NCBI GenBank assembly: GCA_003023365.1
Contig: PXTG01000020.1
Location: 1-46,721, forward strand
Length of the DNA stretch: 46,721 bases
Reading direction: 5' to 3'
Source: Bacteroidetes bacterium QH_7_62_13
Lineage (GTDB): Bacteria; Bacteroidota; Rhodothermia; Rhodothermales; Salinibacteraceae
Part shown: in pieces, positions 1 through 46,721 of the stretch
Numbering within the stretch: position 1 is the first letter of the stretch
How the letters are laid out: each line of letters begins with the position of its first letter
Notes under the pieces: generated by a model
Told to the model about the DNA's origin: nothing
The model's database searches: none
The model's input: only the letters and a program-made list of their open reading frames with translations
Made by a program: the position numbers and the translations under genes

Positions 1-1768
1 CCTCGCCCCGCGCCTCGTGGTAGGCCTGGATGAGACGGAGGCCGGTGTACTCGCCGGACGCCCCGGAATTGGGCTGGAGGGACACGTCGTCGAAGCCCGT
101 GATTTCCGTGAGCTGATCCGACAGCTCCTCGATGACCTGGTGGTAGCCCTCGGCCTGTTCGGCGGGGGCGAAGGGGTGAAGGGTGCCGAACTGCGGATTC
201 GAAATCGGCTGGAGGGCGGCCGTGGGGTTCAGCTTCATCGTGCACGACCCCAGCGGAATCATGCTGTGGATGAGTGAGAGGTCCTTGTCGGCCAGGGACT
301 TGATGTACCGGGTAAGCTCGCCCTCGGAGTGGTACGAGTTGAAGACCTCATGGTCGAGGTAGCTCGTCTGGCGCGGCAGCGGGCCGTCGTAGCCGCTGTC
401 GAGGTCGGCGGCCACCTCCTCGGCGTAGAGCTTCTGCCCGTTCGTGGCGCCGAAGACAGTAAACAGGGCGTCGAGGTCTTCAGCGGTGGTCGTTTCGTCG
501 AGAGCTACGCCCACCGACCCGTCGTCGAAGTAGCGGAGGTTAATCTCGTGGGCCTCGGCCCGCTCGCGGACCTGCTCCTGGGTCATGCCGGCGAGGTCGA
601 TCCGGATCGTATCGAAGAAGGCCTCGTGGCGCACGGTATGACCGGCGCGCTCCAACCCTTCGGCCAGCGTCTTCGCGAGGTCGTGGACCCGGGTCGCAAT
701 CTCACGCAGGCCCTTCGGGCCGTGGTAGACGGCGTACATCGACGCCATCACCGCCAGCAGCACCTGTGCAGTGCAGATGTTGGACGTGGCGCGTCCGCGC
801 CGAATGTGCTGCTCGCGGGTCTGAAGGGCCATGCGGAGCGCCATCTCGCCGTCCGCGTCCTTCGTGACGCCGATCATGCGGCCCGGCACTTGGCGCTGGA
901 AGTCCTCGCGGGTGGCGAAGTAGGCGGCGTGCGGCCCGCCGTAGCCCATCGGCACGCCGAAGCGCTGGGTGGACCCGACGACCACGTCCGCGCCCCACTC
1001 GCCCGGGGCCTCTAGGAGCGTAAGGCTCAGCAGGTCTGCGGCCACGGCCACGTACGCGTCGCCCTCGTGGGCACGGGTGGTCACGTCCCGGCAATCGCGC
1101 ACGGCGCCGTCGGTGGTCGGGTACTGGAGAAGGCAGCCGAACACGTCGTCGCCGAAGACAAAGTGTTCGGGATCCTCCACAATCACGTCCACGCCGATCG
1201 GCTCGGCGCGGCCCTTCACGACCTCGATCGTTTGCGGGTGGCAGTGCTCGGAGACGAAGAAGGTGGAGGCGTCGCTGCGGCGATCCACGCGCTCCAGCAT
1301 CATCATCGCCTCGGCCGCGGCGGTGGCCTCGTCGAGCAGAGAGGCGTTGGCGATCTCCATGCCCGTCAGGTCGATCGTCATGTCCTGGAAGTTAAGCAGT
1401 GCCTCCAGACGGCCCTGCGCGATCTCAGCCTGGTAGGGCGTGTACTGCGTGTACCAGGCCGGGTCCTCCAGAATATTGCGCTGGATGACCGGCGGGGTGT
1501 GGGTGTCGTGGTACCCCATGCCGATGAACGATCGCCAGTTCTCGTTCTTTTCACCGGTGGCCTCCGCGTCGTCGAGGACCTGTTGCTCGGTGCGGGCCGG
1601 GGGCAAATCGAGTGGACGGTCGGTCCGGATTGAGTCCGGAATGGTCGCGTCGACGAGGTCGTCGAGCGACCCGTAGCCGAGCGTATCGAGCATGGCGTCC
1701 ATGTCGGCGTCGGTGGGGCCGATGTGACGCTGCGCAAACGTGTCGGTGAACGAAAGGTCGATGGGCAT
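1..1768 (-). CDS. gcvP: glycine dehydrogenase (aminomethyl-transferring), P-protein; N-terminal part
   Basis: This is the P-protein of the glycine cleavage system, which decarboxylates glycine with pyridoxal phosphate and passes the aminomethyl group to lipoylated H-protein. The first 589 codons are present and the reading frame runs off the left edge, so the PLP-binding lysine of the C-terminal half is not visible. The start at 1768 gives MPIDLSFTDTFAQRHIGP, where RHIGP is the usual P-protein beginning. Family landmarks follow in order: FIGMGYHDTHTPPVI, NPAWYTQYTPYQAEI-like (here DPAWYTQYTPYQAEI), EIANASLLDE, MGYGGPHAAYFA, and SCTMKLNP near the edge. At the window edge the frame reads LQPNSGASGEYTGL, typical of the start of the second half. 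No other gcv gene is in the window. The identification is secure. Confidence 0.97.
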   Translation of the reverse strand, partial: MPIDLSFTDTFAQRHIGPTDADMDAMLDTLGYGSLDDLVDATIPDSIRTDRPLDLPPARTEQQVLDDAEATGEKNENWRSFIGMGYHDTHTPPVIQRNILEDPAWYTQYTPYQAEIAQGRLEALLNFQDMTIDLTGMEIANASLLDEATAAAEAMMMLERVDRRSDASTFFVSEHCHPQTIEVVKGRAEPIGVDVIVEDPEHFVFGDDVFGCLLQYPTTDGAVRDCRDVTTRAHEGDAYVAVAADLLSLTLLEAPGEWGADVVVGSTQRFGVPMGYGGPHAAYFATREDFQRQVPGRMIGVTKDADGEMALRMALQTREQHIRRGRATSNICTAQVLLAVMASMYAVYHGPKGLREIATRVHDLAKTLAEGLERAGHTVRHEAFFDTIRIDLAGMTQEQVRERAEAHEINLRYFDDGSVGVALDETTTAEDLDALFTVFGATNGQKLYAEEVAADLDSGYDGPLPRQTSYLDHEVFNSYHSEGELTRYIKSLADKDLSLIHSMIPLGSCTMKLNPTAALQPISNPQFGTLHPFAPAEQAEGYHQVIEELSDQLTEITGFDDVSLQPNSGASGEYTGLRLIQAYHEARGE

Positions 1769-1894
1769 CGGCGAAGACAAGGCGTTGGGTCAGAAGAGGA
1801 TCACCAGTGAATAACGGCGAAGCACTAAGGTGTATGCTTCATGGGCGCGCGAGGTTGTGACGGATTGCTGAAAAGCTTGCAACAGACGCTCACC

Positions 1895-1920
1895 GCAATC
1901 GCATGTTGCAATCGCATGTT
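1895..1920. repeat. 13-bp perfect tandem duplication
   Basis: GCAATCGCATGTT occurs twice in direct contact, at 1895-1907 and 1908-1920, about 130 bp upstream of the gcvP start. It may be a slippage product or a paired regulator site. Confidence 0.85.
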
Positions 1921-2155
1921 GAAGGTCAACCCGACCGGGGGGAAGCTCACATGCCAAACTTCTTTCGAGTTTGCCGGAAAACGTGTGTGAGTATGGGCGT
2001 CGGCCAGCTTGCCCTGAAAAACGAAGGAGATAACCCTGATCCAAGATACAATTGCCCTGGCAACGGATACTCGGTTGTTTTTATCCGGGTACGCTCCCGA
2101 AGCTAGAAAACCGACCTCAATTATCCACGCTTCGGGAACCAGGTCGGCAGTCGAT

Positions 2156-2185
2156 GCATGATGTTATGCAAGAGGTGCATCATAC
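2156..2185. promoter_or_regulatory. inverted repeat ahead of the antitoxin gene, candidate operator
   Basis: GCATGATGT (2156-2164) faces GCATCATAC (2177-2185). The half sites share GyATGATGy in opposite orientation with a perfect 6-bp ATGATG/CATCAT core. The repeat ends 20 bp before the start of a ribbon-helix-helix gene. Such antitoxins usually repress their own operon at palindromic sites, so an autoregulatory operator is the likely role (inference). Confidence 0.45.
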
Positions 2186-2205
2186 GACCTGATTTTGCCC
2201 ACAAC

Positions 2206-2445
2206 ATGAAACGAGTCACTGTCAATGTCGACGATGAGATTGGAGCCGAGGCGGAGGCCATTGCCGAGGAACAGGGCGTGTCGGTCTCGCAGTTTTACGC
2301 CGAGGCCGTCGAGGCGGCCATTCGCGAGCACAAGCGACAACAGGCGCTTCAGCGCATTGAGGACGAAGTGATCGGAGCGGGTGCGTCGGTGTCCCGAGAA
2401 GAATTCGACGAGGCGCAGCGCAACCTCCGGACGGACGATTCATAG
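2206..2445 (+). CDS. ribbon-helix-helix antitoxin-like protein
   Basis: The protein has 79 residues. The N-terminus MKRVTVNVDDEIGAEAEAIA gives the beta strand with alternating residues followed by two helices (AEAIAEEQGVSVSQFYAEAVEAAIREHK), as in CopG/Arc-type DNA-binding antitoxins. The charged C-terminal tail (around 50-79) would be the toxin-binding part. An in-frame ATG 48 bp upstream exists, but the start at 2206 begins directly with the RHH strand and leaves the inverted repeat in the leader. The PIN-domain gene starts 32 bp downstream, so the two form a VapBC-like module. The antitoxin would neutralise the nuclease and repress the operon. The fold is well supported; partner specificity is inferred. 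Confidence 0.82.
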   Translation: MKRVTVNVDDEIGAEAEAIAEEQGVSVSQFYAEAVEAAIREHKRQQALQRIEDEVIGAGASVSREEFDEAQRNLRTDDS

Positions 2446-2477
2446 CGACGGTAGTTTTCTCGCGACTCCCAACGGGT

Positions 2478-2879
2478 ATGCACTACGCGCTTGACACCGG
2501 GTACTTTTTTGCTCTCCTCGATCAGCCGAGCGACACGGTACGGTCGGTGTGGCACGAACTCCGAGACGGCCCCACGACGGGGATCGCTGCCGGGAGCGTT
2601 CTCTTCGAATTGAAGCGTCACGCACTCGTGGGACGGCTTCCCTCTTCGGAGATCGATACTCTCGTCACGCTGGCCGGTACTGCCTTTCAAATCGTGTGGA
2701 TGGATTCGATCCCTCGCGCCGAGCGGGCGGCGGGTCTGGCGCATGGAGAAGGACTCTCAATGGCCGACGCACTCGTTTTGATGGCGGCCCTTGAGGCGGA
2801 CGCCACTCGGCTCTACACGGGCGTCCATGATTTGCTGGCGCTCGACGGATTTGGGGCTCTCGAGATCGTTGAGGTGTAG
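2478..2879 (+). CDS. PIN-domain ribonuclease, VapC-like toxin
   Basis: The protein has 133 residues, the usual size for a VapC toxin. The PIN signature starts at the N-terminus with YALDTGYFFALLD (acidic residue D6). The second acidic site lies in SVLFELKRHAL near residue 44 and the third in LSMADALVLMAAL near residue 96. The final motif is divergent: LYTGVHDLLAL near residue 115, where many VapCs have TxD. These residues normally bind Mg2+/Mn2+ for RNA cleavage. It lies 32 bp behind the RHH antitoxin gene on the same strand. The module is a stand-alone type II toxin-antitoxin pair. The RNA target cannot be read from the sequence. Confidence 0.85.
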   Translation: MHYALDTGYFFALLDQPSDTVRSVWHELRDGPTTGIAAGSVLFELKRHALVGRLPSSEIDTLVTLAGTAFQIVWMDSIPRAERAAGLAHGEGLSMADALVLMAALEADATRLYTGVHDLLALDGFGALEIVEV

Positions 2880-2910
2880 GAGACTGGTAACGCCAGAGGG
2901 CCGTTTCTGA

Positions 2911-3405
2911 CTACGCAGTATTGACCTGGGCGGGCGGCTGCAGGGACGGAAGTTCGTCGCGGGGCGCGTCGCTGGCCACCCACCGGGCGAGGAAGCGCCG
3001 GATGCGGTGCAGGCCCCACTCGGGACACCTCCAGAACCGGAGATCATGCTGAAGGGTCCCATTGGAGATCTTCACCTCTATCCGAAAGCCCAACTCGCAC
3101 TTTTGGTCGCCGACGTGAAAGACCGCCCAGAATGGATCACCGAGGTGGGTTAGTAGGCGCCTGACAGCCGCCCGGTCCGCGGGCCGCATCGTGACGTAGC
3201 CCTGGAATTGCGCCTCCGCGGCGTCGCCCGGGCGCGCCCTCTTCGTTTCGACGCCGTCGATCCCGTCGAGGCGGTTGCGAAGGGTCAGCTCGCTGGTGGC
3301 GGACGACGGGGACAGGGTAGCGACACATAGTGCGGAGAACGGCGGACGGGCACAGAGACATTTGCGCGGCTTGCGCCTGGAGTACGGACCCCGTGTCAGC
3401 TCCAA
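2911..3405 (-). CDS. hypothetical protein
   Basis: I do not recognise this protein. The frame codes 164 residues from a TTG at 3405, and the true start is uncertain because the first 30 or so residues look unlike protein. From about residue 35 it is protein-like, with alternating hydrophobic and charged stretches (TLRNRLDGIDGVETKRARP, FWAVFHVGDQKCELGFRIEV, LQHDLRFWRCPEWGLHRI). The gene converges on the PIN toxin gene with 31 bp between stops. It has no signal peptide or membrane segment. It could be a spurious frame, as GC-rich DNA holds long open frames by chance. Confidence 0.4.
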   Translation of the reverse strand: MELTRGPYSRRKPRKCLCARPPFSALCVATLSPSSATSELTLRNRLDGIDGVETKRARPGDAAEAQFQGYVTMRPADRAAVRRLLTHLGDPFWAVFHVGDQKCELGFRIEVKISNGTLQHDLRFWRCPEWGLHRIRRFLARWVASDAPRDELPSLQPPAQVNTA

Positions 3406-3497
3406 ACATCGGAAACGGGGACGGACGAACGGTTTCCGACCGTGATCGTCAAAGAGGGTGATCGGTCGTTATCTTCCCTTCGTGCAGTGTTGCTCGG

Positions 3498-3827
3498 ATG
3501 AAGACGCACTCTAAATCCCCCCAAGACCGTTCGTCCAACCTTCCGGAACGAGAGCAGGAGATCGCCGAGCGGGTCCGACAGTCCCTACACCTCTCACCTT
3601 CGATGCCACTGGACGAGGTTGCGGACCGGTTTCGGCACAGTGCGGTGTGGCGGCGCGAACGGATGGGACTGGCGGGCGAAGAGTTGCGCGATCGGCTGTG
3701 GGGAATAAGTCAACCCATTCTACGATTTCTCTGGGGACGGGTACGGAGCGGGTGGGCGTGGCTGCGTGGAGTGGAGCCCAACGAGCCATCCCGACCCGAT
3801 GGGGAAAACGGAGGCAAGATCCCTTGA
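3498..3827 (+). CDS. hypothetical protein, 109 residues
   Basis: I do not recognise this protein. It is basic and helical in the middle (EREQEIAERVRQSLHLSP, MPLDEVADRFRHSAVWRRER), followed by an amphipathic Trp-rich stretch (WGISQPILRFLWGRVRSGWAWLRG) that could lie on a membrane surface, and a polar tail. The ATG at 3498 is the only good start. The surrounding codon use agrees moderately with the neighbours. It is monocistronic, with about 200 bp of non-coding DNA before the convergent uspA stop. Confidence 0.5.
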   Translation: MKTHSKSPQDRSSNLPEREQEIAERVRQSLHLSPSMPLDEVADRFRHSAVWRRERMGLAGEELRDRLWGISQPILRFLWGRVRSGWAWLRGVEPNEPSRPDGENGGKIP

Positions 3828-3961
3828 AAGACGAATCGATGGGCAGTAGAGGAGACCGCTCGCGACAACCAGGGCAAGGATCGTCGCGCCGATTCTTCAT
3901 TCAACTTATCCCCCTGTGCACGTCTGTGCCGTCCAATGATAGACGCCAGCTGAGGATTTAG

Positions 3962-3988
3962 AAAACAAGTGCTGATCCTCTGTTCAGC
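3962..3988 (-). terminator. weak hairpin downstream of the universal stress gene
   Basis: Read on the minus strand, GCTGA (3984-3988) pairs with TCAGC (3971-3975) over an 8-nt loop and is followed after a few bases by TTTTC. It lies about 40 bp past the uspA stop. The stem is only 5 bp, so this is a weak candidate. Confidence 0.3.
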
Positions 3989-4028
3989 GAACGGGGATAT
4001 GGACGGAGGGATATAGGGGCCCAGCGCG

Positions 4029-4961
4029 TCATTCTCGTTCGTCTGTATCTGATACCAGCGACTTCCCGAAGCTCTTGAGCGTAAAGACGGGACAGGGGGC
4101 CCGTCGCACCACCTTCTCCGCTACGCTGCCAATGAGAAAGCGCTCCAGGCCGGTGCGGCCGTGCGTCGCCATCACGATGAGGTCGGCCACCTGGTCCTCG
4201 GCGAACTCGACGATGTCACGAGCGGCGTTTCCGGCTAGCACGTGCACGTTTACCGGGTCGGTGCGCAGGTCGAGCTCCGACGCCAGCGTTTCGAGGGCTT
4301 CGCGGGCGCGGTCCTGTACGTTGGGGGCGGAGGGGGCGAGCGGATCGAGGCCGTAGACGTTCGGGTAGGCGGCCTCCTCCACGACGTGGAGCAGGTCGAG
4401 CGGGGCGGCGTACGACTCGGACAGGGCCGCCGCGTGGTTCAGCACGAGCTCCGACTGATCGGAGAGATCGACGGGGGCGAGTACACGGTTGATGGCGGGA
4501 CCGGCTCCTTCGTCGCGCGCCAGCACGGTGAAGACGGGACAGGGCGCGCGGCGGACCACCACCTCCGAGACGCTCCCGCTCAGTAGGCGATTCATGCCCC
4601 GACGGCCCCGCGTGCCCATCACCACCAGGTCGATATCTTGTTCTTCCGCCCGGTTCACGATGGCGTCCGGCGGGGAGTCGCTGTTCGTCTGGGCGTAGAC
4701 GACCGGCACGGTGCCGCGCTCCTGCGTTACGGTCTGGACGTCCATCTTCCGCACCGCTTCTTCGTCGGGCGTTTCCTCCGCCGACCGCACGGGAAGGAAA
4801 TCCATCGGGTTGGCACTCTCGTCCGCGTCGGGGCCCACCACGTTAAAGACGTGGATCGTAGCGTTGTACTGGAGGGCGAGATGGGCGGCGTGGGCAAACG
4901 CCCCTTCAGCCACGTCCGAAAAGTCGGTGGGGAAAAGGATCGTATCCAGGTTCAGCGTCAT
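4029..4961 (-). CDS. tandem universal stress protein (two UspA domains)
   Basis: The protein has 310 residues made of two UspA domains of about 150 residues each. Both keep the ATP-binding signature G-x2-G-x9-G-S: MGTRGRRGMNRLLSGSVSE in the first and MATHGRTGLERFLIGSVAE in the second. Each is followed by the same phrase, VVRRAPCPVF, which marks an internal duplication. The start MTLNLDTILFPTDFSD at 4961 matches the family; the frame stays open to 5066, but that extension looks like leader. No membrane segment is present, so it should be cytoplasmic. Such proteins bind ATP and help survival under stress; the exact role here is unknown. The leader shows no purine-rich ribosome-binding site. Confidence 0.93.
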   Translation of the reverse strand: MTLNLDTILFPTDFSDVAEGAFAHAAHLALQYNATIHVFNVVGPDADESANPMDFLPVRSAEETPDEEAVRKMDVQTVTQERGTVPVVYAQTNSDSPPDAIVNRAEEQDIDLVVMGTRGRRGMNRLLSGSVSEVVVRRAPCPVFTVLARDEGAGPAINRVLAPVDLSDQSELVLNHAAALSESYAAPLDLLHVVEEAAYPNVYGLDPLAPSAPNVQDRAREALETLASELDLRTDPVNVHVLAGNAARDIVEFAEDQVADLIVMATHGRTGLERFLIGSVAEKVVRRAPCPVFTLKSFGKSLVSDTDERE

Positions 4962-5467
4962 GGGGAAAAAGGGAAAAGAAAGGGGCGAGTGGGGGCGAGG
5001 CGTCCGTCTGTATGGGCCGTACAGGATAACGAGCACGACGGGAGAAGACAAAGAGCAGAGGCACAAACTTAGGTCGGTGCGGAAAGCCTCAGCTCGTTCT
5101 GTTTTTGGGCGATGCCCGGAACGTTCGGGAGCGCAGGGAAGACGAGAAAATGGAATGTGGGAGGAGGCCCCATGTCGGCGGCCGAAACCGTTCCACAGGG
5201 GACGGTCGCAGAATTCGCATCTTTCCCGGGCTCAACTGGTAGGACGCAGGAAGCCTCACACGAAGATCTCAGCCGCCCAGAGCCTGTGCCCCCGTGCCCC
5301 AACACTTTTGCTTCTCGATTGGGGGGATCGACCGGACGTAGACGCATAGTGAGACCCTCAGGGAGACTGCTATCCCCAAATTTGATAAGTGAGAGATGGA
5401 CGCAGTCGCTGCGCTTCCTTACATTGCATGACTGTACACTCGTTGCCCTCACAGGTCTATCGGTCTT
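4962..5467. other. 506-bp intergenic region between divergent uspA and the FN3-like gene
   Basis: No frame here looks like a gene. The stretch holds two outward promoters that I cannot place precisely. It contains GAACGTTCGGGA at 5119-5130, a 12-mer that recurs at 24691-24702 upstream of the alpha/beta hydrolase gene. Confidence 0.5.
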
Positions 5468-6316
5468 ATGGCCACCACAGCCTCTCGCCCCCAAGACGTG
5501 CCGACCATCTCCAAGCCCACGCCGAACCCCACCCATCCGGTGGCCGGCCGGTCGGTGACGGATGGCGCTCCGACGTTTGAATGGACGTCGGTGCCCGACG
5601 CGGATCGCTATCGTCTTCAGCTCGCCGCGTCCGACGACTTCGAGACGATCTACTACGACGAGGCCGTTGAGGGACCGACCTCGCTGACCCCCACGGACGT
5701 GTTGCCGGACGGGGCGACGACTGTTGTGTGGCGGGTGCGGGTCGAGGACGATACGGAAACGTCCTGGAGCACCCCGGCTCACTTTGATGTCTCCGGGACC
5801 GGTGCCGAAACCGACGACGCACAATTTCTGGTTGATGCGCCTCCGGTCCCGATTCACCCAGTTGAGGGCGATGCTGTCGATGCCCACCTGGCGACGTTCA
5901 CGTGGGAGCTCGTTCCGAAGGCGAGCGGGTATAAGATCCAGATTGGAACCACCGATGCGTTCGACGAACCGATCGTGGACCTCTCCTTCGATCGCGTTAC
6001 CTCGGTTACCCTTTCCGATGCTTTGGAGGGGGAGAAATCGACGCTATACTGGCGCGTGTGCGCCCTCTTCCCCGATGATACCAGCGGGCCCTGGAGCGAA
6101 GCCGCCCGCTTTGGAACTGATTCCGAGACGGTGGAGGTGAAAAGCGATGACGACGCGCCCACGTCTTCGTCGTCCTCGGCTGCCCCGCCGAAGAATTCAC
6201 CGGTGGCGGCCGGCCCCGCCCAGCGGGCTCATACGAGCACGGCGATGGCGATGACGTTCGTCCTCGTCCTCGTCGTCAGTTTTATAGCGACGATCCTTAT
6301 GATCGCGTTGCTTTGA
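5468..6316 (+). CDS. tail-anchored protein with two fibronectin-III-like domains
   Basis: The protein has 282 residues. Two beta-sandwich repeats of about 95 residues are visible. The first has PTFEWTSVPDADRYRLQLAAS with VVWRVRVED, and the second has ATFTWELVPKASGYKIQIGT with LYWRVCALF and GPWSEAARF. This W..v..a..Y.lqi..d / YWRV..... / G.WS pattern is typical of bacterial FN3-like domains. A Ser/Pro-rich linker (about 222-255) leads to one C-terminal hydrophobic helix (TFVLVLVVSFIATILMIALL). With no signal peptide, the FN3 part should face the cytoplasm unless it is exported unusually. The lactate dehydrogenase gene starts 55 bp downstream on the same strand. The partner is unknown. Confidence 0.8.
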   Translation: MATTASRPQDVPTISKPTPNPTHPVAGRSVTDGAPTFEWTSVPDADRYRLQLAASDDFETIYYDEAVEGPTSLTPTDVLPDGATTVVWRVRVEDDTETSWSTPAHFDVSGTGAETDDAQFLVDAPPVPIHPVEGDAVDAHLATFTWELVPKASGYKIQIGTTDAFDEPIVDLSFDRVTSVTLSDALEGEKSTLYWRVCALFPDDTSGPWSEAARFGTDSETVEVKSDDDAPTSSSSSAAPPKNSPVAAGPAQRAHTSTAMAMTFVLVLVVSFIATILMIALL

Positions 6317-6371
6317 TTGAGGGGCCTTCGCGTGTCCCCCCAGAACCTGATTCACATCGCCCGCCACCTCT

Positions 6372-7316
6372 ATGATTCAACGTAGGACTGTTGGCGTCGT
6401 CGGGGCCGGAAACGTGGGGACGGCGGCCGCTTATGCACTCTTCAATCAGGGATTGGCCAGCGAAATTCTTCTTCTCGACGAGGATGACCGACGTGCCGAG
6501 GGGGAAGCCATGGACCTGATGCACGGGCAGTTCTTGGTAGGAGGGGTAACCTGCCGGGCCGTCGAGTATTCGGCGATGGGGGACGCGCAGGTGATCGTTC
6601 TCTCGGCGGGGGCTAGCCAGCAGTCCGCCGACGACACGCGCCTCGACCTGCTCGCCCGCAACGCGCGCATCTTCCGGACCATCATCGATCGGCTCGATGA
6701 GCACGCCCCGGAGGCCATCCTACTGGTTGCCACCAATCCAGTAGACGTGCTCACGTATCTGTCTCAAGAGATGAGTGACCGGCCCAATGAGCGCATCATC
6801 GGCACAGGAACGCTACTGGATACGGCGCGATTTCGGGCCCTCCTCGGACGGTACTACGGCGTGGATCCCCGCTCGGTACACGCCTACATCCTCGGGGAGC
6901 ACGGAGACTCGGAGGTCCCCATTTGGAGTAACGCGACAATCGGGGGACAGCGCATACAGGGACGTACCGTGTTGGGACGAGAGTGGGAGCGCGAAACGAT
7001 GCAGTCGATCTTCGAGCAGTCCCGCGATGCCGCCTACGAAATCGTTGACCGAAAGGGGCACACCGACTCGGCCATCGGGGTCGTGATCGCGCGCATCGTG
7101 CGGGCCATCGTAGAGGACCAGCGGAACGTGCTTCCCGTCAGTGTGCGGCCGCAAGGGGCCTACGGCATCCGCGACGTATGCTTGAGTACGCCCTGTGTGG
7201 TCGGCATCGAAGGGGTGAAATCCCACGTGGTGCCCGACTTGGTGGACGACGAAGAGGAGGCCTTGCGGGCGTCGGCGGAGACGCTTCGCCGAAGCCGCGC
7301 TGGTTTGGACCTGTAA
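6372..7316 (+). CDS. ldh: L-lactate dehydrogenase
   Basis: The 314-residue protein belongs to the NAD-dependent lactate/malate dehydrogenase family. It has the dinucleotide motif GVVGAGNVGTAAA at residues 8-20, the phrase NPVDVLTY, and GTGTLLDTARFR with the catalytic Asp and the substrate Arg. The proton-relay His lies in ILGEHGDSEVP near residue 177. The mobile substrate loop reads AGASQQSADDTRLDLL. Gln at the specificity position points to lactate rather than malate, where Arg is expected. The loop seems one residue longer than the usual AGxNQKPGETRL, so specificity is not certain. It catalyses pyruvate + NADH to lactate. It follows the FN3-like gene by 55 bp and converges on the gene ending at 7548. 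Confidence 0.88.
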   Translation: MIQRRTVGVVGAGNVGTAAAYALFNQGLASEILLLDEDDRRAEGEAMDLMHGQFLVGGVTCRAVEYSAMGDAQVIVLSAGASQQSADDTRLDLLARNARIFRTIIDRLDEHAPEAILLVATNPVDVLTYLSQEMSDRPNERIIGTGTLLDTARFRALLGRYYGVDPRSVHAYILGEHGDSEVPIWSNATIGGQRIQGRTVLGREWERETMQSIFEQSRDAAYEIVDRKGHTDSAIGVVIARIVRAIVEDQRNVLPVSVRPQGAYGIRDVCLSTPCVVGIEGVKSHVVPDLVDDEEEALRASAETLRRSRAGLDL

Positions 7317-7384
7317 TACGGAATCCGTTCGATAATGTCGGGATGTTAGAGAAGATGATCCTTCCGAACGAATGGAGTTTTATC

Positions 7385-7424
7385 CAGACGTTCCAACGTA
7401 AAGCGTTGAACGTTAGAACGTTAT
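7385..7424. repeat. cluster of AACGTT-type repeats downstream of ldh
   Basis: Within 40 bp the motif ACGTT/AACGT occurs repeatedly, including GAACGTT-A-GAACGTT in direct order near 7408-7421. It sits in the convergent gap between ldh and the gene ending at 7548. No clear terminator with a T-run is associated with it. Confidence 0.5.
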
Positions 7425-7547
7425 GAGTAGGAAAAACCGATTGCTCGGGTACGCATTCCTTTTCTGGAAGCAGACATTTCGAACTAGAAACGGTATAACA
7501 CAAACGGTGGGGGTCTGGGAAACGGCTTCGTGCCGGCCCGACGGGAG

Positions 7548-7901
7548 CTACGCGCTCTCGGGGCCCGACTCGTCGGCGGACCAGTAGGGAAGCACGGCGT
7601 CCTCCACGTACGCCTTCACCCCGTCGCGGCCGGTGAGCCTGAGCCAGACGGGGCCGTGATCCGGGGTTACGTCCAGTTGGAAGCGAAAGAACGGACAGCA
7701 GAGGCGCTCGCGGGCAACGAAGGCCCCGGCCCGGGCGACGACATCCGTGTCGGGTGGGAGGCGGAAGGCGTATCCGTCGTCCAGCTCACGCAGGTCGGTG
7801 ACGGCCTCAAAGACGGTCTCGGCCGCTCGCTGGTGCTCGTCGCGGTCGTCGTCCTCGATCGCGGAGAGGTTGCAGGCAATGGGTGGGGCGTCGGAGGACA
7901 T
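7548..7901 (-). CDS. conserved protein with an ERLCCPFFRF motif
   Basis: The 117-residue protein starts MSSDAPPIACNLSAI. Its central phrase DGYAFRLPPD is followed by a dicysteine motif, RERLCCPFFRFQL, and by GPVWLRLTGRDGVKAYVE. I recall this combination from a family of small conserved proteins found in varied bacteria, sometimes near mercury or arsenic genes. The vicinal cysteines suggest metal or redox chemistry, but no function is established to my knowledge. The start at 7901 was chosen because the frame upstream is not protein-like. There is no signal peptide. ispG lies 145 bp upstream on the same strand. Confidence 0.8.
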   Translation of the reverse strand: MSSDAPPIACNLSAIEDDDRDEHQRAAETVFEAVTDLRELDDGYAFRLPPDTDVVARAGAFVARERLCCPFFRFQLDVTPDHGPVWLRLTGRDGVKAYVEDAVLPYWSADESGPESA

Positions 7902-8046
7902 GTCAGAAACGGGACTATTTATTCGACAATTCGATAATTGTAAAAGTAAAGAATGGATCGTTTCGGGGGAGGGGGAGCTTTGGCGAGTCTGCACGGGACC
8001 GGCCGGAAGCGACGGAGACGGTCCCCGACTCCTCTGGAGCCGGGGG

Positions 8047-9237
8047 CTACGAGGGGGGAAGGTCCGGCTTCGTGACGTCGGCCGTTTCCGCGCTCTCTTT
8101 GTCCTCGTCGGCAGGGGCCCCGTCGCCGGCGGGGGGCGCCTCCGCTTCGCCGTTGGCGATGGCCTCGTCTTCCTCGTCCCAGTTATCGATCGCCTCCAGG
8201 ACACGGTCCACAATCTGATCCTCGGGGATCGTGTCCACCACCTCACCGTGTTTGAAGAAGTGGGCACGTCCGCGCCCGAGCGAGACCCCGAGGTCGGCGC
8301 CGCTGGCCTCGCCCGGGCCGTTGACGGCACAGCCCATCAGGGCCACGTTCAGGTCCTTATCGAAGCTTTGCTCCGCGACTGCCGCTTCAACTTCCTCGAC
8401 GATGGAGAACAGATCTCCGACGAGCCGGCCACACGTGGGACACGCGATGATGTTGACGCCGGGCCGTCCGATGCCGAGCGAACTGAGGATGCGGTGGCCC
8501 ACCTTCACCTCCTCGACGGGATCGGCGGCGAGGGAGACCCGGATCGTGTCCCCGATGCCGTCGGCCAGCAGGGAGCCGATGCCGATCGAGCTCTTGACCG
8601 TCCCGGTATCGAGGGTGCCGCTCTCCGTTACGCCCAGGTGGAGGGGATACTCGGTCTCCTCGGCTACTTTCCGGTAGGCCTGGATCATCATGTACGGGTC
8701 GGAGTGCTTCACCGAGATGACGATGTCCTCGAAGTCGTTCTTGTGGCACACCTCCACGTGACGCATCGCGCTCTCAAAGAGGGCCTGCGGCTTCGGGTAG
8801 CCGTGCTTGTCGAGAATATCCTCTTCGAGCGACCCGGAGTTGACCCCGATGCGAATCGGAATGCCGGCGTCCTTCGCCGCCTGTAGCACTTCGCGCTCCC
8901 ATTCCGGCTTGCCGATGTTGCCGGGATTGATGCGGACCTTATGAATGCCCGCCTCGATCGCCTTCAACGCGTACTGGTAGTTGAAGTGGATATCGGCCAC
9001 GATGGGGACGGAGGCGCCCTGGACGATGTCGCCGAGGGCGTCGGCGTCCTCCGGGCGCGGGACCGCTACACGCACGATATCGGCACCGGCGTCCGCGAGG
9101 CGCTCGATTTCGTCGAGCGTCGTGTCCACCTCGTGGGTCTTGGTGGTCGTCATTGACTGCACCGAGATCGGGGCGTCCCCTCCAATCTGTACGTCACCGA
9201 CGTGAACGGGGCGCGTCTCGCGGCGGGGGCGTTCCAT
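8047..9237 (-). CDS. ispG: 4-hydroxy-3-methylbut-2-en-1-yl diphosphate synthase
   Basis: This is the [4Fe-4S] enzyme IspG (GcpE) of the non-mevalonate isoprenoid pathway, which converts methylerythritol cyclodiphosphate to HMBPP. The 396-residue protein has the TIM-barrel part first (APISVQSMTTTKT, DIVRVAVP, VADIHFNY, KVRINPGNIG, IRIGVNSGSL). The iron-sulfur ligands follow: CPTCGR near residues 266-269 and MGCAVNGPGE near 301. It is the compact form without the large central insert of plant and chlamydial enzymes. The last 40 or so residues form an acidic Ala/Glu/Asp tail, unusual for the family and consistent with a halophile. It appears monocistronic or precedes the CC-motif gene. Confidence 0.96.
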   Translation of the reverse strand: MERPRRETRPVHVGDVQIGGDAPISVQSMTTTKTHEVDTTLDEIERLADAGADIVRVAVPRPEDADALGDIVQGASVPIVADIHFNYQYALKAIEAGIHKVRINPGNIGKPEWEREVLQAAKDAGIPIRIGVNSGSLEEDILDKHGYPKPQALFESAMRHVEVCHKNDFEDIVISVKHSDPYMMIQAYRKVAEETEYPLHLGVTESGTLDTGTVKSSIGIGSLLADGIGDTIRVSLAADPVEEVKVGHRILSSLGIGRPGVNIIACPTCGRLVGDLFSIVEEVEAAVAEQSFDKDLNVALMGCAVNGPGEASGADLGVSLGRGRAHFFKHGEVVDTIPEDQIVDRVLEAIDNWDEEDEAIANGEAEAPPAGDGAPADEDKESAETADVTKPDLPPS

Positions 9238-9422
9238 GGGCGAAGGCAGGTCTATCCGAAAAACAAAGGATCGAAGGTTCTACGAGCGCACTGAGCACAG
9301 GCTCCAATCAGCGGATTTCCAAACCGAGACCGTCACGGGCACGACCGGTTGTTTTCAACAGGGATTGATACGCGGGGGGGGAGTGAACCAGGCACGAGGG
9401 ACGCCCCCCGAACCGAACTGCT

Positions 9423-9678
9423 TCACGATTCACTCGCCTCGTAGAGCGTTTTCTTCTCTTCGTCGCTGAGGGAGTCGTAGCCGTTCTCGCTGATTTTATC
9501 GAGGATGCGGTCGACTTCGTTCGACCGGGTCGATGGGGAGCCGTCCGAAGAGGAGGCGGGCCGGGGGGGCGAGTCGGACGAGTTGGTGTTGGTCGTTCCG
9601 CCGAAAAGGCCCCTGATCCGGTCCAGCAGGCCCGTGGAACGAACCTGAGGAGCGTCGCGACCGCGAGCGGCGTCCCCC
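9423..9678 (-). pseudogene. out-of-frame C-terminal tail of the upstream rhomboid gene
   Basis: This frame encodes DAARGRDAPQVRSTGLLD, a Ser/Pro/Asn-rich linker, and ends with EVDRILDKISENGYDSLSDE and a short EKKTLYEAS tail. That ending is the usual C-terminus of Bacteroidota rhomboid-like proteins. It is shifted by one base relative to the catalytic part. The two frames meet at a run of five G on the minus strand (9674-9678). Removing one G would give LFGDAARGRD and a single continuous protein. The tail has no start of its own except a TTG at 9680. It is probably a displaced part of the same gene. Confidence 0.75.
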
Positions 9679-10404
9679 AAACAGGGGCGCCATCCACGAC
9701 GGTGCGTTGAGCTCGTCGCGTAGCACTTTGGCGAAGAGAAAGCCCGACAGCGCGCCCCCCCAGTGGGCCGCTACGGCGGTGCCGCTGCTCGAGAGCATCA
9801 GCAGAGCGTCGATGATCAGGAAACCGACCACCACGTACAGCAGACGAACAACTCCGAAGAAAAGGAGGCCAATCTTCTTGTAGGGATAGAGGATGGCCAC
9901 CGTCATGAGTACCCCGAGCACCGACCCTGAGGCCCCGACGACCGGCACCACGCCGCTCCCGGTGATATCGGGGAAGAGCGGTTGAAGGAGGAGACACATG
10001 AGACCGCCGCCTACGCCCGTCACCAGATAGACGGTCCAGAACTGGCGGGACCCGTGCATGCGTTCGAACTCTTTCCCGATCCAGAAGAGCCACAGCATGT
10101 TGAACCCGATGTGGAGAAGCCCCGACAGCCCCCCGCTCGTGTGCATGAAGTTGTAGGTCACGAGCTGCCACGGTTCAAACAGAATATCCGGGAAGACCGG
10201 ATGGAGGGCCAGGTGGTTCATCACGAACCGAAACCCTGCGGGCCACAGGTGCAGGAACTGCGCCACGACGTATACCGCCACGTTGATCGTGACAATTGTA
10301 CGCAGCGCGGATGGCTGGCGGTAGTACCAGGTTCTGAACTGATTCACGGCCGTTCGTTTGACTATTGATCCCCAGCCGACATTCTGGATCGGCGTAGGGC
10401 TCAT
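9496..10404 (-). CDS. rhomboid-family intramembrane serine protease (frameshifted near its C-terminus)
   Basis: A polytopic membrane protein of the rhomboid fold. Catalytic Ser lies in VVGASGSVLG near residue 160 and the His in AAHWGGALSGF near 213. Other landmarks are FMHTSGGLSGLLHIGFNMLWL and the ExxxG-type loop EFERMHGSRQFWTVYL. I set the start at MSPTPIQN (10404); the frame is open to 10446. After LNAPSWMAPLFGG near residue 245 the frame becomes an Arg/Ser-rich sequence unlike any protein, and the expected tail continues in the next frame (9423-9678). The catalytic core is intact, so the truncated product might still cut substrates. A second rhomboid gene lies 215 bp upstream on the same strand. 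Confidence 0.85.
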   Translation of the reverse strand: MSPTPIQNVGWGSIVKRTAVNQFRTWYYRQPSALRTIVTINVAVYVVAQFLHLWPAGFRFVMNHLALHPVFPDILFEPWQLVTYNFMHTSGGLSGLLHIGFNMLWLFWIGKEFERMHGSRQFWTVYLVTGVGGGLMCLLLQPLFPDITGSGVVPVVGASGSVLGVLMTVAILYPYKKIGLLFFGVVRLLYVVVGFLIIDALLMLSSSGTAVAAHWGGALSGFLFAKVLRDELNAPSWMAPLFGGRRSRSRRSSGSFHGPAGPDQGPFRRNDQHQLVRLAPPARLLFGRLPIDPVERSRPHPR

Positions 10405-10619
10405 GGAATGAGAACACACAGGTGTTGTACCATGCAAACCGCCCAAGGTTTACCGATGCCGCCCGCGGTTTTACTCGTAATCAGTAACGGACTGGCGGGG
10501 GAAAAGAGGGGCGCAGCCCGGCGCGCGTGTAGATTCCGATCGGGTTCATCGGGCAGATGCTGACGACCATCCGCGATGAAGAAAGGTGGCCTAGCCCGGT
10601 GCACCAATGCCGGACGGCG

Positions 10620-11366
10620 CTACCACCGCATCGGTCGGCTGGGCTGTACCGGCAGCTTGCCACGCCCGTACTGGATGAGAAGAAATCCGATCACCATTCC
10701 TCCCAGGTGGGCAAAGTTGGCGACGCCGGCGGAGGTACCGGTGACCGCGGAGTATAGCTCAAGCGCCCCAAACCCGAGAACGAGCCACTTGGCCCGGATG
10801 GGAAAGAGAAACCAGAGATAAATGGGTTGATTGGGAAACATCATGCCGAAGGCCAGAAGCACGCCGTATACCCCTCCGGACGCCCCTACCGTGGGCACCG
10901 ATGCCTGGGCCAGTCCTCCCATCGTCTGAATCGTTTGTGCGTCCGGAACGAACAGAAGATGCGTGAGGGCGGCCCCGAGAACGCAGACGAAGTAAAACAC
11001 GCCAAAGCGCTGAGATCCCCATCGGTTTTCAACCTGCACCCCAAACATCCAGAGGGCGAACATATTGAAAAACAGGTGCTTCAGGCTCCCATGCAGGAAA
11101 CTGTAGCTGATCAACTGCCACGGCCAGAAGCCGGGGGAGGCGCCGATTTGACTGGACACGACGAGGGCGCCTTGCTCCGGCCCACCCGGGGGATAGAGCG
11201 CCAGGTAGTTCAGAACGGTGGCCAGGGTAGAGGTCGAGGCGAGAGTTTCCGCTGCCACAAACTGCGCCAGGAAAAACAGTCCGTTGAGAAGTAGAAGGTT
11301 TTTAATCACCGGCGGCATGACCGAGAATCGGGTCGGTGGCCGGTAAGACGTCTGGCGTCGAGGCAT
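10620..11366 (-). CDS. rhomboid-family intramembrane serine protease
   Basis: The 248-residue membrane protein has six or so hydrophobic segments. The catalytic Ser is in TVGASGGVYGVLLAFG near residue 162 and the His in ANFAHLGGMVIGFLL near 219. HGSLKHLFFNMFALWMFG carries the conserved H-x3-N-type helix. The start at 11366 gives MPRRQTSYRPPTRFSVMPPV, a basic N-terminus that stays inside the cell. It has no C-terminal tail of the kind seen in the neighbouring paralogue at 9423-10404. The two are same-strand paralogues, likely an old duplication. Substrates are unknown. It diverges from the phosphatase gene at 11483. Confidence 0.9.
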   Translation of the reverse strand: MPRRQTSYRPPTRFSVMPPVIKNLLLLNGLFFLAQFVAAETLASTSTLATVLNYLALYPPGGPEQGALVVSSQIGASPGFWPWQLISYSFLHGSLKHLFFNMFALWMFGVQVENRWGSQRFGVFYFVCVLGAALTHLLFVPDAQTIQTMGGLAQASVPTVGASGGVYGVLLAFGMMFPNQPIYLWFLFPIRAKWLVLGFGALELYSAVTGTSAGVANFAHLGGMVIGFLLIQYGRGKLPVQPSRPMRW

Positions 11367-11482
11367 ACGTTTCGAAAGTCCGGTCGGGGCCTATGAAAAC
11401 TGGGGGCTTGAGGGTAAGCGCCTCCTACGGATCAAAGCATCGAAGCGTTCAGGAGGAAACGGCTCCCTTGAACGAAGTCCCG

Positions 11483-12268
11483 ATGTGCTCTGCTCGTTTC
11501 CGCTCATTTGATTCTGTGATTCTTTTCATTTCTGACGTGCATTTCGGGCGTGGGGCGACCGCGACTGAGCGTGCGAAAGAGGCAGCCCTGATTAACTGTC
11601 TGGAGGCGCACGCCGATCGAGTGGAGCATCTTTACCTCGTTGGCGACGTGTTCGACGGCTTCATCGAATATCGTCATCTGGTCCCCAAAGGATTCGTTCG
11701 GTTCCAGGCCCTTCTTGCTCGGTGGACGGATCGAGGGACGCCGGTTACGTATCTGTTTGGCAATCATGATCCCTGGCATCGGAACTATTTCCAAGAGGAG
11801 CTCGGCGTGCGCCTCGTGCCCGGGACGTTGACGACGACTCACGCAGGGGTGCACCTTCATCTCGCACATGGGGACGAGCAGGCCTCCACCCACAGCCTGT
11901 ACCGGTGGCTGCGGCCTCTCTTGCGTCATCCGGCTACGATGTTGCTGTACCGGTCCCTCTTGCCGGCGGACCTTGGGCTCGGCCTTGCCCAGCGAATCAG
12001 TCGTCTTCTGCACGATGAGGCCACGGATCCGTCGGTCATCGACGCTCTGCGCGATCATGCCCGTCAGGTTCTTCGGCGTGGCAGGGCCGACGTAGTGGTG
12101 ATGGGACACAGTCACGAGGCAGTCCTCCATAGCTGGACCGACGGCGTATACGTCAACACAGGAAACTGGTACGAACACCGGACCTTCGCTCGTTTGGACC
12201 AGGACGGCATGCGGCTCCAACAGTGGAACGGGACGCGTGCCCTCGACATTGAAGCGGCTGAGGTGTAG
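11483..12268 (+). CDS. UDP-2,3-diacylglucosamine diphosphatase-like metallophosphatase
   Basis: The calcineurin-like phosphoesterase of 261 residues has all five motifs in order: ISDVHFG (D-x-H, near residue 18), LVGDVFDGF (GDxxD, near 54), FGNHDPWHRN (GNHD), HLAHGDE, and VMGHSHEAV (GHxH). This order with HGD and the spacing matches the LpxH family, which cleaves UDP-diacylglucosamine to lipid X in lipid A synthesis at the inner membrane. Bacteroidota often carry more than one such protein, so another substrate is possible. The start at 11483 (MCSARFRSFDSVILFISDVH) was preferred over the open frame from 11336. The penicillin-binding protein gene follows 82 bp downstream on the same strand. 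Confidence 0.87.
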   Translation: MCSARFRSFDSVILFISDVHFGRGATATERAKEAALINCLEAHADRVEHLYLVGDVFDGFIEYRHLVPKGFVRFQALLARWTDRGTPVTYLFGNHDPWHRNYFQEELGVRLVPGTLTTTHAGVHLHLAHGDEQASTHSLYRWLRPLLRHPATMLLYRSLLPADLGLGLAQRISRLLHDEATDPSVIDALRDHARQVLRRGRADVVVMGHSHEAVLHSWTDGVYVNTGNWYEHRTFARLDQDGMRLQQWNGTRALDIEAAEV

Positions 12269-12350
12269 CGCACGGCGGAGCGTGTCGAGACTGGAATTAA
12301 GGGGGCGCCGTTCCCAAATCGCCTCGCTAATAAACTCTTGATTTTGGACC

Positions 12351-14741
12351 ATGTCTGAATGGTCGTATTCGGAAGAAGAGCTCGACGAGTATTTCAGTGA
12401 CCCGTCTGTTCGTGAGGAGGCCGTCTCCGAGGAAGGAGCGCCGGACGATGGACGAGGCGGGGCGGAGCGGGAACGACCCCGCCGAGGCATCCGGGGCTTC
12501 TTTCACAGCCGCATTTCGGATCCGCGGAAGGCCCAGGCGGCCGTGGCGCTCTCGGTTATCACCGGCGTGCTCCTCGTCGGCACAATTACGCTTGGGGTAT
12601 ACATCTGGAGCTTAACCGACGACGTGCCGTCCACGGAACGGCTCGAGAACCCATCGATGCAGTTGGCCACCATCGCCTACACGGCCGACGGGGAAGAGCT
12701 GGCCCGGTACGCGACCCAGAACCGGTCGTGGGCCCCGTACGATAGCATCTCGCAGCACGTCGTCCACGCCCTCGTTGCCACGGAGGATCACCGATTTTAC
12801 CAGCACTGGGGGGTTGACCCACAAGCCATCGTGGCCGCCACGGCCGACATCCTTACCGGCGGTTTTCGGGGAGCGTCCACCGTTACCCAGCAGCTTGCCC
12901 GCAATCTCTACAACGAAGAGGTGGGCCGGGCGGTCTCGATCGAACGCAAACTGAAGGAGATGGTGACGGCCGTAGAGCTGGAGCGGCGCTACACGAAGCG
13001 GGAGATCCTCGAGATGTACCTAAACACGGTCAGCTTCGGGTACAACGCGTACGGCATCGAGGCCGCCGCGCGGACCTACTTCGGGGTGCCCGCAAAAGAA
13101 CTAAATGAGCTGCAGGCGGCGACGCTCGTGGGAATGCTCAGGGCCACGTCCCACTACAATCCGCTGACCAATCCGAACAATGCGAAGCAGCGGCGGAACG
13201 TGGTCCTCCGGCTCATGGAGCGTCACGGATACCTTGACGCGTCCTTCTATCAAAACCACAAGGACGAGCCGGTGAAGGCAGAGTATCAATCTGCTGAACT
13301 CTATAACAGCCTCGCCCCCTACTTTGCCGAGCACGTGCGAAATGTACTTACAGATTGGTCCCGCGACCCGGATCATCCACTCAGCGAATACGACGTATAC
13401 GGGGACGGCCTTCGCGTTTACACAACCATCGACTCGAAGCTGCAGAAGATGGCGCGTTCGGCGGTGAAGGAGCAGGCCTCGGCCCTCCAGAAGGTTGTGG
13501 ACTACGAGTGGAACCGGAAGGATTCGACGGTCTACAGTACCGCTCTCGACGACTACAGGGAGCTTGAGCCAGGGAAGGACTACAAATCCTTCGAGCATTT
13601 CTGGGAGCAGAATCCTGAGGTCTTGGAAGATGCCCTTCGCACGACGGCACGCTACGATACTTTGCGAAAGCAGGGGCTCGACGAAGCCGCGGCGCTTACT
13701 CAGCTTCGCTCGGATTCGTCCCTCGTCGATTCCCTGAAAACCCTCAAGACCCGGCTCAGCGCCGGGCTCGTGGCGCTCGATCCGCGCAACAGCCACGTGA
13801 AGGTGTGGATTGGGGGGCGAAATTTTCGGACGGAAAAATACGATAAGGTTGGAATTGCGCGGCGACAACCCGGTTCTACGTTCAAACCTTTCACCTATAC
13901 GGCCGCCATCGACAACGGATACTCGCCATACGAAAAGCTGAAAGACAGTACCTTCACCTTCAAACTAACCGACGTCAATACGGCCGAGGTAGATTCGGTC
14001 TGGACCCCTCAGAATTACGACGGCACGTCGAGCGGACAGATGCTGACGTTGAGCCAGGGGCTTGCCAACTCCGTCAATACGGTGACGGCCCGACTCGCGC
14101 TCGACATCAATCCAATGACCGTCGCCCAGTATGCTCGCCAAATGGGCATTCGAGAGAGCCCGCTGTCCGCGGTTCCGTCCATTGCCCTCGGGACGAGCAA
14201 CGTGACCCTCCTCGAAATGGCTACCGCGTACAGCACCCTCGCCAACGGGGGGCTTTACAATGAACCGGTGTCGATCACTCGTATCGAAGACCGGTACGGA
14301 AACGTCATCTGGGAGGGGTCCCCGAGCCCGAGTGAAGCGCTCTCGGAGCGAACTGCCTACACGGTGGTCGACATGATGCGGGGGGTAATCGACTACGGCA
14401 CCGGCCAGCGCATCCGCACTCAATTTGAGCTTGGCGGCTACGACCTTGCCGGGAAGACCGGCACGACTCAACGATCGGCCGACACGTGGTTTATGCTCAT
14501 GCATCCGGAATTGGTGAGTGGAGCCTGGATGGGCTTCGACGATCAACGGGTGACCTTTCGCACCAGTTGGTGGGGGCAGGGAGCCCACAGTGCTCTGTTC
14601 CTCGTCGGCGACTTTTACAGTCGAGTTGCCCAGTCCGACTCGGTGTCTCTGTTGTCGAGAAACGCCGCCTTCCCGATGGTCGAAAACTACGGGCCACCCG
14701 AAGACACGACGGGTACCCAGGATGGCGGCCTGGGATGGTAG
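12351..14741 (+). CDS. penicillin-binding protein 1A (bifunctional transglycosylase/transpeptidase)
   Basis: The 796-residue protein polymerises and cross-links peptidoglycan on the periplasmic side. An acidic cytoplasmic N-terminus (about 60 residues, rich in Glu) leads to one membrane helix near 63-84. The GT51 transglycosylase domain has ATEDHRFYQHWGVDP near 142 and GASTVTQQLARNLY, then RYTKREILEMYLNTV. The transpeptidase domain has RQPGSTFKPF (SxxK near 508), SVN near 573 and KTGTT near 702. All catalytic residues are present. Length is typical of class A proteins. It sits 82 bp behind the LpxH-like gene, so two envelope genes are adjacent. Confidence 0.96.
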   Translation: MSEWSYSEEELDEYFSDPSVREEAVSEEGAPDDGRGGAERERPRRGIRGFFHSRISDPRKAQAAVALSVITGVLLVGTITLGVYIWSLTDDVPSTERLENPSMQLATIAYTADGEELARYATQNRSWAPYDSISQHVVHALVATEDHRFYQHWGVDPQAIVAATADILTGGFRGASTVTQQLARNLYNEEVGRAVSIERKLKEMVTAVELERRYTKREILEMYLNTVSFGYNAYGIEAAARTYFGVPAKELNELQAATLVGMLRATSHYNPLTNPNNAKQRRNVVLRLMERHGYLDASFYQNHKDEPVKAEYQSAELYNSLAPYFAEHVRNVLTDWSRDPDHPLSEYDVYGDGLRVYTTIDSKLQKMARSAVKEQASALQKVVDYEWNRKDSTVYSTALDDYRELEPGKDYKSFEHFWEQNPEVLEDALRTTARYDTLRKQGLDEAAALTQLRSDSSLVDSLKTLKTRLSAGLVALDPRNSHVKVWIGGRNFRTEKYDKVGIARRQPGSTFKPFTYTAAIDNGYSPYEKLKDSTFTFKLTDVNTAEVDSVWTPQNYDGTSSGQMLTLSQGLANSVNTVTARLALDINPMTVAQYARQMGIRESPLSAVPSIALGTSNVTLLEMATAYSTLANGGLYNEPVSITRIEDRYGNVIWEGSPSPSEALSERTAYTVVDMMRGVIDYGTGQRIRTQFELGGYDLAGKTGTTQRSADTWFMLMHPELVSGAWMGFDDQRVTFRTSWWGQGAHSALFLVGDFYSRVAQSDSVSLLSRNAAFPMVENYGPPEDTTGTQDGGLGW

Positions 14742-14901
14742 ACAATTTGGAGGGCGTTCACGAGACAGACGAGGGGCCCACACCGTTTCCTTCCGTCAGC
14801 TCGGCTGAGACGGAACTGGCAGGGCGACAGGTGCGACCCGCATCTGTTCGTAGGGGCATTCTGGTGTCCCCGCCGCAATCTCGGATTCAATCCCCACTCC
14901 T

Positions 14902-16194
14902 GTGAAGCTACTGCACACGGCTGATATTCATCTCGGCGCAAAGACGTACGGGCGCCGCGACCCGGATACGGGACTCAACACGCGCCTGCTTGACGTGCGC
15001 CAGTCGTTTGAGGCCCTGGTTCAGCGAGCCCTGGAGGCCGAGATCGACGCATTCGTTTTTTCTGGGGACGCCTACCATACGGCGGATCCAACCCCTACGC
15101 AGCAGAAGATTTTTGCGGAGTGCCTTCAGCCTCTCGCTGACGCGGACATTCCGCTTATCCTCATCGTCGGCAATCACGATCACCCGGTGACGTACGGACG
15201 GGCTTCGTCCCTCGATATTTTCGAATACGTGGACGGCGACGTATACTGCTACCGCAAGCCAGCCTCCTCGGTCCAAGTCATCGATACAAAAAGTGGACCG
15301 CTTCAGCTCATTCCCCTTCCGTGGCCCATCCGCAGTCAGATTGTGACGAAGGAAGAGTATCGTTCAATGACGCCGGAGGAGTTGCGTCAATTCATTGAGG
15401 AGAAATACGTCAACTACGTCCAGCGTCGGGTGGACGATGTGAAGAACGAGGTCGTTGTCGAGCGGGCCAACGGCGTGGAGCACCAGTTGTCGACGGACGT
15501 ACCGACAGTCCTGGCCGGGCACGTGACCCTGCAGGGGGCGGAGCTGGCCGGGTCGGAGCGCACCACCCTCATCGCGTCTGAGCCAAAGTTCACGGTGGGC
15601 CAGCTCGCCGTTCCCCCCATCGACTACGTGGCGCTCGGGCATGTGCATCACGCTCAGGACCGCAACCCTGATGGTCACCCGCCGGTCGTCTACTCGGGCA
15701 GTATTGAGCGGGTAACGTTCAATGAGCGCGACGAGAAAAAAGGGTTCTACCTCGTAGACATTGAGCCGGACGCCGATCCACGGACCACAATCACATTCGA
15801 GGAAACGCCGGCTCGTCCCTTCGTGGCCTTGCAGGTTGACGCCCGAGACGCGGAAGAACCGACAGGGCACATTCTTCAGGCCATTGAGTCCGCCACGGTA
15901 GCCGACGCCATCGTCCGCGTGCGCTACCACGTCGAGGAAGAGCAGATTCCGCTCGTTGAGCAGGGACGCATCCGGGAGGCCCTTTCGGACGCCGACACCA
16001 TCGCCGCCATCGAACGCACCGTCGACCCCACCGGGCGAAAACGACGAACCGTCGTGACTCGGGAGTCGGACCTCGAAGACGCCGTGCGCCAGTACGTGCG
16101 CCAGCACGAAGAACTTGAGGGCATTGAGGACGACCTTGTGGAAGCGGCTCTGGAACTGGAGGCGGAGAGGGAGGCCGAGCGTCGGGAGACGTAG
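14902..16194 (+). CDS. sbcD: SbcD/Mre11-like DNA exonuclease
   Basis: The metallophosphoesterase of 430 residues starts at a GTG (14902): MKLLHTADIHLGAKTYG. Motifs in order are TADIHLG, FSGDAYHTADPTP, IVGNHDHPVTYG, LAGHVTLQGA and ALGHVHHAQ, followed by YSGSIERVTFNE, which is characteristic of SbcD/Mre11. The C-terminal 130 residues are acidic and helical and would hold the SbcC/Rad50 contact region. SbcD normally works with the SbcC ATPase to cut DNA hairpins and broken ends. No sbcC lies on either side within the window, so the partner must be elsewhere. The gene starts 160 bp after the PBP1A stop. Confidence 0.92.
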   Translation: MKLLHTADIHLGAKTYGRRDPDTGLNTRLLDVRQSFEALVQRALEAEIDAFVFSGDAYHTADPTPTQQKIFAECLQPLADADIPLILIVGNHDHPVTYGRASSLDIFEYVDGDVYCYRKPASSVQVIDTKSGPLQLIPLPWPIRSQIVTKEEYRSMTPEELRQFIEEKYVNYVQRRVDDVKNEVVVERANGVEHQLSTDVPTVLAGHVTLQGAELAGSERTTLIASEPKFTVGQLAVPPIDYVALGHVHHAQDRNPDGHPPVVYSGSIERVTFNERDEKKGFYLVDIEPDADPRTTITFEETPARPFVALQVDARDAEEPTGHILQAIESATVADAIVRVRYHVEEEQIPLVEQGRIREALSDADTIAAIERTVDPTGRKRRTVVTRESDLEDAVRQYVRQHEELEGIEDDLVEAALELEAEREAERRET

Positions 16195-16567
16195 CAGACG
16201 CCGGAAGAAGGGTAGGGTGAGTGTTCGAGGGCGTGTGAGAATTCCAAACCCCCTAGCTCCGTCAAGGCTTGCACACGTGACTGCGGGGCTGGCCCTCGAG
16301 GCGGTTGCATGTCCGCTAATCCCCACCCATTTTGTATGAGTCCTTACCTAATATCCGCTATTCGTAAAGCACAGATCGTACGGAGCAACGAATCTGTTTT
16401 GGGTATCGAGACCGTTCGGATACACATCCGAGGTTCTGCCTCGTTCTGCCAAGCAGAGGACTGATGCGTAGCTGCTTACGGTTGGGGGGCTTGCGTCCGA
16501 TCGTCGGCGCTTCTTGAGACAGATTCTTCCCCGGACATCTGGTTTCACCATCATCGAACATAGACCC
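16195..16567. other. 373-bp intergenic region
   Basis: No supported gene. The stretch separates sbcD from the acidic hypothetical gene on the same strand and should contain the latter's promoter. A small hairpin, TCTGC-caa-GCAGA, lies near 16445-16458. Nothing else stands out. Confidence 0.45.
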
Positions 16568-17107
16568 GTGGATATCGAGAACGAAACCGTAGTTATCCCG
16601 CGTAAGGAAAATACGACCAAGAGCGAGGACCCGATCGAAGTGTGGCCTCTCGTTGAGGCGGCGCTCGACACGATCGATGCCGATCCGACGACGCGACAGG
16701 CGGCGGAAGCGGCCATGGAAGTGAGTGACGGCTGTGCCACCCTGGCCAACTTCCTCGCGAGCCAGGAGGACGAGGTCCCCAAGATGGACTTCCGCTTCAA
16801 GGTGCCTCTCCTGGTGCGGGCCGCCAAGCTTGCTCGTGAAGATAACGGGGCCGAGAGCATCTACGACCCGGAAGAAGGGGTCCTCTTCTTTGAGACCGAT
16901 GACCACCAGTTCGCCTTTCCCGTCCATGAGGACTGGACGGTTGATTGGGAGAGCGTCGCCGACCGGACGCAAGACGGATATTCCTGGGATGGCGTCGAGA
17001 AAGAGGTCTGGGCCCTCGACTGGCTTATGGCCTACCTCGACGTTCCCTCCGACGACTACATGGTCGACGGCGAAGACGACGACGATCAGTACTACAGCCG
17101 CATCTGA
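16568..17107 (+). CDS. acidic hypothetical protein
   Basis: I do not recognise this protein. From a GTG at 16568 it has 179 residues (VDIENETVVIPRKENTTKSE); a TTG at 16514 would add 18 residues. It is strongly acidic and ends in a run of Asp residues (VDGEDDDDQYYSRI). The middle is protein-like (IEVWPLVEAALDTIDADP, KMDFRFKVPLLVRAAKLARE, GVLFFETDDHQFAFPVHEDW). No membrane helix or signal peptide is present, so it is probably cytoplasmic. Its Asp/Glu content is among the highest in the window, as expected for a salt-in halophile. It converges on the MBL-fold gene, with 39 bp between stops. Confidence 0.7.
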   Translation: MDIENETVVIPRKENTTKSEDPIEVWPLVEAALDTIDADPTTRQAAEAAMEVSDGCATLANFLASQEDEVPKMDFRFKVPLLVRAAKLAREDNGAESIYDPEEGVLFFETDDHQFAFPVHEDWTVDWESVADRTQDGYSWDGVEKEVWALDWLMAYLDVPSDDYMVDGEDDDDQYYSRI

Positions 17108-17146
17108 CGGCGTTCTGGACGGGAGCGGGATGTACGGACCGACGGC

Positions 17147-17965
17147 CTAAAGCGTCAACCCCTCGTAGGCCGCGGTACACTCAATGCCGTGTGTTTCCAG
17201 TCGTTTTCGGGCGTCCTCCTGCATCGCGTCCAAAGCCTCATCGCTGCGCTCGGGGTCGTGGTGGAAGAACGCGAGGTGACCGACCTCGGCCTCCTGTGCG
17301 AGTCGGCATACGTCGCGAAGCACACTATGTCCCCACCCTGACTTTTCGGGCATGTCTTCCAGGACGTACTGTGCGTCGTGGACGAGCACGTCGGCCCCGG
17401 AACAGAACGATTGAAGCTCCTCAAACGGGGCCGCGGCGTTCCCCGGCGGATCGATTTCATTATCGGGAATGTGGACTACCGACCGGCCCTCAAGCGAGAG
17501 GCGATATCCGTAGGCGCCACCAGGGTGATTGACGACGCGGCGTGTGAGATCGAAGCCCTCGTCGTTCAGATACGCGACCCCGTCCGATTCGACACGATGA
17601 ATGGTGGCCGGAATCTGGCTTGGCTCTAGCGGAAAATGGAACCCGTCGAACCGTTCCAGTAGGGACCAAGTGGTTCCTTCGTAGTGATGATCGAGAAGGT
17701 GAATAGTGCGGTCCTCCTCGTAGAGCGGCTTAAAGAACGGGAAGCCCTCAACGTGGTCGCTGTGGACGTGCGTGAGCACAATGTAGATCTCCTTCTCCGT
17801 TCCCAAAAGCTCGTGCCCGAGCGAGCGGATGCCCGTTCCGGCGTCGATAATGACGATGCGGTCTTCCGCCTCGATGCTCAGGCATGACGTGTTGCCCCCG
17901 TAACGCGTATTCTTCGGGTCCGGCGCCGGAATTGAGCCCCGCACCCCCCAACAGGTGATCTGCAT
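17147..17965 (-). CDS. MBL-fold metal-dependent hydrolase
   Basis: The 272-residue metallo-beta-lactamase-fold protein starts MQITCWGVRGSIPAPDP. RYGGNTSCLSIE follows, a phrase shared with cyclic-nucleotide phosphodiesterase-like and PhnP-like members of the superfamily. The metal site THVHSDHVEG (HxHxDH) lies near residue 66. Later ligands are in VVHIPDNE, DVLVHDAQY and GHLAFFHHDPERSDE. Substrate cannot be told from the sequence; a phosphodiester is likely. The start was set at 17965, though the frame is open to 18016. There is no signal peptide. Confidence 0.9.
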   Translation of the reverse strand: MQITCWGVRGSIPAPDPKNTRYGGNTSCLSIEAEDRIVIIDAGTGIRSLGHELLGTEKEIYIVLTHVHSDHVEGFPFFKPLYEEDRTIHLLDHHYEGTTWSLLERFDGFHFPLEPSQIPATIHRVESDGVAYLNDEGFDLTRRVVNHPGGAYGYRLSLEGRSVVHIPDNEIDPPGNAAAPFEELQSFCSGADVLVHDAQYVLEDMPEKSGWGHSVLRDVCRLAQEAEVGHLAFFHHDPERSDEALDAMQEDARKRLETHGIECTAAYEGLTL

Positions 17966-18438
17966 GGTAGGAGACCGTAATCGTAGTTCTTCAAACTGCT
18001 GAGATGAGCGCTTCAACGCCGAAGTCGGGGAACGGCGACCGTGAAAACCAGAGAAGGCCGAGCGTCGCTACGGGAGAGAGTATTGCCCGGAGGCAACGTC
18101 GGAGAGGGTGCGCGTGGAGGAGAAAGATATTCTACGGAGTCGCGTCCGGTGTGTATGAGGGGAGACGTTTCATCCGAGCCGGGTAGAGAGCGAGAGAGAG
18201 GTTGGGACGTTCGTTCGGCCGAGCGACGACGGATCGGGCTCCGTAGAGCCTCCATGACATTTTTTCCAAACATAAGGGCCACGCTGAGCAAAGCAAATCG
18301 GTAGGCCAATCGAGACGTGTACCGCCCAGTGATCCGAGATGGCGCTTAACGACGAGAGCTCATGCGCGCTGTATTGCCCATTCGCGATGTATAGAAGGTC
18401 TCGGAGAATCAGCTGGGTCCCTGGAGAAGGACGGATGG
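17966..18438. other. 473-bp region without a supported gene
   Basis: Overlapping open frames exist on both strands, but none has protein-like composition. It lies upstream of the MBL gene (minus) and just past the end of the broken arginine deiminase gene. It may be partly decayed sequence. A GA-rich low-complexity patch is seen near 18185-18200. Confidence 0.45.
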
Positions 18439-19648
18439 TCAATTGCCCGTCGGGTTCGGGTGGCGAGCTACGGGAAGCGTCATACACCGAGGACCGCCCC
18501 GTCCCCGGGACAATTCGGTACCGGCCAACTGGATGGCGACCTTCTCCGAAGCGGGGTCGAAGGATCCGGATTCGTAGTAGGAAAGGAAGCTCTCGGCGGA
18601 CACGATCCGGTATCCATGGTCCTGGAGTCGGTCAAAAGTGCGGCGGTTGCGCTCGTACCCGAGGATTGCGCCCGGCGCCGCAGCAAAGACGTTGGCGCCG
18701 TCCGTCCACTGCTCGCGTTCCTGGTGCAGACGATCGGCCCCCCCGCAGGGGATGAAGGTCAGGTCGCGGTCAAGCAGGTCGTTGAGGGCGTCCCGAAGGT
18801 TGCGCCGCATGTCGGTAACGAACGGTGGGGGACGCGAAGGTGAATACCGTATCCAAGTGCATAGTAGAGCGCCGCTTCGGGAGGTCGACTGCCAGAACGT
18901 GTTCAACCGACGTACGCTCGAACAACTCGTGGGCAATAGCCATGATGGCTCCGAACGAGGTGCGCTCCGAGTGACCGATGAGCACCGTTTCGGGGCTCGC
19001 TACGAGAAGGTCGCCCCCCTCGAACGTGACCCCTGGCGGAAGCTCAATAATCTTGTCGCTGTGGGGGGCGAATCGGGGATGGTAGTTGAGCACTGCATTA
19101 ATAATGATACTTTCCCGCGTCCGGGCCACAGTAGCGGCGTGGCTCAGGATGATGTGGTCGTGGACGACCGCCGCCAGGTCGCGGGTAAACATGAGGTTGG
19201 GCACGGGCTGTACCTTGATGGGCAGCTCCGATTCCCCGGTCAGGGCGAACGTCTTCAACTCCTCCGGCGAAAGCTCCTTTAGGTCCTTCTCGACAGCTCC
19301 CAGGTTCTGCTCCGGCAGACTGCGGCACAACTTTTCGACGAATGCGTGGCGGGCGTCTTGTTTCTGGAACGTTTCCGAAAGCAATTCGCCGATTTGCAGT
19401 ACCGTATCGGGGCGACCCACAATTTTTTCAAAGACCGAGCACATGAGAAGGTGCTCCTTGCGGGCGTGTCCCAGGAAGAGAATATCGTCGAAGAGTAATT
19501 CCGCCCGGTTGTCGGGGGCCACGAGCTCCATCTCCTGTCCCGGCGTATGCACGATCACCTGCTCTAACAAGTGCGCCTCCGCAGGAATGCCGTAGACAGA
19601 TTCGGTCTGTTCGGTCGGGGGAGCGCTGGGCGCGGAGGGCGTGGACAC
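18439..19648 (-). pseudogene. arcA: arginine deiminase, broken by a frameshift and probable internal deletion
   Basis: The N-terminal frame (19648 to about 18840) encodes MSTPSAPSAPPTEQTESVYG and continues through NLMFTRD, VTFEGGDLLV and TMHLDTVFTFASP. The rest continues in the next frame from PPFVTDMRRNLRDALND (from about 18842) through FIPCGGADRLHQEREQW to the active-site cysteine in RGGPRCMTLPVARH. Together they hold the catalytic Asp, Glu, His and Cys of arginine deiminase, which turns arginine into citrulline and ammonia. The frames meet at a run of five C (minus strand). Between MHLDTVFTF and the following TGG/CGG motif only about 24 residues remain where classical enzymes have about 48. 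This suggests a deletion as well as a shift. Without correction the product would stop after 292 residues and lack the nucleophile. No other arginine-pathway gene is in the window. Confidence 0.85.
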
Positions 19649-19721
19649 GGCGGGGGTAGGACGGGTGAAGGAAAAGCGACAATTTAAATCCGTATTCCTG
19701 GAATCTCGGCGTCAAGTGAGA

Positions 19722-19751
19722 AAAAAACCAGGATGGGTGCCTAAGAACCCG
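19722..19751 (-). terminator. candidate terminator after the small membrane protein gene
   Basis: On the minus strand GGGT pairs with ACCC over an 8-nt loop (about 19735-19750), followed by a run of seven T at about 19724-19730. It lies 70 bp past the stop of the 61-residue membrane protein gene and ahead of arcA. The stem is short, so efficiency is doubtful. Confidence 0.35.
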
Positions 19752-19817
19752 AAAAAACCCCGAATCGATCCCTTGGTAGCAGAGTGACCGTCCGGTACTG
19801 TCATGCCAAACCCCTCG

Positions 19818-20003
19818 TCACTCCTGGAAGCCGTCCAGAATCTGCAGGAGGAAGAGGACGACGAGCACGACGGCCCCTCCCTTGAGTAAGAGCCAGAGGA
19901 GCGAGCTCGCCACGTCCACCAGTATCCCAAGCAGGCTGAGGCCGATGAGGGCAATGACGCCGTAGATGAGCCAACGAAGTACGGTTTGAAGGTCGAGGTC
20001 CAT
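19818..20003 (-). CDS. small membrane protein, 61 residues
   Basis: I do not recognise a family. The protein MDLDLQTVLRWLIYGVIALI is followed by two long hydrophobic stretches (about 11-32 and 36-56) broken by a short polar spot (DVASSLLWLLLKGG), so it likely crosses the membrane twice as a hairpin. It ends LLQILDGFQE. The leader AAGAGAAAAATGG-type region is upstream on the plus sequence only, and no ribosome-binding site is evident. It lies between arcA and truA on the same strand but is separated from both by more than 100 bp. Confidence 0.75.
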   Translation of the reverse strand: MDLDLQTVLRWLIYGVIALIGLSLLGILVDVASSLLWLLLKGGAVVLVVLFLLQILDGFQE

Positions 20004-20111
20004 AGAGGGAAGAGAAAAATGGAAAGAAAGCGATCAGGACACTCCCTTTTCAGCTAGATAACGGGTGCCGATCCCGTAAGTGTTACAGTCCGCCGGAAGA
20101 TGCTTGATCCA

Positions 20112-20894
20112 TCAGTCCGTTGAGGGGGGCGTCACCGGTCTGACGCCGAGAACAGGCGTTTCGTAGCAGACCCTTTCTAGCACGAGTCCGTCGGGTGCGA
20201 GGGAGGGTCCGGCCGCGCGGCGGTCTTGGGCGGCGAGCACGTCGGGTAGGCTGTCGGCCGGTCGTTTGCCGCGTCCAATTTCGACGAGCGTACCCATGAT
20301 GGCCCGCACCATGCCGTGAAGAAATCGCGTCCCTGCCACTTCAAAGCGTCCAAAACCGCGCCGCTTCTCCGATACCCAGCGGGCGTGAGTAAGCGTGCAC
20401 ACGCGATTCTCTGTGTCGGATTGGGTGAGGCAAAAGGAGCCGAAGTGTTGGGTGCCCAGAAGATCCGGCGTGGCCGCCCGCATCCGTGCGAGGTCGGGGA
20501 CGGGGCGGAGTTGGGTGCGGGTCCGTCGCTCCAGCGCACTGGGTTGAGTGTGTACACGGTAGTGATACCGGCGGCGCCGGGCATCGTAGCGGGCGTGGAA
20601 ATCGTCGGGAGCCCGTTCGATCCGCCGCACGGCCACAGCGTCCGGTGTCAGGCCGTTGAGGGAGCCGCGCAATTGGTAAGGGGCTCTCGCCGCCGACAGA
20701 TCGACGTGAGCCACCTGTCTGCGGGCGTGCACCCCCGCGTCCGTCCGCCCGGACCCCGTAACGCGGCAGGCCTCGGACGTGATGGTCTCGACCGCCTCTT
20801 CGAGCGCGCCCTGCACCGTGAGCACGTCTGGTTGGATCTGCCACCCGTGGAAGTCGGTTCCATCGTATTCGACGAGCATTCGGTAGCGAGGCAT
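20112..20894 (-). CDS. truA: tRNA pseudouridine(38-40) synthase
   Basis: TruA changes uridines 38-40 in the anticodon stem-loop of tRNAs to pseudouridine. The 260-residue protein begins [20 protein letters not shown], the standard family start. The catalytic Asp lies in [17 protein letters not shown] near residue 56. Further motifs are [34 protein letters not shown] and the terminal [13 protein letters not shown]. Length is typical. The frame stays open upstream through a simple repeat that would encode a His/Pro/Ser-rich nonsense extension, so the start at 20894 is preferred. It diverges from aroK. Confidence 0.95.
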
Positions 20895-20965
20895 GTGGGG
20901 TGTGGGAGCGTGGGAGCGTGGGTGAGAGAGTGTGTGGGTGAGAGAGTGTGGGGGCGTGGGAGTGA
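20895..20965. repeat. GT/GA-rich tandem repeats in the truA-aroK divergent region
   Basis: A 16-bp unit TGGGTGAGAGAGTGTG is duplicated exactly at 20919-20934 and 20935-20950. Next to it TGGGAGCG is duplicated at 20903-20910 and 20911-20918. The whole stretch is nearly free of C on the plus strand, so the truA leader is pyrimidine-rich with almost no G. It may be a slippage-prone spacer that alters promoter distance. Confidence 0.85.
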
Positions 20966-21031
20966 GTTGCTCCACGGATGGTATTCAGGTCTCAAAATCC
21001 AATATCCGAACTCCAAATTCCAAAATCGAGA

Positions 21032-21571
21032 ATGCGTATTTACCTGACCGGATTCATGGCGAGTGGAAAATCGACCGTCGGCCCCAACGTGGCGGCGCGG
21101 CTCGGCTGTACGTTTCTCGACCTCGACCGCCTGATTGCGGTGCACGACAGGCGATCCATTCCCCAGATTTTTGCGCAGGACGGAGAGGCGCGATTTCGCG
21201 AACTCGAAACGAACGCCCTGCATCAAACGGCTAACCGCGACGACCTCGTGGTGGCGCTGGGCGGCGGCGCGCTCGTGGACGACGACAATCGGGCCTTCGC
21301 CAAGGAGCACGGCCGCATCGTCTACTTGAAGGTCGATCCCGATACGGTCCTTGACCGTGTGGTCGACGAGGCCGACCGGCGCCCCCTGCTCCAGGACGAG
21401 GACGGTACGCCGCTTCCGAGACAGCAGATGCGCGAGCGAATCGAGCGGATGCTTGAGGAACGATCTCCCGCCTACACCGACGCGCATGCTACGGTGGATG
21501 CCAGATCCTCAGTCTCTAGTGTCGTCGATGCCGTGACCGATACGATTCGCCGGAATGGATGGGATGAATAG
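21032..21571 (+). CDS. aroK: shikimate kinase
   Basis: Shikimate kinase phosphorylates shikimate with ATP in the chorismate pathway. The 179-residue protein begins MRIYLTGFMASGKSTVGPNV with the Walker A loop GFMASGKST. The shikimate-binding motif FLDLDRLI lies near 31-38 and REL in ARFRELE, and VVALGGGALVDD carries the GGG substrate loop near 75-85. The lid Arg is in DRRPLLQ. The start at 21032 was chosen over the open frame from 20978, which runs through an AT-rich repeat. Its stop is 6 bp from the stop of rnhB on the other strand. Confidence 0.94.
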   Translation: MRIYLTGFMASGKSTVGPNVAARLGCTFLDLDRLIAVHDRRSIPQIFAQDGEARFRELETNALHQTANRDDLVVALGGGALVDDDNRAFAKEHGRIVYLKVDPDTVLDRVVDEADRRPLLQDEDGTPLPRQQMRERIERMLEERSPAYTDAHATVDARSSVSSVVDAVTDTIRRNGWDE

Positions 21572-21577
21572 GGGGGA

Positions 21578-22180
21578 TTACTCTCGAAGAAGCGTAAATG
21601 ATTGTCGATGATGAGGCGTAGCGCCGTGCTCGGCGATGGCCTCGTAGTGCTGCTGCGTGGGGTAGCCCACGTTCGTATCCCAGCCATACCCGGGGTGCTC
21701 CTCGTGGAGTTCTCGCATGCTGGCATCCCGCTCCGTCTTGGCGAGGATGGAGGCGGCGGCGATGGACTGACTCGTGGCGTCGCCCTGCACGACCGTCTCG
21801 TACGGCCACGGGGCGTCGGTGAGCGTGCGGTCCCACTGGTTCCCGTCGATGAGCAGAAAGTCCGGGGGCGGCTGGCAGTCGGTGGCGGCCCGGCGCATGG
21901 CTTTCAGGGCCGCCTGGAGGATGTTGATCTCGTCGATCTCCTCGGGCGAGCACCGGGCAATGGCGTGGGTGATCGCCGTCTCCTCGATCTGCTCGCGGGC
22001 GTCCAGACGCTCGGCCTCCGTGAGCGCCTTGCTGTCCTGGATGATCGGGAGCTCGGTCTCGGGCGGCATCACGACGGCGGCGGCCACCACCGGCCCGGCC
22101 AGGCAGCCGCGCCCGGCCTCGTCGAGCCCTGCAATGCGCTCGTAGCCGTCGGCCCAGAGACGACGCTCGCATTCAAGCAT
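21578..22180 (-). CDS. rnhB: ribonuclease HII
   Basis: RNase HII cuts RNA embedded in DNA duplexes and starts ribonucleotide removal. The 200-residue protein starts MLECERRLWADGYERIAGLD, with the catalytic DEAGRG at about 20-25. Other motifs are DSKALTEAERL, LLIDGNQ and QGDATSQSIAAASILAKTERD. The end has PGYGWDTNVGYPTQQHYEAI, matching the family C-terminus. All four acidic catalytic residues appear present. The frame is open to 22216, but the start at 22180 fits the family. It follows the MurF-like gene by 93 bp on the same strand. Confidence 0.95.
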   Translation of the reverse strand: MLECERRLWADGYERIAGLDEAGRGCLAGPVVAAAVVMPPETELPIIQDSKALTEAERLDAREQIEETAITHAIARCSPEEIDEINILQAALKAMRRAATDCQPPPDFLLIDGNQWDRTLTDAPWPYETVVQGDATSQSIAAASILAKTERDASMRELHEEHPGYGWDTNVGYPTQQHYEAIAEHGATPHHRQSFTLLRE

Positions 22181-22235
22181 GGTACCGTGGTGAAAAGAAG
22201 GAAGGCGGCGGAGCATACCCTACGGAACGACGGCC

Positions 22236-22270
22236 CCAATCCCAATTCCCCAATCCAAATTCCACACGCC
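22236..22270. repeat. degenerate CCAAT/AATTCC repeat tract between rnhB and the MurF-like gene
   Basis: The tract is built of short C-rich units (CCCAATCCCAATTCCCCAAT then CCAAATTCCACACG). A similar tract (AAATCCAATATCCGAACTCC then AAATTCCAAAATCG) lies at about 20994-21029 just ahead of aroK. Both contain TCCAAATTCCA. They look like two copies of one short interspersed repeat family. Confidence 0.5.
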
Positions 22271-22273
22271 CAA

Positions 22274-23815
22274 TCAATACTGGTCGGGGAGGTCGTTTTC
22301 GTAGAGGACCACGTCGCCGGACTGTAGGTGCTGCTTCAAGAAATCCTGGGCCTCGAAGAGGGAGGAGAACACCTTGATTCGCTCCTCGGGATACGCTGCC
22401 TCGGTGAGGCCCTCGCGGATGGCCTCCGTCTGCTCGTCGCCGACGAGGACGGCGAGGTCGATGTCGTGCTCGGCGATGTGCGCGCCAAGTGCCTTGTTTT
22501 CGGTCCACTGCCGTTCGCCCATCTCCACCATGCCCGGCGTCACGATAACGCGTCGGGCTCCGTTCATCTGTCCAAGAATCTCCACGGCATTCCGGGCCCC
22601 TACCGGATTGGAGTTAAAGGCGTCGTCGATGATGGTGACGTCCCCGCGCCTGCGGAGTTGAAGGCGGTGCTCGATGGGCTCGAGGCGATTGGCGGCGTGC
22701 GCCATCTGCCGCAGGCGCAACCCCATGCTTCGCCCCACCGCCACGGCGAGCAGCACATTGGTCACGTTGTGCTTGCCGAGCAGACTGATCTCGAAGGCTG
22801 CCTCCGTGCCGGTGTCGTCGCGGACGACGAAAGACGTGCCGTCTGTGTCGTAGCGCACGTCGTGGGCGGTGATGTCCGCCACTGAGTCGCCGGTGCTGGA
22901 GATTCGCCACACGGGGCCGTCTGTCCGTGCGGCCATCGCGTCTACGCGCTGGTCGTCGGCGTTCAGGACGGCCGGCCCGTCCGACGTCGTGTACTTGACG
23001 AGTTTGCCTTTTTCCTGCGCAATGGCGTCCTGAGACCCCATCGTTTCGAGATGGGCGACGCCAACGGTCGTGACGACCGACACGTCGGGCCGAGCGATGT
23101 CGCAGAGCTCGTCGATATCGCCGGGATAGCGAATGCCGTATTCCAGCACGAGCACCTGATGTTCGGGTTTCACGTCCTCGTTGACGGCGAGGCAGAGGCC
23201 CATTGGCGTGTTGTAGGAGCTGGGTGTCGCGTACACGTTGTATTTCTGCCGAAGCAGCTCGGCGAGGATGAATTTGGTGCTCGTCTTGCCGTAGGAGCCC
23301 GTGATGCCCACGATCGTGAGGTCCGGGCGGTTGCTCAGCCGTGTTCGGGCCTGTCGCTTGAAGCCGTCCTGGATGATGTTCTCGATTGGATGAGTGAGGC
23401 CCGCCCCGACCGCCACCCAGAGCGGCGCCCCGAGGTCCGTTACCAAGAAGCCAAGGAGATACCAGAAGACCCCGCTGGGGTCGCCGGTGTGCCATCCGTA
23501 GAAGGCGCCCAGGCCGAGTGGAAGGATCGCCACGAGCCCCGTCGCGACGGTGAGGCGCGTCATGCGGGCAGTGAAGGCCAGCGGTTTTTTCTCCTGAGTG
23601 CTGCGGTAGCGGCGGGACGAGATGAAGGCGGCCCCAACCACGTGAGACAGTCGGACGACCGCCGAGCGCACGTGATCGGAGAGCCAGCGGGCGTACCGAT
23701 CAAATTTGTAGGTTTCCAGCTGGAAGATGTGCAGGAAAAACCGAGTGCGCCGCGTGGCGCGCCAACCCGCAAACAGCGTGGCAATCGTGGCGAGAACGGT
23801 GAGGGTCGTGGTCAT
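22274..23815 (-). CDS. membrane-anchored MurF-like Mur ligase
   Basis: The 513-residue protein has a MurF-type ATPase and C-terminal domain: GITGSYGKTSTK (P-loop, near 172), LEYGIRYPGDIDEL, GVAHLETMGSQDAIAQEKGK, LLGKHNVTNVLLAVAVG, IIDDAFNSNPVGARNAVEIL and TPGMVEMGERQ. These match UDP-MurNAc-tripeptide:D-Ala-D-Ala ligase. The first 150 residues are not the usual UDP-binding domain. They form an N-terminal hydrophobic helix, a basic linker, and two to three membrane segments (about 90-145). It may therefore ligate a peptide or amino acid to a membrane-held substrate, or be an anchored MurF. I cannot tell which. It precedes rnhB on the same strand; the alpha/beta hydrolase gene lies 63 bp upstream. 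Confidence 0.85.
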   Translation of the reverse strand: MTTTLTVLATIATLFAGWRATRRTRFFLHIFQLETYKFDRYARWLSDHVRSAVVRLSHVVGAAFISSRRYRSTQEKKPLAFTARMTRLTVATGLVAILPLGLGAFYGWHTGDPSGVFWYLLGFLVTDLGAPLWVAVGAGLTHPIENIIQDGFKRQARTRLSNRPDLTIVGITGSYGKTSTKFILAELLRQKYNVYATPSSYNTPMGLCLAVNEDVKPEHQVLVLEYGIRYPGDIDELCDIARPDVSVVTTVGVAHLETMGSQDAIAQEKGKLVKYTTSDGPAVLNADDQRVDAMAARTDGPVWRISSTGDSVADITAHDVRYDTDGTSFVVRDDTGTEAAFEISLLGKHNVTNVLLAVAVGRSMGLRLRQMAHAANRLEPIEHRLQLRRRGDVTIIDDAFNSNPVGARNAVEILGQMNGARRVIVTPGMVEMGERQWTENKALGAHIAEHDIDLAVLVGDEQTEAIREGLTEAAYPEERIKVFSSLFEAQDFLKQHLQSGDVVLYENDLPDQY

Positions 23816-23878
23816 CGTCTACGGGGTTAACCGCACGGAAAGAAACGTGAAGTGCGGTGATGCGGCCGAGTCGCCGAA

Positions 23879-24655
23879 TCACGTATTCTCCAGAAAATGG
23901 CGGGTGGCCGAGGCGACGGTCTCGAAGTCGTCGAGGTGGCCGTAGTGCCCCGCCCCCTCCAGCTCCACGAGCCCGCAGTCGTCGACGGCGTTTTCGATCA
24001 TCTGCATCTGGCGGCGCGAGATTGCCTCGTCTTCCGTACCCCAAAACAGAAGGGTGGGTACTTGAATACGTTCGAGGGTTCCATTTAGGTGGTGATTTAC
24101 CGTTTTGACAAACGTTTCACGCATGACCCCGGAGAGGGTATTGTAGTCCGACGAGCCCAGTAGACGCCACACGAGCGAATGGCGAAGCCAGTCCAGCGCC
24201 GGTTCGCGGAGGGGGGACGGGAGCGCCTCAAACGGCGTCTTCAGCAGGTTGGCCATTCCCGACCGAATGTGGTAACCCAACGAGCGCTCAGGTCGCACGC
24301 CGGACGGACTGATGAGTACGAGGCGGTCGATCACGTCGGCGATTTCGGGTGTGGCGGCCATATACAGGCCGATTCGGCCCCCATTCGAGTGCCCGATAAT
24401 GGTGACCGTCTCCTGTATTTCGTCCCTCACGTACGCCTGAAGGAGGGTGGCGTGAGACGGAACGCCCCAGGGGGCGGGCGGAGGCGGAGAGGCGCCGTGT
24501 CCGGGTAGGTCCACGGCATGGGTCCGGTACGCGTCCGACAGGGTGTCGGCAAGGGAAGCCATGTTTTGGGCGTTGCTTCCCCATCCGTGCAGGAAGAGAA
24601 GAGGGGGGGCGTGAAGAGGACCGTGAACCTGAACGTTCAGGTCTTGGTACGTCAC
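23879..24655 (-). CDS. alpha/beta hydrolase
   Basis: The 258-residue serine hydrolase has the oxyanion loop LLFLHGWGSNAQNMA, the nucleophile elbow TIIGHSNGGRIGLYMA (GHSNGG, Ser near residue 95), an acid in FWGTEDEAISRRQ and the His in EGAGHYGHLDDFE. No lid or signal peptide marks a substrate, so it could be an esterase or C-C hydrolase. Two GTG starts are possible: 24655 (chosen, gives VTYQDLNVQVHGP) and 24745, which would add 30 less protein-like residues. It lies 63 bp upstream of the MurF-like gene and may be cotranscribed with it. Confidence 0.87.
   Translation of the reverse strand: MTYQDLNVQVHGPLHAPPLLFLHGWGSNAQNMASLADTLSDAYRTHAVDLPGHGASPPPPAPWGVPSHATLLQAYVRDEIQETVTIIGHSNGGRIGLYMAATPEIADVIDRLVLISPSGVRPERSLGYHIRSGMANLLKTPFEALPSPLREPALDWLRHSLVWRLLGSSDYNTLSGVMRETFVKTVNHHLNGTLERIQVPTLLFWGTEDEAISRRQMQMIENAVDDCGLVELEGAGHYGHLDDFETVASATRHFLENT
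24627..24642. promoter_or_regulatory. 16-bp perfect palindrome at the 5' end of the hydrolase gene
   Basis: ACCTGAACGTTCAGGT is a perfect palindrome. It lies just inside the chosen coding start. A related core, CTGAACGTTCGG, sits about 60 bp upstream at 24689-24700. The pair could be operator half sites around the start or coincidence. Confidence 0.35.
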
Positions 24656-25322
24656 GGAAGGGCAATGAGACGAGGAAACAGGGGGAAACTGAACGTTCGG
24701 GAAACCATCTGTTTGCGGCGGCGTTCCAGCGCGTGATTGTAGCACTCATCTTCTGGCTTCACGCCAGGTTTTCCACACCGTGGGTCGCTCCGGACCAGGT
24801 GTGAATCCCCTCACCGGCGTGAGGGCTTGTCAATCTCCGACGTCGGGTCGTAGATTGTGATGCTCTCTAATGTGCGATCCGGGGATTGTCACGGTCGATT
24901 TTCGAGAAGTAGTGTACGAAGTGGAAGAGATCGTCCTGGGAGCCGGGACGATGGCATCCCCGTCGAACGTCGTGCTCCCCTCCCGTTCAGCGTCGGGGGA
25001 CAAGCGCCCCCTTTCCCCGTCGGCAATTGTCGTTCGCCCCTGGGCGACCTCGGTTGGTCCCGATTGCCTTTTTACGATGAAGGGCGGTTCGGGGACGGTT
25101 CAGCACTCTTGGGTTTTCGAGAAGGGAGAGCACGTCCCGGGATCAACTCGGCCCAATCCTGCCGGGAGTTTTGCGTGCGCGAGTAACCGACGTTCAAGCC
25201 GCAGCCTGGCCGAACATGGGTACAGTATTTTCTTTGTAGCGTTTTTCTTTGTAGCGTATCGGCAGGTCCGTTCCCGTCCGGATCGGCGCCTGTCGGCTTC
25301 ATCACTCATCGCGTAACCGACT
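24656..25322. other. long divergent intergenic region ahead of rho, with hairpins
   Basis: Open frames here are short and not protein-like. Two adjacent stem-loops are clear: CACACC/GGTGTG (24774-24803) and CCCTCAC-cggc-GTGAGGG (24808-24825). A 15-bp tandem duplication lies at 25228-25257. With about 500 bp between the hairpins and the rho start, this may be a long rho leader; rho genes are often autoregulated by termination in the leader (known), which fits but is not shown. Confidence 0.5.
25228..25257. repeat. 15-bp perfect tandem duplication upstream of rho
   Basis: TTTTCTTTGTAGCGT occurs twice in direct contact (25228-25242 and 25243-25257), 65 bp before the rho start. The unit carries TTTG, a part of Bacteroidota promoter sequences, so the duplication may create two promoter-like elements (inference). 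Confidence 0.85.
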
Positions 25323-26444
25323 ATGTCCGACAACGAGAACAAGAAGTTTCGCCGACTCCTCGAGCTGATCGGGGATAAGAAGTATGGCTTCATGCGTGAG
25401 TTGAGGCCGGATCTTCCGAAAGACGACGACGATCCGTTCATGCCCCCGCCCCTCATTCGAAAATTCAATCTGCGTGACGGGGTCATCATTGAGGGAGACC
25501 TCAAGCCCGGCCGGAAGGGCGGGATGCAGGTTGGGTGGATCGACTCGGTTATGGGGATGCCCCCGAAAGAGTGGGCACAGCTCAAGACGTTCGATCACGG
25601 GGCGAGCATTTACCCCGATGAGAAGCTCAACCTGATCACGGGGCCGGAGGATACGTCCATGCGCGTGATTGATCTGGTCGCTCCGCTTGGCAAGGGGCAG
25701 CGAGCACTCATCGTGTCCCCGCCCCGAGCCGGTAAAACCATGATGCTCAAGGACATCGCGGCTGGTGTCACCGAGAATCATCCGGAGGTGGAGCTCGTGT
25801 CGCTCCTCGTAGACGAACGGCCCGAAGAGGTGACCGACTTCCGGCGTACGACGGAGGCTCAGGTATTTGCCTCTTCCAACGATCGAGGTGAAGACAACCA
25901 CGTTCGCGTCTCGACCCTGGCGCTGGAGCATGCCAAGCGCCTCGTCGAGATGGGGAAAGATGTGGTGCTCCTGCTCGACTCCCTGACACGGCTGGGCCGA
26001 ACCTTCAACCTGTGGGTGGACGGCAGCGGGCGCACCCTGTCCGGGGGGCTCGACGCCGAGGCGCTCAAGGTGCCGCGCCAGATTTTTGGGGCGGCCCGTA
26101 ACGTCGAGGACGGCGGCTCGCTGACGATTATCGCGACGGCGCTGGTGGACACCGGCAGCCGCATGGATGAGGTCATCTTCGAGGAGTTCAAGGGGACCGG
26201 CAACTCCGAGATTGTCCTCGACCGTGAGATGGCCGACAAGCGCATCTTCCCGGCCGTCAACCTGCGAGAGAGTGGGACCCGAAACGAAGAGCGACTTCTC
26301 GGCGAGGTACGTCGGAAGAAGCACAACCAGCTGTTCCGCGCGCTCAACTCGCGCTCACCAATCGAGGCCATGCAGGCCCTTCAGCGCCAGTTGAAAAACA
26401 GCCCCTCGAACGCACATCTGCTCAATGAACTCGTGCCGGAGTAA
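25323..26444 (+). CDS. rho: transcription termination factor Rho, short form
   Basis: Rho is the hexameric RNA-dependent ATPase that ends transcription. The 373-residue protein starts MSDNENKKFRRLLELIGDKK and goes into the RNA-binding cold-shock-like domain (YGFMRELRPDLP, PPPLIRKFNLRDGVIIEGDL). The ATPase has Walker A SPPRAGKTMM near 133, DERPEEVTDF, Walker B VVLLLDSLTRLGRTFN near 214, the Q-loop region and GSLTIIATALVDTGSRMDEV. EFKGTGNSEIVLDREMADKR follows. It lacks the N-terminal helical domain and any long insert, so it is much shorter than typical Rho (about 420 or more). It may be a second, reduced rho in this genome. The leader is unusually long. Confidence 0.94.
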   Translation: MSDNENKKFRRLLELIGDKKYGFMRELRPDLPKDDDDPFMPPPLIRKFNLRDGVIIEGDLKPGRKGGMQVGWIDSVMGMPPKEWAQLKTFDHGASIYPDEKLNLITGPEDTSMRVIDLVAPLGKGQRALIVSPPRAGKTMMLKDIAAGVTENHPEVELVSLLVDERPEEVTDFRRTTEAQVFASSNDRGEDNHVRVSTLALEHAKRLVEMGKDVVLLLDSLTRLGRTFNLWVDGSGRTLSGGLDAEALKVPRQIFGAARNVEDGGSLTIIATALVDTGSRMDEVIFEEFKGTGNSEIVLDREMADKRIFPAVNLRESGTRNEERLLGEVRRKKHNQLFRALNSRSPIEAMQALQRQLKNSPSNAHLLNELVPE

Positions 26445-26560
26445 AAGAGGAGCGGGAGAAGGGATTCCTGCGGCCTTCCCACTGGGTGTTCTAGAAAAAG
26501 GAGGGAGGGGCTCATTCGGTGCGGGTATACCGACCTCCTCAGGCACGGGGCGGAGAGTGA

Positions 26561-26575
26561 CGGAGCGCCGCTCCG
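26561..26575. promoter_or_regulatory. palindrome upstream of radC
   Basis: CGGAGCG-c-CGCTCCG has perfect 7-bp arms and a 1-nt centre, about 100 bp before radC and 115 bp after rho. The tight centre suits a protein-binding palindrome better than an RNA hairpin. No T-run follows. Confidence 0.4.
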
Positions 26576-26678
26576 GAGGACAAAAGCGATCGGTCGGTGA
26601 GGGCAGCGACGTTATGGATCGAGGTGGAAATATGTCTTGAGAGTGTGGATGTAGTTTCTCTTAAGATCATCTTCTTCC

Positions 26679-27458
26679 ATGACGTCCCCCAGCTCTTCGC
26701 CGTCGGGGACCACTGACTCCGACGGTCCGTCCGAAGAATCGGGCGAGCCTGCCCTCCTCTACCACGTCCCCATTCACGAGTGGGATCCGTCCGATCAGCC
26801 CCGCGAGAAGCTTTTGAAGCACGGACCGACGACACTGTCCGATGCCGAGGTGCTAGCGCTCCTTCTCGGGTCCGGTACCCGCACGAGTGACGGCCCGATC
26901 TCGGCCGTCGAGCTCGGCCGGTCTTTGTTGCAGAGCTACGGCTCGCTCCACGCCGTCTCGCAGCGCAAGCCCAAAGAGCTGACCCGTATCCAGGGAATCG
27001 GGCCTGCGAAGGCGGCAAAACTGACGGCGGCATTCGAGGCCGGCCGCCGCGTCGAGTCACAGCGGCAGCGGGACGAGCGCATCCAGGTGACCTGCCCCGA
27101 CGACGTGGCTGGGGTGTACGGCCCGCTCATGCGCGACCTCACGAAAGAGGTCTTCAAGGTCGTCCACCTCAACACGGCCAACGTCATCATTGGAGACTAC
27201 ACCGTCAGCGAGGGTGGATTGTCCTCCAGCGTCGTGGAGCCGCGCGGCGTCTTTGAACAGGCCATCCTCGACGATGCGGCGGCCGTGATTTGTCTTCACA
27301 ACCACCCGTCCGGCAATCCCGAGCCGAGCCGCGAAGACATCCGCATCACGCGGCAGCTCGCAGAGGCGGGCGAGACCATGGGCATTCCCGTCCACGACCA
27401 CCTCATCATTGCCGGCACCGAGCATACGTCCCTCGCGGAGCGCGGAGTCATTGGGTGA
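26679..27458 (+). CDS. radC: RadC family protein (JAB-domain)
   Basis: The 259-residue protein has an acidic Ser/Pro-rich N-terminus (about 30 residues), the family phrase DQPREKLLKHGPTTLSDAEV and LALLLGSGT. A helix-hairpin-helix follows (LTRIQGIGPAKAAKLTAAFE), and then a JAB1/MPN metalloprotease-like domain with ICLHNHPSGNPEPSREDI (HxHPSG..D) near 205-222. HDHLIIAG closes it. Despite its name, the role of RadC in repair is disputed; it is annotated as UPF0758. The metal-binding residues are intact. The gene lies between rho and glyQS on the same strand, each with a long gap. Confidence 0.94.
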   Translation: MTSPSSSPSGTTDSDGPSEESGEPALLYHVPIHEWDPSDQPREKLLKHGPTTLSDAEVLALLLGSGTRTSDGPISAVELGRSLLQSYGSLHAVSQRKPKELTRIQGIGPAKAAKLTAAFEAGRRVESQRQRDERIQVTCPDDVAGVYGPLMRDLTKEVFKVVHLNTANVIIGDYTVSEGGLSSSVVEPRGVFEQAILDDAAAVICLHNHPSGNPEPSREDIRITRQLAEAGETMGIPVHDHLIIAGTEHTSLAERGVIG

Positions 27459-27758
27459 GGACCTGTGGGTACGGATCGACGAGCGAGCAGACACTGCATC
27501 ACCGTCCGGATAACTCGCATCAGCTCGTGGGTGGGGACACTGGAGCGACGTCGATGTCCAACCCGGTTTGCGTTTTGGGTCGTTCTGCAGGACTCGAACG
27601 GGAAGATGGCGGCTGTGGCGCCGAAACCGGACCAATGCTCAATGAACAATGGTCCCGCTTCATTGCATCCAGCCGAAGCGGTTGATAGGTTTTGGTTGAT
27701 TGTCTCCGTCATTCTTGAAGACGCTTCGGTCCCTTTCGCGAATCTCGATTCGATCCCC
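27459..27758 (+). other. 300-bp leader of glyQS with two tandem stem-loops
   Basis: The gap is non-coding in any convincing frame. Two stem-loops meet at one base. GGACCA (27629-27634) pairs with TGGTCC (27650-27655). CCGCTTC (27655-27661) pairs with GAAGCGG (27675-27681). The second is followed by a T/G-rich stretch (TTGATAGGTTTTGGTTG). This could be an attenuator-like leader for the synthetase gene. It does not show T-box features. Confidence 0.5.
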
Positions 27759-29198
27759 ATGAGCGACGACCTCTTCGATACCATCGTCTCCCTGTCCAAG
27801 CAGCGCGGCTTCATCGTGCAGTCGTCGGAGATCTACGGCGGACTGAGCGCGACCTACGACTACGGCCCGATGGGGGTGGAACTGAAGCGCAACGTGAAAG
27901 ACCTCTGGTGGCAGTCGATGGTCTACCAGAACGACGACATCGTGGGGCTAGACGCCGCCATCATGATGCATCCGAAGACGTGGGATGCGTCCGGGCACAC
28001 GGAGGCCTTCAACGATCCGCTGATTGACGACAAAGCGTCGGGCAATCGCTACCGTGCCGATACGCTTATTGAAGATTATATCCGCGATCTGAGGGAGGAA
28101 GGGAAAGACGAGCACGCCGAGGAGGTGCACGAGCGACTGGTGGAGGCCCTGAACGCCGGGGACGAGATGAACGATGCGCTCCACGCGATCATCGTGGACG
28201 AGGAGATTCCCGCCCCAGAGTCCGGTGCGTTCGACTGGACGGACGTGCGCCAGTTCAACCTCATGTTCGAGACCGAGATGGGACCGGTGGATGGGCAGAA
28301 AGTGTTTCTCCGGCCGGAGACGGCCCAGGGCATTTTCGTGAACTTCCACAACGCCCGCGAGCCAGCACGCCAGCACGTCCCGTTCGGGGTTGCGCAGATC
28401 GGAAAGGCGTTCCGCAACGAGATTGTGGCGCGGCAGTTCGTCTTTCGCACGCGGGAGTTTGAGCAGATGGAGATGCAGTACTTCGTGAAGCCGGGCACTG
28501 AGCTCGACTGGTATGAGAAGTGGAAGGAGCGCCGAATGGCGTGGCACGAGAGCCTCGGCATCGATTCGTCAAATCTCCGGTTTCACGAGCACGACCAGCT
28601 CTCGCACTACGCCAACGCCGCGGTCGACATCCAGTACGACTTCCCGATTGGCTGGAAAGAGCTGGAGGGCATCCACTCCCGGACCGACTACGACCTGAGC
28701 CGGCACGAGGAGTACTCGGGAAAGAAGATGTCGTACTACGATCCCTGGGAGGAGGAGCGCTATACGCCGTACGTCGTGGAAACGTCCACCGGTCTCGACC
28801 GCACGCTTTTCATGCTCCTCTGCGACGCCTACTACGAGGAGGACGTAAAGGGGGACACCCGCTCCGTGCTCCAGTTCCACCCAGAGGTGGCACCGACCCG
28901 CGCGGCCATCTTCCCGCTCATGGACAAGGAAGGCCTGCCCGACATTGCCCGCAACATCGAGGACGATCTCAACCAGCACTTCAACGTCCGCTACGACGAG
29001 CGGGGCTCGATGGGCAAGCGCTACCGGCGGCAAGACGAGGCGGGCACGCCCTTCTGCATCACCGTCGACTTCGATACGCTCGACGACCAGCAGGTGACGG
29101 TCCGGGACCGCGACACGATGGAGCAAGACCGCGTGGCCATCGACCAGCTCGCCACCTACATCTTCGACCGCACGCAGAACTGGGAGGCGGACGAGTAA
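27759..29198 (+). CDS. glyQS: glycine-tRNA ligase, single-chain type
   Basis: The class II glycyl-tRNA synthetase of the alpha2 type charges tRNA-Gly with glycine. The 479-residue protein starts MSDDLFDTIVSLSKQRGFIV, with SSEIYGGLSATYDYGPMGVELKRN (motif 1 region), LRPETAQGIFVNFHN, QIGKAFRNEI and FRTREFEQMEMQYF (motif 2), and PYVVETSTGLDRTLFMLL (motif 3). The C-terminal anticodon-binding domain holds YRRQDEAGTPFCITVDFDTL and VTVRDRDTMEQDRV. The start at 27759 follows the family; the frame is open from 27465. The protein is complete and typical of the archaeal/eukaryal-type bacterial form. Confidence 0.96.
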   Translation: MSDDLFDTIVSLSKQRGFIVQSSEIYGGLSATYDYGPMGVELKRNVKDLWWQSMVYQNDDIVGLDAAIMMHPKTWDASGHTEAFNDPLIDDKASGNRYRADTLIEDYIRDLREEGKDEHAEEVHERLVEALNAGDEMNDALHAIIVDEEIPAPESGAFDWTDVRQFNLMFETEMGPVDGQKVFLRPETAQGIFVNFHNAREPARQHVPFGVAQIGKAFRNEIVARQFVFRTREFEQMEMQYFVKPGTELDWYEKWKERRMAWHESLGIDSSNLRFHEHDQLSHYANAAVDIQYDFPIGWKELEGIHSRTDYDLSRHEEYSGKKMSYYDPWEEERYTPYVVETSTGLDRTLFMLLCDAYYEEDVKGDTRSVLQFHPEVAPTRAAIFPLMDKEGLPDIARNIEDDLNQHFNVRYDERGSMGKRYRRQDEAGTPFCITVDFDTLDDQQVTVRDRDTMEQDRVAIDQLATYIFDRTQNWEADE

Positions 29199-29268
29199 GA
29201 GGCATACTTCAAGAAGCGGGAGGCAACCGGTGGAACTCCGTCCCCCGTTCGTCCGGCTGAGCGTCTCA

Positions 29269-30459
29269 TCATCTACCCTCGACCGTGCCGTCTCCCATGA
29301 AGGCCTCGATCCGGTCGTCGGGGTAGCCCAGACGGGTTCGGAGAATCGTCTGGGTGTGCTCGGCGTAGTGCGGGGGTTGTGCAAGCGCGGGCACTTTATC
29401 ACCCGGATGGGGAAAGGCCGTCTGGCGGAGGCCGGCCGGTTCGTTCTGTGTCCCGAGCGTCATCTGTCGTGCCGCCGGTTGTTCGAAAACGGCGGGCACG
29501 TCGCGGACGACACCGGCGGGAATAGTGCGCTCGTGGAGGGCGTCGAGGAGCGTTTCCGTCCGGTACTGAGCAAAGCGCTCCTCCAGCGTACGATCGAGGG
29601 CGTCGCGGTGGGCCACGCGCTGCTCGTTCGTCGCAAAGTTCGGGGCGTCGGCCAGGTTGGGCCGGTCGAGCACGTCACACAGCGCCCGGAACTGCCGGTC
29701 GGTACCCACGGCGAGGACGATGGGCGGGCCGTCGGCGGTGTCGTAGGGCGTGCCGTAGGGGGCAATGTTCGGATGCGCCGAGCCCATGCGCTGCGGGCTA
29801 TGCCCCGCCCCGAGCCAGTTGGTGGCCTGGTTGGCGAGTCCGCTCACGGCGGCCTGGAAGAGGGAGACGGGGACGTACGTCCCTTCGCTCCCTCGCTCCC
29901 GTCGCAACAGGGCGACAAGGAGGCCTTCCTTCAGTTGGTGCGCCGCCAGTACGTCCATTAGCGCCACCGGGAGCTTTGTCGGCGGGCCGTCCGGGGGGCC
30001 ATTCATGTGCATAAAGCCGCTTTCGGCCTGGATGACGGCGTCGTAACCGGCGCGCGTCCGCTCCGGGCCGTAGCCGGTAACGTGGCCGTAGAGCAACTCC
30101 GAATTGACGTCGGAAAGGGTGTCGTAGTCGGCACCCAGTGCGTTGGCCGTACCGGGTCGGTAGCTGGCGAGGACCACGTCGGCCTCCCGCGCCAACTCGT
30201 GCAGCACGTCCCGGCCCGCATCGGTCGAGAGGTCGAGGGCAATCGACTGCTTGCCGTGATTGCAGCAGCAGAAGTAGGCGGAGCGGTCGTCTTCCTCGCT
30301 CGGATTAGTGTCCGGCGCCGTCCACCGCCGCGTCACGTCGCCCCCGGTCCGAGGATTTTCCACTTTGATAACCGTCGCGCCGAGTTCGGCGAAGAACTGA
30401 CCAACGCTGGGGCCGGCCAGAACCGACGCGAGTTCCAGGACCAGGAGATCGTTTAACAT
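29269..30459 (-). CDS. class III CoA-transferase (CaiB/BaiF family)
   Basis: The 396-residue protein starts LNDLLVLELASVLAGPSVGQ, the typical start of formyl-CoA:oxalate transferase relatives, and goes on with ATVIKVENPRTGGDVTRRW. HGKQSIALDLSTDAGR is the CoA-site phrase. The catalytic Asp lies in LPVALMDVLAAHQ near 170. FATNEQRVAHRDAL and IPAGVVRDVPAVFEQPA mark the C-terminal half. Members move CoA between acids such as oxalate, carnitine or succinate; the substrate here is unknown. It converges with glyQS, with 70 bp between stops, and precedes a dipeptidase gene by 47 bp. Confidence 0.92.
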   Translation of the reverse strand: MLNDLLVLELASVLAGPSVGQFFAELGATVIKVENPRTGGDVTRRWTAPDTNPSEEDDRSAYFCCCNHGKQSIALDLSTDAGRDVLHELAREADVVLASYRPGTANALGADYDTLSDVNSELLYGHVTGYGPERTRAGYDAVIQAESGFMHMNGPPDGPPTKLPVALMDVLAAHQLKEGLLVALLRRERGSEGTYVPVSLFQAAVSGLANQATNWLGAGHSPQRMGSAHPNIAPYGTPYDTADGPPIVLAVGTDRQFRALCDVLDRPNLADAPNFATNEQRVAHRDALDRTLEERFAQYRTETLLDALHERTIPAGVVRDVPAVFEQPAARQMTLGTQNEPAGLRQTAFPHPGDKVPALAQPPHYAEHTQTILRTRLGYPDDRIEAFMGDGTVEGR

Positions 30460-30506
30460 CCGGCCACGAGGAGACGGGGTGAGGGGATGGAGTGCGGGGC
30501 GGGTAG

Positions 30507-31745
30507 TTAGCCGTTACCCTGAAGGCGCTGAGCGGTCGTCGCAACCTCGGACCAGACGCGGAGGACATTTGCGCCGAGGAGCTTCTCGATCTCTTTGTCG
30601 GTGTAGCCGCGGCGGAGCAGTTCGGCGACAAGGTTTGGGTAGTCCGAGGCATCCTGCAGGCCGTTTGGAAGGGCAAACACGCCGTCGAAGTCCGATCCCA
30701 GTCCGACGTGATCTATGCCCACCAAGTCCACGGCGTGGTCGATGTGGTCGGCGACGTCTTCGACACTGCCGATTGGGTTCTCCTTTCGCACCTTTTCCTC
30801 GTAGGCGACAGCCTCTTGTGAGTCCTCAGCCCAGCCCATCGAGTCGATGTGGGCGTTCATCTTCTCGCGGATGGGATCGTCCTGATCGCGGTATTCGCTG
30901 CGGAGGAAGGAGGAGCCGAACGTGATCATGACGACCCCGCCTGTGTCGGCCACCCTTTTGATGAGATCGTCGCTGATGTTGCGCTCCCACCCCGGCGTGA
31001 AGTGGCGACAGGAGGAGTGGGAGGCGATGACGGGCGCTTCCGTTCGCGCAATCGCGTCCTCTGCCGTTGCGTCGGTGACGTGCGACACGTCGACCATGAT
31101 GCCGAGGCGGTTCATCTCATCGATCACCCGCTCGCCGAAGGGGCTGAGCCCGTTCCAGCGCGGGTCGGAATCGTCGTAGGAGGAGTCGCCGATCTTGTTG
31201 TGCGTCCCGTGCGTGAGGGTGATGTAGCGGATGCCCCGGTCGTAGAAGTGCTGGAGGTTATCGAGGTCGTCCTCAATGCCCGCTCCGTTCTCCATACCCA
31301 TCGGGAGGGCGACGGCGTCGGTGGACGCAATTCGCCGCACGTCGTCCGGCGACGTCGCGATTGTGAACTGGTCGGGATGCTCGTCCACAATCCGCTCGAC
31401 GAGGTCGATCAGAGAGTCGGCCCGCTCCTTGGGGGCGCCCGGTGTGCCTTGTAGCTCGGTGGGGATATAGATCGACATGAACGGGGCGTCCAGGCCGCCC
31501 GCCTTCGCCTTTGGATAGTCAAGGTCGCCGCCGATGGTGGTATCGGTCGGATTTTCGTAGAAGTCGTTCAGGCGATAAGGAAGGTCGATGTGGCCGTCGA
31601 CGAGAAGATGAGCCTGAGTAAGGCTATCGGCACGAGCCTGTACGTCTTGTTTGGGCGTGGCCCCATCGTCTGGATTGGGGGATTGGCAGCCGAGAAGCAC
31701 GAGAGCAGCGAGGAGGAAAACAGAGGACGACGAGGAAATCGACAT
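30507..31745 (-). CDS. membrane dipeptidase (M19 family), lipoprotein
   Basis: The 412-residue renal-dipeptidase-like zinc enzyme has a signal peptide of about 19 residues ending in the lipobox LLGC, so it is a lipid-anchored exported protein. Metal ligands lie in LLVDGHIDLPYRL (HxD near 51), MGMENGAGIED (Glu), MVDVSHVTDATAED (His) and PVIASHSSCRHF (His). GVDHVGLGSDFDGV-like sequence (here GIDHVGLGSDFDGVFAL) and LLGANVLRVW complete the family pattern. It hydrolyses dipeptides, including D-amino-acid ones, in the periplasm. It lies upstream of the CoA-transferase gene on the same strand, but a functional link is not evident. Confidence 0.94.
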   Translation of the reverse strand: MSISSSSSVFLLAALVLLGCQSPNPDDGATPKQDVQARADSLTQAHLLVDGHIDLPYRLNDFYENPTDTTIGGDLDYPKAKAGGLDAPFMSIYIPTELQGTPGAPKERADSLIDLVERIVDEHPDQFTIATSPDDVRRIASTDAVALPMGMENGAGIEDDLDNLQHFYDRGIRYITLTHGTHNKIGDSSYDDSDPRWNGLSPFGERVIDEMNRLGIMVDVSHVTDATAEDAIARTEAPVIASHSSCRHFTPGWERNISDDLIKRVADTGGVVMITFGSSFLRSEYRDQDDPIREKMNAHIDSMGWAEDSQEAVAYEEKVRKENPIGSVEDVADHIDHAVDLVGIDHVGLGSDFDGVFALPNGLQDASDYPNLVAELLRRGYTDKEIEKLLGANVLRVWSEVATTAQRLQGNG

Positions 31746-31991
31746 TGCGGTAGAAAGGGTCGGGGAGTGGGAATGAGGGGGACCCTCAGTCTACCGAAAG
31801 AGCACGGGAGAAGCAACGACCGACGTTCATCGTGGCACTGGATGGGCGTGTGAGACACGGGTATCGCCGGGAGCCCCCAGCCCGACGGGATGTACACGGC
31901 CGGGCAGAGAGCAGACACCGTCGGTTCGGAGCGAGACCGTCCGTGCCGTGGTTCCTGATGGACGGAGGTGCAAAATGCGTCCGGCGATGAG

Positions 31992-32804
31992 TCACGGGGA
32001 GGACGTGGCGCGCGGGGTGGGCAGACGTTCTCGGAGTTCTTTCAGGTAGGACGGGGTATCCAGGAGACGAGGTCCATACCAGGAGAACGGTTGGCCGTCC
32101 ACAATCTCGATGGGAGTGTCGGGGAGTGCCTCTTCAAGGTCGGCCGTGAACGCATCCTTCTGATGGAAGGGAAAGGGCTCGCTGGAGCAGAGAACCACGT
32201 CGACATCCTGATCAGCGAGTTCCTCGGGAGTGAGTTCTGGATACCGGGCCCGGTCGCCGTACACGTTATCGAGACCGCCCCACCCCATTACGTCGTGGAC
32301 GAACGTGTCGCCGCCGACCGTCATGTAGGGCTCGCGCCAGATGAGATAGGCGGCGCGAAGGACAGGAAAGTCGGGTAGGGAGTCGAACCGGGAGATAATG
32401 TTGCCGGCCAGGGTGGACGTTCGGTCGGCAGTGTCGGTCAGCGTCCCCACGGTTCGGATCATTTGGAGGGCCTCCTCGACGGTTTTGACCTCGGTGACAA
32501 ACACGGGAGCGACATCATCGAGCGCCGATACGTCCTCCGCGGTGTTTTCCTCGTGGTTCGCCAGAATGAGGTCCGGGTCGAGATTTCGAACCGTCTCGAC
32601 ATCCACTTCCTTCGTGCCGCCGACGATCGTTTTCTCGGATTGCCAGTGCTCGGGCCGCTCGCAAAAGCGCGTAATGCCCACCACTTCCTCTTCCAGGCCC
32701 AGGTGAGCCAGCAATTCCGTCTGGCTAGGAACGAGGGAGACGATGCGGCTCGGCGGGGCGTCCAGCGTAAGGGTCCGATTGCGGGCGTCGGTGGAACTAG
32801 CCAT
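31992..32804 (-). CDS. helical-backbone metal receptor-like protein (BtuF/TroA-type fold)
   Basis: The 270-residue protein resembles class III periplasmic binding proteins for cobalamin and iron-siderophores: PSRIVSLVPSQTELLAHLGL, VVGITRFCERPE, VGGTKEVDVETVRNLDPDLI, LANHEENTAEDV. The second lobe has LADQDVDVVLCSSEPFPF and FSWYGPRLLDTPSYL. A signal peptide and lipobox are absent; the N-terminus is polar (MASSTDARNRTLTLDAPPSR). Either the start is misjudged or the protein works in the cytoplasm. No transporter genes adjoin it. Related orphan proteins are known in many bacteria as putative cobalamin-binding proteins. Confidence 0.85.
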   Translation of the reverse strand: MASSTDARNRTLTLDAPPSRIVSLVPSQTELLAHLGLEEEVVGITRFCERPEHWQSEKTIVGGTKEVDVETVRNLDPDLILANHEENTAEDVSALDDVAPVFVTEVKTVEEALQMIRTVGTLTDTADRTSTLAGNIISRFDSLPDFPVLRAAYLIWREPYMTVGGDTFVHDVMGWGGLDNVYGDRARYPELTPEELADQDVDVVLCSSEPFPFHQKDAFTADLEEALPDTPIEIVDGQPFSWYGPRLLDTPSYLKELRERLPTPRATSSP

Positions 32805-32895
32805 GGCGGCGGAACGGTGGATGTGAGAAGGATGCGTCAGGGGAGAGTCCTAACGTCCATCCTCCCTCGACAGTTGCCGCCCGGTCGGATAGAAA

Positions 32896-33411
32896 TTACG
32901 CATCCGAAAAGTCCCGGTGCCCGAAGTAGTGGAGGACGTACTTGATCTTCGACGCCTTCGCCGGGCCGAAGCCGGGCAGGTCCTGCAGGCGCTTTTCGAT
33001 GCGAGAGAGGTCGGCGCCGTCATTCCACATGTTGGCGGCATTGCCCTCGTACTCCTCGGCGATGAGCTTCGCTACCTTCTGGGTGTTCTCTGCCATCTTA
33101 TTGGTGAAGCGGTGGACGGCCGGGGACTCGGCGAAGTGCTCCTGGAACTCGTCGAAGTCCATCTCGGCGACTTTCGCCATGTCGAGATGTCCAAGGCGGT
33201 CCTTGAGACGGAGGGGGCCGGTGAAGGCGGATTCGGCGCGAACGCGCTGATCGTAGAGGAGACCGAGCAGGGCGGCGTTCGGGTCCTCGCGGAGGCGGTC
33301 GTCGTCTTCAACTTCGCCGGTGAGGGTGCCTTCTTCCTTGAACCGATCCATCATGCGGACAAGGCCACCGGAGAGGTCGCTGTAGTCGATGTGGCTAATT
33401 TCAACTGCCAT
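32896..33411 (-). CDS. HhH-GPD-type DNA-repair-like protein
   Basis: The 171-residue protein starts MAVEISHIDYSDLSGGLVRM. It shows DPNAALLGLLYDQRVRAESAF and GPLRLKDRLGHLDMAKVAEM near the middle, and a helix-hairpin-helix LQDLPGFGPAKASKIKYVLH near 145-164. I recall this pattern from an uncharacterised HhH-GPD family (TIGR03252-like). Such folds recognise damaged bases, but the catalytic Asp of true glycosylases is not clear here. The start at 33411 was chosen because the frame upstream is not protein-like. It lies upstream of the metal-receptor gene on the same strand with a 91-bp gap. Confidence 0.85.
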   Translation of the reverse strand: MAVEISHIDYSDLSGGLVRMMDRFKEEGTLTGEVEDDDRLREDPNAALLGLLYDQRVRAESAFTGPLRLKDRLGHLDMAKVAEMDFDEFQEHFAESPAVHRFTNKMAENTQKVAKLIAEEYEGNAANMWNDGADLSRIEKRLQDLPGFGPAKASKIKYVLHYFGHRDFSDA

Positions 33412-33736
33412 GTCGGAAGGGAGAAGTCGTGTTTGGGAGAACCAGTTACGACCGTAAAGTAGGGGACAGGCCCGAAAATGATGTAAGGGAACCGGAAAAT
33501 CCGTTTCCGTGATAGTAGATTGGGCCGCTGTCGATGACGCCACAGATCAATGTGGTGTCGGTCGCTTCGACAAATGATACGACCGAGAGGATGGCAACAG
33601 GAGTCCCGACGGAGGACGGGTGCCGACCCTCACGGTGACCAGCGGTCGACCGTCAGGGCGGCACCCGTCCCCTCGTTTCAGCCTGTATCCGGCAACAAAC
33701 CGCCGTTTAGATCAACGGACGCCTCCAGGACGTTCG
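33412..33736. other. 325-bp intergenic region
   Basis: No gene is supported. The main content is a 57-nt near-perfect hairpin (33614-33670), listed separately. A smaller one, CGGAAA-atccg-TTTCCG, lies near 33491-33508. Both genes flanking it are on the minus strand. Confidence 0.5.
33614..33670. repeat. long near-perfect inverted repeat (strong hairpin)
   Basis: The outer arms GGACGGGTGCCG and CGGCACCCGTCC are perfect over 12 bp. Inside, further pairing continues through CCCT/AGGG, ACGGT/ACCGT and GACC/GGTC, with one bulge and small mismatches, to an AGC loop. About 25 bp pair in total. It lies 67 bp past the stop of the outer-membrane protein gene (minus). There is no T-run on either side, so it is not a classical terminator. 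It may be an mRNA end stabiliser, a Rho-independent barrier, or a mobile palindromic repeat. Confidence 0.8.
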
Positions 33737-34258
33737 CTACTGGACAATGTACGAGAATCCACCGTTTGCGCCCACGTAGGTAAAGTTATCAGGGTCCTGG
33801 AAGACCACGTTGTACTTGACGTTGAGGTCGAGATCGATCCCTTCTGACAGCGGAATGCGTAGACCCAGGCGGGGGGTCAGTCCGAAGTTCGTTTCCGAAC
33901 TTCCGTTCGAGAAGAAGTACGGTCCTCCTTCGGCACCCAGGTAGGGTTGAATGCCCGTCAGGGTGAAGTTGTATTTGAACGCCAGATTGATCGGGATGAC
34001 GTTGACGTCCCCTGCTCCGGGAACGTCCGCCGCAAACTGGTGGAAGCCCCCGGCGAGGCCAATAAAGCCGGATCGCGTGGCGCGATAGTAGTAGCCTACG
34101 TCAATCGCAAGCCCCGTCTTATAGCTGTCAGAGGCGTCCCCCGTCACAAACTGTGGACCGGCATTGAAGTACACCTGATGTCGCCAGGTGGGTTGAGCCT
34201 CCGTGGGAAGGGCGGTGAACAGGAACAGGGCGGCAAACAGAATAGCAAGTCGGTTCAT
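33737..34258 (-). CDS. outer-membrane beta-barrel protein
   Basis: The 173-residue protein starts MNRLAILFAALFLFTALPTE and has a signal peptide ending near AQPTW. The rest alternates short amphipathic strands (VYFNAGPQFVTG, GLAIDVGYYYRAT, GFIGLAGGFHQF, NLAFKYNFTL, PYLGAEGGPYFFS, GLTPRLGLRIPL, IDLDLNVKYNVVF) and ends in a strand with GGFSYIVQ, typical of an 8-stranded barrel of the OmpX/OmpW size. Function is unknown. hemB lies 93 bp upstream on the same strand. A strong hairpin lies downstream. Confidence 0.83.
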   Translation of the reverse strand: MNRLAILFAALFLFTALPTEAQPTWRHQVYFNAGPQFVTGDASDSYKTGLAIDVGYYYRATRSGFIGLAGGFHQFAADVPGAGDVNVIPINLAFKYNFTLTGIQPYLGAEGGPYFFSNGSSETNFGLTPRLGLRIPLSEGIDLDLNVKYNVVFQDPDNFTYVGANGGFSYIVQ

Positions 34259-34351
34259 CGGTGTGGTGTATTCTTGGTTAGAGGAGAGTGTGAAGAGGAA
34301 AAGGAAAGTGTGAAGAAACTGAGTAAACCGTCCCACTGAGTTTCGTAGGGG

Positions 34352-35374
34352 CTAGGACAGCCACCGGGCGGCGTCCTCGGCAAAGTAAGTGAGGATCACG
34401 TCGGCCCCGGCGCGACGGATGCCGGTGAGTGCCTCCAGTGCGCACTCCTTTCGATCGAGCCACCCGTTCTGGGAGGCGGCGGTGATCATGGCGTACTCCC
34501 CACTCACGTTGTAGGCGGCCACGGGCACATCACTGTGCTCTTTCACGCGGTGGATGACGTCGAGGTACGGGAGGGCGGGCTTTACCATCGCCATATCGGC
34601 CCCTTCGTCGAGGTCGAGCATCAGCTCACGCACGGCCTCTTCGCCGTTGGCCGGATCCATCTGGTAGGTGTCCTTGTTGTCCGGAATCTCTTTTTCCTGG
34701 ACCTTCTCTTCCGTCTTGGGCGCCGAGTCGAGGGCGTCGCGAAACGGGCCGTAGTACGACGAGGAGTACTTGGCGGTGTAGGAGAGGATTGCCACGTCGG
34801 CGTACCCGGCGGTGTCGAGGGCATCGCGAATGGCCCCCACGCGCCCGTCCATCATGTCGGAGGGGGCCACGATGTCCGCGCCGGCCTCGGCGTGGAGGAC
34901 GGCCATCTCGCACATCACGTCGATCGTGGCGTCGTTGACGATTCGACCGTCGCGCACAATGCCGTCGTGACCGTCGGAGTTGTACGGGTCGAGGGCCGTA
35001 TCCGTGATCACCATCAGACCCGGCACCGCGTCCTTCAGCGCACGAATGGCGTTCGGGTAGAGGTGATCCGGCTCCAGCGCGTACGCGGCATCCGGTGTTT
35101 TCTTGTCGTCCGGAATAGCCGGAAAAAGTGCGATGGCCGGAACGCCGAGATCGTCGAGAATTTTTGCCTTTTCGACCAGCCGGTCGATGGTGTACCGGTA
35201 CGTATCCGGCATCGACGACACCTCTTCGTGCTCGTTTTCCCCCGGCATCACGAACTGGGGCGCGATCAAGTCATCCGTCGAGAGGCGCGTCTCCCGGGCC
35301 ACACGGCGGATATTTTCGGTCCGGCGCAGGCGACGGGGGCGCAGGGAAAACGAGTGGTCGTTGGACCGAGGCAT
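34352..35374 (-). CDS. hemB: porphobilinogen synthase (delta-aminolevulinic acid dehydratase), magnesium-type
   Basis: HemB joins two aminolevulinates into porphobilinogen in haem synthesis. The 340-residue protein starts MPRSNDHSFSLRPRRLRRTE. The two active-site lysines lie in LSYTAKYSSSYYGPFRDA (near 199) and MVKPALPYLDVI (near 261, Schiff base). The metal loop reads VITDTALDPYNSDGHDGIV: Ala, Asp and Asp replace the three cysteines of zinc enzymes, which marks the Mg-dependent class. The start at 35374 follows the family; the frame is open to 35524. All expected motifs are present. Confidence 0.96.
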   Translation of the reverse strand: MPRSNDHSFSLRPRRLRRTENIRRVARETRLSTDDLIAPQFVMPGENEHEEVSSMPDTYRYTIDRLVEKAKILDDLGVPAIALFPAIPDDKKTPDAAYALEPDHLYPNAIRALKDAVPGLMVITDTALDPYNSDGHDGIVRDGRIVNDATIDVMCEMAVLHAEAGADIVAPSDMMDGRVGAIRDALDTAGYADVAILSYTAKYSSSYYGPFRDALDSAPKTEEKVQEKEIPDNKDTYQMDPANGEEAVRELMLDLDEGADMAMVKPALPYLDVIHRVKEHSDVPVAAYNVSGEYAMITAASQNGWLDRKECALEALTGIRRAGADVILTYFAEDAARWLS

Positions 35375-35601
35375 GAAGTTGGACGATAGAGAGCGATGCC
35401 TGTATTCGGACGATTCGTAGCAGGCCCACGAGCCGATACACGGGAGATCCCCGAACGACGATGCGTCGGAGCCAGAAGAGGGGCTCGTGTTCCCACAAGG
35501 CTCCTCCGGTGGGGCGACGTTCATCCTCTACGCCGAGTACCGGAAGGGCTGGTGGAAATCATTCCTGGCGGCGGGAGCCCCGCTTCCAAGCAGGTTCTCA
35601 T

Positions 35602-36285
35602 TCAGTCCGACTGGGCTTTCTCCTTCACCTGTTCGCGGTACTCCTCGTTGGCGTAAATTGCGATCTCAACGCGCCGATTCTGGCGACGTCCTTCCTCCGT
35701 ATCATTCGAGGCGACGGGTTCGGCTTCGCCTTTCCCGACGGTTCGGATTCGATCCGACGAGATGCCGTTTCGGGTAATGAAGTCCGCGGCGGACTGGGAG
35801 CGATCCTCAGAGAGATCTTGGTTGTATTCCTCCGTGCCTTTCGCGTCGGTGTGGCCCACAATGAGAATATTCGATTCCTCGAAGTCCTGCATCGTGTTGG
35901 CAAACTCCATCAGGTTTTCCTCGGCTTCCCCCTGAATGGTCGCGGAGTCGAATTTGAAGAGAATCCCACTGTCGAACGTAACCTTGATGCCTTCCCCGAC
36001 CCGTTCGACCTCGGCGTTCTCAAGCTCGTCGCCGAGTTCGTCGGCCTTTTCATCCATGCGTCGGCCGATGATGGCACCGGCGGTTCCCCCTACGACAGCT
36101 CCGATGATGGCTCCCTCGGCCGTGCCTCCGGCGGCCTTCCCGACGGCCGCCCCGGCCGCGGCTCCGGTCCCGGTCCCGACGGCCGCTCCTTTCTGTGTGT
36201 TGCTCAGGCTTGAGCATCCACCGAGGAGAAAAGCGGTTGCGGCGATGGCAGCAAGAAGAGGCAGGTAGCGACTGTATGTACGCAT
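35602..36285 (-). CDS. OmpA-family lipoprotein with glycine-zipper region
   Basis: The 227-residue protein has a signal peptide with lipobox (AFLLGGCSS, Cys near 24). Next comes a Gly/Ala-rich zipper (about 33-75: GTGTGAAAGAAVGKAAGG, GAIIGAVVGGTAGAIIG) that may pack into or along the membrane. The OmpA C-terminal domain follows: ILFKFDSATIQGEAEENL, ILIVGHTDAKGTEEYNQDLS, and GEAEPVASNDTEEGRRQNRR, the peptidoglycan-binding site. It anchors the outer membrane to the cell wall. The start at 36285 gives MRTYSRYLPLLAAIAATAFL. It stands alone between hemB and cysS. Confidence 0.93.
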   Translation of the reverse strand: MRTYSRYLPLLAAIAATAFLLGGCSSLSNTQKGAAVGTGTGAAAGAAVGKAAGGTAEGAIIGAVVGGTAGAIIGRRMDEKADELGDELENAEVERVGEGIKVTFDSGILFKFDSATIQGEAEENLMEFANTMQDFEESNILIVGHTDAKGTEEYNQDLSEDRSQSAADFITRNGISSDRIRTVGKGEAEPVASNDTEEGRRQNRRVEIAIYANEEYREQVKEKAQSD

Positions 36286-36501
36286 GGGAACAAGAAGAAT
36301 TGGAGATGAGCGGATGTATTCTAGCTGGTTTCCCAATGTAAAGAAGCCACCGCGGATGTCTAGTGGAAAATGGGCCGAAAGGCGTGCAATTATGTTATGT
36401 TCTGAACAACGCCCCGATCGCAGTCCATGCACCCGCGGGGCCCATCACGGTTTTGGACCGGTGGCTCGGCCCTCGTGGAAAGTCCCGGAAGGCGATTCGG
36501 C

Positions 36502-38046
36502 TTATGCGTCGGCTGTTCGTCGCCATTCGGCCCCCTCCGGGGTATCCATTACTTCGATGCCGAGCGCTTCGAGCGTGTCGCGGATGGCGTCGGCGCGGGC
36601 GTACTCCCCGTCGTCCCGCGCGGCCTCGCGGTCGGTGAGAAGGTCGTCGATGGCGTTGGCGAGGGGGGCGGCGGGCAGGGCCGTCTCGTCGTCAGTAGGC
36701 GCGGCATCGCCGGTGTGCTCCGACTCGACGATACCGAGCAGGTCGTTTGTCTGTTCCAGCCAGTGGCGGGCACTGATGGCCGCGGCGCCGCTGAGCGTGT
36801 CGGCCTGCTCGATAAGGTTTACGCCCTCCAGCGCGGCGGCGGTGGCGGCGGGTGTATTCAGGTCGTCGCACATCGCCGCGAGCATGCGGTCGTAGATGTC
36901 TCCGAGTTCGGGGCCGATCGGGTCGGGGCCGTCTACGTCGGCCTCAACCGCGTCGTCCACCCGCTCGGAGGCCTCCTGAAAGCGCTGTACGTGGCGGCTG
37001 GCGGTGCGGAGGGTGTCAATGGTGAAATTAAACGGCTTCCGGTACTGGCCCTGGAGGAGCGCGTATCGAAGGGCCAGCGGATCCACACCGCCCCGTTGCC
37101 GGACGAACTCGGGCACGTGATCGTCGTCCGGATCCGGATTGATGAGGTCGCGAACGGTGTAGAAATTGCCCTTCGACTTCGACATTTTCTCGCCCTCGAC
37201 CTGCAGAAAGCGAGTGTGCACCCAATAGTTAATGACCTGCTGCCCGGCAAGGGCCTGGTTCTGAGCAATCTCGCAGTCGTGATGAGGAAAGATCAGGTCT
37301 TCGCCGCCGGTGTGCAGGTCGAAGCGATCGCCGAGGTACTGCATCCCCATCACCGAGCACTCAATGTGCCAGCCGGGATAGCCCCAACCCCACGGGCTGT
37401 GCCAGTGCATCAGGTGGTCGGGGTCGTGCTTCCAAAGGGCGAAGTCCCGTGGGTCACGCTTGTCGGGATCGTCGACCACGTCCCGCTCGGTGGCCTGTAG
37501 CTGCTGGGCCTCGGTGTTGCCGCTAAGGTGGCCGTAGTCCTCAACGCTCTCGACACGGAAATACACGCCCTTGTCGGTCACGTAGGCGTGATCCGTCTCC
37601 ACGAGCTCGATAACGGCCCGCAACTGCTCGGTCACGTGCTCGGTGGCGCGGGGACGTACCTCCGGCTCGCGGAGGTTGAGGGCGCGCCAATCTTCCAGGA
37701 ATGCTTCTGTGTAGTGGCGGGCCAGGTCGTAGATATTGGCAAAGCGCTCCCCTTCCCGCTCCAGGGCTTGCTGCATCTTATCCCGACCGCCCGGATCTAC
37801 GAGGTCGTCCTGCGTGAGGTGTCCCACGTCCGTCACATTGCTGACGCACGTCACGTCCCAGCCGATGGCCGCGGCCGTCCGACGGATCAGGTCGGCCGTG
37901 AGGAAGGAGCGGAAGTTGCCGATGTGGGCGTAGGTGTAGACGGTGGGCCCACAGCTGTAGAAGCGAAGGTGCTCATCCTCGATCGGCTCGACCGGTTCGG
38001 TCTCGTGCGTCAGGGTGTTGTAGAGGCGGAAGGTGGGGGGAGACAT
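36502..38046 (-). CDS. cysS: cysteine-tRNA ligase
   Basis: The class I synthetase charges tRNA-Cys. The 514-residue protein starts [20 protein letters not shown]. The zinc and ATP site has [20 protein letters not shown] (HIGN). [14 protein letters not shown] carries a second zinc cysteine near 224, [11 protein letters not shown] further ligands, and [13 protein letters not shown] the KMSKS loop near 287. The DALR-type C-terminal domain is complete and ends [19 protein letters not shown]. Length is slightly above the E. coli enzyme (461). No neighbour is obviously linked. Confidence 0.96.
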
Positions 38047-38179
38047 GCCGGACTGACGACGAATTCGGGATCAGAGTGAAACCGGTCCCCTGTACCTCAT
38101 TGCTTGCGAATTGTGCCGTGACTTCTCCGTGGAAGAGAGGGGCAGAGACGGCATGAGAAATGTTTGGGGAAGGGACGCA

Positions 38180-38533
38180 TCAGGACGGACGGTCCGCATC
38201 GTCGGCCTCCCAGGTGTCGGCCTGTTCACGAAGGGATTGCAATTCGTCCCAGTACCGGGCGATGGTGCGGCGGCCGTTCTCATTGAGCTGCACCGACGTA
38301 ACCGGTGTCTTGTCCTCGAAGCGTTTTTCCACGTCGACCAGTCCGGCCTCTTCGAGGCGGGACAGGTGGCTCGACAGGTTGCCCTTCGTGAGGCCGGTTA
38401 GCCGTCGCAGAAATGGAAAGTCGGCCCGACCACACGACGAGAGTGCGGTGAGAATCGACAGGCGGGCCGGCTCGTGGATCAGCTTGTTCAACTCTGCGAG
38501 GCGTTCGAACGGTACGTCGTCGTTCTCACTCAC
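38180..38533 (-). CDS. winged-helix transcriptional regulator (HTH_34-like)
   Basis: The 117-residue protein has ELNKLIHEPARLSILTALSS, FLRRLTGLTKGNLSSHLSRL as recognition helix, and EEAGLVDVEKRFEDKTPVTS as wing, ending in a C-terminal helix. This matches the small winged-helix domain (HTH_34 in Pfam) of MarR/ArsR-like regulators. Its start overlaps the stop of the membrane protein gene by 4 bp (38530-38533), so the two are translationally coupled, the regulator second. Related pairs of a membrane protein and this regulator are common in Bacteroidota. It may repress its own operon through the repeats at 39299-39325 (inference). Confidence 0.9.
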   Translation of the reverse strand: MSENDDVPFERLAELNKLIHEPARLSILTALSSCGRADFPFLRRLTGLTKGNLSSHLSRLEEAGLVDVEKRFEDKTPVTSVQLNENGRRTIARYWDELQSLREQADTWEADDADRPS

Positions 38534-39225
38534 CGGATGTGTCTCTCCCCGGCCGTCAGAGGGCCGAGCACGTCAACGAGCAGGCGATGGTGGTAGAGGC
38601 CCATCCCGGCGACGATGGTCCCGAGGAGGCCATAGTTTAGGGCCTGTACCAGGATCACGTTTTCGGTAACGAGGGGAAGAAGCGTGACCCCGAAGAGAAG
38701 CGCCCCTGAGAGGCCGTAGATCCACCGCAGCCGAGCGAACGGGGCCCGCAGTCCACCGAGGAAGAGGAGCCAGCCCCCCATGATTACGGGGTAGTGCTCG
38801 TCCTGAATGGGAGTCCGTTCAGGAATATACACCATGGTGACCGCAATCCAACAAAGGCCGAATAGAAGCAGGGGGCCGAAGGTCAGGAAGGAGAACGATG
38901 GTTGACCAATGAGGCCGCTCCGCGCCCCCCGTCCCCCTTCCGATTGACGGACGCGTCCGTAGGCGGCTTCGTAGCGGCGATGCATGTACCACATCCACGG
39001 GGCCGATGCCGCAAGTAGACCGAGCGCAAAGAGTCCCGGAATGTCGCTAGAGGCCACCCAGCCGGGACGGACGAGCAGCATCCCCAACATTCCGAGCAGG
39101 AGTACGCCGCCGACCGGTGCGTAACAGAGCCCCTTCAGCAGGTGGTAGTGTCGGGTGAAGAATTGCACCTGATTTGGCGGGCGAGGGGCGGTGGCGTCCG
39201 AGTCGTCCAGCGGCGAAGCAGACAT
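38530..39225 (-). CDS. multi-pass membrane protein
   Basis: I do not recognise a named family. The 231-residue protein has six or so hydrophobic segments (LCYAPVGGVLLLGMLGMLLV, LFALGLLAASAPWMWYMH, FSFLTFGPLLLFGLCWIAV, YPVIMGGWLLFLGGL, WIYGLSGALLFGVTLLPLV, GLLGTIVAGMGLYHHRLLV). The N-terminus is polar and cytoplasmic. The start at 39225 (MSASPLDDSDATAPRPPNQV) was taken over an open frame to 39297 that runs into the promoter area. Its stop overlaps the regulator start by 4 bp. The pair probably works as one unit, with the regulator controlling this gene. Confidence 0.85.
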   Translation of the reverse strand: MSASPLDDSDATAPRPPNQVQFFTRHYHLLKGLCYAPVGGVLLLGMLGMLLVRPGWVASSDIPGLFALGLLAASAPWMWYMHRRYEAAYGRVRQSEGGRGARSGLIGQPSFSFLTFGPLLLFGLCWIAVTMVYIPERTPIQDEHYPVIMGGWLLFLGGLRAPFARLRWIYGLSGALLFGVTLLPLVTENVILVQALNYGLLGTIVAGMGLYHHRLLVDVLGPLTAGERHIR

Positions 39226-39298
39226 GGGCGTTGAGACGAAATCAGTCCCTATTAGATACGCATCAATCATAGGAGAGCCCGACACTTGGTGTTTCAAA

Positions 39299-39325
39299 TA
39301 AACTAGTTTGCACCGTAAACTAGTT
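39299..39325. promoter_or_regulatory. paired TAAACTAGTT sites upstream of the regulator/membrane protein operon
   Basis: TAAACTAGTT occurs at 39299-39308 and again at 39316-39325, 17 bp apart. Each contains the palindrome AACTAGTT, so the pair also reads as an inverted repeat, AACTAGTTT-n7-AAACTAGTT (39301-39325). It starts 74 bp upstream of the operon start on the minus strand, within an AT-rich patch that holds promoter-like TTTATTTG. It is a good candidate operator for the regulator encoded at 38180-38533. Confidence 0.6.
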
Positions 39326-39524
39326 CGCCAAATGAGAAGGTGCTCGCGACCAGGTTCGTGGGGAACGAATCAAGTTGGAGATGGCGCCCGACACTCTCGG
39401 GTACGTGGGTGCGTCGGTGTCCCTACGGGCTCTTCAACCGTGTCACCCTTCCGAGCCGGAATCACCCTTCCTCACGCACGTGACGGAGGCTTCGTCGTAC
39501 CGCATCGTCCGCAACGAGCCGATC

Positions 39525-39806
39525 ATGGCCTCGACCCTCCGCACCTGGGCCGATCTCTTCTACCGGATCGGACTTGAATGGATAGGAGGTGACTCCCCCG
39601 TTTCAGCGCGGTCCGTGCGGATTCTCGCCCCTTCGTCGTATGACGACCAGGAGTACGTGCACGGGCTGCCGGACGGCGACGCGTCGGGCTCCTTGACGGA
39701 GAAAATGCCGGCTCTTGTCGTCGAGGCGGTGCGGGCGGTCGCCGACGGGCGGGTACGCTGGTTCGTTCGTCCCGACCGGAATAACGCTCAGGCCGGCCCG
39801 GAGTGA
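39525..39806 (+). CDS. hypothetical protein, 93 residues
   Basis: I do not recognise it. From ATG 39525 it reads MASTLRTWADLFYRIGLEWI, then SPVSARSVRILAPSSYDDQE, ALVVEAVRAVADGRVRWFVR and a short polar end. Third codon positions are mostly G or C, as in neighbouring genes, which supports it being real. An ATG at 39375 would add 50 residues with less typical composition. It faces the opposite way to all genes around it and converges on the outer-membrane protein gene. Confidence 0.45.
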   Translation: MASTLRTWADLFYRIGLEWIGGDSPVSARSVRILAPSSYDDQEYVHGLPDGDASGSLTEKMPALVVEAVRAVADGRVRWFVRPDRNNAQAGPE

Positions 39807-39846
39807 CGGGGAGGCGTACGTACACCGTTTCCCCGACGTCCCCGTC
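39805..39846. terminator. stem-loop between convergent genes
   Basis: GACGGGGA (39805-39812) pairs perfectly with TCCCCGTC (39839-39846). An alternative partner, TTTCCCCG, lies inside the loop. It sits at the stop of the 93-residue hypothetical gene and 17 bp from the stop of the outer-membrane protein gene, where a two-way terminator is expected. No strong T-run follows. Confidence 0.4.
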
Positions 39847-39862
39847 GGCATCTCCCCCGTTC

Positions 39863-41299
39863 TCAGAATCGGATCGTCGCCAGCGAGAGGCTCACCGCAT
39901 AGCGCGCGCCGCTGCCGAGGGTGGAGGTGTTGGGGGTGATGCTCGCCCCGACGTCGAACCGGTAAAAGCCAACGTCCAGCCCAACCCCTCCAGAGAGGGC
40001 GACGGCCTGTGTCCCAGAGAAACGGGCCCCGGCGCGGATGGGAAACGGGCCGAGATTGAGTGTGCCCCCTACGTGAACAGCAGCTGGGTCGGGTACCGAG
40101 CCTGCGTCTTCGTTGAGTCCAACCGAGACCCCTCCATTTAACGTCACGATTCCTCGGTCCCACGTGCTACCTACGTGCAGGGTCGTAGGGAGGCCGGTCG
40201 TAAACGACGAGCGGTCGCGTTCGACCCCTTCGTAGGCGTCTCGAGCGAGGCTGTCGATCTGATCCTCGATGTACTGCCCCGTGTCCCCGTCGTACTCCTC
40301 GCTGAGCTGATCGGAGTCTAGCGAGACGCCCTCAAACCGGAAGACGTTGTTGGAGGGGGTGACCGTTTGGGCATCCTGGGTCCACTTAATGCGCCCCAGG
40401 TCCGTAATACTCGCCGATACATGCAGGTCCGGCCGCACCGTATAGGTCGCCCCGAGGTCCATCCCGCCTCCGATGCCCGCGATCCCGGACGATCCGCCGA
40501 TGACATCGTTCATGGGGTCGCTACTGAAGGCATTGAACGTGTCGAAAAGCCCGGTGCTCACCGGACCCGCCGCGCGGCTCGTGTAGTCAAACCGGTGAAT
40601 TAAGGAATCGCCACTCACCGTTGCCCGGGAGGTGAGCGCGCCGTCCGCGAAGGAGGTTCCGAAAATGACACGGGGGGAAACGCCGATCGAAAGGGGAACC
40701 GACGAGAACCGGTAGCTGAACGCACCGGCAAGGTCGACGGTGCCGTAGACGCGAGTGCGTCCGTTGATCGGCACGGACCGATCCTCGCCTGTGCCGCGCA
40801 GGAGTACGTCGAAAATACCCTTATCGATCGCAGACGTCTGGAAAGCACGGCCCCGGACGCCGAACCCAGCCGCCCAGGAGGCACTGCTCGGCCGATAGGT
40901 AACCGATAGGGGAACCACCTCCAGGTACGTACTCGCCGTCTGCTGATCGTTCCCAAACCACTTGTCGAGCGTCGCCTTCTGCTCGTCGCTGGAGAGAAGC
41001 TCCTGATTATTGTAGAAAAGCGGGTCGATGTGCTCGAACTGATAGAAGTCGCCCCCGTGGTAGGCCCCGACCCGAAACAGTTGTATCTCTAGAGAATGAG
41101 TCTCCGACCCGACTGTGAGGTTCGCGGGATTGGAGTAAAGAGCGGCCGGGCCCGTGTCCGGGACAGACGTTCCCCCACCGGTGCTCATTCCTTTTACACT
41201 TCGCATCCCGGACTGGCCGTGAACCGCTTCGGGACCGAAGGCCAGCAGGGCGCAGAGAAAGAGGCCGAGGATCGAACGGAAGAGGGCTTGAATCGTCAT
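39863..41299 (-). CDS. outer-membrane beta-barrel protein of the DUF5723/porin-like type
   Basis: The 478-residue protein starts MTIQALFRSILGLFLCALLA with a signal peptide ending near VHGQSG. Then follow MSTGGGTSVPDTGPAALYSNPANL, a phrase typical of long-chain fatty-acid transporter-like and Bacteroidota barrel proteins, and many amphipathic strands (LEIQLFRVGAYHGG, YLEVVPLSVTYRP, AGFGVRGRAF). It ends with RYAVSLSLATIRF, a C-terminal aromatic as in outer-membrane insertion signals. Upstream ATGs to 41344 are possible. It follows the lipoprotein gene by 58 bp, so both are likely one operon. Confidence 0.82.
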   Translation of the reverse strand: MTIQALFRSILGLFLCALLAFGPEAVHGQSGMRSVKGMSTGGGTSVPDTGPAALYSNPANLTVGSETHSLEIQLFRVGAYHGGDFYQFEHIDPLFYNNQELLSSDEQKATLDKWFGNDQQTASTYLEVVPLSVTYRPSSASWAAGFGVRGRAFQTSAIDKGIFDVLLRGTGEDRSVPINGRTRVYGTVDLAGAFSYRFSSVPLSIGVSPRVIFGTSFADGALTSRATVSGDSLIHRFDYTSRAAGPVSTGLFDTFNAFSSDPMNDVIGGSSGIAGIGGGMDLGATYTVRPDLHVSASITDLGRIKWTQDAQTVTPSNNVFRFEGVSLDSDQLSEEYDGDTGQYIEDQIDSLARDAYEGVERDRSSFTTGLPTTLHVGSTWDRGIVTLNGGVSVGLNEDAGSVPDPAAVHVGGTLNLGPFPIRAGARFSGTQAVALSGGVGLDVGFYRFDVGASITPNTSTLGSGARYAVSLSLATIRF

Positions 41300-41357
41300 T
41301 TTTCCAGCGTGCTGTCTCGAAAGAAGAGACGACATGGAGGCCATCGGGCCGCAAGGC

Positions 41358-43337
41358 TCAGTTGCCGGTCTGAATCGTAGCGTCGACGTTGAGGCGGACG
41401 CGATTCAGTGTCAGCAGATCGTCGGCCCGTAGGCGAGCAACAGCTCCCGAGGCGCCCCCCGATCCGTCCTGGTCCATCTTCAGGGCGAGCCGGATTCGGT
41501 CTCCGTCGGCGAGGGCTTGCAGGTCTTTCTGCGTGCTTCCAAGGTTGAAGGAAAACGTCCCCGACGCGGGCCCTGCCGCTGCTCCGTCCTCGTCTTTCGC
41601 GGCCGGCTCGATTCGGAAGTTGTCGTCGTCGAAGCCATCGTTGAATGTTTTAATCTCCGAGCCCGTCGCGTCGACAATCGTCATCGTCACGTCCGCTCCG
41701 AGGGGGAGGCCATTCGTGTAGCTGAGTTGCAGCTCCGCGGTTGAGATGTTGACGTTTTTCTCCGGGTCCGTCAGGTCGTTCAGGTCAGAGAGGTCTCTGT
41801 CGATTGTGTCCCGGACCAGGAACCGGTTCTTGATGCGGAGGGGGACGTTGAGCGAGAAGCTCGCGTCGAGTCCGATGGGCTTACGCACTTTCAGGTTGCC
41901 CCCATCTGTGTTGATCTCGGCCTGTCCGGCCAGGCGGATCTCCGTGGGGAGTGTATTGACGAAGTTCGGGACATTCGAATTGTCCCCGTCAAGGACGAGC
42001 GGCGTCTGGACAGCTTTCCCCAGTCCGGCCGTTTCCAGACCGACGCCGAGTTTGATCAGCGACTCGTTGGGAAGCGGGGAGCCGTTTTCGGTGAACGCAG
42101 TTGCGAAAGGGAAAGAAGAGACGTTCCGGTGTGCCCCGCGTGTGGCATCCTGGTCCTTCGTGCCCCCTAGATGCATTTGGTCGGTTTCTTTTTTCCCCTG
42201 GATCGCCGCGTATAGCTGGGCATCCGTCGAGGCGAGGTTGGTAGTTTCGACCTGGAAGTTCAGGCTCACGTCCGCCAATTCAAGCCCGTCGACCCGATCC
42301 GTAAGGCTCCCGAATCCATCGAAAGACGCCGTGCGCACCTCGTTGTCGTTGGCAACGTCGATGTCTCCACCGTTTTCATTCGGTGTGACGGTGACCCTAA
42401 ACGGCTTTGCCTTCCCGACGTCGATCTTCTGAATCTCGAAATCATCCAGGGACGTCGATACGCCGAGGGCGATCTTGTCGTCATCTTCGACCTTTACATC
42501 CGGATTGACCTGACCGTCGATGGTGAACGTCACCGTGCCGCTTTCATTGATCTTCGGCTTGTCCGGATACACGCGGGTATCTTTCAGGCTAATACGAAAC
42601 CCGTTCTCCAGATTGTCGGTGTCACGCTCGTACGCCCCATTCTCCCCGCACGGCCCCTCTCCGCAGGGAGTCTCGACAAACTCGACGACGAGTTGATCGT
42701 CCTCGCCGTACGGCTCGACTCGGATGTCGGGGTATACGTACCTGAGGCTATCGAACACGCGCTCCTCCGCGTTCGGCGAAATCGTGACGTCCTGGACCCC
42801 AACTTTCGTGTTGCCGAGTTCGACGTAGTTGTCTTTTGACGGATCGAAGGCAACCCTGTCGCTCCCGCTTACCGAAATGTCTCCGGTCGTGGATATCTTC
42901 AGCTCCTCCTCACTGAAAAAGTCCCCAATCCGTTGCTCGCCCGGATATGTAACGCCCTCCTCCTCAAGATCAATGAACTCTTCCTCGAAGCTCTTCTGGT
43001 CGAATGTGAGATTTCCGGAGGCGTTATCCAGCGCCCCGTCCAGGGCCCCAATGTCGAAGTTATCAATTTCCTGCACGAGGGATATGTCTTTGTCCTCCGC
43101 CTCTACGTTGAAGAGGGAGTCGAAATCCGACGAGGTGGTGTCAATCAGGGGGTCGTGCTTGCTTTCGGGGCCGCCGAGAAATGAGAAGGACTTCTCCTGC
43201 ACCAACGGGATACTGATCTCCGTCTCGGTGTTGATGGAGGGGGACGGTTCCCCGGTTGGAACGTCACACCCCACGAGAATTGCGAAGAGTAAAGCGATTG
43301 TCGTGACGGACCACCAGTCGGCTCGGAAAGCGTACAT
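41358..43337 (-). CDS. large surface lipoprotein
   Basis: I do not recognise a family. The 659-residue protein has a signal peptide and lipobox (LLFAILVGCDVPTG, Cys near 24). It is strongly acidic and beta-rich with repeated short strands, and many segments read like outer-leaflet adhesins or carbohydrate-binding scaffolds (ISISGSDRVAF-like, VTFTIDGQVNPDV, AELQLSYTNGLPLG, SGTFSFNLGST). A Cys pair in TPCGEGPCGENG (near 228) stands out as possibly disulfide-bonded. It is the first gene of a two-gene operon with the barrel protein downstream, suggesting that the barrel and lipoprotein cooperate at the cell surface (inference). Confidence 0.8.
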   Translation of the reverse strand: MYAFRADWWSVTTIALLFAILVGCDVPTGEPSPSINTETEISIPLVQEKSFSFLGGPESKHDPLIDTTSSDFDSLFNVEAEDKDISLVQEIDNFDIGALDGALDNASGNLTFDQKSFEEEFIDLEEEGVTYPGEQRIGDFFSEEELKISTTGDISVSGSDRVAFDPSKDNYVELGNTKVGVQDVTISPNAEERVFDSLRYVYPDIRVEPYGEDDQLVVEFVETPCGEGPCGENGAYERDTDNLENGFRISLKDTRVYPDKPKINESGTVTFTIDGQVNPDVKVEDDDKIALGVSTSLDDFEIQKIDVGKAKPFRVTVTPNENGGDIDVANDNEVRTASFDGFGSLTDRVDGLELADVSLNFQVETTNLASTDAQLYAAIQGKKETDQMHLGGTKDQDATRGAHRNVSSFPFATAFTENGSPLPNESLIKLGVGLETAGLGKAVQTPLVLDGDNSNVPNFVNTLPTEIRLAGQAEINTDGGNLKVRKPIGLDASFSLNVPLRIKNRFLVRDTIDRDLSDLNDLTDPEKNVNISTAELQLSYTNGLPLGADVTMTIVDATGSEIKTFNDGFDDDNFRIEPAAKDEDGAAAGPASGTFSFNLGSTQKDLQALADGDRIRLALKMDQDGSGGASGAVARLRADDLLTLNRVRLNVDATIQTGN

Positions 43338-43848
43338 AGCAAAAATTATTTTCGAGAAAACGGTGCTCGCGAATTGGGGCTTCAGATTGATGGTGGCCAG
43401 GAGGGAGATCCACCTGTTTTTGCAAATCGAGGAGTCCGATGTTTAAAAATGTTAGATCCGGAAAGGGGAAGGAATGTGGGGATCCCCGGAGAAAAGATTT
43501 CCGGGTCGGGACGCCCGGTGCCGGTCCGTTGAGGGGACCACGGCGTTCGACCATCGAGGACGGTCGCCAATCATCAGTGACCCGGTCGAGGTCATAGCGC
43601 GTCTAGTCGCTTGCGCGACAGTTCCCTGGGCGAATCGATCCCCCCGATCTTCGTGGTGTGCGTTCCATTGTCCGTTCCCTCAGATCCGATCCAATTGCAG
43701 CGAACTCCGATGGAATTCGACGCCCCTGACTCTTGAGAATCGGGCGCCTCCTTGCGTTTCTTGCTGGACCTACCAATGGGGTCAAGAATCGCACCAGGCG
43801 AGGAGGATCCCCCGCGCCGTTTCTTGAATCAAAGAGTCAGTTGTACCT
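43338..43848. other. 511-bp divergent intergenic region
   Basis: No convincing gene is seen; open frames on both strands lack protein-like sequence. It should hold the promoter of the lipoprotein operon (minus; AT-rich patch near 43340-43450) and that of the pyrophosphatase gene (plus). Confidence 0.45.
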
Positions 43849-44259
43849 GTGCCCGACCTACAGTCCGTCCGCTCCGTCGTGGAGGATCACTTTCGCTGGG
43901 AGAGCTGGGCCCGACTTGTCGAGCGGCACGGCGTGACCATCGATCGGCCGTTCGGGGCCGCCCATCCGGACTATCCGTCTGTCGTGTATCCGATCGACTA
44001 TGGGTATTTGCCGGGCACGATTGGGACGGATGCCGAGCCGGTCGACGCGTTCGCAGGGACCGGGACACAAGGCCTGGTGGGGCTTATCCTCACGGCCGAC
44101 CGTCGACGGGGCGACCGCGAAGTGAAGCTGTTGGTCGACTGCACGCCGCCGGAGATCTATACGGCCCACGGGTTCATCAACTACGATCGAACGCTTCTCG
44201 GGGGCGTACTGGTGCTGCGGCACCCCATGCCGGTGCTGTGGAAGCGACGCGACGGGTAG
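43849..44259 (+). CDS. short inorganic pyrophosphatase-like protein
   Basis: The 136-residue protein starts at a GTG. It has the family I pyrophosphatase core: HPDYPSVVYPIDYGYLPGTI and the metal signature DAEPVDAF, where the classical form is DGDPLDV; the middle Asp is Glu here. Later come REVKLLVDCTPPEI and YTAHGFINYDRTL. It is about 40 residues shorter than E. coli Ppa (176) and lacks part of the C-terminus. It may hydrolyse pyrophosphate or a related diphosphate. It is the last gene before the tRNA-Lys fragment, 98 bp away. Confidence 0.8.
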   Translation: MPDLQSVRSVVEDHFRWESWARLVERHGVTIDRPFGAAHPDYPSVVYPIDYGYLPGTIGTDAEPVDAFAGTGTQGLVGLILTADRRRGDREVKLLVDCTPPEIYTAHGFINYDRTLLGGVLVLRHPMPVLWKRRDG

Positions 44260-44357
44260 GCGGGACTGGACTCACAGACACTTCAAGCCCGGATCCCCGC
44301 GCACCCCGAACAGACACGGGCCCGGGGCATACACACTTGTGCGAAAATAAAAGCACT

Positions 44358-44396
44358 GGCCCCGTAGCTCAGCCTGGCAGAGCAACGGACTTTTAA
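44358..44396 (+). tRNA. tRNA-Lys(TTT), 5' part only; interrupted after the anticodon loop
   Basis: The acceptor strand GGCCCCG, then TA, the D arm GCTC-AGCCTGGCA-GAGC, the base 26 A, the anticodon stem ACGGA and the loop CTTTTAA (anticodon TTT) are all intact. After position 44396 the sequence no longer matches: no variable loop, T arm or CGGGGCC acceptor partner is found in the rest of the window. TCCGT, which would close the anticodon stem, appears 22 nt later (44419-44423) after an inserted 8-bp hairpin, but what follows is the 165-bp repeat. This is a truncated or interrupted gene, most simply an insertion at the anticodon loop. Confidence 0.8.
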
Positions 44397-44414
44397 ACAG
44401 CGCACAGCGCTGTT
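44396..44414. repeat. hairpin at the tRNA break point
   Basis: AACAGCGC-aca-GCGCTGTT has perfect 8-bp arms and a 3-nt loop and starts at the last base of the anticodon loop. It may be the end of the inserted element or its recombination site. Confidence 0.6.
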
Positions 44415-44419
44415 CAACT

Positions 44420-44584
44420 CCGTTCAACACGTTCTGAGGGGAATTTTTCACTTCTCTTCCCCTTCTGCGGTAGTAAATCTCGGCTCCTTGACTACCGTCC
44501 CGAGTAGAAGTCCAACTCCCCTGTTTCAGCACCTGCTGAGAGACGTGTATCTTGACGTTTCCGTGGCGTCTCATTTCTTCTTGG
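44420..44584 (+). repeat. structured repeat, copy A (about 165 bp)
   Basis: Copy A aligns with copy B (46120-46285) over its whole length, sharing CGTTCTGAGGGG, CACTTCTC, GCGGTAGTAAA, CTACC, TGTTTC, CACCT, TCTTGA and TTCTTCT in the same order. It folds into three stems. AGGGGAA/TTCCCCT is 44437-44443 with 44457-44463. GCGGTAGT/ACTACCGT is 44467-44474 with 44491-44498. GAGACGT pairs with ACGTTTC (44540-44546, 44555-44561) or with CGTCTC (44567-44572). In copy A the loop CTCGG (44479-44483) can pair with CCGAG (44500-44504), forming a pseudoknot. It lies 150 bp before the PIN-like gene. Confidence 0.75.
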
Positions 44585-44737
44585 TCTCGAAGCAGTTGTA
44601 GTCCCTGGATTTACCCCTTCTGTTTACCATCGCTCCCCTGGTTCTTGCGCCTCGGTGTGGGTGGTCTTTATCTTGCTCGCAGCGCTGCTTTCCCCTATCC
44701 TCTGAGGTAGGCACTCATCAAGAGCAGAGGCACCGCA

Positions 44738-46090
44738 ATGCGTGAGCAGTTCCCTTGGTTTCTCGACCCGACGGAGGAAGAACTACAACAGCTGTGGGAG
44801 GAAGCCACCTTCGGCTTTGACGCCAATGTTCTTCTGAATCTATATCGGGTTGATAGGGAAACGACGGAGGACTACTTCAAGATTTTCCGTGCTCTTGGAG
44901 ACCGCATCTTCCTTCCGCACGAGGCAGCGCACCAGTTTTTCCTGAACAGGAGAGGAGTAATCCAAACCGAGCAACGCTCCTTCTCTGAGGCAAAGAAACG
45001 AGTTCGGGACTGGGTAGAGCGGCGCAAGGGTTTTGACAACCTGAAACACCAGCTCCGTGGTGGTGACGGAGATGACAGCATCGGGGAAATAATAGAAGAT
45101 GAGATAAAGGACGAAATAGAAAATGTGTTTGACGGGAGTGAGGATTATGAGCAAGCCATAGAAGCGGTGAAAGACGCTCTCATAGAGCGTATAGAGGACT
45201 TGGACGAGCGATTTACGCCCACAGGGACGACCCGAGCAAATACGGAGAAGGACGAAATCCTGAAGGAGTTGATTGACATTTTTGAGGGAAATACGGGCAG
45301 AGAGCTCGACGAAGATATGGAAGAGTTGAAGGACCAGGCGCTGGAAAGATATGAAAATGAGAAGCCACCTGGCTACGAAGACTACGAGGGAGGGGACATA
45401 AGCAGAGGCGAGTGTGAGGATTTCCTCATCTGGAAGCAGCTAATGGAGTTTGCTGAGCGAGAAAGTGAGGACGTGGTTTTCATCACTGGTGAAGAGAAGC
45501 CGGACTGGTGGGAAGTGAATGACGACCATAACATCATTCGCCCGAGGCACGAGCTTCTCCGTGAGTTTAGAAGAGAGAGTGGTCAGTTCTTTTGGATGCT
45601 AACCACCGAGGATATGCTTGAAAATGCCTACGAGCTGTTGGGAGTAGAGGTGAGAGACAAATCTGTTGAGCAAACAGACAAAGTCTCTCAGAAAGGCATT
45701 ACTTCTAAAACTGTTCTAAGACGAGGTGAAGAGGAAAAGCAGGTCGGCACGGTGCGTAAAACCTCGTTGATAGTAATAGCAGAAAATATTGAGGAGAAAG
45801 CAGAAGAACTATCAGACATAAAGACTCTTGGTGCTGGTGGTGCCGTAAAGGGAGCACAAGCCACGTTGTCCATAGTGGGAGACGAGATTACGAACGAAGT
45901 AGAAAAGGCGCTCACCCTCTCCGACAACTTGGGAAGCCCAAATACGGAAAACACTATCAAGGAGCATCTCCGACAGCTTGCCCACGCTACTGCGAGGGGA
46001 AACGAGGAGGCTATCGTATCTTACGCAGCAGGCTTGGCTGAGTATTTGAGGGATGTAGCTGAGACTCTTCGGCAAGAAGCCCAGGCTTAG
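44738..46090 (+). CDS. PIN-like-domain (PIN_8-type) protein, probable defence or toxin nuclease
   Basis: The 450-residue protein has FGFDANVLLNLYRVDRETTE near the N-terminus (acidic D28), then IFLPHEAAHQFFLNRRGVI (Glu 62). A long charged coiled region follows (about 75-205), and GGDISRGECEDFLIWKQLME and DVVFITGEEKPDWW supply the later acidic residues. This is the arrangement of PIN_8/DUF4935-type nuclease domains, which often occur in defence islands. The C-terminal 150 residues are helical and unrecognised. The codons ATA, AGA and AGG and a lower GC content set it apart from the rest of the window. It is flanked by copies A and B of the structured repeat. The nuclease fold is likely; the defence role is inference. 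Confidence 0.8.
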   Translation: MREQFPWFLDPTEEELQQLWEEATFGFDANVLLNLYRVDRETTEDYFKIFRALGDRIFLPHEAAHQFFLNRRGVIQTEQRSFSEAKKRVRDWVERRKGFDNLKHQLRGGDGDDSIGEIIEDEIKDEIENVFDGSEDYEQAIEAVKDALIERIEDLDERFTPTGTTRANTEKDEILKELIDIFEGNTGRELDEDMEELKDQALERYENEKPPGYEDYEGGDISRGECEDFLIWKQLMEFAERESEDVVFITGEEKPDWWEVNDDHNIIRPRHELLREFRRESGQFFWMLTTEDMLENAYELLGVEVRDKSVEQTDKVSQKGITSKTVLRRGEEEKQVGTVRKTSLIVIAENIEEKAEELSDIKTLGAGGAVKGAQATLSIVGDEITNEVEKALTLSDNLGSPNTENTIKEHLRQLAHATARGNEEAIVSYAAGLAEYLRDVAETLRQEAQA

Positions 46091-46119
46091 AAGTTGATAA
46101 TCCAGAATACTGAAAACCG

Positions 46120-46285
46120 CCGTTCTAAGCGTTCTGAGGGGGTCTTTCCACTTCTCTCCCTCCAGCGGTAGTAAAACTCAGCTTCGGTCTGCTACCACTC
46201 AGCAGGCGGGAGCTTTCTGTGTTTCTGTCACCTCTTTGGAAGCTCCTTGTCTTGATGCTTCCATGGCTTCTCTCTTTCTTCTCTT
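46120..46285 (+). repeat. structured repeat, copy B (about 166 bp)
   Basis: Copy B is diverged but clearly related to copy A. It keeps the same three stems with changed bases: GAGGG/CCCTC (46136-46140, 46158-46162), GGTAG/CTACC (46167-46171, 46192-46196), and GGAAGC with GCTTCC (46238-46243, 46257-46262) or GAAGC/GCTTC (to 46270). The third stem has changed on both sides relative to copy A, a sign of selection for structure. It starts 30 bp after the PIN-like gene stop and ends 36 bp before the next gene. Confidence 0.75.
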
Positions 46286-46321
46286 CTACCTCCTTCAATC
46301 TGAAAAAATGCGGTGGAAGCT

Positions 46322-46721
46322 ATGGGAGTGACTGTGTTCGACAACGGAGATGAGCCTTACCACGAGTGGTTGAAGAGCCACCCAGAGGGATACGTCCTGA
46401 ACACGAGACGCAGCCCCGAAACGACCTATGTGATCTTCCATCGTTCTACCTGCTCTGACGTCTCCCGAATCAAAACGGGAGAGGCGGGCGGATTCACGGA
46501 GCGCAAGTATATCAAGGTTTGTGCTGAGGAAACCGAGCCGCTCGTGGAGTGGATACTGGAAAACCGCCCGAAAGCAGCGGCGGAGTGGATGCGTGACGCC
46601 CCACCGAGTGAAAAGCCCGACGCCAGACCGTGCGGGACGTGTCAGCCTGACGTTGAGATTGAGGGCGTCAGCTTGCATAAACACCCAGAGAGCTTGCATA
46701 AACACCCAGAGGAGGAAACTG
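46322..46721 (+). CDS. start of a gene of the same accessory unit; N-terminal Cys-containing module
   Basis: An open frame runs from ATG 46322 off the right edge (133 codons seen). It reads MGVTVFDNGDEPYHEWLKSH, then GYVLNTRRSPETTYVIFHRS and SRIKTGEAGGFTERKYIKVC, and later PCGTCQPDVEIEG. I recall similar N-terminal modules (VTVFDN..Y..W...P.G.VLN, HR..C, YIKVC, PCG.C) in varied restriction- or defence-like proteins; this is recollection, not a search. The start may also be GTG 46328. It uses AT-richer codons than the core genes. The visible end holds a 7-residue duplication (SLHKHPE twice). The full domain layout is unknown. Confidence 0.7.
   Translation, partial: MGVTVFDNGDEPYHEWLKSHPEGYVLNTRRSPETTYVIFHRSTCSDVSRIKTGEAGGFTERKYIKVCAEETEPLVEWILENRPKAAAEWMRDAPPSEKPDARPCGTCQPDVEIEGVSLHKHPESLHKHPEEET
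46670..46711 (+). repeat. 21-bp perfect tandem duplication inside the last gene
   Basis: A 21-bp unit (begins AGCTTGCATAAACACCCAGA) occurs at 46670-46690 and 46691-46711. It encodes SLHKHPE twice, in frame. The tract continues to the right edge, so more copies may exist outside the window. Confidence 0.9.

Follow-up and report, generated by a model that had tools for sequence, protein, structure and literature searches.

The closest described counterpart of the gene analysed here is ArcA of P. aeruginosa (PDB entry 1RXX). The full-length protein encoded by the relatives of the present organism aligns with this enzyme, including the motifs FTRD, EGGD, HLDTVF and RGRGG-CMT, and the active-site residue roles used below are those established for the P. 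aeruginosa arginine deiminase, transferred through the 1RXX alignment. Unlike P. aeruginosa ArcA, the copy described here is split over two frames and lacks 28 residues. In this respect the locus resembles a second known system, the frame-breaking scaffolding deletions of metagenome drafts, which are clean, range from tens to some hundred bases with any remainder modulo three, and occur in assemblies where short N gaps are abundant. Unlike those, the join in the present gene carries no N, and it is not recognisable from the window alone.

The window, i.e. the whole stretch of 46,721 nucleotides that was analysed, is contig C20 (PXTG01000020.1) of Bacteroidetes bacterium QH_7_62_13, an assembly of 2.07 Mb in 118 contigs that is 62% complete. 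Judged by the loci of named relatives, it belongs with Salinibacter/Salinivenus.

Architecture of the split gene

The arginine deiminase gene runs on the minus strand from 19648 to 18439 and is encoded in two frames that meet at a join. Its pieces are held by the open reading frames 18770-19648 (-) and 18439-18936 (-), with the following layout:

18823..19648, minus strand: arginine deiminase 5' part, with a GTG start at 19648 and the correct frame up to ...MHLDTVFTFASPT
18439..18822, minus strand: arginine deiminase 3' part in the other frame, with FVTDMRRN, CGG, REQWTDGAN, the catalytic Cys motif SRGRGGPRCMTLP and the stop, in this order
18822..18823, minus strand: join of the two parts, where 83 nt of the relatives are absent; there is no N anywhere in the window
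18827..18831, minus strand: C5 run, forming the codons TCC-CCC, 4 nt outside the join and without effect on the frame

The reading frame of the 5' part encodes 292 amino acids, 275 residues of which are true, and shows 83% identity to residues 2-276 of a protein from a relative of the same genus; the 3' part shows 86% identity to residues 298-431 of this same protein. Since both pieces align to one relative protein, the split is not a product of chance. The 5' part holds the active-site Asp (FTRD), the Glu (FEGGD) and the His and Asp (HLD), while the catalytic Cys (RCMT) is separated from these residues by the lesion. Hence, Asp, Glu, His, Asp and Cys are all present, though spread over two frames, as the initial annotation had described, with HLD in one and Cys in the other. 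One continuous frame with the full catalytic domain is not found in this copy, from which 83 nt are absent and in which the frame changes.

A DNA alignment with the loci of 18 relatives reveals a single, clean join, TTCGCGTCCCCCACCG/TTCGTTACCGACATG at 18822/18823, with an uncertainty of ~1 base in its position. The contig is continuous across this point, with no visible assembly mark. Compared with almost all relatives of the same genus the deletion comprises 83 nt, and 80 nt compared with L006, whose locus is one codon shorter. The length is thus, as had been proposed, not divisible by three; it equals 28 codons minus 1 nt, which shifts the frame. The 28 residues lost directly after MHLDTVFTFASPT correspond to approximately positions 290-316 in P. 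aeruginosa ArcA according to the 1RXX alignment. Two details of the initial annotation need to be corrected: the loss had been estimated at ~24 residues, and the frames had been placed as meeting at a C5 run near 18845, whereas the run occupies 18827-18831 and the join lies at 18822/18823. The short distance between MHLDTVFTF and CGG that it reported is borne out, the missing stretch being absent in comparison with every relative. The spacing in relatives had been named beforehand as the check that could overturn the annotation; short spacing turned out not to be common to them, and as a natural variant it was absent from all relatives compared.

Family assignment and distribution

The PF02274 profile scores 149 bits on the 5' part and 81 bits on the 3' part, both above the cut-off of 22.8 and in agreement with membership in this family. 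An intact relative scores 254 bits, and the match in the full-length protein of the relatives spans residues 51-424. With the arcA equivalog model TIGR01078 of the arginine dihydrolase pathway, two intact relatives reach 281.5 and 279.8 bits, below its curated NCBIfam cut-off of 489.1, and both likewise stay below the PRK01388 cut-off of 414; their scores in these comparisons are ~280-294 bits.

An arginine deiminase gene was found in 27 of 27 Salinibacteraceae genomes and in 37 of the 41 genomes of a wider sample reaching to order level. The other 26 genomes of the family carry it at full length or close to it, and this genome alone has the match divided between two frames. The gene is an unremarkable representative of the arginine deiminases that all Salinibacteraceae searched possess. 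A second, intact copy was not found in the organism's own, 62% complete assembly.

Carbamate kinase, arcC, exceeded the TIGR00746 cut-off in none of the 41 genomes. As an observation in its own right, all 27 Salinibacteraceae genomes possess a gene resembling arginine deiminase but no arcC above the curated cut-off, and the two intact proteins examined stay below the arcA equivalog cut-offs; the role of the enzyme may differ from arginine fermentation. A search of the literature found no work specifically on the arginine deiminase of Salinibacter.

Selection on the two parts

Counted by codon position (1/2/3), the base changes specific to this copy number 10/4/38 in the 5' part and 1/1/11 in the 3' part. 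Residues that are invariant among the relatives are altered here in one of 150 cases before the join and in one of 85 after it. Both parts bear the signature of purifying selection only, with no decay. The third-position bias and the retention of invariant residues indicate that selection acted on the gene up to the present or very close to it. No relaxation of selection following the lesion is seen, as the third-position bias exists on both sides, though a very young lesion would look alike. The lack of decay fits a very young deletion or no deletion equally well. The initial observation that the rest of the gene is conserved holds for both halves; the conclusion drawn from it, a young loss, competes with an artefact that fits as well.

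Frame breaks and gap sizes elsewhere in the assembly

Frame changes were surveyed in ~820 kb of this genome (G000) plus the window, with 1.2 Mb from G002, a near-complete relative, as the reference. Relative to G002 the frame changes in 9 of the 130 genes that could be compared; in the control loci of relatives it does so in 1 of 91 (one-sided Fisher p 0.036, or 0.09 once two false calls are dropped). These two calls among the nine, L125 and the gene at 785545 (L176), were recognised on inspection as false positives at gene starts.

The plsX gene (L168, contig C42, ~12915) lacks 22 nt from its core, which breaks the frame; the plsX of an intact relative matches TIGR00182 with 316 bits. As plsX is normally essential, this break is difficult to attribute to the organism itself. 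In a gene for a PIG-L/LmbE-type deacetylase (L153, contig C27, ~2890) 215 nt are absent and the frame is broken, and the same holds for a gene encoding a large protein, with 47 nt absent and an N run within the same gene. An RND transporter gene (L117, contig C10, ~8264-8315) contains an imperfect tandem copy of ~45 nt at its frame change, as if two versions of one stretch had been stitched together. The contig of the arginine deiminase gene itself holds one further case, in which the frame changes near 9640, in a variable linker:

9426..10431, minus strand: rhomboid-family gene, the second frame-broken gene of the contig, with its conserved last 30 residues in the other frame

Further essential-gene checks were of no help: gyrA, on C89, is intact, and neither rpoB nor secA is present in this incomplete assembly. 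In L169 (contig C43, ~10640), a stretch of 84 nt of G002 is absent without any N, as judged from match coordinates only; this difference is in frame and may be natural.

The ~820 kb of the assembly that were read contain 27 N runs with lengths of 9-264 nt. For the seven measurable runs, the true gap is longer than the run of N by 123, 82, 94, 75 (42 to 113 nt across relatives), 106, 58 (from weak matches) and 2 nt, with four relatives agreeing on the third and the last value. Six of the seven runs thus fall short of the missing sequence by 58-123 nt. The N runs could in part represent operator masking rather than scaffold gaps, although their unequal lengths disfavour masking for six of the seven. 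With gaps underestimated to this extent, a scaffolder would join two ends that are truly ~80 nt apart and leave no N between them, and the 83 nt lost from the arginine deiminase gene match the size of this underestimation. A literature search on the assembly question found nothing.

Assembly deletion or young pseudogene

The loss of 83 nt is probably an assembly deletion, and the organism most likely has the gene intact. Metagenomic reads would have been assembled and scaffolded, leaving two contig ends separated by a real gap of ~80 nt; the scaffolder would then have underestimated this gap and joined the ends without N, at the cost of 83 nt. This particular join probably arose in the same manner as the underestimated N gaps. 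An assembly fault is likelier than a dying gene because comparable losses exist elsewhere in the draft, including one in a normally essential gene. The lack of an N or other visible assembly mark at the join, the modest number of broken genes and the fact that a recent real deletion would also be free of decay speak against this explanation. The proposal of the initial annotation, a real and very young deletion, carried by the organism itself or by the strain that dominates the sample, which inactivates arginine deiminase by the frame shift and makes it a recent pseudogene, agrees with the clean single join in a continuous contig without N and with the good conservation of the remainder, as expected if the loss is recent. 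It is nevertheless doubtful, though clearly the strongest of the alternatives: other genes of the same assembly, including plsX, have suffered similar losses, the excess of frame breaks (9/130 versus 1/91) extends beyond this locus, gaps in this assembly are systematically and mostly 58-123 nt too short, and every other genome of the family has kept the gene. We therefore favour an assembly deletion over a real young deletion.

The conservation of both halves would also be compatible with programmed frameshifting that joins the two frames, or with fragments that act together as a split enzyme. Since 28 residues are absent, a frameshift would not yield the normal protein, and with no such arrangement in any relative we consider both very improbable. 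A one-base homopolymer sequencing error is suggested by the C5 run adjoining the join and is the least credible explanation of all, being refuted by the alignment. The 83 nt are absent beside the run, while the run itself is in frame and has the synonymous counterparts TCC-CCG, TCG-CCC or TCC-CCA in the relatives. The initial view that a homopolymer error is insufficient was accordingly correct.

Under either reading, assembly deletion or real loss, the matter is an ordinary one. It calls for caution with draft genomes derived from metagenomes, in which clean deletions free of N can mimic young pseudogenes; such false pseudogenes can come to light when the gaps in other parts of that assembly are measured. 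If the loss were real, this would be the only copy split over two frames among the 27 genomes of the family. It is rather unlikely but conceivable that a single lineage of Salinibacter type has genuinely, and only very recently, lost its arginine deiminase, in a family that otherwise always keeps the gene but has no recognisable carbamate kinase and would thus use the enzyme for something other than ATP-making arginine fermentation.

Follow-up and report, generated by a model that had tools for sequence, protein, structure and literature searches.

Gene-repeat order beside a split tRNA-Lys gene in a Bacteroidetes genome: probable attachment arms of a small tyrosine-integrase element

The right end of the DNA analysed here (the window, 46,721 bp of the halophilic Bacteroidetes bacterium QH_7_62_13, family Salinibacteraceae) probably lies inside an integrative element inserted in the anticodon loop of a tRNA-Lys(TTT) gene. 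We consider it likely that a small tyrosine-integrase element has its distal end here, the repeats between its genes being distal attachment arms and the internal copies accreted units. The outline is that of an ordinary kind of mobile island; the repetition of the attachment arm between cargo genes is the unusual part, and no such arrangement was found in the open literature searched. The source genome (G000) comprises 2.07 Mb in 118 contigs and is 62% complete; the window is its contig C20 (46721 bp), so that the right window edge is also the contig edge. The last 2.9 kb contain, in order, a pyrophosphatase-like host gene, a piece of tRNA-Lys(TTT), repeat A, a PIN_8 gene, repeat B and an incomplete open reading frame (Table 1).

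Table 1 Features at the right end of the window.
Feature	Position	Strand	Evidence
Inorganic-pyrophosphatase-like host gene, left flank of the insertion site	43849..44259	+	Pfam PF00719, 23.6 bits, barely above the cut-off of 23.5
Displaced 5' half of tRNA-Lys(TTT), host side of the element's distal junction, ends in the anticodon loop	44358..44396	+	38/39 nt identical to the tRNA-Lys of G009
Crossover-region core: anticodon arm CGGACTTTTAA, then element sequence	44386..44400	+	Matches the tRNA-Lys anticodon arm at 13/15; its centre precedes the repeat block by 27 nt
Repeat A, probable distal attachment arm	44420..44600	+	Conserved block ~44420-44490, weaker likeness to ~44600; 72-76% to B, C and D in a 72-column block
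GGTAGTAAA in repeat A, putative integrase arm-type site	44469..44477	+	Motif search
Cargo gene 1, PIN_8-domain protein, 450 aa	44738..46090	+	PF18476, E 3.1e-43
Inverted core-like sequence containing ACTTCTAA, overlaps the stop of gene 1	46083..46097	-	Matches the anticodon arm of tRNA-Arg(TCT) at 10/15; its centre precedes the block of repeat B by 30 nt
Repeat B, probable internal copy of the distal attachment arm	46120..46315	+	Conserved block ~46120-46187; 82% to the G011 copy
GGTAGTAAA in repeat B, putative integrase arm-type site	46167..46175	+	Motif search
Cargo gene 2, incomplete, runs off the contig	46313..46721	+	ORF list

The split tRNA gene and its two junctions

An initial annotation of the window had described a tRNA-Lys(TTT) cut after its anticodon loop. 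This was borne out, as ARAGORN found no complete tRNA in the window, and the alignment with the related genome G009 starts at 44265 and ends at 44396, just past the anticodon-loop letters ACTTTTAA. The crossover point itself presumably falls within the core region at this junction. When G000 was searched with the sequence of the repeat region, a second copy of the tRNA half turned up on another contig, C37, whose first feature is the N-terminal part of a tyrosine integrase, encoded on the minus strand (C37:6-98). This fragment shows 81% identity over 31 aa to the integrase of G011, described below, and lacks the ATG common to four relatives. After it come a pair of GGTMGTAAA motifs with a spacing of 22 bp, a complete tRNA-Lys (C37:442-517) and a tRNA-Leu(GAG). 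The recombinase that was missing from the window and the missing part of the tRNA were thus both located outside it. G009 presents the empty site: a pyrophosphatase-like gene as in the window stands upstream of the intact tRNA-Lys, and pyrophosphatase gene, tRNA-Lys and tRNA-Leu adjoin with no insert. Because the flanks stand together in G009 without an insert, we read C20 and C37 as two junctions of one insert, and we infer that they are the two ends of one element with an unassembled gap between them. The tRNA gene is found split at one end and complete at the other, with the displaced fragment on the window side, and the suggestion that a tRNA had served as the insertion target is supported.

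The tRNA 5' end on C37 was compared with the copy displaced in the window. In local alignment (C37:341-480) the window copy was the lowest of the 11 sequences compared, at 67% of 128 columns, and the closest were G002 (85%) and G005 (82%), which suggests that the element may have brought this stretch from elsewhere. When the 89 nt preceding the C37 tRNA were aligned globally by themselves, the window copy reached 0.81, a value that falls among those of four relatives (0.76-0.82); since this alignment separates none of them, the suggestion comes from the local alignment.

The AT-richer composition noticed in the initial annotation is real, the right end having a GC content of 0.514, lower than in any of 169 equally long windows of host DNA (minimum 0.575). 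The PIN-like gene reported between the repeats encodes a PIN_8 protein, which had no PADLOC match at E 0.01. For cargo gene 2, no Pfam family exceeded its cut-off and no PADLOC match was obtained at the same E value. The same PIN gene was not encountered elsewhere without the repeat, G000 being its sole carrier among the 244 genomes of the class; relatives are present in seven other class genomes, the best in G009 at 37% identity. A profile search of the 3.4-4.0 kb around each of these seven relatives gave no convincing repeat copy, an observation that neither backs nor excludes mobility of the PIN_8 gene.

The repeat and its copies in related elements

Repeats A and B are 80% identical over about 64 bp, and B matches a copy in G011 at 82% over 172 query letters (E 8e-39), so that both are genuine repeats and not chance matches. 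The length of 165 bp originally given for the repeat stands in part: a block of about 70 bp is conserved in all four good copies, namely A and B in the window and C and D in G011, but over the remaining ~110 bp it is mainly B and C that resemble each other (75%, compared with 37-52% for the other pairs). The description of the repeat as structured fared less well, for A folds better than its shuffles (z -3.2), but B does not (z -1.3). The four-copy consensus fold showed two-sided change in none of its 11 predicted pairs, with four sequences only, and no Rfam family reached its gathering score between 43800 and 46721. Within the shared block, B is closer to D (87%) and C (84%) than to its neighbour A (72%). 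Because B is closer to copies from another species than to A, local duplication within one element does not explain the copies. All four lie upstream of the next cargo gene and on its strand, and the terminal copies A and C are 20-23 nt from the insertion junctions.

A complete element of about 7 kb is carried by G011, Bacteroidetes bacterium QS_3_64_15. By protein reading its target is the 3' part of a glyoxalase-like gene, and it is bounded by end duplications of 245 bp (90%). It contains the integrase (Phage_integrase, PF00589, E 9e-19), a methyltransferase-like gene, an AbiJ_NTD4 gene, whose product matches PADLOC PDC-S32 at E 1e-92, and a gene without a Pfam family. The end of the element is occupied by repeat C, and repeat D precedes the AbiJ gene; each of the two shares its strand with the genes downstream of it.

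A second complete element, of about 13 kb, was found in G001, Salinivenus lutea DBO, of the family Salinibacteraceae. Its end duplication of 161 bp (99.4%) begins in the anticodon loop of tRNA-Lys, and the tRNA 3' half alone is present at both ends. The element has a 76% identical integrase, again with PF00589, and a gene that matches Type IIG restriction models in PADLOC. The copies in this element are diverged. A block at L046:1792-1824 scored 15.8 bits against 5.8 for the best of 40 shuffles, and a relic at L046:2658-2739 combines a tRNA-Arg-like core (13/15) with the motif GGTAGTAAA. By eye, a possible further copy was noted at L046:660-735; it was not reported by the profile and was left out of the counts. 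The distal end of the element (G001:C3:112647-112690) matches the tail of repeat B (46272-46315; 91% over 44 bp), and this is the only part it matches, the conserved block being absent. Either some ends can therefore do without the arm as we define it, or this end has lost it. The modular array proposed for the window is thus supported in a restricted way, by recurrence of the pattern in G011, whose element is complete, and by the diverged traces in G001, but one end of the G001 element lacks the main block.

The repeat or its traces occur in three of 13 genomes of the genus (G000, G011 and G001), three elements in all, two with a tRNA gene as target and G011 with a protein gene. A DNA search of the class matched five of 244 genomes; two of these are from outside the genus and matched over just 25-26 bp, which was not convincing. 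With a 19-letter block pattern and up to 2 mismatches, six of 395 phylum genomes were matched, two within the genus (G000 and G001), G011 not being seen among the genomes drawn for this search. Since a reversed control gave 13 matches, the four matches outside the genus are no better than chance; one of these pattern matches, between two genes in G079, was inspected and set aside. DNA searches with the window end in a phage collection and with the G011 end in a plasmid collection gave no matches. The repeat was thus found only in this genus, with no convincing copy outside it.

Alignment of three integrases showed invariant R205, H309-x-x-R312 and Y344, which we take to be the catalytic residues of a tyrosine recombinase. 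The Pfam domain was recognised at one end of the G011 and G001 elements, and in G000 the N-terminus is the part assembled. A class search at E 1e-25 matched five of 244 genomes, two of those at 30-31% identity; one GTDB scan gave three loci, and two scans of IMG/VR gave no relatives. In G004 only an integrase remnant is left, beside tRNA-Lys, and in G003 a broken integrase of the same family stands beside a second integrase (37%), at a 3' half that by reading is tRNA-Leu. No relaxase, conjugation or mobilization gene was present among the Pfam families of the eight G011 and G001 proteins scanned, the G000 element being mostly unassembled.

Motif and core spacing

The motif GGTAGTAAA is present in four of four good copies. 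GGTMGTAAA, which presumably binds the integrase, occurs in five related element ends as a pair with 22 bp spacing that precedes the start of the integrase gene. It was found 4 times against 0.14 expected from shuffles in L035, 3 against 0.18 in L046 and 3 against 0.26 in the window, where one of the three matches is host DNA. The 22,668 bp taken as element contained 11 occurrences of GGTMGTAAA and 9 of GGTAGTAAA alone, compared with 5 and one, respectively, in host stretches totalling 166,252 bp, figures that are no independent evidence of function, since GGTMGTAAA was chosen from the repeats themselves and its counts overstate the case.

Within 60 nt upstream of the block, the best core match lies at 27 (A), 30 (B), 27 (C) and 28 (D) nt, and from the core centre to the motif there are 76, 77, 76 and 78 bp, respectively, with 66 bp in the G001 relic. 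The core of A is the tRNA itself. For the others the null probability was 0.0003 for D, 0.10 for C and 0.02 for B, about 2% of random places scoring as well as the match before B; this narrower test was framed after A and D had been seen and is weaker for B than the value indicates. The remnant before B is weak and inverted, and that before C is no better than chance by sequence alone. Repeat D keeps 15 nt of tRNA-Arg(TCT): compared with 66 tRNA sequences it scored 15, above 300 of 300 random 80-mers, and the G001 relic scored 13, a value reached by three of 300 random stretches. Upstream of B and C, the same test with 66 tRNA sequences exceeded the null median in neither case. For the core and the tRNA tests alike, the null windows came from the sequences under test, with the true sites left in. 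Of the internal core-like sites, those at D and the relic are tRNA-Arg-like and that at B is weak; at L046:1792 the copy lacks a core where one would be expected. Two further candidates were scored. A second core at the repeat end, prompted by the G001 boundary at the B tail, gave at best 8-9/15, not above chance, and the glyoxalase target of G011 resembled a tRNA core at 9/15, which is chance by sequence alone. On the integrase side, the distance from core to motif differs among the elements, from ~250 to 480 bp by position, which is unusual for a compact attachment site.

Accretion, its alternatives and comparison with known islands

The initial annotation had wondered whether the repeats are recombination sites or leader RNAs, and the evidence favours recombination-site arms. 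That they are shared promoter or 5' UTR leader sequences controlling the cargo genes would suit their place upstream of the next cargo gene and on its strand in four of four good copies, and the folding of A. The motif is, however, common to the repeats and the integrase-side end, the terminal copies adjoin the junction, and D has a tRNA remnant at the same spacing. We consider this explanation quite improbable, and leader RNA as the main explanation was rejected on account of the absent compensatory pairs in four copies and the absent Rfam match; the copies may have a dual role, as attachment arm and as leader or promoter. The thought that the contig end is a chimera from an incomplete metagenome bin draws on the fragmented state of G000 and on the fact that the contig ends within the feature. 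The same repeat and order, with an integrase, are nevertheless present in the separate assembly of G011, and a matching second junction lies on C37, so that such an artefact appears highly improbable.

A closer question is whether the repeats bound true gene cassettes, which a phage-type integrase would move singly as in an integron. The gene-repeat order in two elements with traces in a third agrees with this, as do the similarity of the repeats independent of their neighbourhood and the differing cargo that follows similar repeats. Yet no cassette is common to two different elements, B and C have weak core sites, the known repeat-bearing elements number only three, and accretion followed by loss accounts for the same data; we regard the cassette explanation as unlikely. 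The fuller version, that a phage-type integrase family of halophilic Rhodothermota adds defence and other cargo one gene at a time, each gene with its own arm and tRNA-anticodon-type core and excised or inserted alone in trans, giving a cassette array with no integron involved, seems rather unlikely.

Most likely, the internal copies (B, D in G011 and the G001 relic) are additional arms, their core remnants recognisable to differing degrees, left by other elements of the family that accreted at the attachment site and lost their integrase genes. On this accretion model, the element would recombine into the anticodon loop of tRNA-Lys(TTT) by means of its tyrosine integrase. The host 5' half of the tRNA would be displaced to become the broken tRNA of the window, and the element's own captured 5' half would rebuild the gene at the integrase end on C37. 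The distal arm would consist of the conserved block with the putative arm-type site GGTAGTAAA, at 76-78 bp from the core centre. The integrase would use anticodon arms in either orientation, the G000 element carrying a 5' half and that of G001 a 3' half. Elements or fragments of the same family would then accrete at the attachment sites and lose their integrase genes, and the cargo genes would remain, each with the arm that came along, so that arms would come to separate cargo genes.

In CIMEs and in the tandem accretion of ICEs and IMEs, accretion at att sites leaves integrase-less units with att sites at their bounds. The units here differ in being single genes, and no conjugation or mobilization gene is present among the eight proteins scanned. 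Integrons are gene arrays in which recombination-related repeats stand between the genes, attC being at the 3' end of the cassettes. Genes are likewise separated by repeats here, but the repeats, unlike attC, are 5' of the genes and at the very element end and show no covariation for a fold, and the recombinase is of the phage type by its Pfam matches (Phage_integrase and a SAM-like N-domain).

The Streptomyces turgidiscabies island PAISt depends on a tyrosine recombinase, has one internal and two flanking attachment sites and excises whole or in modules; its site is an 8-bp palindrome in bacA, and it excises as a 674-kb circle (PMC4057263). The tyrosine recombinase is shared with the elements described here, whose internal copies are putative attachment sites. 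The elements here are much smaller, at ~7 kb (G011) and 13 kb (G001), two of the three that carry the repeat have a tRNA gene as their site, and what recurs is a long arm sequence preceding individual cargo genes. The ssrA islands of Dehalococcoides, in the available part of their description, stand in tandem at one RNA gene, with direct-repeat remnants between them and an extra conserved motif beside the repeat, and keep the integration module in 16 of 31 cases (PMC3146451). They differ in their serine recombinase, tmRNA target and 20-bp direct repeat with a 15-bp motif, and that part of the text makes no mention of a 70-bp arm block before single genes (PMC3146451). In the related host Salinibacter ruber, the islands linked to horizontal gene transfer are flanked by tRNAs, repeats and recombinases; the accessible text describes no attachment-arm repeat, and the term 'direct repeat' is absent from it (PMC6060240).

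The gene-repeat pattern at a contig edge thus leads to a testable account of cargo acquisition in small islands. The arms left between genes would be a record of past accretion, and the tRNA remnants inside the island hint at the origin of the earlier units. If the arms still work, one integrase could swap single defence genes.

Element ends and tRNA genes in related genomes

Both ends of the related element of Salinivenus lutea DBO carry the tRNA-Lys(TTT) 3' half only. When this genome (99% complete) was searched by pattern with one mismatch allowed, no anticodon arm of tRNA-Lys(TTT) came up; only tRNA-Lys(CTT) was found there, together with a partial tRNA-like copy at C2:54076-54137. The tRNA may have been lost, the copy may have diverged, or the arm may fall in an assembly gap.

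In G003, a genome with integrase remnants of the same family, a tRNA-Leu 3' half is flanked by two back-to-back integrases, one of them broken, an arrangement that again points to accretion at tRNA anticodon loops. In G004, which also holds such remnants, an intact tRNA-Lys is followed by an integrase-side end with only the first integrase codons; this element is decayed or deleted.

Coordinates of the features described
Feature	Genome	Position	Length
tRNA-Lys(TTT) 3' half, one end	G001 (S. lutea DBO)	L046:12860-12910	
tRNA-Lys(TTT) 3' half, other end	G001	L055:19600-19660	
tRNA-Leu 3' half and integrases	G003	L047:8627-11089	
tRNA-Lys and integrase-side end	G004	L060:158-680	
Second repeat pair	G011	L035:8155-8263, 8520-8631	
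Small ORF near integrase	G011	L035:8283-8495	70 aa
Repeat-block match	G079	L116:9822-9850	
Tandem duplication	G000	window 46670-46711	unit of 21 bp
Integrase start	G000:C37	L004:90-115	

Repeats and open reading frames

In the complete related element of G011, the integrase gene and a small ORF are followed by a second repeat pair (79-81% identity). A 59% identical relative of this ORF adjoins the broken integrase of G003, and its product may serve as an excision or regulatory factor.

In G079, of another family, a short stretch between two genes matches the repeat block; it was rejected as a repeat copy, such matches in the phylum being no more frequent than those to a reversed-pattern control. 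The incomplete ORF of the window contains an exact, in-frame tandem duplication (SLHKHPE twice), which adjoins the contig end.

The integrase start

In the alignment, the ATG start of four relatives is missing from the integrase on C37, the contig with the probable other element end, where a 6-bp gap is found. The window's element may thus have lost the ability to produce an integrase of its own, or the start codon may lie elsewhere.
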